This document shows, one piece after another, positions 1 through 35,627 of a DNA stretch of 35,627 bases. The notes beneath the pieces were generated by a model. The model ran no database searches. It was given only the letters and a program-made list of their open reading frames with translations, and was not told where the DNA came from. Both the position numbers and the translations under genes were made by a program. Within the stretch, counting starts at the first letter, position 1, and each line of letters begins with the position of its first letter. Origin of the DNA: Acetobacteraceae bacterium. GTDB taxonomy: Bacteria; Pseudomonadota; Alphaproteobacteria; Acetobacterales; Acetobacteraceae. The DNA lies in NCBI GenBank assembly GCA_019750475.1, contig JAIEOO010000213.1:1-35627 (forward strand), read 5' to 3'.

Positions 1-1281
1 GAAGCGCTGCCCGAGGCGGGTGCGGCGCTGGCTGCGGCCCTCGGCGGCGGCGCGGCGGCTCCGGTGCCGCTCGGCCGGCTCGTCCTGCACGCCACCCCGC
101 TCGACGGGATGGGGGCGGTGCTTCGCCTCGTGCCCAAGGCCGCGCCGGAAGCGCCGCGCTTCGAGCTGATCGGACGGCTGGCCGGTGGCATCGCGCACGA
201 CTTCAACAACCTGCTGGCCGTCATGCTGGGCGCCGTGGGCGCGGCCCGGGTGGCCGACACGCCGGACGCCGCCGCGCGGGAACTCGCGACCGTCGAAACC
301 GCCTGCGAGCGCGGTGCGGGGCTGGTGCGGCAGCTGCTCGCCTTCGCGCGGCAGCAGGTGCTGGCACCGCGCGTGATCGTGCTGGACAAGGCGGTCGCCG
401 ATCTCGCGCTGCTGCTGCCGCGGCTGCTCGGCGACGGGATCCGGCTCGAGCTCGCGCTGGAAGGGGCGGGGCGGCAGGTCCGGGTGGACCCGTCGCAGCT
501 GGACCAGGTGCTGCTGAACCTCGCCGTCAACGCGCGCGACGCCATGGGCGGGGCGGGAACGCTCCGCATCGCGACGGGGCGGCGCCTGCTGCTCCGCGAG
601 GAGGACGGGCTGCCGCCCGGGCGCTACGCGGTGCTCGAAGTGGCCGATGACGGCCCCGGCATCGCGCCCGAGGTCGCGGCCCGGCTGTTCGAGCCCTTCT
701 TCACGACGAAGCTCGAATCGGGCGGGACCGGCCTCGGCCTCGCCACCGTGCAGGGGATCGTGATGCAGTCCGGTGGCCGGATCGAGGTCGAGACGGCGCC
801 GGGGCAGGGGACGCGCTTCCGGATCCTGCTGCCGCGCCACGACGCGGCGGACGCCGCGGCGACGCCCGCCGCGCCGAAGGTCTCGGCCCCGGAGCCGCCG
901 GCCGAAGCCGTGGCCGCGCCTGGCCCGGTGCTGCTCGTCGAGGACGAGCCGGCGCTGATGCGCCTCGGCCGCTTCGCCCTCGGCCGTGCCGGGCACGAGG
1001 CCGTGGGCGCGGAGGACGGCTCCGCCGCGCTCGAGCTGATCGAGGGCGGGTTGCGGCCGGCCGTGCTGGTCACCGACGTCGCCATGCCGGGGCTCGACGG
1101 GCTGGCGCTGGCGCGCGCGGCCAGGCGCGCCCTGCCGGACCTGCCGGTCGTTCTCCTCTCCGGCTATTCGGCGAGTTCCGTGGGCGCGGACCTCGCCGGA
1201 GAGCGCCTGCTTTTCCTGCCGAAGCCCTTCACCCCGGAGGCGCTGTGCGACGTCGTCTCCCGCGCGTTGGAGAAGGGTTGA
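1..1281 (+). CDS. cckA: Hybrid sensor histidine kinase with receiver domain, CckA-like (5' partial)
   Basis: The reading frame is open from base 1, so the listed GTG start at 64 is probably internal and the gene begins left of the window. Visible domains: HisKA with the phospho-acceptor His in GGIAHDFNNLL (about residue 45 of the track ORF), a HATPase_c domain with N box (NLAVNARDAMG), G1 (DDGPGIAP) and G2 (GGTGLGLATV), then an Ala/Pro-rich linker and a C-terminal receiver domain (VLLVEDEP, phospho-acceptor Asp in VTDVAMPG, Lys in LPKPF). AHDFNNLL plus an attached receiver is typical of CckA, the kinase that feeds phosphate through ChpT to CtrA in Alphaproteobacteria. cckA lying near recA is also seen in this class. 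The domain call is secure. The cckA name is an inference, because the sensory N-terminus is missing and other hybrid kinases share this H box. Confidence 0.85.
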   Translation, partial: EALPEAGAALAAALGGGAAAPVPLGRLVLHATPLDGMGAVLRLVPKAAPEAPRFELIGRLAGGIAHDFNNLLAVMLGAVGAARVADTPDAAARELATVETACERGAGLVRQLLAFARQQVLAPRVIVLDKAVADLALLLPRLLGDGIRLELALEGAGRQVRVDPSQLDQVLLNLAVNARDAMGGAGTLRIATGRRLLLREEDGLPPGRYAVLEVADDGPGIAPEVAARLFEPFFTTKLESGGTGLGLATVQGIVMQSGGRIEVETAPGQGTRFRILLPRHDAADAAATPAAPKVSAPEPPAEAVAAPGPVLLVEDEPALMRLGRFALGRAGHEAVGAEDGSAALELIEGGLRPAVLVTDVAMPGLDGLALARAARRALPDLPVVLLSGYSASSVGADLAGERLLFLPKPFTPEALCDVVSRALEKG

Positions 1282-1297
1282 GGCCCGTCGGTTTCGC

Positions 1298-1332
1298 TTG
1301 AAAATGCGCGCGGGATCGAACATATAGGGAAC
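1298..1332 (+). promoter_or_regulatory. recA promoter with overlapping LexA (SOS) box
   Basis: GAAC at 1318-1321 and GAAC at 1329-1332 are separated by exactly 7 bases, a perfect match to the alphaproteobacterial LexA site (GAAC-N7-GAAC, also written GTTC-N7-GTTC). A candidate -35 TTGAAA lies at 1298-1303 and, after a 17-base spacer, a -10-like CATATA at 1321-1326 sits inside the SOS box. LexA bound here should block RNA polymerase until RecA filaments trigger LexA self-cleavage. The box is certain as a motif; the promoter hexamers are a reasonable reading. Confidence 0.9.
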
Positions 1333-1347
1333 AGAAAGTTTCGCCGG

Positions 1348-1374
1348 CCCGGCAGGCTTGTTTTCCTGCCCGGG
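1348..1374 (+). other. Hairpin in recA leader
   Basis: GGCAGG (1351-1356) and CCTGCC (1365-1370) pair around an 8-base T-rich loop, and flanking CCC/GGG bases can extend the stem across a bulge. It lies between the LexA box and the recA start, in a leader of roughly 140 bases. It could be a weak terminator for the upstream kinase gene or a leader structure; nothing decides between these. Confidence 0.4.
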
Positions 1375-1476
1375 ACGGCACAGTTGCGCTGCGCGAGAAG
1401 GACATGGGGTCCCTCTGCCGCAGGTTGCACCGGGTCATCGCGGCGCGGGGGCGTCGCCTCAGGAGGGGTTTCCAGT

Positions 1477-2505
1477 ATGGAAAAGGGCAAGGCGCTCGAA
1501 GCGGCGCTCTCCCAGATCGAGCGGGCCTTCGGCAAGGGCTCGATCATGCGCATGGGCGCCAAGACGGGGATGGAGGACATCGAGGTCGTCTCGACCGGCT
1601 CCCTCGGCCTCGACCTCGCGCTCGGCATCGGCGGCCTGCCCAAGGGCCGCATCATCGAGATCTACGGCCCCGAATCCTCGGGCAAGACGACGCTCGCGCT
1701 GCACGCCATCGCCGAGGCGCAGAAGAAGGGCGGCACCTGCGCCTTCATCGACGCCGAGCACGCGCTCGACCCCGGCTACGCCCGCAAGCTCGGCGTCAAC
1801 GTGGACGACCTGCTGATCTCGCAGCCCGATGGCGGCGAGCAGGCGCTCGAGATCGCCGACACGCTGGTGCGCTCCGGCGCCATCGACGTGCTGGTGGTGG
1901 ACAGCGTCGCGGCGCTGGTGCCGAAGGCCGAGCTCGAGGGCGAGATGGGAGACAGCCATGTCGGCCTGCACGCCCGCCTGATGTCGCAGGCGCTGCGCAA
2001 GCTCACGGGCTCCGTCTCGCGCTCCAACTGCCTGCTGATCTTCCTGAACCAGATCAGGCTCAAGATCGGCGTGATGTTCGGCAACCCCGAGACGACGACG
2101 GGCGGCAACGCGCTGAAGTTCTACGCCTCGGTCCGCATGGAGATCCGCCGCACCGGCTCCATCAAGGAGCGCGACGAGGCGGTGGGCAACACGACGCGCG
2201 TCAAGGTGGTGAAGAACAAGATGGCCCCGCCGTTCCGGCAGGTCGAGTTCGACATCATGTATGGCGAAGGTATCTCCAAGGTCGGCGAACTCGTGGACCT
2301 CGGCGTGAAGGCCGGTGTCGTCGAGAAGTCGGGCGCCTGGTTCTCCTGCGACGGGCAGCGGATCGGGCAGGGGCGCGAGAACGCGAAGCAGTTCCTGCGC
2401 GACAACCCCGCCATGGCCGAGAGCATCGAGCAGCGCGTCCGCGCGCAGGCGGGCCAGGTGCAGAACGCCATGACCGTCGCGCCCGAGACCGAGGACGCCG
2501 AGTAA
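1477..2505 (+). CDS. recA: Recombinase RecA
   Basis: RecA forms ATP-dependent filaments on single-stranded DNA, carries out strand exchange in homologous recombination, and acts as co-protease for LexA in the SOS response. The 342-residue protein has the usual family length and layout: N-terminal helix ([21 protein letters not shown]), Walker A GPESSGKT at residues 64-71, Walker B region ([11 protein letters not shown]), the DNA-binding loop region with [25 protein letters not shown], and a short acidic tail (ETEDAE). The track ORF starts at 1384, but the family N-terminus and a strong Shine-Dalgarno AGGAGGGG at 1461-1468 place the start at ATG 1477. It has its own LexA-controlled promoter and a strong downstream hairpin, so it is probably monocistronic. 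alaS, which often follows recA in this class, is absent here. Confidence 0.99.
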
Positions 2506-2530
2506 GCGACGCGCCTCATCGCGCTCTTGA

Positions 2531-2560
2531 CGGGCGGTACCCGCGCGGGTGCCGCCCGTT
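2531..2560 (+). terminator. Rho-independent-like terminator of recA
   Basis: A 12-bp stem (2531-2542 pairing with 2547-2558, one G-T wobble) closes a GCGC tetraloop and is followed by TTGTCGTT. It lies 25 bases after the recA stop. The U-tract is short but the stem is very strong. Confidence 0.8.
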
Positions 2561-2759
2561 GTCGTTCGTCCCTCTGCGTGCGGGCGATGGGCTGGCTTCC
2601 CACGGGCGGTTTCCGCTGAGCCCAACACCACCGCCTTCCGATCGGCGCTTCGCCGGCACTGTGTCCGTGTGGCAACATCCGTGGCAAAGCTGCCGCCAAC
2701 GCGTTCTCAATGCCTTAGGCGCTGGTGTAGAGACTGTGCGTTAACTGCCGGACGTTTCG
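2561..2759. other. Intergenic region, nothing recognised
   Basis: About 200 bases between the recA terminator and the next gene. ORFs listed across it on both strands are out-of-frame readings of GC-rich sequence with no family likeness. It presumably holds the promoter of the gene at 2760, but I could not pick out convincing -35/-10 boxes. Confidence 0.4.
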
Positions 2760-3371
2760 ATGCCGCCGCCGCATCTCGCCTCGCTTCTTCGTCCCGCCAT
2801 CGACCCCGCCATCGTGGCGCAGCCGGCGTCCGCGCCGGCGCGGAAGACGTCTCCACGCCGCCAGGCCACTTGGCTCCGTCCGGCCCCGACCGACATCCCG
2901 AAGCCGCTTCCCCTGCCGCTGCGCGCGCCGGAGGCCCCGGCGCCGCGCGCGGAAACCCGTCCCATCCCGTCGCGTCCCGCGCTGCCCCGCCTGTCGCTTC
3001 CCCGCCTCCCGGTGCGGAGCCTCGCCACGGCGCGCGCGGCCGCCACCGAGACGCCACGCCACCAGCTGGTCTGGCTCACGGCCCTCGCCACGCTCCTCCT
3101 CGGGCCACTCGCCCACGCGGCGGGCGCCCTCGGGCTTCCGGGATCGAGCGCCGATATCGGCCTCCTGATCGGATTGCCCTGGGCCGAGCTGCCCGCCGCG
3201 ATCCTCTACTGGGGCGCCCTCCTGCTCCCCGCCGTCGCCCTCGCGACGTGGCGGAAAGCCGAACCGGTCACGATCGTCGTCGTCGCGACCTTCTGGGCCT
3301 GGTCCGGCCTGCACCACGCCGCGGCCCATGGCTGGCTGCCGGCAAGCGTGCCGCCGCTGCCGTTCGGGTAG
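2760..3371 (+). CDS. Hypothetical membrane protein
   Basis: I do not recognise a family. The first ~95 residues are rich in Pro, Arg and Ala and look disordered. The second half has about three hydrophobic segments: LVWLTALATLLLGPLAHAA, then AAILYWGALLLPAVALATW, then PVTIVVVATFWAWSGLHHAAAHGW. The last carries a Trp/His-rich stretch (FWAWSGLHHAAAHGW) that could bind a ligand or metal. Codons from about 3060 on show the strong G/C third-position bias of genuine genes here, which favours this frame over the overlapping ORF 2549-3955. The N-terminal start is uncertain because codon bias is weaker there and no clear ribosome binding site is visible. Function unknown. Confidence 0.6.
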   Translation: MPPPHLASLLRPAIDPAIVAQPASAPARKTSPRRQATWLRPAPTDIPKPLPLPLRAPEAPAPRAETRPIPSRPALPRLSLPRLPVRSLATARAAATETPRHQLVWLTALATLLLGPLAHAAGALGLPGSSADIGLLIGLPWAELPAAILYWGALLLPAVALATWRKAEPVTIVVVATFWAWSGLHHAAAHGWLPASVPPLPFG

Positions 3372-3600
3372 CGCGAGGCGGGGGCTCTGCCCCCGCGCCC
3401 CCGTTGGGGAGACAGGGTTTTCCCAAACCCCTGCCGAGACTTATGGGCGTCGCGGGAGGGGCACGGCGTGAGCGCCGGGGCCAACGGTCGCGCGAAGCCC
3501 CTCCCGCGACGCCCATCACCAAGTTCTCCGCGGGGGCCTGGGGGAACCGTGTTCCCCCAGCGGGGGGCAGGGGGGCGGAGCCCCCCGCAACCGCCACCTA
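3372..3600. repeat. Large inverted-repeat extragenic element (REP/MITE-like)
   Basis: The left half (about 3372-3462) and the reverse complement of the right half (about 3497-3600) are homologous over roughly 90 bases. The inner 20 bp are perfect: 3443-3462 pairs with 3497-3516 (core GGGCGTCGCGGGAGGGGC). The outer parts each contain their own G-run/C-run hairpin (GCGGGGGC TCT GCCCCCGC on the left, a GGGGGGCTCCGCCCCCC-type hairpin on the right). The 34-base centre has a further small hairpin (CGGCG TGAG CGCCG, 3464-3477). It fills the space between two convergent genes and abuts the stop codon of the DUF2272 gene at 3598. It codes for nothing evident; it may act as a terminator or be a dispersed repeat. 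Confidence 0.8.
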
Positions 3601-4392
3601 CCGCGCCGCCGTCCGGTTGACCGGCCAGGGCAGCCGGTTCTTCACCAGGGCCAGCCAGGGTTCGGCGGGCGTTCCGTCGGCCGTCGCGGGGATCCGGTTG
3701 AGCGTCACGGCGTCGGAGACGTTGCCGCCGATGAGCTCGATGACGCCGGGGCTGACCGTGACGACGAGGTCGCAATGCATCGGCCGGAACTGGCCGCGTT
3801 CCTGCGCGCGGTCGCTCCAGCGGGCGAGGGGCCGGGGGGAGCGGTCGCGGCAGAGCAGGTCGCCGGGTTCCACCGGAGCGGTGCCGGGGTCGAGGATGGC
3901 GAAGGGCGCGAGTTGCGGCCAGGCGGCGGCGACGGCGTCGAGGTGGTCGAGATAGCGCGCATGGGACGCGTCGGGGCGGAACTCCGCGCTGTCGATGCCG
4001 GCCGCTGCCATCAGCCAGGAGATGAAGGCGGCCGACCAGAAGGGGTCTTCCCAGACATGGGCGGCGCCCGCTCGCAGCAGGGCGCGGTTGCGCGCGATCG
4101 CGCCGGCGCCGTCGGGCACGGCGCGCCAATAGGCGAGGACGCGCGGGAAGTTGTCGGGCAGGCCTTCGGGATTGGCGTCGAGGCGATAGGGGCGGCCGCA
4201 GGGCGCGTTGGGTTCGCCGGGAAGGCCGCGCGTGACGCAGCCCCAGTCCTGCCATTCGGACAGCGCGAACCGCAGCAGGCGTTCGCGGGCCGAAGCGGGG
4301 TAGGGGATGGGCGGTTCGGGGCGCGGGGGCACCGGCGGTGCGGCCTGGCAGGCGGCGAGCAGCAGCGTCAGCAGCAGGAAGGCAGGGCGCAT
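3598..4392 (-). CDS. DUF2272 domain-containing lipoprotein
   Basis: The 264-residue product starts with a lipoprotein signal peptide (MRPAFLLLTLLLAACQ, lipobox LAAC), so it is probably lipid-anchored in the envelope. The rest resembles DUF2272 proteins: RLLRFALSEWQDWG near the N-terminus, DPFWSAAFISWLMAAAGI in the middle, HARYLDHL, then GDLLCRDRS and HCDLVV. In that family the Ser-Ala-Ala-Phe stretch and the later His-Cys-Asp region belong to an NlpC/P60- or CHAP-like fold, but no activity is established. The ATG at 4392 was chosen because it begins the signal peptide; the longer track ORF reads through the next gene out of frame. It is separated by 52 bases from the metallophosphoesterase gene and may be the last gene of the photolyase operon. 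Confidence 0.8.
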   Translation of the reverse strand: MRPAFLLLTLLLAACQAAPPVPPRPEPPIPYPASARERLLRFALSEWQDWGCVTRGLPGEPNAPCGRPYRLDANPEGLPDNFPRVLAYWRAVPDGAGAIARNRALLRAGAAHVWEDPFWSAAFISWLMAAAGIDSAEFRPDASHARYLDHLDAVAAAWPQLAPFAILDPGTAPVEPGDLLCRDRSPRPLARWSDRAQERGQFRPMHCDLVVTVSPGVIELIGGNVSDAVTLNRIPATADGTPAEPWLALVKNRLPWPVNRTAAR

Positions 4393-4444
4393 GGCGCGCA
4401 GAAAGCGCGCGCGCGTCGGTCGCGGCAAGTCCCGGAGCGTCAGG

Positions 4445-5176
4445 TCACTCAAGCGGCAGATCCACCCAGGAGAGATGTCCGCCCTTGCCGGCGCCGGTGT
4501 CGAGGAACAGGGCGACGCCGCCCTGGGCGCCCTGGACCTCCAGCGGCCGGCCGTCTTCGGAGCGGCGGTCGTGGCCGACATAGACCATGATGCCTCTCGG
4601 GATGCGGTCCACCCAGCGGAGGAGACGCTCGGGATAGCCGCTCTCCAGCGTGCGGCCGGTGACCTGGCCGAACATGGCGCGCGACACGACGGGACCCGGC
4701 TTGTGCGCCCCGGCCATGGGCGGCGGTGCCGCGTCGAGCATGGCGGGGTGGAAGCCGGCATGGACGCAGAGCCGCCGCCCGGATCGCAGCCAGGCGGGGG
4801 CCCGGGCGATCTCCTGCACGGCGCGCGTCGCCAGGGCTTCCCCGTCCGGCGCGGAACCGAGCTGGGCGAGGGTGCGAGGGATCGCCTCGGCCGGGCTGCG
4901 GACCTGGGCGCCCATCAGGGCGCGGCGCAGCTTGTGGTCGTGGTTGCCCAGCAGGAACAGGCCTTCGCGCGCGTCGAGCATCCGGAAGGCGAGGCGCAGC
5001 ACGCCGGGCGCGTCGGGGCCGTAATCCGTGAGGTCTCCGAGCTGCACGACGTAGAGCCGCGCCTCGCGCGCGCCGGCGAGCGCCGCGGCGAAGGGCTCCG
5101 ATTCGCCGTGGACGTCGCCGACGATCCGGAGGCCCCGGAAGCCGCGCCCGCGCAGCGCGGGCGGGGACAGGTTCAT
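4445..5176 (-). CDS. Metallophosphoesterase (PPP-type)
   Basis: The 243-residue protein shows the five calcineurin-like metallophosphoesterase motifs in order: GDVHGE, GDLTDYG, GNHDHK, a later His (CVHAGF) and GHD near the end. These bind a dinuclear metal centre. The compact single-domain layout resembles PPP-type phosphatases and Ap4A hydrolase-like enzymes, so a protein phosphatase or diadenosine-tetraphosphatase role is possible; substrate unknown. The ATG at 5176 overlaps the photolyase stop codon as ATGA, indicating translational coupling and fixing the start. Tight linkage to a photolyase hints at a stress-related role but does not prove one. Confidence 0.85.
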   Translation of the reverse strand: MNLSPPALRGRGFRGLRIVGDVHGESEPFAAALAGAREARLYVVQLGDLTDYGPDAPGVLRLAFRMLDAREGLFLLGNHDHKLRRALMGAQVRSPAEAIPRTLAQLGSAPDGEALATRAVQEIARAPAWLRSGRRLCVHAGFHPAMLDAAPPPMAGAHKPGPVVSRAMFGQVTGRTLESGYPERLLRWVDRIPRGIMVYVGHDRRSEDGRPLEVQGAQGGVALFLDTGAGKGGHLSWVDLPLE

Positions 5177-6564
5177 GCCCGCATGGCCGCGTAGGCCGCG
5201 AGCGCGCGCTGGCGGCCCTCCGCGTGGGGGATGATCGGCGCCGGGTAGCCGCGCGGGCGCAGCAGCCCCTCCCAGGGCTTGTGGACCGTGGCCGAGGGCA
5301 CGTCGCGCAGCTCGGGCACCCAGCGCTTCACGTAGGCGCCGTCGGGGTCGAACTTCTCGCCCTGGAGGACGGGGTTGAAGACGCGGAAATAGGGCGCGGC
5401 ATCCGCCCCGCAGCCCGCGACCCACTGCCAGGACGCGCTGTTGGAGGCGAGGTCGGCGTCCACCAGCCGGTCCCAGAAGCAGGCGGCGCCGGCCTGCCAG
5501 GGCTGGAGCAGATGCTTCACGAGCAGCGACGCCGCGATCATGCGCACGCGGTTGTGCATCCAGCCCGTGCGCCAGAGCTGGCGCATGCCGGCGTCCACGA
5601 TCGGGTAGCCGGTGCGGCCGGCCTTCCAGGCGCGCAGCAGCCGCGTGTCGGGCTCGGCCGGGAAGCGGGCGAAGGCGGGGTTGAGGGGCGTGTCCACCAT
5701 CTCCGGCCGGTGCCAGAGCAGGTGGTGGGAGAATTCGCGCCAGACGATCTCCTTGAGCCACTGGCTGTCGCCCGTGACGCCGGCCGCGCGCGCCGCGTGC
5801 CACACCTGGCGCGGCGAGACCTCGCCCCAGCGGAGATGGGGCGAGAGGCCGGAGGTGCCGTCCACCGCCGGGAGGTTGCGTGCGCTGTCGTAGCCGCGGA
5901 TCGCGCGCGCGACGAAGCGCGCGATCCGCGCCTGGGCGCCGGCCTCGCCCGGTTCCCAGAGCGTGGAAAACTCGCTCCACCACGCGGGTATGGGCGGGCC
6001 GGGGAGCAGGGCGAGTTCGTCCACGGCGAGGCCGGCCGGCGCGCCGGCCACGGGGGTGAGCCGCGCGGGCGAGGGCAGGGGCGCCGGCGGGTCGCCCAGA
6101 GCGAAGATCGCGCGGCTGAACGGCGTGTAGACGCCGTAGGGCTTGCCTTCCTTGGTCCGGACGCGGTGCGGTTCGAGCAGCAGGGCGGAGGTGTGGAGGA
6201 GGAGCTTCCGCCCCTCGGCCCGGAGCTTCTCGGCCACGGCCTCGTCGCGGCGGCGCGCCCAGGGCTCGGTCAGGCGGCCGGCCTGCACCTCCTCGGCGCC
6301 GATGGCGGCGGCCAGCGCCGGGATCACCTCCTCCGCCCGGCCGCGGGCGAGATGCAGCGGCGCGCCGCGTGCCGCGAGAGCGGCGGCCAGCGCGCGCAGC
6401 GACTGGTCGAGCCACCAGCGCTGCGCACCGCCGTGGGCGAACGCGCCCGCCGCCTCGTTATCGAGCACGAAGACCGGCAGGACCGGACGGTCCCCGCAGG
6501 CGACGAGCGCGGGGTTGTCGTCGAGGCGCAGATCCTGCCGGAACCAGAGAAGAACAGCGGTCAT
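5173..6564 (-). CDS. phr: Deoxyribodipyrimidine photolyase
   Basis: Class I (FAD-dependent) cyclobutane pyrimidine dimer photolyase/cryptochrome family, which uses blue light to split UV-induced thymine dimers. The N-terminal antenna-binding domain begins MTAVLLWFRQDLRLDDNPAL. The C-terminal FAD and DNA domain has the family signatures TSGLSPHLRWGEVSPR, WMHNRVRM, FWDRLVDADLASNSASWQWVAG, and then PYFRVFNPVLQGEKFDPDG. At 463 residues it is normal length. The start at 6564 (MTAV) fits the family; an in-frame ATG at 6573 adds three residues. The longer track start at 6732 would run into the divergent fasciclin gene. It is first in a minus-strand unit with the metallophosphoesterase and probably the DUF2272 gene. 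Confidence 0.95.
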   Translation of the reverse strand: MTAVLLWFRQDLRLDDNPALVACGDRPVLPVFVLDNEAAGAFAHGGAQRWWLDQSLRALAAALAARGAPLHLARGRAEEVIPALAAAIGAEEVQAGRLTEPWARRRDEAVAEKLRAEGRKLLLHTSALLLEPHRVRTKEGKPYGVYTPFSRAIFALGDPPAPLPSPARLTPVAGAPAGLAVDELALLPGPPIPAWWSEFSTLWEPGEAGAQARIARFVARAIRGYDSARNLPAVDGTSGLSPHLRWGEVSPRQVWHAARAAGVTGDSQWLKEIVWREFSHHLLWHRPEMVDTPLNPAFARFPAEPDTRLLRAWKAGRTGYPIVDAGMRQLWRTGWMHNRVRMIAASLLVKHLLQPWQAGAACFWDRLVDADLASNSASWQWVAGCGADAAPYFRVFNPVLQGEKFDPDGAYVKRWVPELRDVPSATVHKPWEGLLRPRGYPAPIIPHAEGRQRALAAYAAMRA

Positions 6565-6703
6565 GCCCGGCATGTAAGGGCGCCGGGCGAAGGCCAGAAG
6601 CCCCGGGACGGCGCGGAAACCGCGACGAGGAGGGAACGTTGACCGGGCTGCCATGAGCGTCGGCATCCGGCCGGCGCAAGCTTCAGCACGAGGATACCTC
6701 CCC

Positions 6704-7315
6704 ATGCTCGACCGTCGCCTGTTCCTGCTCACCGCTTCGGCGGCCGCGATGCCGCTCGTCGCGCGCGCTCAGATGACCGCGCCCCAGGCGACCGTGACGC
6801 CGAGCCTGCAGCTCGCCAACACGAACGTCGTCGATGCCATGGCCCAGGCCGGCAACTTCGACAGCTTCATCGAGCTGATCCAGCGCGCCGGCCTCACCGA
6901 CCGGCTGCGCGGCGCCGGGCCCTTCACCGTGCTGGCGCCGGTGAATTCCGCGATCGACCGCATCCCGGTCCACATCCGCGACATGCTGAACCCGCAGCCC
7001 ACGGGGAACCGGACGACGACCGACAACCTGCCCGATCCGGTGCGGCTGCCGGCGCTGATCAACATGCACATCATCCCGGGCCGCTACACCTTCCAGGATC
7101 TCCAGGGCCGGACCGCCGCGTTCCGCACCCTGAACGGCAACACGGTGGAGATCGCCCAGGCGGGTTCCGATCCCTTCCGCCTGCGCACCGTGGGCGACAC
7201 GGGCTTCGGCATCGGCGGCGTGAACGCCGAGCTGCGCCCGGCCAACTTCCTGAATCCCGAGATCATCGCCTCCAACGGCGTGGTCCTGCCGATCAACATC
7301 CCGCTGATCCAGTGA
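6704..7315 (+). CDS. Exported fasciclin (FAS1) domain protein
   Basis: The 203-residue protein begins with MLDRRLFLLTASAAAMPLVARAQ, a signal peptide with a twin-Arg and an Ala-x-Ala cleavage site, so it is exported by Sec or possibly Tat. The mature part is a single FAS1 domain: TNVVDAMAQAGNFDSFIELIQRAGL, the H1-like motif GPFTVLAPVNSAID, the conserved H2-region Asn-Met-His (LINMHIIPGRYT) and a final NGVVLPINIPLI. FAS1 domains mediate surface adhesion or protein contacts. The ATG at 6704 was preferred over the track start at 6653 because it opens the signal peptide and has AGGA upstream with good spacing. A strong terminator follows. Confidence 0.9.
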   Translation: MLDRRLFLLTASAAAMPLVARAQMTAPQATVTPSLQLANTNVVDAMAQAGNFDSFIELIQRAGLTDRLRGAGPFTVLAPVNSAIDRIPVHIRDMLNPQPTGNRTTTDNLPDPVRLPALINMHIIPGRYTFQDLQGRTAAFRTLNGNTVEIAQAGSDPFRLRTVGDTGFGIGGVNAELRPANFLNPEIIASNGVVLPINIPLIQ

Positions 7316-7321
7316 CGCCGG

Positions 7322-7354
7322 CGGGCCGCCGCGATCGCCGCGGCGGCCCGTTTC
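7322..7354 (+). terminator. Strong hairpin terminator after fasciclin gene
   Basis: A 12-bp perfect stem (7322-7333 with 7339-7350) with a 5-base loop is followed by TTTCTC. It lies 6 bases past the fasciclin stop codon. Confidence 0.8.
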
Positions 7355-7403
7355 TCGCGGGGATTTCATCCCGACGGCGCACCGTTTGGGCCAAGCTCGC
7401 GGC

Positions 7404-8252
7404 ATGCGACGCCGCGGAGTCCTGATGACGCCTTTCCTGGCCGGTGCCGCCCGCGCCGCCGAGCCGGGCGGCTTCCGGCTGACCCATGACGAGCCGCAGG
7501 GCGCGACATCGGCGCCCATGGCCGTCTGGGGCCACCGCCCGGCCGCGTGGCGCAGCGACGGCCCCGTCGTCGTCGTGCTGCACGGGGCGGACCGCAACGC
7601 CGACGGCTACCGCGACGCCTGGGCGCCGGAGGCCGAGCGCCACGGCTTCCTCCTGCTCTGCCCCGAATTCTCCCGGGAGAAGTTCCCGGCCGAGTGGGGC
7701 TACAACCTGGCGAACACCATGGTGGGCCGCGCGTCCGGCGAGTGGTGGTGGGGCGTGCTCGACCGCGCGGTGGACGCCGCCCGCGCCGCGCTCGGCGCGG
7801 AGCGGACGCGCTTCGGCCTCTACGGGCATTCGGCCGGCAGCCAGTTCGTCCACCGCCACCTCTGGATCACCGGCGCCCCGCGCGTGTCGCGCTTCGTCTG
7901 CGCCAATGCCGGCTGGTACACCTTCCCCGACGCGGCGATTCCGTTTCCGCACGGCATCGGCGGCCTCGATCTGCCGGAGGCGCGGGTGAACGCGGCGCTG
8001 GCGCGGGACGTCACGATCCTGCTCGGCGACCAAGACAACGACCCCCATCACCGGCAGCTTCGCCGCGACGGGTCGACCGACCGGCAGGGGCTGCACCGCT
8101 TCGCCCGCGGGCAGGCCTTCTTCGCGGCCTGCCGTGACCTGGCGCGGGAGCGCGGGGTTCCGTTCGGCTGGCGGCTGCAGGCGGTGCCGGGCGTGGCGCA
8201 TTCCAACCGGGGGATGGCGCCGGCGGCCGCCGCGATCCTGGCGGCGGGCTGA
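7404..8252 (+). CDS. Exported alpha/beta hydrolase
   Basis: The 282-residue protein has a short, Arg-rich signal-like N-terminus (MRRRGVLMTPFLAGAARAAEPG) and an alpha/beta-hydrolase core. Visible are an oxyanion-hole region (VVVLHGADRNADGY), the nucleophile elbow GHSAG (LYGHSAGSQFVHR), a probable catalytic Asp region (ILLGDQDND) and a catalytic His (PGVAHSNRGM). This layout resembles polyhydroxybutyrate-depolymerase/feruloyl-esterase-like proteins, but the substrate cannot be read from sequence. The ATG at 7404 begins the signal peptide; the track uses a TTG six codons earlier. It is isolated from the fasciclin gene by a terminator and lies 59 bases before the GntR regulator. Confidence 0.85.
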   Translation: MRRRGVLMTPFLAGAARAAEPGGFRLTHDEPQGATSAPMAVWGHRPAAWRSDGPVVVVLHGADRNADGYRDAWAPEAERHGFLLLCPEFSREKFPAEWGYNLANTMVGRASGEWWWGVLDRAVDAARAALGAERTRFGLYGHSAGSQFVHRHLWITGAPRVSRFVCANAGWYTFPDAAIPFPHGIGGLDLPEARVNAALARDVTILLGDQDNDPHHRQLRRDGSTDRQGLHRFARGQAFFAACRDLARERGVPFGWRLQAVPGVAHSNRGMAPAAAAILAAG

Positions 8253-8283
8253 CGCCGAAGCGTCACATTCCACTGGACAGGCA

Positions 8284-8295
8284 CTGACATGTCAG
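8284..8295. promoter_or_regulatory. Candidate operator palindrome upstream of GntR gene
   Basis: CTGACATGTCAG is a perfect 12-bp palindrome centred about 22 bases upstream of the GntR-family start codon. Dimeric FadR/FCD-type GntR proteins usually bind short palindromes in their own promoters, so autoregulation of this regulator-dioxygenase pair is likely. The link to this regulator is an inference. Confidence 0.55.
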
Positions 8296-8311
8296 GCGAT
8301 ATGGCACCGCC

Positions 8312-8995
8312 ATGTCGCTGATGACGCCGATCGAGGCGCCACTTTCCCTGACCGACCGGGCCCTGGACACGCTCCGGCGCGAGATCCTCGCGACCCAGCT
8401 CGCGCCCGGGGAAACCCTGTCCGAGGCCGCGACGGCCCAGCGCCTCGGCCTCGGCAAGGCGCCGGTGCGGGCCGCGCTCGCCCGCCTCGCCGAGGAAGGG
8501 CTCGTCCAGGCCGTGCCCCGGCGGGGCTGGGTCGTCGCCCTCGTCACCATCCGCGACATCCACGAGGTCTTCGACCTGCGCCTGCTGCTGGAGCCCGAGG
8601 CCGCCCGTCGCGCGGCCGGGCGCGTCGATGCCGAGAAGCTGCGCGAGCTCGACGCCGTCTGCGCCGCCGGCCACCGCCCGGGCGATGCCGACAGCGCGCT
8701 GGCGTTTCTCGAAGCCAACCGCGCCTTCCACGTCGCCGTCGCCGAACTCGCGGGCAACACGCGCCTCGCGCGGCAGATCGGGCGGCTTCTCGACGAGAGC
8801 ACGCGCATGCTCGTCCTCGGCCTCCAGCGGCGCGACCGCTCGGGCGAGATGGCGCACGAGCACCTGGCCCTGATTGAGGCGCTGGCGCTCGGCGAGCGCG
8901 AACAGGCCGCCCGCATCATGCACGAACAGGTCGAGGCGAGCCGCGCCATGGTGCTCTCCGCCCTCACCGCGCCTTCCATGGGGATCGCGATATGA
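8312..8995 (+). CDS. GntR-family (FadR/FCD) transcriptional regulator
   Basis: The 227-residue protein has an N-terminal winged helix-turn-helix of GntR type (about residues 12-75: LTDRALDTLRREILATQLAPGETLSE, then LGLGKAPVRAALARLAEEGLV) and a C-terminal FCD ligand-binding domain (about 80-215; VFDLRLLLEPEAARRA, NRAFHVAVAELAGN, EHLALIEAL). FCD domains bind small organic acids, often through a metal held by Asp and His residues. The stop overlaps the next gene as ATGA, so the regulator and the dioxygenase-like enzyme are translated together; it probably controls that enzyme and perhaps the downstream exporter. A palindrome lies just upstream of its start. The effector is unknown. Confidence 0.93.
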   Translation: MSLMTPIEAPLSLTDRALDTLRREILATQLAPGETLSEAATAQRLGLGKAPVRAALARLAEEGLVQAVPRRGWVVALVTIRDIHEVFDLRLLLEPEAARRAAGRVDAEKLRELDAVCAAGHRPGDADSALAFLEANRAFHVAVAELAGNTRLARQIGRLLDESTRMLVLGLQRRDRSGEMAHEHLALIEALALGEREQAARIMHEQVEASRAMVLSALTAPSMGIAI

Positions 8996-9495
8996 ACGTC
9001 CTCCGCCAGGGCCTCGCGCTCGAGACGATGCTCGGGTTCGTGGCTGTCGCCGCCCGCGCGCCGATCGAGGAACGCCCGGCCCGCGTGGCCGAGGCGCTCG
9101 GCCGCTTCGTCGGCGACCCCACGCTGCTCGCTGGGCGGGACCTGCCCTGCTGTCCGCAGAATTACGTCCGGCACCTGCTGGCCACGGGCGATGGCTACGG
9201 CGTCGCGGCGCTGGCCTGGCGCCCCGGGCAGATGAGCCCCGTCCACGCCCATCGCACCTGGTGCGCCTTCGCCGTCCAGCAGGGGACGCTCACCGAGCAT
9301 TTCTTCGAGATGGGCGAGCCGCCGGTGCTGAAGGCCGCGGTGGTGCGCCGCCCGGGCGACGCCTCGCATGGCGCCGCGGGACTGGAGGCGATCCATCGCC
9401 TCGCCAATTGCTCCGCCCTGCCGGCGCTCTCCATCCATGTCTACGGCGTGCCCTATGAGCGTTTCGGGGAGCAGGTGAACCTCATCCTCGGTTGA
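8992..9495 (+). CDS. Cysteine dioxygenase-family cupin protein
   Basis: The 167-residue protein resembles the cysteine dioxygenase/3-mercaptopropionate dioxygenase superfamily, single-domain cupins that use mononuclear non-heme iron to oxidise thiols to sulfinates. The metal motif is visible as SPVHAHRTWCAFAVQQGTL, giving two His, and a third His sits in SIHVYGVPY. The Cys in TWCAF is placed like the Cys that cross-links to Tyr in some family members. The start codon overlaps the GntR stop as ATGA. The thiol substrate is uncertain, and a general cupin dioxygenase is also possible. Confidence 0.8.
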   Translation: MNVLRQGLALETMLGFVAVAARAPIEERPARVAEALGRFVGDPTLLAGRDLPCCPQNYVRHLLATGDGYGVAALAWRPGQMSPVHAHRTWCAFAVQQGTLTEHFFEMGEPPVLKAAVVRRPGDASHGAAGLEAIHRLANCSALPALSIHVYGVPYERFGEQVNLILG

Positions 9496-9544
9496 CCGGG
9501 CGACCGCGCCGCCCTCCATATGGCCGGTCGGTCAGGGACGGTGG

Positions 9545-10450
9545 ATGAGCATCAACCCGCGCCTCCAGACGCGGCTCGTCTGGGGGCTGCTTCTCGGCGC
9601 CTCCGCCTCGATCATCTGGGGCGGGCATGCCGTGGTCGCGCGCATGGCGGTGTCCGGCCAGGGCTTCCACGTCGCCGACCTGCTCTTCTGCCGCTACCTC
9701 CCGGCCGCCCTCGTCCTCTCGCCCATCGTCTGGCGCGCGCGGGCGGAGTTGGCGCGGCTCGGCGCGTGGCGGCTGCTCCTGCTGACCTTGACCGGCGGAG
9801 CGCCGAACCTGCTCACCTTCGTGGGCGGCCTGACCTTCGCGCCGGCGAGCCACGGCGCCACCATCCCGCCGCTGACCGTCTCCATCCTCGCGGCCCTGCT
9901 GGGCTGGCTCTGGCTGTCGGAGCGGCCGACGCCCGGGCGGGCGGCCGCGCTCGCCGTGATGGGGGCGGGGATCATCCTGATCGGCTGGGACGGGCTCACC
10001 GTCGGACCCGGCGTGTGGAAGGGCGACCTGCTGCTGTTCATGGCGGGGGCGAGCTGGGCGGCCTTCACCATCCTGCTCCGCCGCTGGCAGGTCGCGGCGG
10101 TGCCGGCGGCCTCGGCGGTGACGGTGATTTCCGCCCTCTTCGTGCTTCCGGTCTGGCTGCCCTGGCGCGCGGCGCAGTTCGCGGCGCTGCCCTCGGGCCT
10201 GATCCTGTGGATGCTGATCGCGCAGGGCGTGCTGCTCGGCAGCCTCTCCATGCTGCTCTTCGCCCGCTCGGTGGAGATGCTGGGGGCGACGCGGACGGCG
10301 ACGCTGTCCGTCCTCGTGCCCGTGACCGGCCTGACCGCGGCGGCCCTCGTGCTGGGCGAGACGATCGGGCCGCTCAAGGCGATCGGCGCGACGCTCGCCG
10401 TCGGCGCCATGCTGGCGGCGGTGCTGTTCACCGGGCGCCGGATCGGCTGA
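9545..10450 (+). CDS. EamA-family (DMT superfamily) transporter
   Basis: The 301-residue integral membrane protein has about ten hydrophobic segments arranged as two EamA repeats: LVWGLLLGASASIIWGGHAVVAR begins the first and GDLLLFMAGASWAAFTILLRR the second. The ends of both halves show typical family text (AALAVMGAGIILIGWDG and GETIGPLKAIGATLAVGAML). Such proteins mostly export amino acids or other metabolites. It follows the dioxygenase-like gene by 49 bases on the same strand; a TTGACC -35-like box overlapping the previous stop could give it its own promoter. Substrate unknown. Confidence 0.93.
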   Translation: MSINPRLQTRLVWGLLLGASASIIWGGHAVVARMAVSGQGFHVADLLFCRYLPAALVLSPIVWRARAELARLGAWRLLLLTLTGGAPNLLTFVGGLTFAPASHGATIPPLTVSILAALLGWLWLSERPTPGRAAALAVMGAGIILIGWDGLTVGPGVWKGDLLLFMAGASWAAFTILLRRWQVAAVPAASAVTVISALFVLPVWLPWRAAQFAALPSGLILWMLIAQGVLLGSLSMLLFARSVEMLGATRTATLSVLVPVTGLTAAALVLGETIGPLKAIGATLAVGAMLAAVLFTGRRIG

Positions 10451-10487
10451 TTCCCTGCCGGCTTCCGGCGCGGTAAGCTTCGCCGCG

Positions 10488-10907
10488 ATGCGCCGACTCG
10501 CCCTCCTCGCCGTCCTCGCCCTCGCGGCCTCCTGCGCCCGGCCGGAGGAGGAGCGGCACTTCACCTATGTCCCGCCGCAGGGGCCGAGGGCTTCGGATTG
10601 CGTGCTGACCTGCGAGATCGAGCGGCGCCAGTGCGGCCTGCAGGCGGAGAACATGCGCTTCGCCTGCCAGGCGAACGGCACGCTCTCCAACTACGCCTTC
10701 AGCGCCTGCCAGGCGAGCAACGCCGGCAACTGCCTGCCGCCGCCGCTCTGCATGAGCGTCGCGGGGACTTGCATGGACCAGTACAACGCCTGCTTCGCGA
10801 GCTGCGGCGGGATGGTGTTCCGCACGCCGCGTTCCGTGACCACGCCGGGCCTGGCGGACCGCGAGGCCCTGCCGGGCCGCGCCGGCGCCGGGATGCGCGC
10901 CTTCTGA
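10488..10907 (+). CDS. Small Cys-rich lipoprotein, unknown function
   Basis: The 139-residue product has a lipoprotein-like signal (MRRLALLAVLALAASC). After that Cys, ten more cysteines follow within about 90 residues, including CVLTC and CFASC pairs, suggesting a disulfide-bonded periplasmic domain. The C-terminus is Gly/Arg/Ala-rich and probably flexible. No family recognised. It lies 37 bases after the exporter gene and ends in a hairpin shared with the convergent antiporter gene. Confidence 0.75.
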   Translation: MRRLALLAVLALAASCARPEEERHFTYVPPQGPRASDCVLTCEIERRQCGLQAENMRFACQANGTLSNYAFSACQASNAGNCLPPPLCMSVAGTCMDQYNACFASCGGMVFRTPRSVTTPGLADREALPGRAGAGMRAF

Positions 10908-10927
10908 CCAGACCTGACGGTCAGAAG
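10901..10927. terminator. Bidirectional terminator between convergent genes
   Basis: CTTCTGACC (10901-10909) and GGTCAGAAG (10919-10927) form a perfect 9-bp inverted repeat around a 9-base loop. Each arm contains the end and stop codon of one of the two convergent genes (lipoprotein on plus, antiporter on minus). Neither side has a clear U-tract. Confidence 0.6.
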
Positions 10928-12312
10928 AACAGCAGCGTCACCATCACGAACAGCGGCAGCAGGAAGACGCAGGCCCAGCCGCAATAGCCGAAGAAGGACG
11001 GCATGCGGACGCCGTTCTCCTCCACGATGGCCTTCACCATGAAGTTGGGCGCGTTGCCGATGTAGCTGTTGGCGCCCATGAAGACGGCGCCCGCCGAGAT
11101 GGCTGCGAGCGTCAGCGCGCCCTGCGTCATCAGATAGGCCGGGTCCCCGCCCGCGAGGTTGAAGAAGACGAGGTAGGTGGGCGCGTTGTCGAGGAAGGAG
11201 GAGAGCGTGCCGGTCAGCCAGAAATACACCCAGGGGATGGGCTGGCCGTTCGCGTCCGCCGTCAGCGCGACGAGTGCCGCCGCCGCCCCCTCGGGCCCCG
11301 CCTTCAGGATCGCGAGCACCGGGCCCATGCAGAGGAAGATGGCGGCGAAGAGCTTCGCGACCTCGGCCATGGCGCCCCAGGCGAAGCCGTTGGCCTCCCG
11401 CAGGGCCTGGGGCGTCAGCGCCATGGAGGCGCCGGTCACCGCGAGGAAGAGCAGGATGGCGACGACACGCTCGAAGCCGACCGTCTCGCCGAGGATGGTC
11501 ACGTCGCCGGGCTTCCACATCCCCTGCATCAGCACGCCGGCGACGACGACGCCGATCAGCGCGACGTTCACCCAGCCTTCGACGGTCAGCGGCTCCCGCG
11601 CGCCCGTATCCGGCACCACGGGCTTCTCGCGCGCCCAGGCCCAGGAATCGATGGCGTAGTAGAGCGCGAGCAGGATCACCGCGCAGAACAGGAACGGCCA
11701 GAACAGGTTCACCGTCGGCCAGAAGAAGCTGACGCCCTTGAGGAAGCCGAGATACAGCGGCGGGTCGCCGATCGGCGTCAGGCTGCCGCCGATGTTCGAC
11801 ACCAGGAAGATGAAGAACACGAAGGTGTGCAGCTTGCGCTGGCGGAAGGCATTGGCCCGCAGCACGGGCCGGATCAGCAGCATGGAGGCGCCGGTGGTGC
11901 CCATGACGCTCGCGAGCGCCGTGCCGATGGCGAGCAGCGCGGTGTTGGTCGCCGGCGTGCCGACCAGCGTGCCCTTGAGCAGCACGCCGCCGCCCGTGGT
12001 GTAGAGCGCGAGCAGCAGCACGATGAAGGGCACGTATTCCTGCACCAGCACGAAGGCCACTTCGCCCCCTGCCTTGGGCAGGCCGAAGACGAGGGCGAAG
12101 GGAATGAGGAACGCCGCGCCCCACGCGGCCGATACCTTCCCGTAGTGGTGATGCCAGAAGCCCGGAGCCGCGAGCGGCATCAGCGCGATGGAGAGCAGGA
12201 TCCCCACGAAGGGCAGCGCCCAGACCAGGCCGAGCTCTCGCCCGTCGATGGCGGCCGCCTCGGCCGCGACGGGTGCGAGCAGGAGCGGAACGGCGAGGGC
12301 GAGGACGCGCAT
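10921..12312 (-). CDS. Sodium:proton antiporter, NhaD-like (ion transporter superfamily)
   Basis: The 463-residue protein has more than ten hydrophobic segments and the conserved NhaD/ArsB-type text FVFFIFLVSNIGGSLTPIGDPPLYLGFLKG, plus GTLVGTPATNTALLAIGTALASVMGTTGASMLLIRP and NSYIGNAPNFMVKAI. These match the NhaD group, which exchanges Na+ (or Li+) for protons across the inner membrane. The first hydrophobic stretch (MRVLALAVPLLLAPVAAEA) may be a cleaved signal or a first helix. It is divergent from coxG with a 106-base gap, and convergent with the Cys-rich lipoprotein. Confidence 0.88.
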   Translation of the reverse strand: MRVLALAVPLLLAPVAAEAAAIDGRELGLVWALPFVGILLSIALMPLAAPGFWHHHYGKVSAAWGAAFLIPFALVFGLPKAGGEVAFVLVQEYVPFIVLLLALYTTGGGVLLKGTLVGTPATNTALLAIGTALASVMGTTGASMLLIRPVLRANAFRQRKLHTFVFFIFLVSNIGGSLTPIGDPPLYLGFLKGVSFFWPTVNLFWPFLFCAVILLALYYAIDSWAWAREKPVVPDTGAREPLTVEGWVNVALIGVVVAGVLMQGMWKPGDVTILGETVGFERVVAILLFLAVTGASMALTPQALREANGFAWGAMAEVAKLFAAIFLCMGPVLAILKAGPEGAAAALVALTADANGQPIPWVYFWLTGTLSSFLDNAPTYLVFFNLAGGDPAYLMTQGALTLAAISAGAVFMGANSYIGNAPNFMVKAIVEENGVRMPSFFGYCGWACVFLLPLFVMVTLLFF

Positions 12313-12418
12313 GGACGCTCCTTAACCGGACCGCAGCGGTCGGCAAATGGGGTTTCGGGGGCTTGCGGTGCCGTTCCCGCCACGCCATTGACGGCGGCGA
12401 GATCGCGGAGGCAATCCG

Positions 12419-13054
12419 ATGGAAATGACCGGCGAGCGGCGCATCCCCGCCCCGCGCGAGCAGGTTTGGCAGGCGCTGAACGACCCCGAGGTGCTGAAGG
12501 CCGCCATCCCGGGCTGCGAGCAGATCGAGAAGCAGTCGGAAACCGACATGACGGCCCGCGTCTCGATCAAGATCGGGCCGATGGCGGCGAAGTTCACCGG
12601 CAAGGTCCGCCTCGAGAACCTGAACCCGCCCGAGAGCTACACCATCGCCGGCGAGGGCAATGGCGGCGCGATGGGCTTCGCCAAGGGCGGCGCCGATGTC
12701 CGGCTCGAGGCCGTGGGCCCGTCCGAGACCGTGCTGCGCTACGACGTGAAGGCGCAGGTCGGCGGCAAGATGGCGCAGCTCGGCGCGCGGCTGATCGACA
12801 GCACGGCCAAGCAGATGGCCGACCAGTTCTTCGGCCGCTTCGCCGCGCAGCTCACGCCCGCGCCGGTCGCCGCCGTGGCCGAGGGCGGCTCGCCCGCCAA
12901 CCCGGTGCCGCCGCCCGTCCCGCCGGCGCGGCAGGACAACAGCATCTCCATCCTCCAGCTCATCCCGACGGAGTTCTTCGGTATGCCCATCGTCTTCTGG
13001 ATCGGCAGCGCTTCGATGCTCGTGGTGCTCTACCTCATCTTCCTCTCGACCTGA
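12419..13054 (+). CDS. coxG: CO dehydrogenase-type maturation protein CoxG (SRPBCC, membrane anchored)
   Basis: The 211-residue protein has an N-terminal SRPBCC domain of CoxG type (GERRIPAPREQVWQALNDPEVLKAAIPGC at the start, GKVRLENLNPPESYTIAGEG in the middle, and LGARLIDSTAKQMADQFFGRF at the end), a Pro-rich linker and a C-terminal membrane helix (MPIVFWIGSASMLVVLYLIFL). In Oligotropha, CoxG helps anchor the molybdenum hydroxylase system to the membrane and works with CoxD and CoxE. GGAGG at 12407-12411 is well spaced from the ATG. It heads a six-gene maturation operon with almost no intergenic space. Confidence 0.9.
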   Translation: MEMTGERRIPAPREQVWQALNDPEVLKAAIPGCEQIEKQSETDMTARVSIKIGPMAAKFTGKVRLENLNPPESYTIAGEGNGGAMGFAKGGADVRLEAVGPSETVLRYDVKAQVGGKMAQLGARLIDSTAKQMADQFFGRFAAQLTPAPVAAVAEGGSPANPVPPPVPPARQDNSISILQLIPTEFFGMPIVFWIGSASMLVVLYLIFLST

Positions 13055-13055
13055 C

Positions 13056-13937
13056 GTGTTCCCCGAGGACGTCGCCGGCACGCAGGCCCTGCTCGCGTCC
13101 GGCGGCTACGTCGCCGACCGCTCGCTCGCGACCGCCGTCCATCTCGCGCTGAAGATGGGCCGCCCCCTCTTCCTCGAAGGGGAACCGGGGACGGGGAAGA
13201 CCGAGATCGCCAAGGTCCTGGCCGCGAAGCTGCCGCGGCGGCTCGTGCGGCTGCAATGCTACGACGGGCTCGACCTGGCATCGGCGGCCTATGAGTGGAA
13301 CCACGCGCGGCAGTTGATGGCCATCCGCCTCGCCGAGGCGGAAGGGCAGACCGCCGAGCTGGAGCGCGGGATCTACGACCGCCGCTTCCTCGACAAGCGG
13401 CCGCTGCTCGACGCGCTGGAGGGCGAGCCCGCCGTCCTGCTGATCGACGAGCTGGACCGCGCGGACGAGCCTTTCGAGGCCTTCCTGCTCGAGGTGCTGG
13501 CCGATTTCCAGCTCTCCATTCCTGAGCTCGGCACGGTGAAGGCGGCCACGCCGCCGGTCGTCATCATCACCTCCAACCGCACGCGGGAGGTGCACGACGC
13601 CATCCGCCGGCGCTGCCTCTACCACTGGGTCGACTACCCCGACGCGGCGCGGGAGCGCGCGATCCTGCAGCTGCGCGCGCCGCAGGTGCCGGAGGCGCTG
13701 GCCGGCCAGGTGGTGGCCTTCGTGCAGAAGCTGCGCGGCGGCGACTTCTTCAAGCTGCCGGGCGTCGCCGAGACCATCGACTGGGCCGCGGCGCTGGAAG
13801 CCCTGAACGCGCGGGAGCTGGAGCCCGCCGCGGTGGACGAGACGCTCGGCGTGCTTCTGAAGTACCAGGACGACATCGCCAAGCTGCGCGGCGCCGAGGC
13901 GGCGAAGCTGGTCGCCGAGGCCAAGGCCACTCCGTGA
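13056..13937 (+). CDS. coxD: MoxR-type AAA+ ATPase CoxD
   Basis: The 293-residue MoxR-family AAA+ protein has Walker A GEPGTGKT (about residues 42-49), Walker B VLLIDELDRAD and an arginine-finger/sensor region (IITSNRTREVHDAIRRRCLYHWVDYP). MoxR ATPases act as chaperones with VWA-domain partners; CoxD is needed to insert sulfur and copper into the active site of Mo-Cu CO dehydrogenase. The GTG start lies one base after the coxG stop, and its own stop overlaps coxE as GTGA. No catalytic coxMSL genes are adjacent, so the client may be another molybdenum hydroxylase. Confidence 0.93.
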   Translation: MFPEDVAGTQALLASGGYVADRSLATAVHLALKMGRPLFLEGEPGTGKTEIAKVLAAKLPRRLVRLQCYDGLDLASAAYEWNHARQLMAIRLAEAEGQTAELERGIYDRRFLDKRPLLDALEGEPAVLLIDELDRADEPFEAFLLEVLADFQLSIPELGTVKAATPPVVIITSNRTREVHDAIRRRCLYHWVDYPDAARERAILQLRAPQVPEALAGQVVAFVQKLRGGDFFKLPGVAETIDWAAALEALNARELEPAAVDETLGVLLKYQDDIAKLRGAEAAKLVAEAKATP

Positions 13938-15142
13938 TCCCGCCGCGGCACGCGGTTCAGGTCGCGGCGTCGGGCCAAGCTCTCGGCCCCAATGTGTTGG
14001 CTTTCGTCCGCCTGCTGCGCCGGACCGGCCTGCCGGTCGGGCCGGGCGACGCGCTCGCCGCCGCCGAGGCGCTGCGGGTCGCGGGGCTCGAGGACCGCAC
14101 CGTCGCCAAGGCCGCGCTCCGCGCCGCGCTGATCCGGCGGCGGGACCAGCAGGACCTGTTCGACGCCGCCTTCGACCTGTTCTGGCGCGACCCCGAGCGC
14201 AGCCGCGCCGCCGCGGCGCTCGCCATGCTCGACGCCCAGAAGCCCGAGGACAAGGCGAAGCCCGGTGGGCGGCGCCTCGCCGAGGCGATGATGGGCGACC
14301 GCCCCCCGCCGCCGCCGCCCGAGATGCCCGAGCAGCCGATCCAGCTCGACGCCGCGATGACGGTGTCGGAGCGCGAGCGGTTGCAGAGCATGGATTTCGA
14401 GGCCATGTCGGCTCTCCAGCTCGCCGAGGCGAAGCGGGAGATCGCGAAGCTCGTCCTGCCGCTCGACGACCGGCCGACGCGGCGCTTCCGCGCCGATCCG
14501 CTGGGCCCGCGCACGGACCTCAAGGCGACGATCCGCCTCTCGCTGCGCCAGGGCGGCGAGATGCTGGAGATCGCGCGCAAGCGCCGCGTGGTGCGGCCGC
14601 CGCCGCTCGTCGCCATCTGCGACATCTCGGGCTCCATGGCGCGCTACGCGCAGGTGATGCTCCATTTCCTGCACGCGCTGACCAATGACCGCGAGCGCGT
14701 GGCGAGCTTCCTGTTCGGCACGCGGCTGTCCAACGTCACGCGGCAACTGCGGCACCGCGACGCCGAGGTGGCCTTCGAGATGGTGGCGAAGCTCGTGCCC
14801 GACTGGTCGGGCGGCACCCGCATCGGGGAGGCGCTGCACCGCTTCAACCGGGACTGGTCGCGGCGGGTGCTGGGGCAGGGGGCGGTGGTGCTGCTGATCA
14901 CCGACGGGCTGGACCGGGACGGGGCGGCGGGCCTCGCCGAGGAGACGGATCGCCTCAAGAGATCCTGCCGGCGGCTGATCTGGCTGAACCCGCTGTTGCG
15001 CTGGCAGGGCTTCCAACCCAAATCCCAGGGCATCCGGGCGATGCTGCCGCATGTGCACGAGTTCCGCCCGGTGCATAACCTCGAAAGCCTGCGGGCGCTG
15101 GTGGCGACGCTGAGCGACCCGCGTGGAGGGCGCCGGCCATGA
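13934..15142 (+). CDS. coxE: VWA domain-containing CoxE family protein
   Basis: The 402-residue partner of the MoxR ATPase has an N-terminal helical part and a C-terminal von Willebrand A domain. The MIDAS metal site is visible: DISGSM near residue 230, a downstream Thr in SGGTRIGEAL and an Asp in LLITDGLDRD. CoxE works with CoxD in maturing molybdenum hydroxylases. A Pro-run (PPPPPPEMPEQP) links the parts. It starts on GTG overlapping the coxD stop and ends with ATGA overlapping the first xdhC half. Confidence 0.92.
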   Translation: MIPPRHAVQVAASGQALGPNVLAFVRLLRRTGLPVGPGDALAAAEALRVAGLEDRTVAKAALRAALIRRRDQQDLFDAAFDLFWRDPERSRAAAALAMLDAQKPEDKAKPGGRRLAEAMMGDRPPPPPPEMPEQPIQLDAAMTVSERERLQSMDFEAMSALQLAEAKREIAKLVLPLDDRPTRRFRADPLGPRTDLKATIRLSLRQGGEMLEIARKRRVVRPPPLVAICDISGSMARYAQVMLHFLHALTNDRERVASFLFGTRLSNVTRQLRHRDAEVAFEMVAKLVPDWSGGTRIGEALHRFNRDWSRRVLGQGAVVLLITDGLDRDGAAGLAEETDRLKRSCRRLIWLNPLLRWQGFQPKSQGIRAMLPHVHEFRPVHNLESLRALVATLSDPRGGRRP

Positions 15143-15468
15143 GGGACCGTGTTGTGAGCGAAGACATCCTCTCCACCGCCGCCGAATGGCGCCGCGCCGG
15201 TGAGACGCTGGCGCTGGCCACCGTCGTCGAGACCTGGGGCAGTTCCCCGCGCCCGGCAGGCTCCATGCTGCTGGTCTCGAAGTCCGGAAAGCTCGCGGGC
15301 AGCGTGTCGGGCGGCTGCATCGAGGGGGCGGTGGCGCAGATCGGGCAGCGCGTGATGGAGACGGGCGCGCCCGAGCTGCATGATTTCGGCATCAGCGACG
15401 AGCGCGCCTGGGAGGTGGGCCTCGCCTGCGGCGGCAAGCTCAAGGTCTTCGTGGAGAAGCTGGCGTGA
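15139..15468 (+). CDS. XdhC/CoxI N-terminal domain protein (split XdhC, part 1)
   Basis: This 109-residue protein corresponds to only the N-terminal domain of XdhC/CoxI proteins: ALATVVETWGSSPRPAGSML, the conserved SGGCIEGAV and LACGGKLKVFVEKL. XdhC binds molybdenum cofactor and helps insert the sulfurated form into xanthine dehydrogenase-type enzymes. The Rossmann half is a separate gene immediately downstream that overlaps as GTGA. No frame disruption is apparent, because both halves have a clean start and stop. Such split pairs occur in other proteobacteria, so the pair is probably functional as two chains. Confidence 0.9.
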   Translation: MRDRVVSEDILSTAAEWRRAGETLALATVVETWGSSPRPAGSMLLVSKSGKLAGSVSGGCIEGAVAQIGQRVMETGAPELHDFGISDERAWEVGLACGGKLKVFVEKLA

Positions 15469-16151
15469 AGGCCGCGACGCTGGAGCGGCTGCTCGCGGCG
15501 CGCGCGGCCAAGCGCGCGGTGGTGCTGGCGACGAAGCTCGATGATGGCACGCAGGCGCTGTGGCCCGATGAGGCCCTGCCGCCGGCGTTGGTCGCCGCGG
15601 CCGAGGAGGCGCTGCGGGACGACGAAGCCAAGAACCAAGACGGCTGGTTCCTGGCGCCGCACAACCCGCCGTTGCGGCTGATCGTCGTGGGCGCCGTCCA
15701 TGTCGCGCAGTCCCTCGTGCCCATGGCGCTGCCGCTCGGCTTCGCCGTCACCGTGGTGGATCCGCGCCGCGCCTTCGCCACCGATGCGCGCTTCCCGGGC
15801 GTCACGCTGAACCACGAGTGGCCGGACGACGCGATGAAGGAGCTGGCGCCCGACGCCCGCACCGCGGTCGTGACGCTGACGCATGACCCGAAGCTCGACG
15901 ACCCCGCGCTCGACGTCGCGCTCCGCTCGGGCGCTTTCTACATCGGCGCCCTCGGCTCCCGCCGGACGCATGCGAAGCGCGTCGCGCGGCTGACGGAGCT
16001 GGGCCACGGGCCCGATGCCATCGCCCGCATCCGCGCCCCCATCGGCCTCGACATCGAGGCGGTGACGGCACCCGAGATCGCGCTCTCGATCCTGGCGGAG
16101 ATCGTCGCCGCCCGCCGCGGCTCGAAGCTGGCGCAGCGCCTGGCCGCATGA
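15465..16151 (+). CDS. XdhC C-terminal Rossmann domain protein (split XdhC, part 2)
   Basis: The 228-residue protein carries the XdhC Rossmann domain: LRLIVVGAVHVAQSLVPMALPLGFAVTVVDPR, then VVTLTHDPKLDDPAL, FYIGALGSRRTHAKR and the closing IRAPIGLDIEAVTAPEIALSILAEIVA. It completes the molybdenum cofactor insertion factor begun by the preceding gene. The GTG start overlaps that gene's stop, and its own stop overlaps the next start as ATGA. Function by family is chaperoning sulfurated Moco into a molybdenum hydroxylase; the client is not specified by the sequence. Confidence 0.92.
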   Translation: MKAATLERLLAARAAKRAVVLATKLDDGTQALWPDEALPPALVAAAEEALRDDEAKNQDGWFLAPHNPPLRLIVVGAVHVAQSLVPMALPLGFAVTVVDPRRAFATDARFPGVTLNHEWPDDAMKELAPDARTAVVTLTHDPKLDDPALDVALRSGAFYIGALGSRRTHAKRVARLTELGHGPDAIARIRAPIGLDIEAVTAPEIALSILAEIVAARRGSKLAQRLAA

Positions 16152-17749
16152 GGTTCGGCCCCACCCCGCTCGACGAGGCGAAGGGCGCGGTGCTGGTCCA
16201 CACGGCGCGGCTGCCCGGCCGCGCCATCAAGAAGGGCACCATCCTCTCGGGCAAGGACATCGCCGCTCTGCGCGAGGCCGGCATCGCCGAGGTGATCGCC
16301 GCGCGGCTGGAGCCGGGCGACGTCGCGGAGGACGACGCCGCACGCCGCATCGCGGACGCCATGCTCACGGAGGGCGTGGCGCGGTCCCGCACCGCGACGG
16401 GCCGCGCCAACCTCATCGCCGAGCGCCAGGGCTTGCTGGTGCTGGACGAGGCGCGGATCCACGCGATCAACGCCCTCGACGAGAGCCTGACCATCGCGAC
16501 GCTGCCGAATGTCGTGCCGGTCCAGCCGCGCGAGATGCTGGCGACGATCAAGATCATCCCCTTCGCCGCGCCCGGCGCCGTGCTCGACCGTGCCGAGGCC
16601 ATGCTGCGCGAAGGCGGCCCCGCGCTGCGCGTCGCGCCCTTCCGCCCGCTTCGCGTCGGGCTGGTGATGACGGAACTGCCCGGCCTCAAGGAAAGCGCCA
16701 TGGAAGGCGCGGTGGAGGTCACGCGGGAGCGCGTGGAGGGCCTCTCGGGCTCGCTGCTGCCGCATGAGCGCGTGCCGCACGAGACGCAGGCCGTGGCCGC
16801 CGCGCTGCGCCGCCTGCGCGACGCCGGCGCGGAGATGCTGCTGGTGGCGGGCGCGTCCGCCGTGGTGGACCGGCGCGATGTCGGGCCTGCGGGGATCGTC
16901 GCTGCGGGCGGGCAAATCGTTCATTTCGGCATGCCGGTGGACCCCGGAAACCTGCTCTGCCTCGGCGAATGGGACGGCATCCCCGCCATGGTGCTGCCGG
17001 GCTGCGCGCGATCGCCCAAGCTCAACGGTTTCGACTGGGTGCTGCAGCGGCTGTTCGCGGGCCTCGCGGTCGGCCCGCGCGAGGTGATGGGCATGGGCGT
17101 CGGCGGGCTGCTGAAGGAGATCGAGCTGCGGCCCCTGCCGCGCGAGACGGCGGCGCCGCGTCGTGGTCGCCCGGTTGCTGCGGTGCTGCTCGCGGCCGGG
17201 ATGTCGCGCCGGATGGGGCGCAACAAGCTGCTGGAGCCGGTCGGAGGGAAGCCCATGGTCGCGCACGCGGCCGACGCGCTGCTCGCCTCCCGTGCGCGGC
17301 CGGTCATCGTGGTGCTGGGCCATGAGGGCGCGCGGGTGCGCGCGGCGCTCGCGGGCCGGGACGTGCGCTTCGTCGAGGCGCCCGACTATGCCGAGGGGCT
17401 CGCGGGCTCGCTCCGGGCCGGGCTCGCCGCCGTGCCGGCCGAGGCGGAGGGGGCGCTCGTCGCGCTCGGCGACATGCCGCTCGTCGGGCCCGGGCTGCTC
17501 GACCGGCTGCTCGACGCCTTCGACCCGGAGGAGGGGCGCGCCGTCGTTCGCCCCGTCCATGCCGGCAGACCGGGCAACCCGGTGCTGTGGGCCCGCGAGT
17601 TCCTGCCCGAGTTGCGCGCGCTCACGGGCGACGAGGGCGGGCGGCAGGTGATCGCCCGCCACCTCGACCGCCTGGCGGAGGTGGAGGCCGGCAGCGACGC
17701 CGTCCTGCGCGACTTCGACACGCCCGAGGCGCTCGCCGAACTGGCCTGA
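16148..17749 (+). CDS. Fused molybdopterin-binding / molybdenum cofactor nucleotidyltransferase (MobA/MocA-like)
   Basis: The 533-residue protein joins two parts. Residues about 1-335 resemble a MoeA/CinA-type molybdopterin-binding protein (RFGPTPLDEAKGAVLVHTARL, AGAEMLLVAGASAVVDRRD, IPAMVLPGCARSPKLNGFDW). Residues about 340-533 are a MobA/MocA-type nucleotidyltransferase with the signature LLAAGMSRRMGRNKLLEPVGGKP and a later acidic site (VALGDMPLVGP). MocA-like enzymes add CMP to Moco for xanthine-dehydrogenase-type enzymes, fitting the XdhC and Cox genes upstream. The nucleotide (CTP or GTP) cannot be fixed by eye. It is last in the operon. Confidence 0.9.
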   Translation: MRFGPTPLDEAKGAVLVHTARLPGRAIKKGTILSGKDIAALREAGIAEVIAARLEPGDVAEDDAARRIADAMLTEGVARSRTATGRANLIAERQGLLVLDEARIHAINALDESLTIATLPNVVPVQPREMLATIKIIPFAAPGAVLDRAEAMLREGGPALRVAPFRPLRVGLVMTELPGLKESAMEGAVEVTRERVEGLSGSLLPHERVPHETQAVAAALRRLRDAGAEMLLVAGASAVVDRRDVGPAGIVAAGGQIVHFGMPVDPGNLLCLGEWDGIPAMVLPGCARSPKLNGFDWVLQRLFAGLAVGPREVMGMGVGGLLKEIELRPLPRETAAPRRGRPVAAVLLAAGMSRRMGRNKLLEPVGGKPMVAHAADALLASRARPVIVVLGHEGARVRAALAGRDVRFVEAPDYAEGLAGSLRAGLAAVPAEAEGALVALGDMPLVGPGLLDRLLDAFDPEEGRAVVRPVHAGRPGNPVLWAREFLPELRALTGDEGGRQVIARHLDRLAEVEAGSDAVLRDFDTPEALAELA

Positions 17750-17755
17750 GCGGCC

Positions 17756-17794
17756 GTTTTCCGACCGAGGAAAGCCGGGCCCCGAGCCGGGGCC
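17756..17794. other. Two small hairpins between convergent units
   Basis: TTTCC (17758-17762)/GGAAA (17769-17773) and GGCCCC (17778-17783)/GGGGCC (17789-17794) can each form a short hairpin right after the maturation operon. Neither is a textbook terminator, but the position suits transcription arrest. Confidence 0.35.
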
Positions 17795-17877
17795 GCCGCG
17801 GAGCCCGTACAGCGGCTTCGTGAGGACGCCTGACGGGGCCCCCGCGGAGCCGCGCGGCGGCCTCGTGGGGAATGCGT
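17786..17877. repeat. Imperfect tandem repeat of about 46 bp
   Basis: Bases 17786-17831 and 17832-17877 are similar head-to-tail copies. They share CGGGGCC, CCGCGGAGCC and a GCGGC(C/T)TCGTG(A/G)GGA block, with substitutions and a one-base indel. The second copy ends at the stop codon of the Bug-family gene. Origin unknown; it may be a degenerate extragenic repeat. Confidence 0.5.
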
Positions 17878-18866
17878 CAGCCGGCCTGGATGTTGGCGGC
17901 CCGCGCGACGCCGCTCCACTTGGTGGAGAACTCGCGGATGAAGGCAGCGTAGGCCGTGCCCGTCACCGGCTGCGCTGGGGCGTAGGTCGCGAGTTCCTCG
18001 ACGCGGCCGCGCACGGAGGGGTTGCGCATGGCCGCGAGGGCGGCGTCGGTCAGCCGCGCCGCGATCTCCGGCGGCAGGCCGCGCGGCGCCGACAGGCCGG
18101 CCCAGACCGTCGCCGTCACCTGCGGGAAGCCCAGCTCGGCGAAGGTCGGCATCTCGGGGAAGGCGGCGATGCGCGACGCCGTGGTGATGCCGAGGCTGCG
18201 CACCTGGCCCGAGCGCAGGAGCTGCACATTGGTGGTGATGGGGTCGAAGACGCTCTCGATCCGCCCGCCCATCAGGTCCTGCAGGCCCTGGGCGCTGCCG
18301 CGATAGGGAATGTGGTCGAGGCGCGGGATGTTCGCCTCGCGACCGAAGAACTCGCCGATCAGATGCGTCAGGCTCCCCATGCCGGAGGAACCGAAGCGCA
18401 CCCCGCCCGCACCGCGCCCGGCGGCGATGAAGTCGGCGAGGCTCCGCAGCGGCCCGTCGCCCTTCACCATCAGGATGTTGCCGCTCTCGGCCAGCAGGGC
18501 GAGGTGGGTGAAGTCATCCACCACGTGGTAGGGCAGGCTGGGCTGCGTGCCCGGCGCGACGCCGTTCGGGCTCGCATGGCTGAGCACGAGGGTGTAGCCG
18601 TCGGGCGCCGATTTCGCCGCGGTGTCGAGGCCGATCGTCCCACCGCCGCCGACCCGGTTCTCGACGACGACGGTCTGCCCGACGGCGGAGCCGATCTCAG
18701 GCGCCACGAGGCGCGCGAGCGTGTCGGCGAAGCCGCCCGGCGGGAAGGGCGAGATGAAGCGGATCGGCTGGCGCTGCGGCCAGGCGGGCTGGGCCAGTGC
18801 AGGGGCCGGCAGCAGGGCGCTGCCCAAGGCACTGCCCCCGAGGGCGAGGAGGTGGCGGCGCTGCAT
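17877..18866 (-). CDS. Bug/TctC-family tripartite tricarboxylate transporter substrate-binding protein
   Basis: The 329-residue periplasmic protein has a signal peptide with twin Arg (MQRRHLLALGGSALGSALLPAPALAQ) followed by the Bug hallmark text: WPQRQPIRFISPFPPGGFADTLAR, VVENRVGGGGTIG, APDGYTLVLSH, IPYRGSAQGLQDLMGGRIES and VWAGLSAPRGLP. These proteins bind carboxylates or other small molecules and normally serve TctAB membrane partners, which are not in this window; orphan Bug genes are common in such genomes. The ATG at 18866 opens the signal peptide. It lies 50 bases downstream of the DUF917 gene on the same strand, so its ligand may be related to that enzyme's substrate. Confidence 0.95.
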   Translation of the reverse strand: MQRRHLLALGGSALGSALLPAPALAQPAWPQRQPIRFISPFPPGGFADTLARLVAPEIGSAVGQTVVVENRVGGGGTIGLDTAAKSAPDGYTLVLSHASPNGVAPGTQPSLPYHVVDDFTHLALLAESGNILMVKGDGPLRSLADFIAAGRGAGGVRFGSSGMGSLTHLIGEFFGREANIPRLDHIPYRGSAQGLQDLMGGRIESVFDPITTNVQLLRSGQVRSLGITTASRIAAFPEMPTFAELGFPQVTATVWAGLSAPRGLPPEIAARLTDAALAAMRNPSVRGRVEELATYAPAQPVTGTAYAAFIREFSTKWSGVARAANIQAG

Positions 18867-18916
18867 CGTCGGTCTCCGGTCGTGTCGTTCGATGTGGCGA
18901 AGCAAGCCCCGCGCCA

Positions 18917-19996
18917 TCAGCGGGCGGGCAGGTGACGCACCAGCTCGATCCCCAGCCGCTCCTCGCAGATGGCGTAGAGCGCCGGGTCGAGCAGCGCGGG
19001 CGCGAGCGGCACCTCCGCTGACGGGATGTGCAGCACGGCGAGCGTCTGCGCGGCCCGGATGCGCCCGGCCGAGACGGGGGCGCCCGTCTCGGCGTCGAGC
19101 GTGGTGATCACGTCGGGGAAGGACGCGATCCGCGCCCCGCCGCGCTCCACCGCCATCCACTCGTTCATCAGGTGCAGCTCGAGACCGGCGATGCGGAAGC
19201 GGCCGATGTCGAAGGCCTCCGGCGTGTAGAGCAGCGTCTCGCGCACCGCCTCGCCCTCCGCGAGGATGGCGCCGCGCGTGTGGTCGCAGATGGCGCGCAG
19301 CACGGCGCGGCCGCCCTCTGGGCGGGCCTTCAGGATCGCCTCGCCGAGGGCCAGGGCGTAGCTGATGCCGCCCACCGCCGCGTGGCTCTTCACCCGGGCG
19401 TTCGGCACCGGGTTGCGGCAGGAGGCGATGAAGCCGCCCGCCATGTGTCCGGCGCTGCGCAGCACCGGGCTGATCTTCGCAGTCTCGCCGCGCAGGACCA
19501 GCTCCATGTAGCGGCCCTCGGCGCGGTTGCCGCCGGCGCCGGTCTGGATCGTGGGTTCCCCCGAGGCGTGCATCCCGAGTGACCCCATGTCGCCGGTCGG
19601 GTGGGCGCGGATGTCGCCCACCGCGTCCACCACCTTGAAGCCCATCACGGCGGCGGGAAACCAGGCGTTCACCGTGGAGGACATGCCGTTCTGGCCGATG
19701 ATGAGGCCCTCGACTGGGCGGCCCAGCGCCTCCTGCAGCAGCAGGATGGCGCGCAGATAGTCCGCCGCCTGCATCTCCCACGCCGTCTGGTCGCCGGGCG
19801 CGCCGATGGCGGCGGCGGTGGCGATCACGGCGTCGTCGGCGATCTCGTCCGGGTGCCAGAGCATGGGGCGTCCGGCGTGGATCGCGGCCGTGCCCAGGAT
19901 GCGGCCATGCTCGGCCCAGCCGCCGCCGCCCGCGGCCAGCACGGCGCCGCCGGCCAGCGCGGCTTCGAGGTCACGCTCGGTCAGTTCGCGCGGCAT
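18917..19996 (-). CDS. DUF917 family protein
   Basis: The protein of about 359 residues matches DUF917 throughout: an N-terminal Gly-rich turn (AAGGGGWAEHGR), IGAPGDQTAWEM, GLIIGQNGMSSTVNAWFPAA, VVDAVGDIRAHPTGDMGSLGMH and a C-terminal domain with IASFPDVITTLDAETGAPV. Members of this family are annotated as S-methyl-thiohydantoin desulfurase-like and often sit near hydantoinase genes, but most are uncharacterised. The track starts at 20002, but GAGGGG sits only one base before that ATG and seven bases before the ATG at 19996, so 19996 is more likely. It lies between an FMN oxidase gene and a Bug gene. Confidence 0.85.
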   Translation of the reverse strand: MPRELTERDLEAALAGGAVLAAGGGGWAEHGRILGTAAIHAGRPMLWHPDEIADDAVIATAAAIGAPGDQTAWEMQAADYLRAILLLQEALGRPVEGLIIGQNGMSSTVNAWFPAAVMGFKVVDAVGDIRAHPTGDMGSLGMHASGEPTIQTGAGGNRAEGRYMELVLRGETAKISPVLRSAGHMAGGFIASCRNPVPNARVKSHAAVGGISYALALGEAILKARPEGGRAVLRAICDHTRGAILAEGEAVRETLLYTPEAFDIGRFRIAGLELHLMNEWMAVERGGARIASFPDVITTLDAETGAPVSAGRIRAAQTLAVLHIPSAEVPLAPALLDPALYAICEERLGIELVRHLPAR

Positions 19997-20063
19997 CGCC
20001 ATTCCCCTCGGCCCGGTGACCCGAGCGTGGCGGCAGCGCGCGCGGGGCGCAACCCGAGCCGGG

Positions 20064-21230
20064 CTATCCCCGCCGGACCGGCACCAGGCAGTGCGGACCC
20101 AGCTCGTCCAGGGCGTTCACGCCGAGCAGGGCCATGTTCCGGTCCAGCTCGCCCGTGAGCAGGCTGATGGCGCGGTCCACCCCCGCCCGGCCCGCGACGG
20201 CCGCGGCGTGCAGCATGGGACGGCCGACGAAGACGAAATCGGCCCCCAGCGCCAGAGCCTTGAGCACATCCGTCCCGCGCCGGATGCCGCCGTCGAGCAT
20301 GACGGCGATCCGCGGCGCCGCCGCCTTCACCGCCGGCAGGACGCGCAGCGGAGAGGCCGTGCCGTCGAGCTGCCGCCCGCCGTGATTGGAGACGATCACG
20401 CCGTCCGCGCCCTCGGCCTCGGCGCGCTTCGCGTCGTCGGGATGCATCACGCCCTTCACCACGAGCTTGCCGGGCCAGCGCCGGCGGATCAGCGCCAGAT
20501 GCTCCCAGTTGAGGTGGTCGCGGGCCGTGAAGTCGCGCAGCACGTTGCGGGCGAGGATGGGCGCGCCGCGCTCGGCGAAGCTGTTCTCGAAGTGCGGCAT
20601 GCCGTGTCGCAGCCAGGTCTTCACGAAGGTGCCGAGCGACCACCCGGGATGCGTCGCGCCGTCCCAGAACAGCTTGAACGAGGGGCGGAGCGGGGTGGAG
20701 AAGCCGTTGCGGACGTTGTTCTCGCGGTTGGGGAGGACCGCCGTGTCCACGGTGAGCGCGAGGACGGGGAAGCCCGCGGCCGCGACGCGGTCCACCAGCG
20801 CCTCGACGCGCTTCGCGTCGCCCGGCAGGTAAGCCTGGAACCAGGCGTCGGGGTTGGCGGCGATCACCTCCTCCATGCGGATGAGGGAGGAGCCCGAGAG
20901 AAAGGCCGGGATATTCGCGGCCCGCGCGGCCTCGGTCAGCACGAGGTCGCCGCGATAGGCGGCCAGCGCGCTCATGCCCATGGGCGCGAGGCCGAAGGGC
21001 GCCGACCATTCGCGGCCGAACAGCGTGCGCCTGAAGCCGCGCTTCGACACATCCACCAGCACGCGGGGCTGGAAGGCCCACTCGGTGAAGGCGTCCTCGT
21101 TGTCGCGCAGGCTCGCGTTGCGCTCGGTGGCGCCGGCGACGTAGCCGAAGATGGGGCGGGGAAGGAAACGGCGGGACATCGCCTCGAAGTCATCGAGGCA
21201 GAGCGCCCTCTCGGCGGTGCGTTGGCTCAT
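20064..21230 (-). CDS. FMN-dependent alpha-hydroxy-acid oxidase/dehydrogenase (LldD/mandelate dehydrogenase type)
   Basis: The 388-residue TIM-barrel flavoprotein oxidises 2-hydroxy acids such as L-lactate, glycolate or mandelate to 2-oxo acids. Family marks: N-terminal YVAGATERNASLRDNEDAF, FMN contacts in SAPFGLAPMGMSAL, VLALTVDTAVLPNRENNVRNGF, KLVVKGVMHPDDAKRAEAEG, the active-site signature SNHGGRQLDG, and MLDGGIRRGTDVLKALALGADFVFVGRP. The insertion and Pro-Asn-Arg-Glu-Asn stretch resemble membrane-associated L-lactate/mandelate dehydrogenases more than soluble oxidases. The acid used cannot be decided by eye. It precedes the DUF917 and Bug genes on the same strand. Confidence 0.93.
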   Translation of the reverse strand: MSQRTAERALCLDDFEAMSRRFLPRPIFGYVAGATERNASLRDNEDAFTEWAFQPRVLVDVSKRGFRRTLFGREWSAPFGLAPMGMSALAAYRGDLVLTEAARAANIPAFLSGSSLIRMEEVIAANPDAWFQAYLPGDAKRVEALVDRVAAAGFPVLALTVDTAVLPNRENNVRNGFSTPLRPSFKLFWDGATHPGWSLGTFVKTWLRHGMPHFENSFAERGAPILARNVLRDFTARDHLNWEHLALIRRRWPGKLVVKGVMHPDDAKRAEAEGADGVIVSNHGGRQLDGTASPLRVLPAVKAAAPRIAVMLDGGIRRGTDVLKALALGADFVFVGRPMLHAAAVAGRAGVDRAISLLTGELDRNMALLGVNALDELGPHCLVPVRRG

Positions 21231-21318
21231 GGTCCGGATGTTTTAGGCCCTCACGCGCGGGGCGCCAGACACCCGTCAGCGCCTGCGGATCCCGCCGGCG
21301 GCCTCCCTGGACAGGACC

Positions 21319-22487
21319 CTACGCCGGGTCGAGCGAGACGCGGACGGTGACCCGCGCGCCGCGCCCGCGCGCCCGGGCGACGGCGATGCGGCCGGTACCG
21401 GGTCCGGCCACGCCGCGGATCAGCTGCGAGCCGAGGCCGCCCTCGGTCTCGGGGTCGAAGCCCGGCGGGAAGCCGGGGCCGTCATCCGTGACGGTGAGAA
21501 CGATCTCGCGCTCCGCCGCCTTCATGCGCAGCGTCGCGCGCTGGCCTCCATGGCGCGCGGCGTTGGTCACCAGTTCGGCCGCGATCAGGCAGACGGCGCT
21601 GGCCCGCTTGGCGGGCCAGAGCACGCCCGATTCGGGCTCGGCCTCGTAGGCGAGGCCGCCGCCCAGGCCATGCAGCTGCAACAGCGTCGCGAGATCATGG
21701 GTGAGGTCGCGCAGCAGGGCGTTCACGTCCACCTCGGCGGACCCCGCCGTCGCCGTCCGCTGGAGATGCCGGTGCAGCATGGCGATGCCGCCGATGCGGG
21801 CCGCGGCGTCCAGCAGGGGCGCCGGGTCGCCGCCCTTCTTGTCGACGACGCGGGCCTGGAGCCGCAGCGTGCCGGCGACGAGCGAGAGGGAGTTGGCGAC
21901 CCGGTGGTCCACCTCCCGGACCAGCAGCGCGTGGGCGGCGGCGATGCGCGCGGCTTCCGTCGCCTCCCGCGCCCGTGCGTCGAGGGCGTAGCCGAGCAGC
22001 GTGGCCATTCCCTCCACCCGGTGGGTGGCGAGGTCGGAGAATGCCTCGCCGGAGCGCCGGTCCACCTGGAGCACGCCATGCGGACCCGCGAGGCCGCCGA
22101 CCGGCGTGTCGAGCGAACTGCCGACGCCGAGGGCGACGATGGCGGCGGGGGGAGCCCGCCATTGTCGGCCGTCGCGCCGGAGTGGACGGAGAGGCCGCTG
22201 GCGAAGGCGCGGGAGGACGGGGAGCCCTCGGCGCCGCCCGGCACTTCGAGCCGTCCCACCACTTCACCGGCGGCCCAGCCCAGGCCTGCGGTGGCGCGGA
22301 ACGCACCCTCGGCCGTCTCCTCCATCAGCTTCGCCAGGTCGGTCCCGGCGGTCGCCGCCGCGCAGCGCAGCGTCTCGGCGACCAGTTCCTCCCGTCCGAC
22401 CCCCGAGAGGGCCAGCTTCGCGAGGCCGAGGAGCAGCGCGCGCTCCCGTCCGGCCTCGCCCTCGGCGTCGGAAGGTACGGTGGGCAT
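21319..22487 (-). pseudogene. GAF-HisKA_2 sensor histidine kinase, interrupted by a frameshift
   Basis: Two overlapping frames make up one kinase. From the ATG at 22487 the first frame gives a GAF domain (LLLGLAKLALSGVGREELVAE) up to SVHSGATADNGGLPP. The match then jumps frame and continues as IVALGVGSSLDTPVGG, HGVLQVDRRSGEAF and onward through a HisKA_2 domain with phospho-acceptor His in REVDHRVANSL and a HATPase domain (LIAAELVTNAARHG, TDDGPGFPPGF, GGLGSQLI). The jump falls in a run of six G at 22147-22152 (six C on the coding strand); one additional C would restore a single frame reading GLPPAAIVALGVGSS. It is either a real one-base deletion or a homopolymer sequencing error. A good Shine-Dalgarno (GGGGAGGAG) precedes the start, and no partner regulator is adjacent. 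Confidence 0.85.
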
Positions 22488-22560
22488 GATGCTCGCTCCT
22501 CCCCGTCCGGCCCCATGGCCAAGCCCTGGGGCTGCACAAAACCAGGCGCGCCGCCGCGAT

Positions 22561-22575
22561 GCAACCTCAGGTTGC
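22561..22575. terminator. Small hairpin spanning the stop of the CitE-like gene
   Basis: GCAACC and GGTTGC form a perfect 6-bp stem around TCA, which is the minus-strand stop codon of the CitE-like gene. It is short and lacks a U-tract, so it is at most a weak terminator. Confidence 0.3.
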
Positions 22576-23403
22576 CGGACGGTTCCGCTTCAGCAGGGCC
22601 CGGGCGCGGTCCACCACGGGCTTGTCGATCATCTGCCCTTCGAAGGCGACGGCGCCGAGCCCCTGGGCGAGGGCGGCGTCGAAGGCGGCGACCATCCGCT
22701 CGGCCCGCGCGACATCCTCCGGGCGCGGGCCGTATTCCTCGTTGATGATCGGCACCTGGGAGGGATGCACGCAGGAGGCGCAGGCGAAGCCCAAGGCGCG
22801 GGAGCGCCGCAGCATGGCGCGATAGCCGTCGAGGTCCGACAGGCCCGCCACCGTCCCGATGAAGCCGAGGGGCAGGATGCCCGCCGCCCGCGACGCCAGC
22901 ACGCTCATGCGCTTCGGCCATTCGAGCGCGTCGGGCGTCGCTTCGGCGCCGAGGTCGGTCGCCAGATCCTCGCCGCCCACGCCGAGCGCCACGATGCGCG
23001 GATGCGAAGCGGCGATGGCGTGGAGGTGCGGCAGTGCGGCCGCGTCCTCGACCAGCGGGACCAGCTTCGCCTCCCCGGTCAGCTCCGCGAGCAGGCGCAC
23101 ATGGTCCGGGCCCATGATCTTCGTCAGCACGAAGCCGTCGGCGCCCGCGGCGCGCCCGGCCGCGATGTCGGCGACCGCCATGTCGAGCGGGCGGTTGATC
23201 CGCACCAGCACGTCGGCGCCGCCCGCGCGCACGCGGGGCACGGCGGCGGCGAGGGCCGCGCGCGCTTCGGCCTTGCGGGCGGGGGGAATGCTGTCCTCGC
23301 AATCGAGGATGATGGCGTCGGCGGCGCGCGCGGCGGCCTTGGCGACGAAGCGCTCCTCGATGACCGGGACGTAGAGGAGGGAACGCCAGAGGGGCAGGCT
23401 CAC
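22567..23403 (-). CDS. CitE-like HpcH/HpaI aldolase/CoA ester lyase
   Basis: The 278-residue TIM-barrel lyase belongs to the citrate lyase beta subunit/malyl-CoA lyase family. Visible motifs: RSLLYVPVIEERFVAKAA, LDCEDSIPPARKAEAR with its acidic pair, DVLVRIN with the conserved Arg, a Mg-binding Glu in LVPLVEDAAAL, GVGGEDLATDLG, and C-terminal CVHPSQVPIINEEY. Such enzymes cleave or form 3-hydroxy-dicarboxyl-CoA thioesters. No other citrate lyase subunits are present, so a stand-alone CoA-ester lyase is likely; the substrate is not readable. It starts on GTG overlapping the upstream deacetylase-family stop (GTGA), so it is cotranslated with those genes. Confidence 0.9.
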   Translation of the reverse strand: MSLPLWRSLLYVPVIEERFVAKAAARAADAIILDCEDSIPPARKAEARAALAAAVPRVRAGGADVLVRINRPLDMAVADIAAGRAAGADGFVLTKIMGPDHVRLLAELTGEAKLVPLVEDAAALPHLHAIAASHPRIVALGVGGEDLATDLGAEATPDALEWPKRMSVLASRAAGILPLGFIGTVAGLSDLDGYRAMLRRSRALGFACASCVHPSQVPIINEEYGPRPEDVARAERMVAAFDAALAQGLGAVAFEGQMIDKPVVDRARALLKRNRPAT

Positions 23404-24287
23404 GACGGCGGATGCTCCTTCACCCAGTGGCGCGCGATGTCGATGCGGCGGCAGACCCAGAGCTGCGGCTGCGTCTTCACCCAGTCGAGCAGCCGCGCGA
23501 GGCCGGCGGCGCGGCCGGGCTGGCCGATGATGCGGGGATGGAGGCCCACGCTCAGCATCCGCCCGCCCGGCTCGGAGAGCATCAGCTCGACGGCCTGGCG
23601 GATATACGCGAAGAACTCCTCGCCCGTGGTGATGCCCTGGCGGGCGAAGCGGACGTCGTTGTGCGCGAGGTTGTAGGGCACCACGAGGTGCGGCTGGCCG
23701 TGGACGGGCTTCCAGTAGGGCAGCTCGTCGTCATAGGCGTCGCTGTCGTAGAGGTAGCCGAGCTCGACCAGCAGGCGCCGCGTGTTCTCGCTGGGCGCGT
23801 AGCGGCAATACCAGCCCTGCGGGCGCTCGCCCGTCGCGGTCTCGATGATGCGGGTGGCGTCGGCCAGGCGCTGGCGCTCCGTCGCCTCGGGCATGCCGGC
23901 GTGCAGCTCCCATTTGTAGCCGTGGCCCGCGGCGTCCCAGCCGGCCTCGCGGATCGCCTCGCCGTAGAGGGGCACGCGCTCCAGCGCGCGGGCCACGGCG
24001 AAGGCGGTGCAGGGGATGCCGCGCTCGGTGAAGAGGCGATGCAGGCGCCAGAAGCCCACGCGCGCCCCGAAGCCGAACATGCTCTCGGCGCCGAGGTCGC
24101 GGCCCTTGGGGAGCGCGGTGCTGCCCTCGGTCAACCCGGCCTCGCTGTGCGGATCCCCGTCGTCGAAGGAGGCCTCGCCCCCTTCCTCGACGTTGATGAC
24201 GAAGTTGAGGGCGAGCCTGGCGCCCCCCGGCCAGCGCGGATCGGGCGGGTTGCGGCCGTAGCCGATGAAGTCGCGGGTGGTCGGCAT
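23400..24287 (-). CDS. Polysaccharide-deacetylase-fold protein, allantoinase PuuE-like
   Basis: The 295-residue protein starts RDFIGYGRNPPDPRWPGGARLAL and continues VINVEEGGEASFDDGD, AAGHGYKWELH, GWYCRYAPSENTRRLL, YDSDAYDDELPYW and MLSVGLHPRIIGQPGRA. This strongly resembles the PuuE group, polysaccharide-deacetylase-fold enzymes whose characterised Pseudomonas member is a metal-independent allantoinase that opens the hydantoin ring of allantoin. The N-E-E-G stretch where classical deacetylases have an Asp-Asp pair supports this. Allantoin as the real substrate is an inference. The start ATG at 24287 overlaps the upstream paralog's stop by one base (TGATG), and the end overlaps the CitE-like gene. 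Confidence 0.85.
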   Translation of the reverse strand: MPTTRDFIGYGRNPPDPRWPGGARLALNFVINVEEGGEASFDDGDPHSEAGLTEGSTALPKGRDLGAESMFGFGARVGFWRLHRLFTERGIPCTAFAVARALERVPLYGEAIREAGWDAAGHGYKWELHAGMPEATERQRLADATRIIETATGERPQGWYCRYAPSENTRRLLVELGYLYDSDAYDDELPYWKPVHGQPHLVVPYNLAHNDVRFARQGITTGEEFFAYIRQAVELMLSEPGGRMLSVGLHPRIIGQPGRAAGLARLLDWVKTQPQLWVCRRIDIARHWVKEHPPS

Positions 24288-25204
24288 CACGCGGGCTCCG
24301 AGCCCGGGACGATGCCGGGCAGCAGGGTGGAGACGAAGTCGGCGAGGTCGCCGGGACGGGTGATCCAGAGATCGGCCCGGCGTTCGAGAAGGCGCCGCAG
24401 CGCCTCGCGGAGAGGCCGGAGGCGGTGCGGCTGCCCCAGGATGAAGGGATGCAGCACGATGCTCATGACGAGCGGCCGCTTCTCGGACTGCGCCAGCAAC
24501 TCGCAAAACTGGTCGTCGATCATCTCGGCGAATTCGCGGCCGGTGTGGTGGCGCATGACGAGGGCGGGGCTGTCGTTCAGCTCGACGGAATAGGGGACGG
24601 AAAGGATGGGGCCGGCGCGGGTCGTCATCCAGAAGGGCTGGTCGTCCGCCGGCCAGTCCATGACGTAGGTGAAGCCCGCTTCCTTCAGCAGGTCGAGCGT
24701 CACGGCCGATTGCGCGATGTAGGGCCCGAGCCAGCCGCGTGGCGCGCGCCCCGCATGCTGCGCCAGGATGTCGCGGCTCTCGAGGATCAGCCGGCGTTCA
24801 TCCTCTTCCCACAGGATGTCCTGCCGTTCGGAATTGGTGCGGCCATGGCCGATGAACTCGTCGCCGCGGGCACGGAGCGCCGGGCCGATCTCCGGGCATT
24901 CCTCGAGCGCGGCGGAGTTGATGTTGTGGGCCGAGGGGATGTCCAGCTCGTCGAGCAGGTCGAGCAGGTTCCAGAGGCCGACGCGGTTGCCGTAGTCGCG
25001 CCAGGCATAGGCGCGTTGATTCTGGACGGGTGCCGGGCCCGTGACATCCGAGCCGATGCCGGCCCGGTAGGCGAAGTGCTCGATGTTGTTGACGACGAGG
25101 AGCGCGAGCCGCTTGCCGCCCGGCCACTCATAGGTCGGGCGCTGCGGGATGGCGGAATGGGCGTAGCGGCGATGGGCGGGGAGCCGGATCGGTGGGAGCG
25201 TCAT
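24287..25204 (-). CDS. Polysaccharide deacetylase family protein (PuuE-related paralog)
   Basis: The 305-residue protein has the same fold as its neighbour but is clearly divergent: YEWPGGKRLALLVVNNIEHFAYRAG, RDYGNRVGLWNLLDLLDEL, FIGHGRTNSERQDILWEEDER, GWLGPYIAQSAVTLDLLKEAGFTYVMDWPADDQP, ELNDSPALVMRHHTG and SIVLHPFILGQPHRLRPL. The Asn-Asn-Ile-Glu in place of the usual metal-binding Asp pair, and the shared GHG and HPFI/HPRI-GQP motifs, place it with ring-opening amidohydrolase-like members rather than chitin deacetylases. The ATG at 25204 was chosen because the longer track start runs through repeats. It begins the three-gene unit whose promoter must lie in 25205-25460. Confidence 0.85.
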   Translation of the reverse strand: MTLPPIRLPAHRRYAHSAIPQRPTYEWPGGKRLALLVVNNIEHFAYRAGIGSDVTGPAPVQNQRAYAWRDYGNRVGLWNLLDLLDELDIPSAHNINSAALEECPEIGPALRARGDEFIGHGRTNSERQDILWEEDERRLILESRDILAQHAGRAPRGWLGPYIAQSAVTLDLLKEAGFTYVMDWPADDQPFWMTTRAGPILSVPYSVELNDSPALVMRHHTGREFAEMIDDQFCELLAQSEKRPLVMSIVLHPFILGQPHRLRPLREALRRLLERRADLWITRPGDLADFVSTLLPGIVPGSEPA

Positions 25205-25264
25205 CGGCGCCGAGCGTGCCACGGCGCCCGCGAGGAGGCCAACAGGCGACGCGACGATGGCCCC

Positions 25265-25440
25265 CTCACCCTCACCCGTATTCGGTCCCGCTGGCACCCG
25301 GAGCGCCAGGCATCCAGGCTCCGCCGCGGTGACCCCAAGCGGCTCCGATCCCAGGACCAGGCTCCTCACCGCATTCGGACGCGCAGGCGCTCCACGCACC
25401 CTGCATCCAGGGCGCGCTCCGGTGCCCCGAAGCGGCTCCG
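25265..25440. repeat. Two imperfect tandem copies of an extragenic repeat, period about 93 bp
   Basis: Copy 1 (about 25265-25347) and copy 2 (about 25358-25440) share, at matching offsets of 93 bases, the blocks CTCACCC(G)xATTCGG, GCATCCAGG and CCCC(G)AAGCGGCTCCG. The copies differ by substitutions and small indels. They contain no gene and lie between two operons on the same strand. Confidence 0.65.
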
Positions 25441-25464
25441 CCGCGAGGGCGGAGCCTCAGCGCA

Positions 25465-25498
25465 AGAAAAAGGGCAGCGACCGCGAAGGACGCTGCCC
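25465..25498 (-). terminator. Rho-independent terminator of the liv operon
   Basis: On the minus strand GGGCAGCG and CGCTGCCC form a perfect 8-bp stem with an 11-base loop, immediately followed by TTTTTCTTG. This is the best textbook terminator in the window and lies about 94 bases past the livM stop. Confidence 0.88.
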
Positions 25499-25531
25499 AA
25501 CCCGACAACCAGCGAAACCCCCAACCGGGAC

Positions 25532-25590
25532 CCCCGGCGAGATTTCCGCGCAACGCAGCGAAGCGAAGTGGAGCGGAAATCTCGGCGGGG
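25532..25590. repeat. Long inverted repeat directly after livM
   Basis: Bases 25538-25549 pair perfectly with 25573-25584 (core GAGATTTCCGC/GCGGAAATCTC), and after one mismatch five more pairs extend the stem (25532-25536 with 25586-25590). The loop is 23 bases. It begins one base past the livM stop codon and probably protects or ends the transcript. Confidence 0.75.
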
Positions 25591-25591
25591 A

Positions 25592-26578
25592 TCAGAGCCT
25601 GACGCGGAGCCAGTTCCCGATCTCGCCCACGATGCCGCGCCGGAAGGCGAGCACGCAGAGGACGAAGATGGCGCCCTGGATCACCGTCACCCACGCGCCG
25701 AACTCCGCCAGGTAGTTCTGCATCGTGATGATGACCGCCGCCCCCACGACGGGGCCGAAGATCGTGCCGAGGCCGCCGACGAGCGACATCAGCACCACCT
25801 CGCCCGACATGGTCCAGAACACGTCCGTCAGCGTCGCGATGCCGAACACGATGGACTTGGTGCCGCCCGCGACGCCGGCGAGCGTCGCCGAGAGGACGAA
25901 GGCCATCAGCTTGTAGTCATCGGTGCGGTAGCCGAGCGAGGTCGCGCGCGGCTCGTTCTCGCGGATGGATTTCAGCACCATGCCGAAGGGCGAGTGGACG
26001 ATGCGGTGGATCAGCAGGAAGCCGATCAGGAACACGCCCGCCGTCGTCCAGTACATCGCCATGTCGTTGCCGAGCGGGATGGCGCCGAACAGGCTGCCGC
26101 GCGGGATGGCCTGGATGCCGTCCTCGCCGCCGGTGAAGGGCGCCTGGAGGCAGAAGAAGTAGACCATCTGCGCGAGGGCGAGGGTGATCATCGCGAAGTA
26201 GATGCCCTGCCGCCGGATGGCGATCCACCCGAAGACGAGGCCGAGCAACCCGCCCACGGCGCCGCCGATCAGGATCGCGATCTCGGGCGTGAAGCCCCAG
26301 ACCTTGGCCGCGTGGCCCGCGAGGTAGCCGCCCATGCCGAAGTAAGCGGCGTGTCCGAAGGAGAGCAGGCCGACATAGCCGATGAGCAGGTTGAAGGCGC
26401 AGGCGAAGAGCGCGAAGCACAGCACCTTCATCAGGAAGACGGGGTAGAGGAAGAAGGGCGCCACCACGAAGAAGGCCACCATCACCCCGAAGGCGAGAAG
26501 CTGGCTCTTGGTGAAGCCGAGGACGACCTCGTCCTCGTGCTTGAAGTCGGTGCCGCCGAAACCGCCGGGAGCCGCCAT
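25592..26578 (-). CDS. livM: Branched-chain amino acid-type ABC transporter permease LivM
   Basis: The 328-residue membrane protein of the LIV-type (HAAT family) importer has the family landmarks NLLIGYVGLLSFGHAAYFGMGGYLAG, GQGIYFAMITLALAQM-like text (RRQGIYFAMITLALAQMVYF), MVLKSIRENEPRATSLGY and a closing GTIFGPVVGAAVIITMQNYL. About ten hydrophobic segments are visible. With LivH it forms the translocation path; LivG and LivF supply ATP hydrolysis. It starts three bases after the livH stop and is the last gene of the operon, followed by a hairpin and terminator. The transported solute depends on the three binding proteins upstream and need not be an amino acid. Confidence 0.95.
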   Translation of the reverse strand: MAAPGGFGGTDFKHEDEVVLGFTKSQLLAFGVMVAFFVVAPFFLYPVFLMKVLCFALFACAFNLLIGYVGLLSFGHAAYFGMGGYLAGHAAKVWGFTPEIAILIGGAVGGLLGLVFGWIAIRRQGIYFAMITLALAQMVYFFCLQAPFTGGEDGIQAIPRGSLFGAIPLGNDMAMYWTTAGVFLIGFLLIHRIVHSPFGMVLKSIRENEPRATSLGYRTDDYKLMAFVLSATLAGVAGGTKSIVFGIATLTDVFWTMSGEVVLMSLVGGLGTIFGPVVGAAVIITMQNYLAEFGAWVTVIQGAIFVLCVLAFRRGIVGEIGNWLRVRL

Positions 26579-26581
26579 CGG

Positions 26582-27466
26582 TCAGGCCCTCCCGAACAGG
26601 CCGGCCGGCCGCGTGAGCAGCACGATGGCCATGACGACGAAGATCACGGTGGCGGAGGCTTCCGGCCAGAACACCTTGGTCAATCCCTCGATGATGCCGA
26701 GGCCGAAGCCGGTGACCACGGAGCCGAGGATGGACCCCATGCCGCCGATCACGACCACGGCGAAGACGATGATGATGAGGTTCGCCCCCATCTGCGGGTT
26801 CACGGAGTAGATGGGCGCGGCCAGCACGCCGGCGAAGGCGGCGAGCGCCACGCCCGCGCCGTAGGTCAGCGTCATCATCAGCGGCACGTTGATGCCGAAG
26901 GCCTGGACGAGGGCCGGGTTCTCCGTCGCCGCGCGCAGGTAGGAGCCGATCTTGGTCTTCTCGATCACGAGCCAGGTGGCGAGGCAGGCGACGATGGCCA
27001 CGACGACGACCCAGCCGCGGTAGATCGGCATGAACATGAAGCCCAGGTCCCAGGAGCCCTGGAGCTCCGCCGGGATGCGGTAGGGCAGGCCGGAGGAGCC
27101 GAACTCGTTGCGGACAAGGCCCTCCACGATCAGCCCGACGCCGAAGGTCAGCAGCAGCCCGTAGAGGTGATCGAGCTTGTACAATCGGCTGATCATCGTT
27201 CGTTCGAGCAGCACGCCGAAGGCGCCGACGATGAGCGGCGCCAGCAGCAGCGCCCACCAGTAGCCGAGGCCGAGGAAGCTGAGCAGCGCCCAGGCCACGA
27301 AGGCGCCCAGCATGAACTGGGCGCCGTGGGTGAAGTTGATGACGTTGAGCATGCCGAAGATCACGGCCAGCCCGAGCGAGAGCAGCGCGTAGAAGGCCCC
27401 GTTGATGAGGCCGAGCAGTAGCTGCCCGAAGAGCAGCGGCGCGGGTATGCCGAAGATCTCGTCCAT
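26582..27466 (-). CDS. livH: Branched-chain amino acid-type ABC transporter permease LivH
   Basis: The 294-residue permease carries the LivH hallmarks: LLLGLINGAFYALLSLGLAVIFGMLNVINFTHGAQFMLGAF near the N-terminus, LLTFGVGLIVEGLVRNEFG, ATENPALVQAFGINVPLMM and VVVIGGMGSILGSVVTGFGLG. It pairs with LivM in the inner membrane. It sits 15 bases after the first binding-protein gene and 3 bases before livM, so it is cotranscribed with both. Confidence 0.95.
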   Translation of the reverse strand: MDEIFGIPAPLLFGQLLLGLINGAFYALLSLGLAVIFGMLNVINFTHGAQFMLGAFVAWALLSFLGLGYWWALLLAPLIVGAFGVLLERTMISRLYKLDHLYGLLLTFGVGLIVEGLVRNEFGSSGLPYRIPAELQGSWDLGFMFMPIYRGWVVVVAIVACLATWLVIEKTKIGSYLRAATENPALVQAFGINVPLMMTLTYGAGVALAAFAGVLAAPIYSVNPQMGANLIIIVFAVVVIGGMGSILGSVVTGFGLGIIEGLTKVFWPEASATVIFVVMAIVLLTRPAGLFGRA

Positions 27467-27481
27467 GCGGGTTTCCTGTTC

Positions 27482-28738
27482 TTATGTCCTGACGAGCGGG
27501 CAGCCGCCCTCGGCCAGCGGACGCCAGGCGTCCTCGGCGGAGGTGGTGGCGGCCACGCGATAGTAGTCCCAGGTGCCGGAGCTCTCGCGCGGCCCCTTCA
27601 CCTGGAAGAGATAGACGGGGTGCAGCTTGCGGCCATCGGCGCGGATGCTGCCGGCGCCGAAGGCGTCGTCGTCGGTCGGCATGGCCTTCATGCGGGCGAC
27701 GGCGGCCCGGCCATCGGCCTTGGCGGCGGCGACGCCCATGTCGGCCACGGCCTTGAGGTAGTGCAGCGTCGCGCCGTAGCACCCGGCCTGCACCATGGCG
27801 GGCGGGCGGTTCTGGTTGAGCGGCCGGACGCGGGTGGAGAGGCGGCGCGTGCGGTCGTTGAGGTCCCAGTAGAAGCTCTCGGTCAGCAGCAGGCCCTCGG
27901 CCTCCGCGAGGCCGAGCGCGTGCACGTCGACGAGGCCCATGAGCAGGGCGGCGAAGCGCATCGAACGGTGCAGGCCGAACTCCCGCGCCGCCTTGATGGA
28001 GTTCACGGTATCGAGCGAGGCGTTGGCGAAGCCCAGCACCTGCGCGCGCGACGCCTGGGCCTGCACGACGAAGGAGGAGAAGTCGGTCGTCTGCGGGAAG
28101 GGATAGCGGGCGGCGCCGACGACGCGGCCGCCGGCCGCCTCGACGAAGCGGGACACGTCGCGCTGCAGCGCGTGGCCGAAGGCGTAGTCGGCGGTGATGA
28201 AGAACCAGCTCTGCCCGCCGGTGCGGACGATGGCGTCACCCGTGCCCTTGGCGAGCATGTAGGTGTCGTAGGTCCAGTGCACGGTATTGGGCGAGCATTG
28301 CGGCCCCGTCAGGTCGGAGGACGCGGCGCCCGAATTGAGGAACACCTTGTTGCGCTCGCGCGCGATGGTGTTGACGGCGAAGGCGACGGAGGAGGTGGGC
28401 ACGTCCACGATGGCGTCCACGCCCTGGTCGTACCATTGCCGCGCGATGGTGGAGCCGACATCGGGCCGGTTCTGGTGGTCGGCCTGGATGACCTCGACGT
28501 TGAAGCCGCGCCCGGCGAATTCCTGCGCCGCGAGCTGGGTGCAGACGACAGAGCCGGGGCCCGTGGCATCGCGGTAGGGCCCGGACATGTCCGACAGCAC
28601 GCCGATGCGGATGGTGTTCGCCGCTTGCGCACGCGCGCCGGTCAGCGGCAGCGCGGAGAACGCGCCGGCGGTGAGGGCGGCCGCGCCGCCGATGAGGGTC
28701 CTGCGACCCGGACCCGTCGTCACATGGGCCGTCGTCAT
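27482..28738 (-). CDS. LIV-type ABC transporter substrate-binding protein, paralog 1
   Basis: The 418-residue periplasmic binding protein has a twin-Arg type signal (GPGRRTLIGGAAALTAGAFSA, cleavage near ARAQA). Its two-lobe type I binding fold shows NTIRIGVLSDMSGPYRD, ADHQNRPDVGSTIARQWYDQ, QCSPNTVHWTYDTYMLAKG, WFFITADYAFGHALQ, LTESFYWDLNDRTRR and LHYLKAVADMG. It is similar along its whole length to the next two genes, so the three arose by tandem duplication. It is the most divergent of the three in its middle (MGLVDVHALGLAEAEGLLL) and C-terminal linker. It is the nearest to livH. Ligand unknown. Confidence 0.95.
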   Translation of the reverse strand: MTTAHVTTGPGRRTLIGGAAALTAGAFSALPLTGARAQAANTIRIGVLSDMSGPYRDATGPGSVVCTQLAAQEFAGRGFNVEVIQADHQNRPDVGSTIARQWYDQGVDAIVDVPTSSVAFAVNTIARERNKVFLNSGAASSDLTGPQCSPNTVHWTYDTYMLAKGTGDAIVRTGGQSWFFITADYAFGHALQRDVSRFVEAAGGRVVGAARYPFPQTTDFSSFVVQAQASRAQVLGFANASLDTVNSIKAAREFGLHRSMRFAALLMGLVDVHALGLAEAEGLLLTESFYWDLNDRTRRLSTRVRPLNQNRPPAMVQAGCYGATLHYLKAVADMGVAAAKADGRAAVARMKAMPTDDDAFGAGSIRADGRKLHPVYLFQVKGPRESSGTWDYYRVAATTSAEDAWRPLAEGGCPLVRT

Positions 28739-28786
28739 GGATGCGTTTCCTTCCTGCCTGCGGTTTCGTCGTTGTTCCCCCGGCAG

Positions 28787-28825
28787 GCCGGGCGGCCTCG
28801 CGTCTTCGGCTGTTGGCCGCCCGGC
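28787..28825. other. Intercistronic hairpin between SBP paralogs 2 and 1
   Basis: GCCGGGCGGCC (28787-28797) and GGCCGCCCGGC (28815-28825) form a perfect 11-bp stem with a 17-base loop inside the 112-base gap. There is no U-tract on the minus strand, so it is more likely an mRNA-stabilising or partially attenuating structure than a full terminator. Confidence 0.7.
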
Positions 28826-28850
28826 TGCATCGTCTCCCCCGCTCCTTGCC

Positions 28851-30095
28851 TCAGCTGCGACCGATGGCGCAGCCGCCCTCGGCGGCCGGGCGGAACGCCT
28901 GGTCGGCGGGGATGGTGGCGATCAGCTTGTAGTAGTCCCAGGCCCCGCGGCTCTCGTTCGGGGCCTTCACCTCGAACAGGTAGGCCGGGTGGACCTTCCG
29001 CCCGTCGGGGCGGATGGTGCCCTGGCCGAAGGCGTCGTCATTGGCCGGCATGGCCTTCATGCGGTTCACCGCCTCGGCCCCCGAGGCCTTGGCCGCCGCG
29101 ACGCCCATGTCGCCCACGGCCTTCAGGTAGTGCAGCACCGCGGAGTAGCAGCCGGCCTGCACCATGGAGGGGCGCAGCCCGCCCGGCGTCTGGCCGAGGC
29201 GCTGGGTGAAGGCGCGGGTGCGGTCGTTCAGGTCCCAGTAGAAGCTCTCGGTGACGACGAGGCCCTGCGCCGTCTGCAGCCCGAGGCTGTGGACGTCGGT
29301 GACGAAGACGAGGAGACCGGCGAGCTTCACGCCGCGCCGCGTCAGCCCGAACTCGGCCGCCTGCTTGATGCTGTTGATCGTGTCGCCGCCCGCATTGGCG
29401 AGGCCGATGACCTTCGCGCGGCTGGCCTGCGCCTGCACCAGGAAGGAGGAGAAGTCGGTCGTGCCCGGGAAGGGGGTGCGGACGGAGCCCAGGACCCGCC
29501 CGCCGGCGCGGCGGACGAATTCGGAGGTGTCCCGCTCGAGCGCGTGGCCGAAGGCGTAGTCCGCCGTGATGAAGAACCAGGTGTCGCCGCCCGCGCGCAC
29601 CATCGCGCCGCCGGTGCCGTTGGCGAGCATGTAGGTGTCGTAGGTCCAGTGGACCGTGTTGGGCGAGCACTGGGCCCCGGTCAGGTCCGAGGTGGCCGCG
29701 CCCGAGTTCAGGAAGACCTTGTTGCGCTCGCGCACGACGGTGTTGACGGCGAGCGCCACCGAGGAGGTGGGCACGTCCACGATCACGTCCACGCCGTCGC
29801 GGTCGAGCCATTGCCGCGCGACGGTCGAGCCGACATCGGGCCGGTTCTGGTGGTCGGCCTGCACGACCTCCACGTTGATGCCGCGCTGGGTGATGCCGCT
29901 CTCCTGCACGGCGAGGCGCACCGCGTGGGTGGAGCCGGGGCCGGAGATGTCGCGGTACAGGCCCGACTGGTCGTTCAGCACGCCGATGCGGATGGTGTTC
30001 GCGGCCTGGGCCCGGGCGGAGCGGTAGGGCAGCGCGCCCCAGACGGGAGCGGTCGCGGCGGCACCGAGAAGGGTGCGGCGGGTTGTCTCGGTCAT
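28851..30095 (-). CDS. LIV-type ABC transporter substrate-binding protein, paralog 2
   Basis: The 414-residue binding protein has a twin-Arg signal (TTRRTLLGAAATAPVWGAL, cleavage near ARAQA) and a mature domain parallel to its neighbours: NTIRIGVLNDQSGLYRDISGPGS, QADHQNRPDVGSTVARQWLDRDGVDVIVDVP, QCSPNTVHWTYDTYMLANG, WFFITADYAFGHALERD and TESFYWDLNDRTRAF. One difference is the first-lobe loop (LAVQESGITQRGINVE), where the others have an aromatic Phe-Gly or Phe-Ala-Gly turn, perhaps altering ligand choice. The start at 30095 has a strong GGAAGGAAAG ribosome site; the longer track start is not needed. Confidence 0.95.
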   Translation of the reverse strand: MTETTRRTLLGAAATAPVWGALPYRSARAQAANTIRIGVLNDQSGLYRDISGPGSTHAVRLAVQESGITQRGINVEVVQADHQNRPDVGSTVARQWLDRDGVDVIVDVPTSSVALAVNTVVRERNKVFLNSGAATSDLTGAQCSPNTVHWTYDTYMLANGTGGAMVRAGGDTWFFITADYAFGHALERDTSEFVRRAGGRVLGSVRTPFPGTTDFSSFLVQAQASRAKVIGLANAGGDTINSIKQAAEFGLTRRGVKLAGLLVFVTDVHSLGLQTAQGLVVTESFYWDLNDRTRAFTQRLGQTPGGLRPSMVQAGCYSAVLHYLKAVGDMGVAAAKASGAEAVNRMKAMPANDDAFGQGTIRPDGRKVHPAYLFEVKAPNESRGAWDYYKLIATIPADQAFRPAAEGGCAIGRS

Positions 30096-30125
30096 GGACT
30101 TTCCTTCCCTTTCGAGTTGCGAAGA

Positions 30126-30162
30126 CCGGGCGGGGGCGGTCTTGGTGCCGTCTCCCGCCCGG
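30126..30162. other. Intercistronic hairpin between SBP paralogs 3 and 2
   Basis: CCGGGCGGG (30126-30134) and CCCGCCCGG (30154-30162) form a perfect 9-bp stem with a 19-base loop in the 87-base gap. Its stem resembles that in the next gap, and both gaps also share a GGAAGGAAA-type ribosome site, consistent with duplication of gene plus leader. Confidence 0.7.
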
Positions 30163-30182
30163 AACACTCCCGGCCGTCGAGA

Positions 30183-31427
30183 TCAGGTGCGCACGAGGGG
30201 ACAGTTGCCCTGCGCCATCGGGCGGAAGGCCTCCTCGGGCGAGGTGGTCTGCAGCAGCGTGTAGAAGTCCCAGGGGCCGCGGCTTTCCTGCGGCGTCTTC
30301 ACCTGGAACAGGTAGGCCGGGTGCAGCTTGCGCCCGTCGGGGCGGATGGAGCCCTGGCCGAAGGCATCGTCATCCGTGGGCATCGCCTTCATGCGCTCGA
30401 TCACGGCGCGGCCATCGGCCTTCGCCGCCGCGGCGCCCATGTCCGCGACCGCCTTGAGGTAGTGGAGCGTGGCCGAGTAGCAGCCGGCATGGCCCATCGA
30501 GGGACGGTTGCCGCCGGGCGAGCCATTGGCCAGGACGCGCTGGGTGACGGCGCGGGTGCGGTCGTTGAGGTCCCAGTAGAAGGTCTCGGTCAGGACCGAG
30601 CCGCCGGCCGTCTGGAGCCCGAGGCTGTTCACGTCGTTCACGAAGACCAGCAGGCCGGCGACGCGCTGGCCGCGGCGCATCAGGCCGAACTCGCCCGCCT
30701 GCTTGATGGCGTTGATCGCGTCCACGCCCGCATTGGCGATGCCGACGATCTGGGCGCGCGAGGCCTGGGCCTGCAGCAGGAAGGAGGAGTAGTCGGTCGT
30801 GCCCGGGAAGGGGTGACGGACGCTGCCGACCACGGTGCCGCCAGCCGAGCGGACGAATTCCATCGTCTGCGCCTCGAGGCTGTGGCCGAACGCGTAGTCC
30901 GCGGTGATGAAGAACCAGCGCTGGCCGCCGGCACGCACGAGCGCCGCGCCGGTCGAGCGCGCCAGCATCCAGGTGTCATAGGTCCAGTGGATGGTGTTGG
31001 GCGAGCACTGCGCGCCGGTCAGCTCGACCGTGGCGGCCGTGCTGTTGAGGTAGACCTTGTTGCGTTCGCGCATGACGGTGTTGACCGCGAGCGCCACGCC
31101 CGAGGAGGGCACGTCCACCACCATGTCGACGCCGTCCCGGTCGATCCATTGGCGGACGAGGTTCACGCCCACGTCGGGGCGGTTCTGGTGGTCGGCCACC
31201 AGCACCTCGACGTTGAAGCCGCGGCTGCCGAAATCCTGCACGGCCGTGCGCGTGGCGACGACCGAGGTCGGCCCGGAGATGTCGCGGAAGGGCCCGGACA
31301 TGTCGGTCAGCACGCCGATGCGGATGGTGTTGGCCGCGCCCTGGGCGCGGGCGTGCGTCATCGGCGTGGCGGCGCCGAGCGCGATGGCGCCCGTCGCGGA
31401 GAGGAAGTTACGGCGGCTCGATTCCAT
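30183..31427 (-). CDS. LIV-type ABC transporter substrate-binding protein, paralog 3
   Basis: The 414-residue binding protein has a twin-Arg signal (ESSRRNFLSATGAIALGAA, cleavage near ARAQG). The mature domain shows NTIRIGVLTDMSGPFRDISGPTS, VADHQNRPDVGVNLVRQWIDRDGVDMVVDVPSSG, LTGAQCSPNTIHWTYDTWMLARS, WFFITADYAFGHSLEAQ, TETFYWDLNDRTRAV and AGCYSATLHYLKAVADMG. Signature blocks match paralogs 1 and 2, but it has its own variants around the ligand cleft (SGVALAVNTVMRERNKVYLNS). It is first of the three, 30 bases after livF with no hairpin in between. It probably feeds the same LivHMGF transporter. Confidence 0.95.
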   Translation of the reverse strand: MESSRRNFLSATGAIALGAATPMTHARAQGAANTIRIGVLTDMSGPFRDISGPTSVVATRTAVQDFGSRGFNVEVLVADHQNRPDVGVNLVRQWIDRDGVDMVVDVPSSGVALAVNTVMRERNKVYLNSTAATVELTGAQCSPNTIHWTYDTWMLARSTGAALVRAGGQRWFFITADYAFGHSLEAQTMEFVRSAGGTVVGSVRHPFPGTTDYSSFLLQAQASRAQIVGIANAGVDAINAIKQAGEFGLMRRGQRVAGLLVFVNDVNSLGLQTAGGSVLTETFYWDLNDRTRAVTQRVLANGSPGGNRPSMGHAGCYSATLHYLKAVADMGAAAAKADGRAVIERMKAMPTDDDAFGQGSIRPDGRKLHPAYLFQVKTPQESRGPWDFYTLLQTTSPEEAFRPMAQGNCPLVRT

Positions 31428-31457
31428 GGGTTTCCCGGCCTTCTGTTGGTTGGTGGT

Positions 31458-32162
31458 TCAGACGCCCAGATATTCGTGCAGGCGCTCAAGCGAGGCGTTG
31501 AGGTCCTCGTTGCGGACCATGTCCACCACGCGCCCGTGCTCCATCACGTAGTGGCGGTCGGCCACCGTCTGGGCGAAGCGGAAATTCTGCTCGACGAGCA
31601 GCACCGTGAAGCCGCGCGCCTTCAGCTCGCGGATGGTGCGGCCGATCTGCTGCACGATGACGGGGGCAAGGCCCTCCGACGGCTCGTCGAGGAGGAGGAG
31701 CTTGGCGCCCGTGCGCAGGATGCGCCCGATAGCGAGCATCTGCTGCTCGCCGCCCGAGAGCTTGGTTCCGGGGGAGCGCGCGCGCTCCTTGAGGTTCGGG
31801 AAGAGGGTGTGGATCTCGGCGACCGACAGCCCACCCTCGGCGATGGCGGGCGGCAGCATCAGGTTCTCGGTCACGTCGAGGGAGGCGAAGATGCCGCGCT
31901 CCTCGGGGCAGTAGCCGATGCCGGCGCGCGCCACGAGGTCGGAGCGCAGGCCGATCGTCTCCTGCCCGCGATACCGGATGGAGCCCGAGCGGCGGCCGGT
32001 GAGGCCCATGATCGCGCGAAGCGTCGAGGTCTTGCCGGCGCCGTTGCGGCCGAGCAGCGTGACGACCTCGCCTTCGTGGATGTCGATGGAGACGCCGTGG
32101 AGGACGTGGCTCTCGCCGTACCAGGCCTCGAGGCCCTTCACCTGCAGCAGCGGCTCAGACAT
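31458..32162 (-). CDS. livF: Branched-chain amino acid-type ABC transporter ATP-binding protein LivF
   Basis: The 234-residue ATPase has Walker A GRNGAGKTS, signature LSGGEQQMLAIGRIL and Walker B LLLLDEPSEGLAP, followed by a switch His-equivalent region (VLLVEQNFRFA). The text LLQVKGLEAWYGESHVLHGVSIDI and EERGIFASLDVTENL is typical of LivF. The ATG at 32162 has GGGAGG at good spacing and overlaps the livG stop by eight bases; the track's GTG at 32171 is too close to that site. It works with LivG to power LivHM. Confidence 0.95.
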   Translation of the reverse strand: MSEPLLQVKGLEAWYGESHVLHGVSIDIHEGEVVTLLGRNGAGKTSTLRAIMGLTGRRSGSIRYRGQETIGLRSDLVARAGIGYCPEERGIFASLDVTENLMLPPAIAEGGLSVAEIHTLFPNLKERARSPGTKLSGGEQQMLAIGRILRTGAKLLLLDEPSEGLAPVIVQQIGRTIRELKARGFTVLLVEQNFRFAQTVADRHYVMEHGRVVDMVRNEDLNASLERLHEYLGV

Positions 32163-32976
32163 GCGCGGCACCTCCCTCGGGGCGCTGCTGGCTCGCGGCG
32201 AGGGCTGCCTCCGGCACGCCGACGCTCGCGGGGTCGGTGCCGAGATAGGCGGCCTGGACCTCCGGGTTGCGGGAGACGGTGCCGTAGTCGCCCTCGGCCA
32301 GCACCTGGCCGCGCGTCAGCACCGTGATGGTGTCGCACAGGCCCTCGACGACCTTCAGGTTGTGCTCGACGAGGAGGACGGTGCGGCCGGCGGCGACGCG
32401 CCGGACGAGGGTGACGATGCGGTCCACGTCCTCATGCGTCATGCCGGCCGTGGGCTCGTCGAGCAGCATCATGGTCGGGTTCATGGCGAGCGTCGTTGCG
32501 ATCTCGAGCGCGCGCTTGCGGCCATATGGCAGCTGCCCGGCCGGGAGCTTCGCGTATTCCGTCAGCCCGACATCCTCGAGCAGCGCCATCGCCTGGGCGT
32601 CGTACTGCCGCAGCAACGACTCGGCCCGCCAGAAATCGAAGCTGCCGCCGCGCTGCCGCTGGAGGGCCATGCGCACGTTCTCGAGCACCGAGAGATGCGG
32701 GAAGACGGCCGAGATCTGGAAGGACCGCACGAGGCCGAGCCGCGCGACCTCAGCCGGCTTCATCGCCGTGATGTCGCGCCCGTCGTAGCGGATGGTTCCG
32801 CGGGTCACCGGCAGGAACTTGGTCAGCAGGTTGAAGCAGGTGGTCTTGCCCGCGCCGTTCGGGCCGATCAGGCCGTGGATCGTGCCGCGGCGCACCTTCA
32901 GGTTCACGTCCTGGACCGCGACGAAGCCGCGGAACTCCTTCGTCATGCCCTGGGTTTCCAGGATGATGTCGCTCAC
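32155..32976 (-). CDS. livG: Branched-chain amino acid-type ABC transporter ATP-binding protein LivG
   Basis: The 273-residue ATPase shows ILETQGMTKEFRGFVAVQDVNLKV, Walker A GPNGAGKTT, a LivG-type signature LPYGRKRALEIATTLA and Walker B MMLLDEPTAGMTHED, then VLLVEHNLKVVEGLCD. The C-terminus has a short extra tail (VGVPEAALAASQQRPEGG). The start was set at GTG 32976 (SDIILETQ) by similarity, with AGGGAG upstream; an in-frame ATG at 33033 would add 19 residues of low likeness. It is the first liv gene, 104 bases downstream of xdhB. A weak TTGCAA box in that gap hints at an internal promoter, otherwise the whole set is cotranscribed with xdhAB. Confidence 0.93.
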   Translation of the reverse strand: MSDIILETQGMTKEFRGFVAVQDVNLKVRRGTIHGLIGPNGAGKTTCFNLLTKFLPVTRGTIRYDGRDITAMKPAEVARLGLVRSFQISAVFPHLSVLENVRMALQRQRGGSFDFWRAESLLRQYDAQAMALLEDVGLTEYAKLPAGQLPYGRKRALEIATTLAMNPTMMLLDEPTAGMTHEDVDRIVTLVRRVAAGRTVLLVEHNLKVVEGLCDTITVLTRGQVLAEGDYGTVSRNPEVQAAYLGTDPASVGVPEAALAASQQRPEGGAAHV

Positions 32977-33080
32977 CCGGCTTCGCTCCCTGCTGCGGCG
33001 CCCGGGGTTCGGTTCCCCAGGCGGGTCGTTCATTCGCCAATCCTTTTGCCCGCCGCACCCACCCGTTGCAAGCCTGCCAT

Positions 33081-35381
33081 TCACCTGCCGCGAGGCTTTG
33101 TTTCTCGCGCGGAAAGCAAGCTCAAAAGCCGCTCCGGCGTCGCCGGCAGGTCCATGGCTGGCATGCCAGCGGCATCCCTCAGGGCATTGACAACCGCGGT
33201 CGCCAGGAGCAGCGGCGGCTCCCCCACGGCCTTGGACCGGAAGATGGTCGCGGCCCGCGCCGGTGCCCCCTTCAGCAGCCGCGCGCGGAAGATGGGCGGC
33301 ACGTCGCGCGAGCCCGGGATCTTGTAGGTGGATGGGCCGAGCGTCCGCAGGCGCCCCTCCCGGTCCCACCATAGCTCCTCCGAGGTGAGCCAGCCCATGC
33401 CCTGGACAAAGGCGCCCTCGATCTGACCGAGGTCGATCGCCGGGTTCAGGCTGCGGCCGCAATCCTGCACGAGATGCGCCGACAGCACCCGGTGCTCGCC
33501 CGTCAGCGTGTCGAGCGCGACCTCCGCCACGGCGGCGCCGTAACTGAAGTAGAAGAAGGGCTCCCCGCGCATCGCCTGGGCATCCCAGTGGATGTCGGGC
33601 GTCCTGTAGAAGCCCGTCGCCGAGAGGCTGACGCGCGCCTTCCAGCAGAGCTTCGCGAGATCGCCGAAGGCGAGCCGCGCATTGCTCCCCGGCTTGGGGG
33701 ACAGGACGTATCCGTCCTCGAAGCGGACCTCCTCCGCCGCGCAGCCGAGATGCTGGGCCGCGACCTGCGCCATGCGGTCGCGCACCGCGCTGGCCGCGGC
33801 ATGCGCCGCCCAGCCATTGAGGTCGCTGCCCGTGCTGGCGGCGGTCGCGCTCGTGTTCGGCACCTCGGCCGTGGAGGTGGCGGAGATGCCCACCTGCTCG
33901 ACGGGGATGCCGAACACCTCGGCCACCACCTGCGCGACCTTGATGAAGAGGCCCTGGCCCATCTCCGTGCCGCCATGCGCGAGGCGCACCGTCCCGTCGG
34001 TGTAGACATGCACCAGCGCGCCGGCCTGGTTGAGATGCGGGATGCCGAAGGAGATGCCGAAGGCGCAGAGGAAGTCGCCGAGGCCGCGGCGGATCGTCGG
34101 ATGCGTCGTGTTGAAGGCGTCGATCTCGGCCCGCTTCGCCTCCCACCCGGCGTCGCGCCGGGCTTCGGCGTAGACCCGGCGCGCCAGCTCGGGCTCGATC
34201 GCCTGGCCGTAGGGCGTGCGGTCCGCGAGGTTGGCGAGGCGCAGCTCCTCCACCGGCCGGCCGAGATGGGCGGCGATGCGCGCCAGCACGTCCTCCATCA
34301 GCAGCGCGCCTTGCGGGCCGCCGAAGCCGCGGAAGGCGGTGTTGCTGACCGTGTTGGTCTTCACCGCGCAGGCGGTGATGGTCGCGTCCGGAACGGCGTA
34401 GCAGTTGAGCGCGTGGGTCGCGGCGCGGAACACGACGCCGCCCGACATGTCCACCGAATGCCCGCCATCGGCGGCGAGCAGCGCGTCGAGGGCGATGAGC
34501 TTGCCGGATGCGTCGAAGCCGGCACGCCAGCGATAGAGGAAGGGGTGGCGCTTGCCGGTCGCCGCCATGTCGGCGCGGCGGGAGAGGCGAATCTTCACCG
34601 GCTTGCCCGTCAGCCGCGCGGCGACGGCGGCGGCGGCGGCCACCCAGCTCGCATTGCTCTCCTTGCCGCCGAAGGCGCCGCCCATGCGGCGGCAGGTGAC
34701 GGTGACGCGGTGATAGGGCACGCCGAGGACGCGCGCGACGACGTGCTGCCCCTCGGTCGGGTGCTGCGTCGAGGAGTGGACGCGCATCTCCCCGTCCTCG
34801 CCCGTCTCGGCGAGGGCGATCTGGCCTTCGAGGTAGAAATGCTCCTGCCCGCCGGCGCGGAACTCGCCCGCGAGCGTCATCGGTGCGCGGGCGAGCGCGG
34901 CCGCCGCATCGCCCTCGCGGATGACCTGCGGCGGGATGATCCAGGCGCCCCGCGCGAGCCCCTCCTCGATCGAGAGAACCGCGGGCAGGGGCTCGATCTC
35001 GGGTTCGGCGGCGAGGGCGCAGCGCAGCGCCTCGTCGCGCGTGCGGGCGACGATGATCGCCATGGGCTGGCCCATATGCTCGACGACGCCGTCCGCCAGC
35101 ATCGCCTCGCCGCTGCCGATGGGCGCGATGTCGTTCTCGCCGGGGATGTCGGCGGGGGTGATGATCCGCACGACACCGGGCATGCCGTCCGGGACGTTCA
35201 GCGCGCGGATGCGCCCATGGGCCAGGGGTGAGAGCACCAGGGCCGCGTGCAGCGTGCCCGCAGGCTCCGGCAGGTCGTCGAGGAAGCGCGCCTCGCCGGT
35301 CGCGTGCTTGAGCGCGCTGTCATGGCGCATGGCCTGCCCGGCCATGCGGAGATCCCGCGGGGGCGGCGCAGCATCCATCAT
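33081..35381 (-). CDS. xdhB: Xanthine dehydrogenase molybdopterin-binding subunit
   Basis: The large molybdenum subunit (about 766 residues) hydroxylates purines or related heterocycles. N-terminal domain: HATGEARFLDDLPEPAGTLHAALVLS. Moco region: RMGGAFGGKESN with the Glu typical of xanthine enzymes, NTAFRGFGGPQGALLMED with the conserved substrate Arg, GGTEMGQGLFIKVAQVVAE, and the catalytic Glu in SKAVGEPPLLLATAV. Having these three residues together favours true xanthine dehydrogenase activity over aldehyde oxidase or CO dehydrogenase. The start is at ATG 35381 or the next ATG, 35378; upstream in-frame ATGs fall in a repeat. It follows xdhA. The usual xdhC does not follow; livG does, and XdhC halves lie 17 kb away. 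Confidence 0.93.
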   Translation of the reverse strand: MMDAAPPPRDLRMAGQAMRHDSALKHATGEARFLDDLPEPAGTLHAALVLSPLAHGRIRALNVPDGMPGVVRIITPADIPGENDIAPIGSGEAMLADGVVEHMGQPMAIIVARTRDEALRCALAAEPEIEPLPAVLSIEEGLARGAWIIPPQVIREGDAAAALARAPMTLAGEFRAGGQEHFYLEGQIALAETGEDGEMRVHSSTQHPTEGQHVVARVLGVPYHRVTVTCRRMGGAFGGKESNASWVAAAAAVAARLTGKPVKIRLSRRADMAATGKRHPFLYRWRAGFDASGKLIALDALLAADGGHSVDMSGGVVFRAATHALNCYAVPDATITACAVKTNTVSNTAFRGFGGPQGALLMEDVLARIAAHLGRPVEELRLANLADRTPYGQAIEPELARRVYAEARRDAGWEAKRAEIDAFNTTHPTIRRGLGDFLCAFGISFGIPHLNQAGALVHVYTDGTVRLAHGGTEMGQGLFIKVAQVVAEVFGIPVEQVGISATSTAEVPNTSATAASTGSDLNGWAAHAAASAVRDRMAQVAAQHLGCAAEEVRFEDGYVLSPKPGSNARLAFGDLAKLCWKARVSLSATGFYRTPDIHWDAQAMRGEPFFYFSYGAAVAEVALDTLTGEHRVLSAHLVQDCGRSLNPAIDLGQIEGAFVQGMGWLTSEELWWDREGRLRTLGPSTYKIPGSRDVPPIFRARLLKGAPARAATIFRSKAVGEPPLLLATAVVNALRDAAGMPAMDLPATPERLLSLLSARETKPRGR

Positions 35382-35488
35382 CCCGCCTCCGATCGCCGGA
35401 GGGCGCATGCCCGGAGGCGTGAATCGGCGGCCCGCCGCGCCTCCGATCGCCGGAGGGCGCATGCCCGGAGGCGTGAATCGGCGGCCAT
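35378..35488 (-). CDS. 36-residue repeat-encoded small ORF bridging xdhA and xdhB
   Basis: The ATG at 35488 overlaps the xdhA stop (TGATG) and the stop at 35378-35380 overlaps the xdhB start (ATGA). The product is almost two copies of one 18-residue unit containing AADSRLRACALRRSEA. The geometry suits translational coupling from xdhA to xdhB. Against a real protein: it is built entirely from a duplicated DNA repeat and uses codons rare here (TCA, GCA, CGA, GGA). It may be translated only as a relay. Confidence 0.4.
   Translation of the reverse strand: MAADSRLRACALRRSEARRAADSRLRACALRRSEAG
35384..35486. repeat. Perfect 49-bp direct repeat, period 54 bp
   Basis: Bases 35384-35432 and 35438-35486 are identical over 49 bases, separated by CGCCG. 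Each copy contains short palindromes (CCTCCG/CGGAGG and GGGC GCAT GCCC). The 54-base period is a multiple of three, so the reading frames across it stay open. Perfect identity suggests a recent duplication of a small extragenic palindromic unit. Confidence 0.95.
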
Positions 35489-35627
35489 CACGCCACCTCC
35501 ATTTCGTGGACGTCGGCCGGCAGCTCGGGCCGCGCGTGGCGCAGCGCGAGGCGGCGCAGCAGGCCCCGCGCGGCGGCGAGGCGCCATTCGGCGCTGCCGC
35601 GCCAGTCGGAGAGCGGCGCGAAGTCGA
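35488..35627 (-). CDS. xdhA: Xanthine dehydrogenase small subunit, C-terminal end (partial)
   Basis: The minus-strand frame entering from the right edge reads FAPLSDWRGSAEWRLAAARG, then LLRRLALRHARPELPADVHEMEVA and stop at 35488-35490. The ORF track does not list it because its start lies outside the window. The Pro-Leu-Ser-Asp-Trp-Arg-Gly-Ser-Ala stretch matches the end of the FAD-binding domain of XdhA/CoxM-type subunits, where a similar D-x-R-x-S-A-x-Y/W-R motif occurs. Its place just before xdhB supports xdhA, which carries the 2Fe-2S clusters and FAD. Only about 46 residues are visible. Confidence 0.85.
   Translation of the reverse strand, partial: DFAPLSDWRGSAEWRLAAARGLLRRLALRHARPELPADVHEMEVA

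Follow-up and report, generated by a model that had tools for sequence, protein, structure and literature searches.

Why does one LIV-type ABC transporter operon carry three full-length binding proteins (SBPs) in tandem, and how did it acquire them? The question is raised by a 35,627-nucleotide stretch of DNA from an Acetobacteraceae bacterium (contig JAIEOO010000213.1 of assembly GCA_019750475.1), which we call the window. In Escherichia coli, LivJ and LivK share one LivHMGF core, and more than one SBP of the Peripla_BP_6/LIV fold, namely two, is likewise present per core. However, LivJ and LivK are 77% identical and non-adjacent, with panZ between them, whereas the window has three SBPs, placed in tandem between the ATPases and the permeases, belonging to old subfamilies and varying in kind by species. 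The window operon would be a further form of LivJ/LivK-type sharing of one core. No description of such multi-SBP arrays was found in the literature searched, the coverage of which was incomplete.

Operon layout and transporter core

The genes run on the minus strand in the order (xdhA)-xdhB-livG-livF-SBP1-SBP2-SBP3-livH-livM, and the open reading frames and Pfam matches confirmed the order livG-livF-SBP-SBP-SBP-livH-livM given by the initial annotation. Upstream of livG lies a Mo-hydroxylase gene of the xanthine-dehydrogenase type (33081..35462, minus strand); its product, an XdhB-like molybdopterin subunit, matches TIGR02965 with 949 bits, above the cut-off of 849.5, and xdhA is split across a contig end in the same genome (C433:35509-35625 and C421:1-1167). 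The core is of the LIV/HAAT type of ABC importer. The ATPases LivG (32155..32976, minus strand; GTG start at about 32976, uncertain) and LivF (31458..32171, minus strand) both contain PF00005, accompanied in LivG by BCA_ABC_TP_C, and are UrtD/LivG-like and UrtE/LivF-like, respectively. The permeases LivH (26582..27466, minus strand; PF02653, 6e-37) and LivM (25592..26578, minus strand; PF02653, 2e-34) are of the BPD_transp_2 kind, and all three SBPs match PF13458.

No equivalog-level match to LivF, LivG, LivH or LivM was obtained, all core proteins scoring below the NCBIfam cut-offs of both the Liv and the Urt models; "branched-chain amino acid" should therefore not be taken as the substrate. 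A firm assignment as a urea (Urt) transporter was rejected on the scores against the cut-offs: 222 versus 285.8 bits for UrtE, 213 versus 304.1 for UrtD, 188 versus 250.3 for UrtB, 139 versus 296.2 for UrtC and at most 43 versus 493 for UrtA.

A second close LivH was not found in the window's genome, where the next best is about 38–39% identical. Given a single core of this kind and the genetic linkage, we infer that the three SBPs share it. One LivG/LivF/LivH/LivM core served by three non-redundant SBPs, each with its own related ligand(s), is the reading that we favor and hold to be probable, though well short of certain. Elsewhere in the genome are two further SBPs of this family (C442, 60%; C186, 52%), orphans that lack an adjacent cognate core and may feed the same LivGFHM core; of their loci (L009:11917-14450 and L010:206-1606), one lies beside TRAP transporter-like genes and a gene for a Beta-lactamase-family protein (PF00144).

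After livM, a terminator-like GC hairpin with a T run was read from the sequence (25467..25498, minus strand). An element of about 190 bp between livM and the next, PuuE-like gene (25400-25591) recurs at dozens of sites in the genome, with 66 matching stretches, the long ones about 70–81% identical, and carries a long inverted repeat (25532-25549/25573-25590) and the terminator-like hairpin. Given this hairpin, livM is probably the last gene of the operon, and the PuuE-like genes are likely to form a separate unit.

Three binding proteins from old subfamilies

SBP1 (30183..31427, minus strand; 414 residues; PF13458, 1e-98), SBP2 (28851..30095, minus strand; 414 residues; PF13458, 3e-100) and SBP3 (27482..28738, minus strand; 418 residues; PF13458, 6e-97) are all intact members of Pfam Peripla_BP_6 (E < 1e-96). 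SBP2 probably starts at the ATG at 30095, the mechanically assigned GTG at 30167 being likely too early. Their pairwise identities are 66–72%, and 66–70% to the first copy over the full length. The initial annotation was right that all three are full-length, share the blocks ADHQNRPDVG, QCSPNT, FFITADYAFGH and FYWDLNDRTR, and have twin-Arg-type signals: read by eye, the N-termini are Tat-compatible, with the Tat-like motifs SRRNFL, TRRTLL and GRRTLI in SBP1, SBP2 and SBP3, respectively, each followed by a cleavage-like ARAQ site. Its view that each copy is undecayed and under selection also agrees with the purifying constraint seen in the dN/dS values against orthologs, mostly 0.13–0.27 with one of 0.37, the dS being compressed by a GC3 of about 0.95. 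The values among the three paralogs (0.45–0.49) were discarded as evidence, since the same GC3 compresses the synonymous sites.

The gap between SBP2 and SBP3 contains a GC-rich hairpin with an 11-bp stem (28787..28825, minus strand; folding z = -2.8 against shuffles), which may protect the mRNA of the upstream SBP. Another GC-rich hairpin lies in the SBP1–SBP2 gap (30126-30162; z = -0.4).

A maximum-likelihood tree assigned SBP1, SBP2 and SBP3 to three separate subfamilies, labeled C, A and Z, respectively. Orthologs in other species reach 92%, 90% and 84% (82–84% for the nearest of SBP3), above the 66–72% found within the array itself. Gene conversion between the copies was rejected, as orthologs beat paralogs in nearly all 50-residue windows; around residues 51–125 of SBP3 the two match almost equally. 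Subfamily Z usually occupies the last SBP position of an array. In Falsiroseomonas and relatives, subfamily A also supplies the sole SBP of single-copy operons, next to the same kind of livGFHM core, indicating that one such SBP suffices; we found no homolog of the copies that serves a different permease. Subfamily C occurs in the window's genus, and orphan SBPs of Belnapia and Dankookia may be its sisters. Within this one genus the SBP sets differ: C-A-Z in the window, and E-A-Z, E-A, E-A-B, A-B-Z, C-B-Z, E-A-B-G, E-C-B-G and A-H-Z in others. By their phylogeny, the window SBPs are members of old subfamilies spanning genera, not recent duplicates.

Comparison of the ligand-binding clefts

The AlphaFold model of SBP2 (pLDDT 91.8) is closest, among solved structures, to BMA2936 (PDB 3i09), with a TM-score of 0.94 at 48% identity, whereas Bxe_C0949 (PDB 3n0w) gave 0.87 at 39%. 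Neither title names a ligand, and a literature search found no paper on 3i09. The same fold is seen in the aromatic-carboxylate SBPs of Rhodopseudomonas palustris (PDB 4ey3, 4evs and 4evq; TM 0.82–0.85, 21–24% identity). Two of these, 4ey3 and 4evs, are the closest structures with a named ligand (22–24%) and give a hint, by analogy, of the ligand class.

The contacts of LivJ with its ligand, which we took as the cleft map, were transferred to the SBPs by profile alignment at about 17% identity. The initial annotation placed most differences between the copies in loops near the presumed ligand cleft. This did not hold: 15 of 48 putative cleft positions (31%) vary among the three SBPs versus 142 of 336 elsewhere (42%; Fisher p = 0.16). 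Columns that are constant within each subfamily yet differ from one subfamily to another showed a weak, non-significant cleft enrichment (odds 2.5, p = 0.10), and the cleft motifs WTYDT, ITADYAFGH, ANA and FYWDLND are kept in almost all subfamilies. Nevertheless, the cleft residues are not identical in the three proteins. Subfamilies A, C and Z have fixed differences at putative cleft positions 13, 17, 80, 82, 102 and 233 (mature SBP2 numbering, used throughout), and the window SBPs additionally differ at 206-207 and 234-236. SBP1 has S80, G82 and T102 against T, S and G in SBP2 and SBP3, whereas SBP3 has S206/L207 and M233/G234/L235 against G/G and V/F/V in SBP2. The idea of one core broadened to related ligands thus retains its single core and a few subfamily-fixed cleft differences and loses the cleft enrichment; the broadening itself is putative. 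It is plausible from these alignments that the pattern reflects related yet distinct ligands with tuned specificity, though one shared ligand might also account for it.

Alternatively, the paralogs might bind the same class of ligand with different affinity or expression, kept for abundance, dosage or condition-specific redundancy. The conserved cleft motifs and the spread of differences over the whole protein agree with this, and the hairpins between the SBP genes could give different mRNA levels. Nevertheless, subfamily-fixed differences do fall at putative ligand-contact positions, and a second copy from any one subfamily is almost never seen in an array, a restriction that dosage would not need. 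We regard this explanation as a possible one of limited probability, and retain the reading of three non-redundant SBPs.

Binding-protein arrays across Acetobacteraceae

The layout livG-livF-(SBP)n-livH-livM is widespread in Acetobacteraceae: 90 of 150 genomes of the family contain a LivH match at E <= 1e-95. From loci found by SBP similarity, the window's genus and 40 LivH-based regions, we collected 94 non-identical arrays of 1–8 SBPs each, and these SBPs belong to about a dozen old subfamilies. Complete arrays hold one SBP in 16 cases, two in 24, three in 21, four in 13, five in 9, six in 1 and eight in 2. In arrays other than the window's, livM is often followed by a DUF1028 gene and by a dipeptide-type ABC transporter (L107:14118-14819 and neighbors). 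Outside Acetobacteraceae, SBPs of this family are mostly scattered single genes, with at least two tandem pairs in 241 genomes across the class, a lower bound given that up to eight candidates were scored per genome at first pass. The striking point is these family-wide arrays of old, nearly non-repeating subfamilies, rather than the triple of the window.

In multi-copy arrays, 234 of 236 copies have their nearest relative in another genome; the other two, one tandem pair in another organism (L084), have it in the same array. The first subfamily labels were picked by hand from the tree, and the test was redone with mechanical tree cuts and the added livH-based sample. At a tree-distance cut of 0.4, one within-array repeat was found versus 13.3 expected from shuffled arrays, a contrast that fades at looser cuts (7 versus 20.8 at 0.5; 48 versus 52.8 at 0.7). 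Two SBPs kept the same relative order in 244 of 250 pairwise comparisons, whereas shuffled arrays gave a mean of 163. Since related arrays are non-independent, both counts serve as description. The pattern needs no more than old duplications, losses and few new duplications, and ligand selection is compatible with it but unneeded: an old array that merely loses genes yields few repeats trivially, so the scarcity of repeats alone is no proof of ligand selection.

The operon and its last SBP tell different histories. In the tree of the core livGFHM genes the window groups with its genus (the Rubritepida/Roseococcus group), whereas SBP3 clusters with Neoroseomonas and a single congener rather than with the last copies of other congeners. 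Forcing the Z copies of the genus together was rejected (delta lnL 84.6, AU p = 6e-8, an optimistic p as the group was chosen after the first tree). This conflict points to an exchange of some copies or to their sorting from hidden paralogs; transfer and hidden paralogy are both possible. A broader proposal is that Acetobacteraceae hold a pool of about 12 LIV-type SBP subfamilies, swapped through slots of fixed order before one conserved permease, the substrate range evolving by exchange of whole cassettes and not by mutation or re-duplication; we put it forward tentatively, as an idea more likely to fail than to stand.

At the other extreme, the triple might be a neutral remnant of an ancestral array that once comprised about ten SBPs and lost genes at random, without function beyond one active SBP. 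The near-fixed order and few repeats fit such an array, and single-SBP operons are viable. We nonetheless judge it unlikely: none of the three copies is broken, their dN/dS against orthologs is low (dS compressed by GC3), and the grouping of SBP3 is unexpected from purely vertical loss of one copy per subfamily. Recent serial duplication in the window's lineage, as the initial annotation had proposed, matches the tandem position, similar length and 66–70% identity of the paralogs, but is scarcely credible, as orthologs in other species and genera reach 82–92%, the trees contradict it with three separate supported clades that cross genera, and just 2 of the 236 copies look recently duplicated.

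Ligand leads and genomic neighbors

Near the operon of most congeners, on the same contig, lies an amidohydrolase gene; the best solved relative of its product is an enamidase that acts in nicotinate fermentation (2vun, E = 1e-97). Genes for an AA_synth (PF06684) protein and the Mo-hydroxylase accompany it. The Eubacterium barkeri enamidase opens a partly reduced pyridine ring (PMC9304392). In some other genera the amidohydrolase and AA_synth genes lie upstream of livG, with a different Mo-hydroxylase gene that is divergent. Such enamidase-like/AA_synth/Mo-hydroxylase sets (L098:1378-4593 and L050:1075-8345) may represent an uncharacterized N-heterocycle pathway. The Mo-hydroxylase beside the window operon and the enamidase-like genes of relatives hint at N-heterocycles as the ligand class. 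For the window strain the relatives' context is a lead at most and was rejected as proof, since the enamidase-like amidohydrolase gene is absent from its genome.

Downstream of the window operon are two adjacent PuuE-like polysaccharide-deacetylase genes (23400-25399), which have diverged from PuuE to different degrees, followed by an HpcH/CitE-like gene. Firm purine or ureide uptake was rejected: at 346 and 114 bits, the deacetylases fall below the allantoinase cut-off of 424.6, no PuuE-like genes were seen next to the operon in the other arrays examined, and those of the window stand behind the dispersed repeat and its terminator-like hairpin.

Proposed transport model

We propose a putative model for the window operon. 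Each SBP would be exported to the periplasm via its Tat-like signal and would catch its own member(s) of a group of small polar compounds that are related to one another, probably carboxylates or N-heterocycles. All three SBPs would then dock on the same LivHM pair, and the ligands would be imported with ATP; the SBP set of an array would thereby set the substrate range of its core. The docking of all three on this core, their different ligands and the ligand class are predictions drawn from gene context and homology.

In summary, if the SBP set decides what the core imports, these arrays would form a natural test set for how SBP specificity diversifies around a single permease, and the diet of these environmental bacteria would be predictable from their SBP composition.
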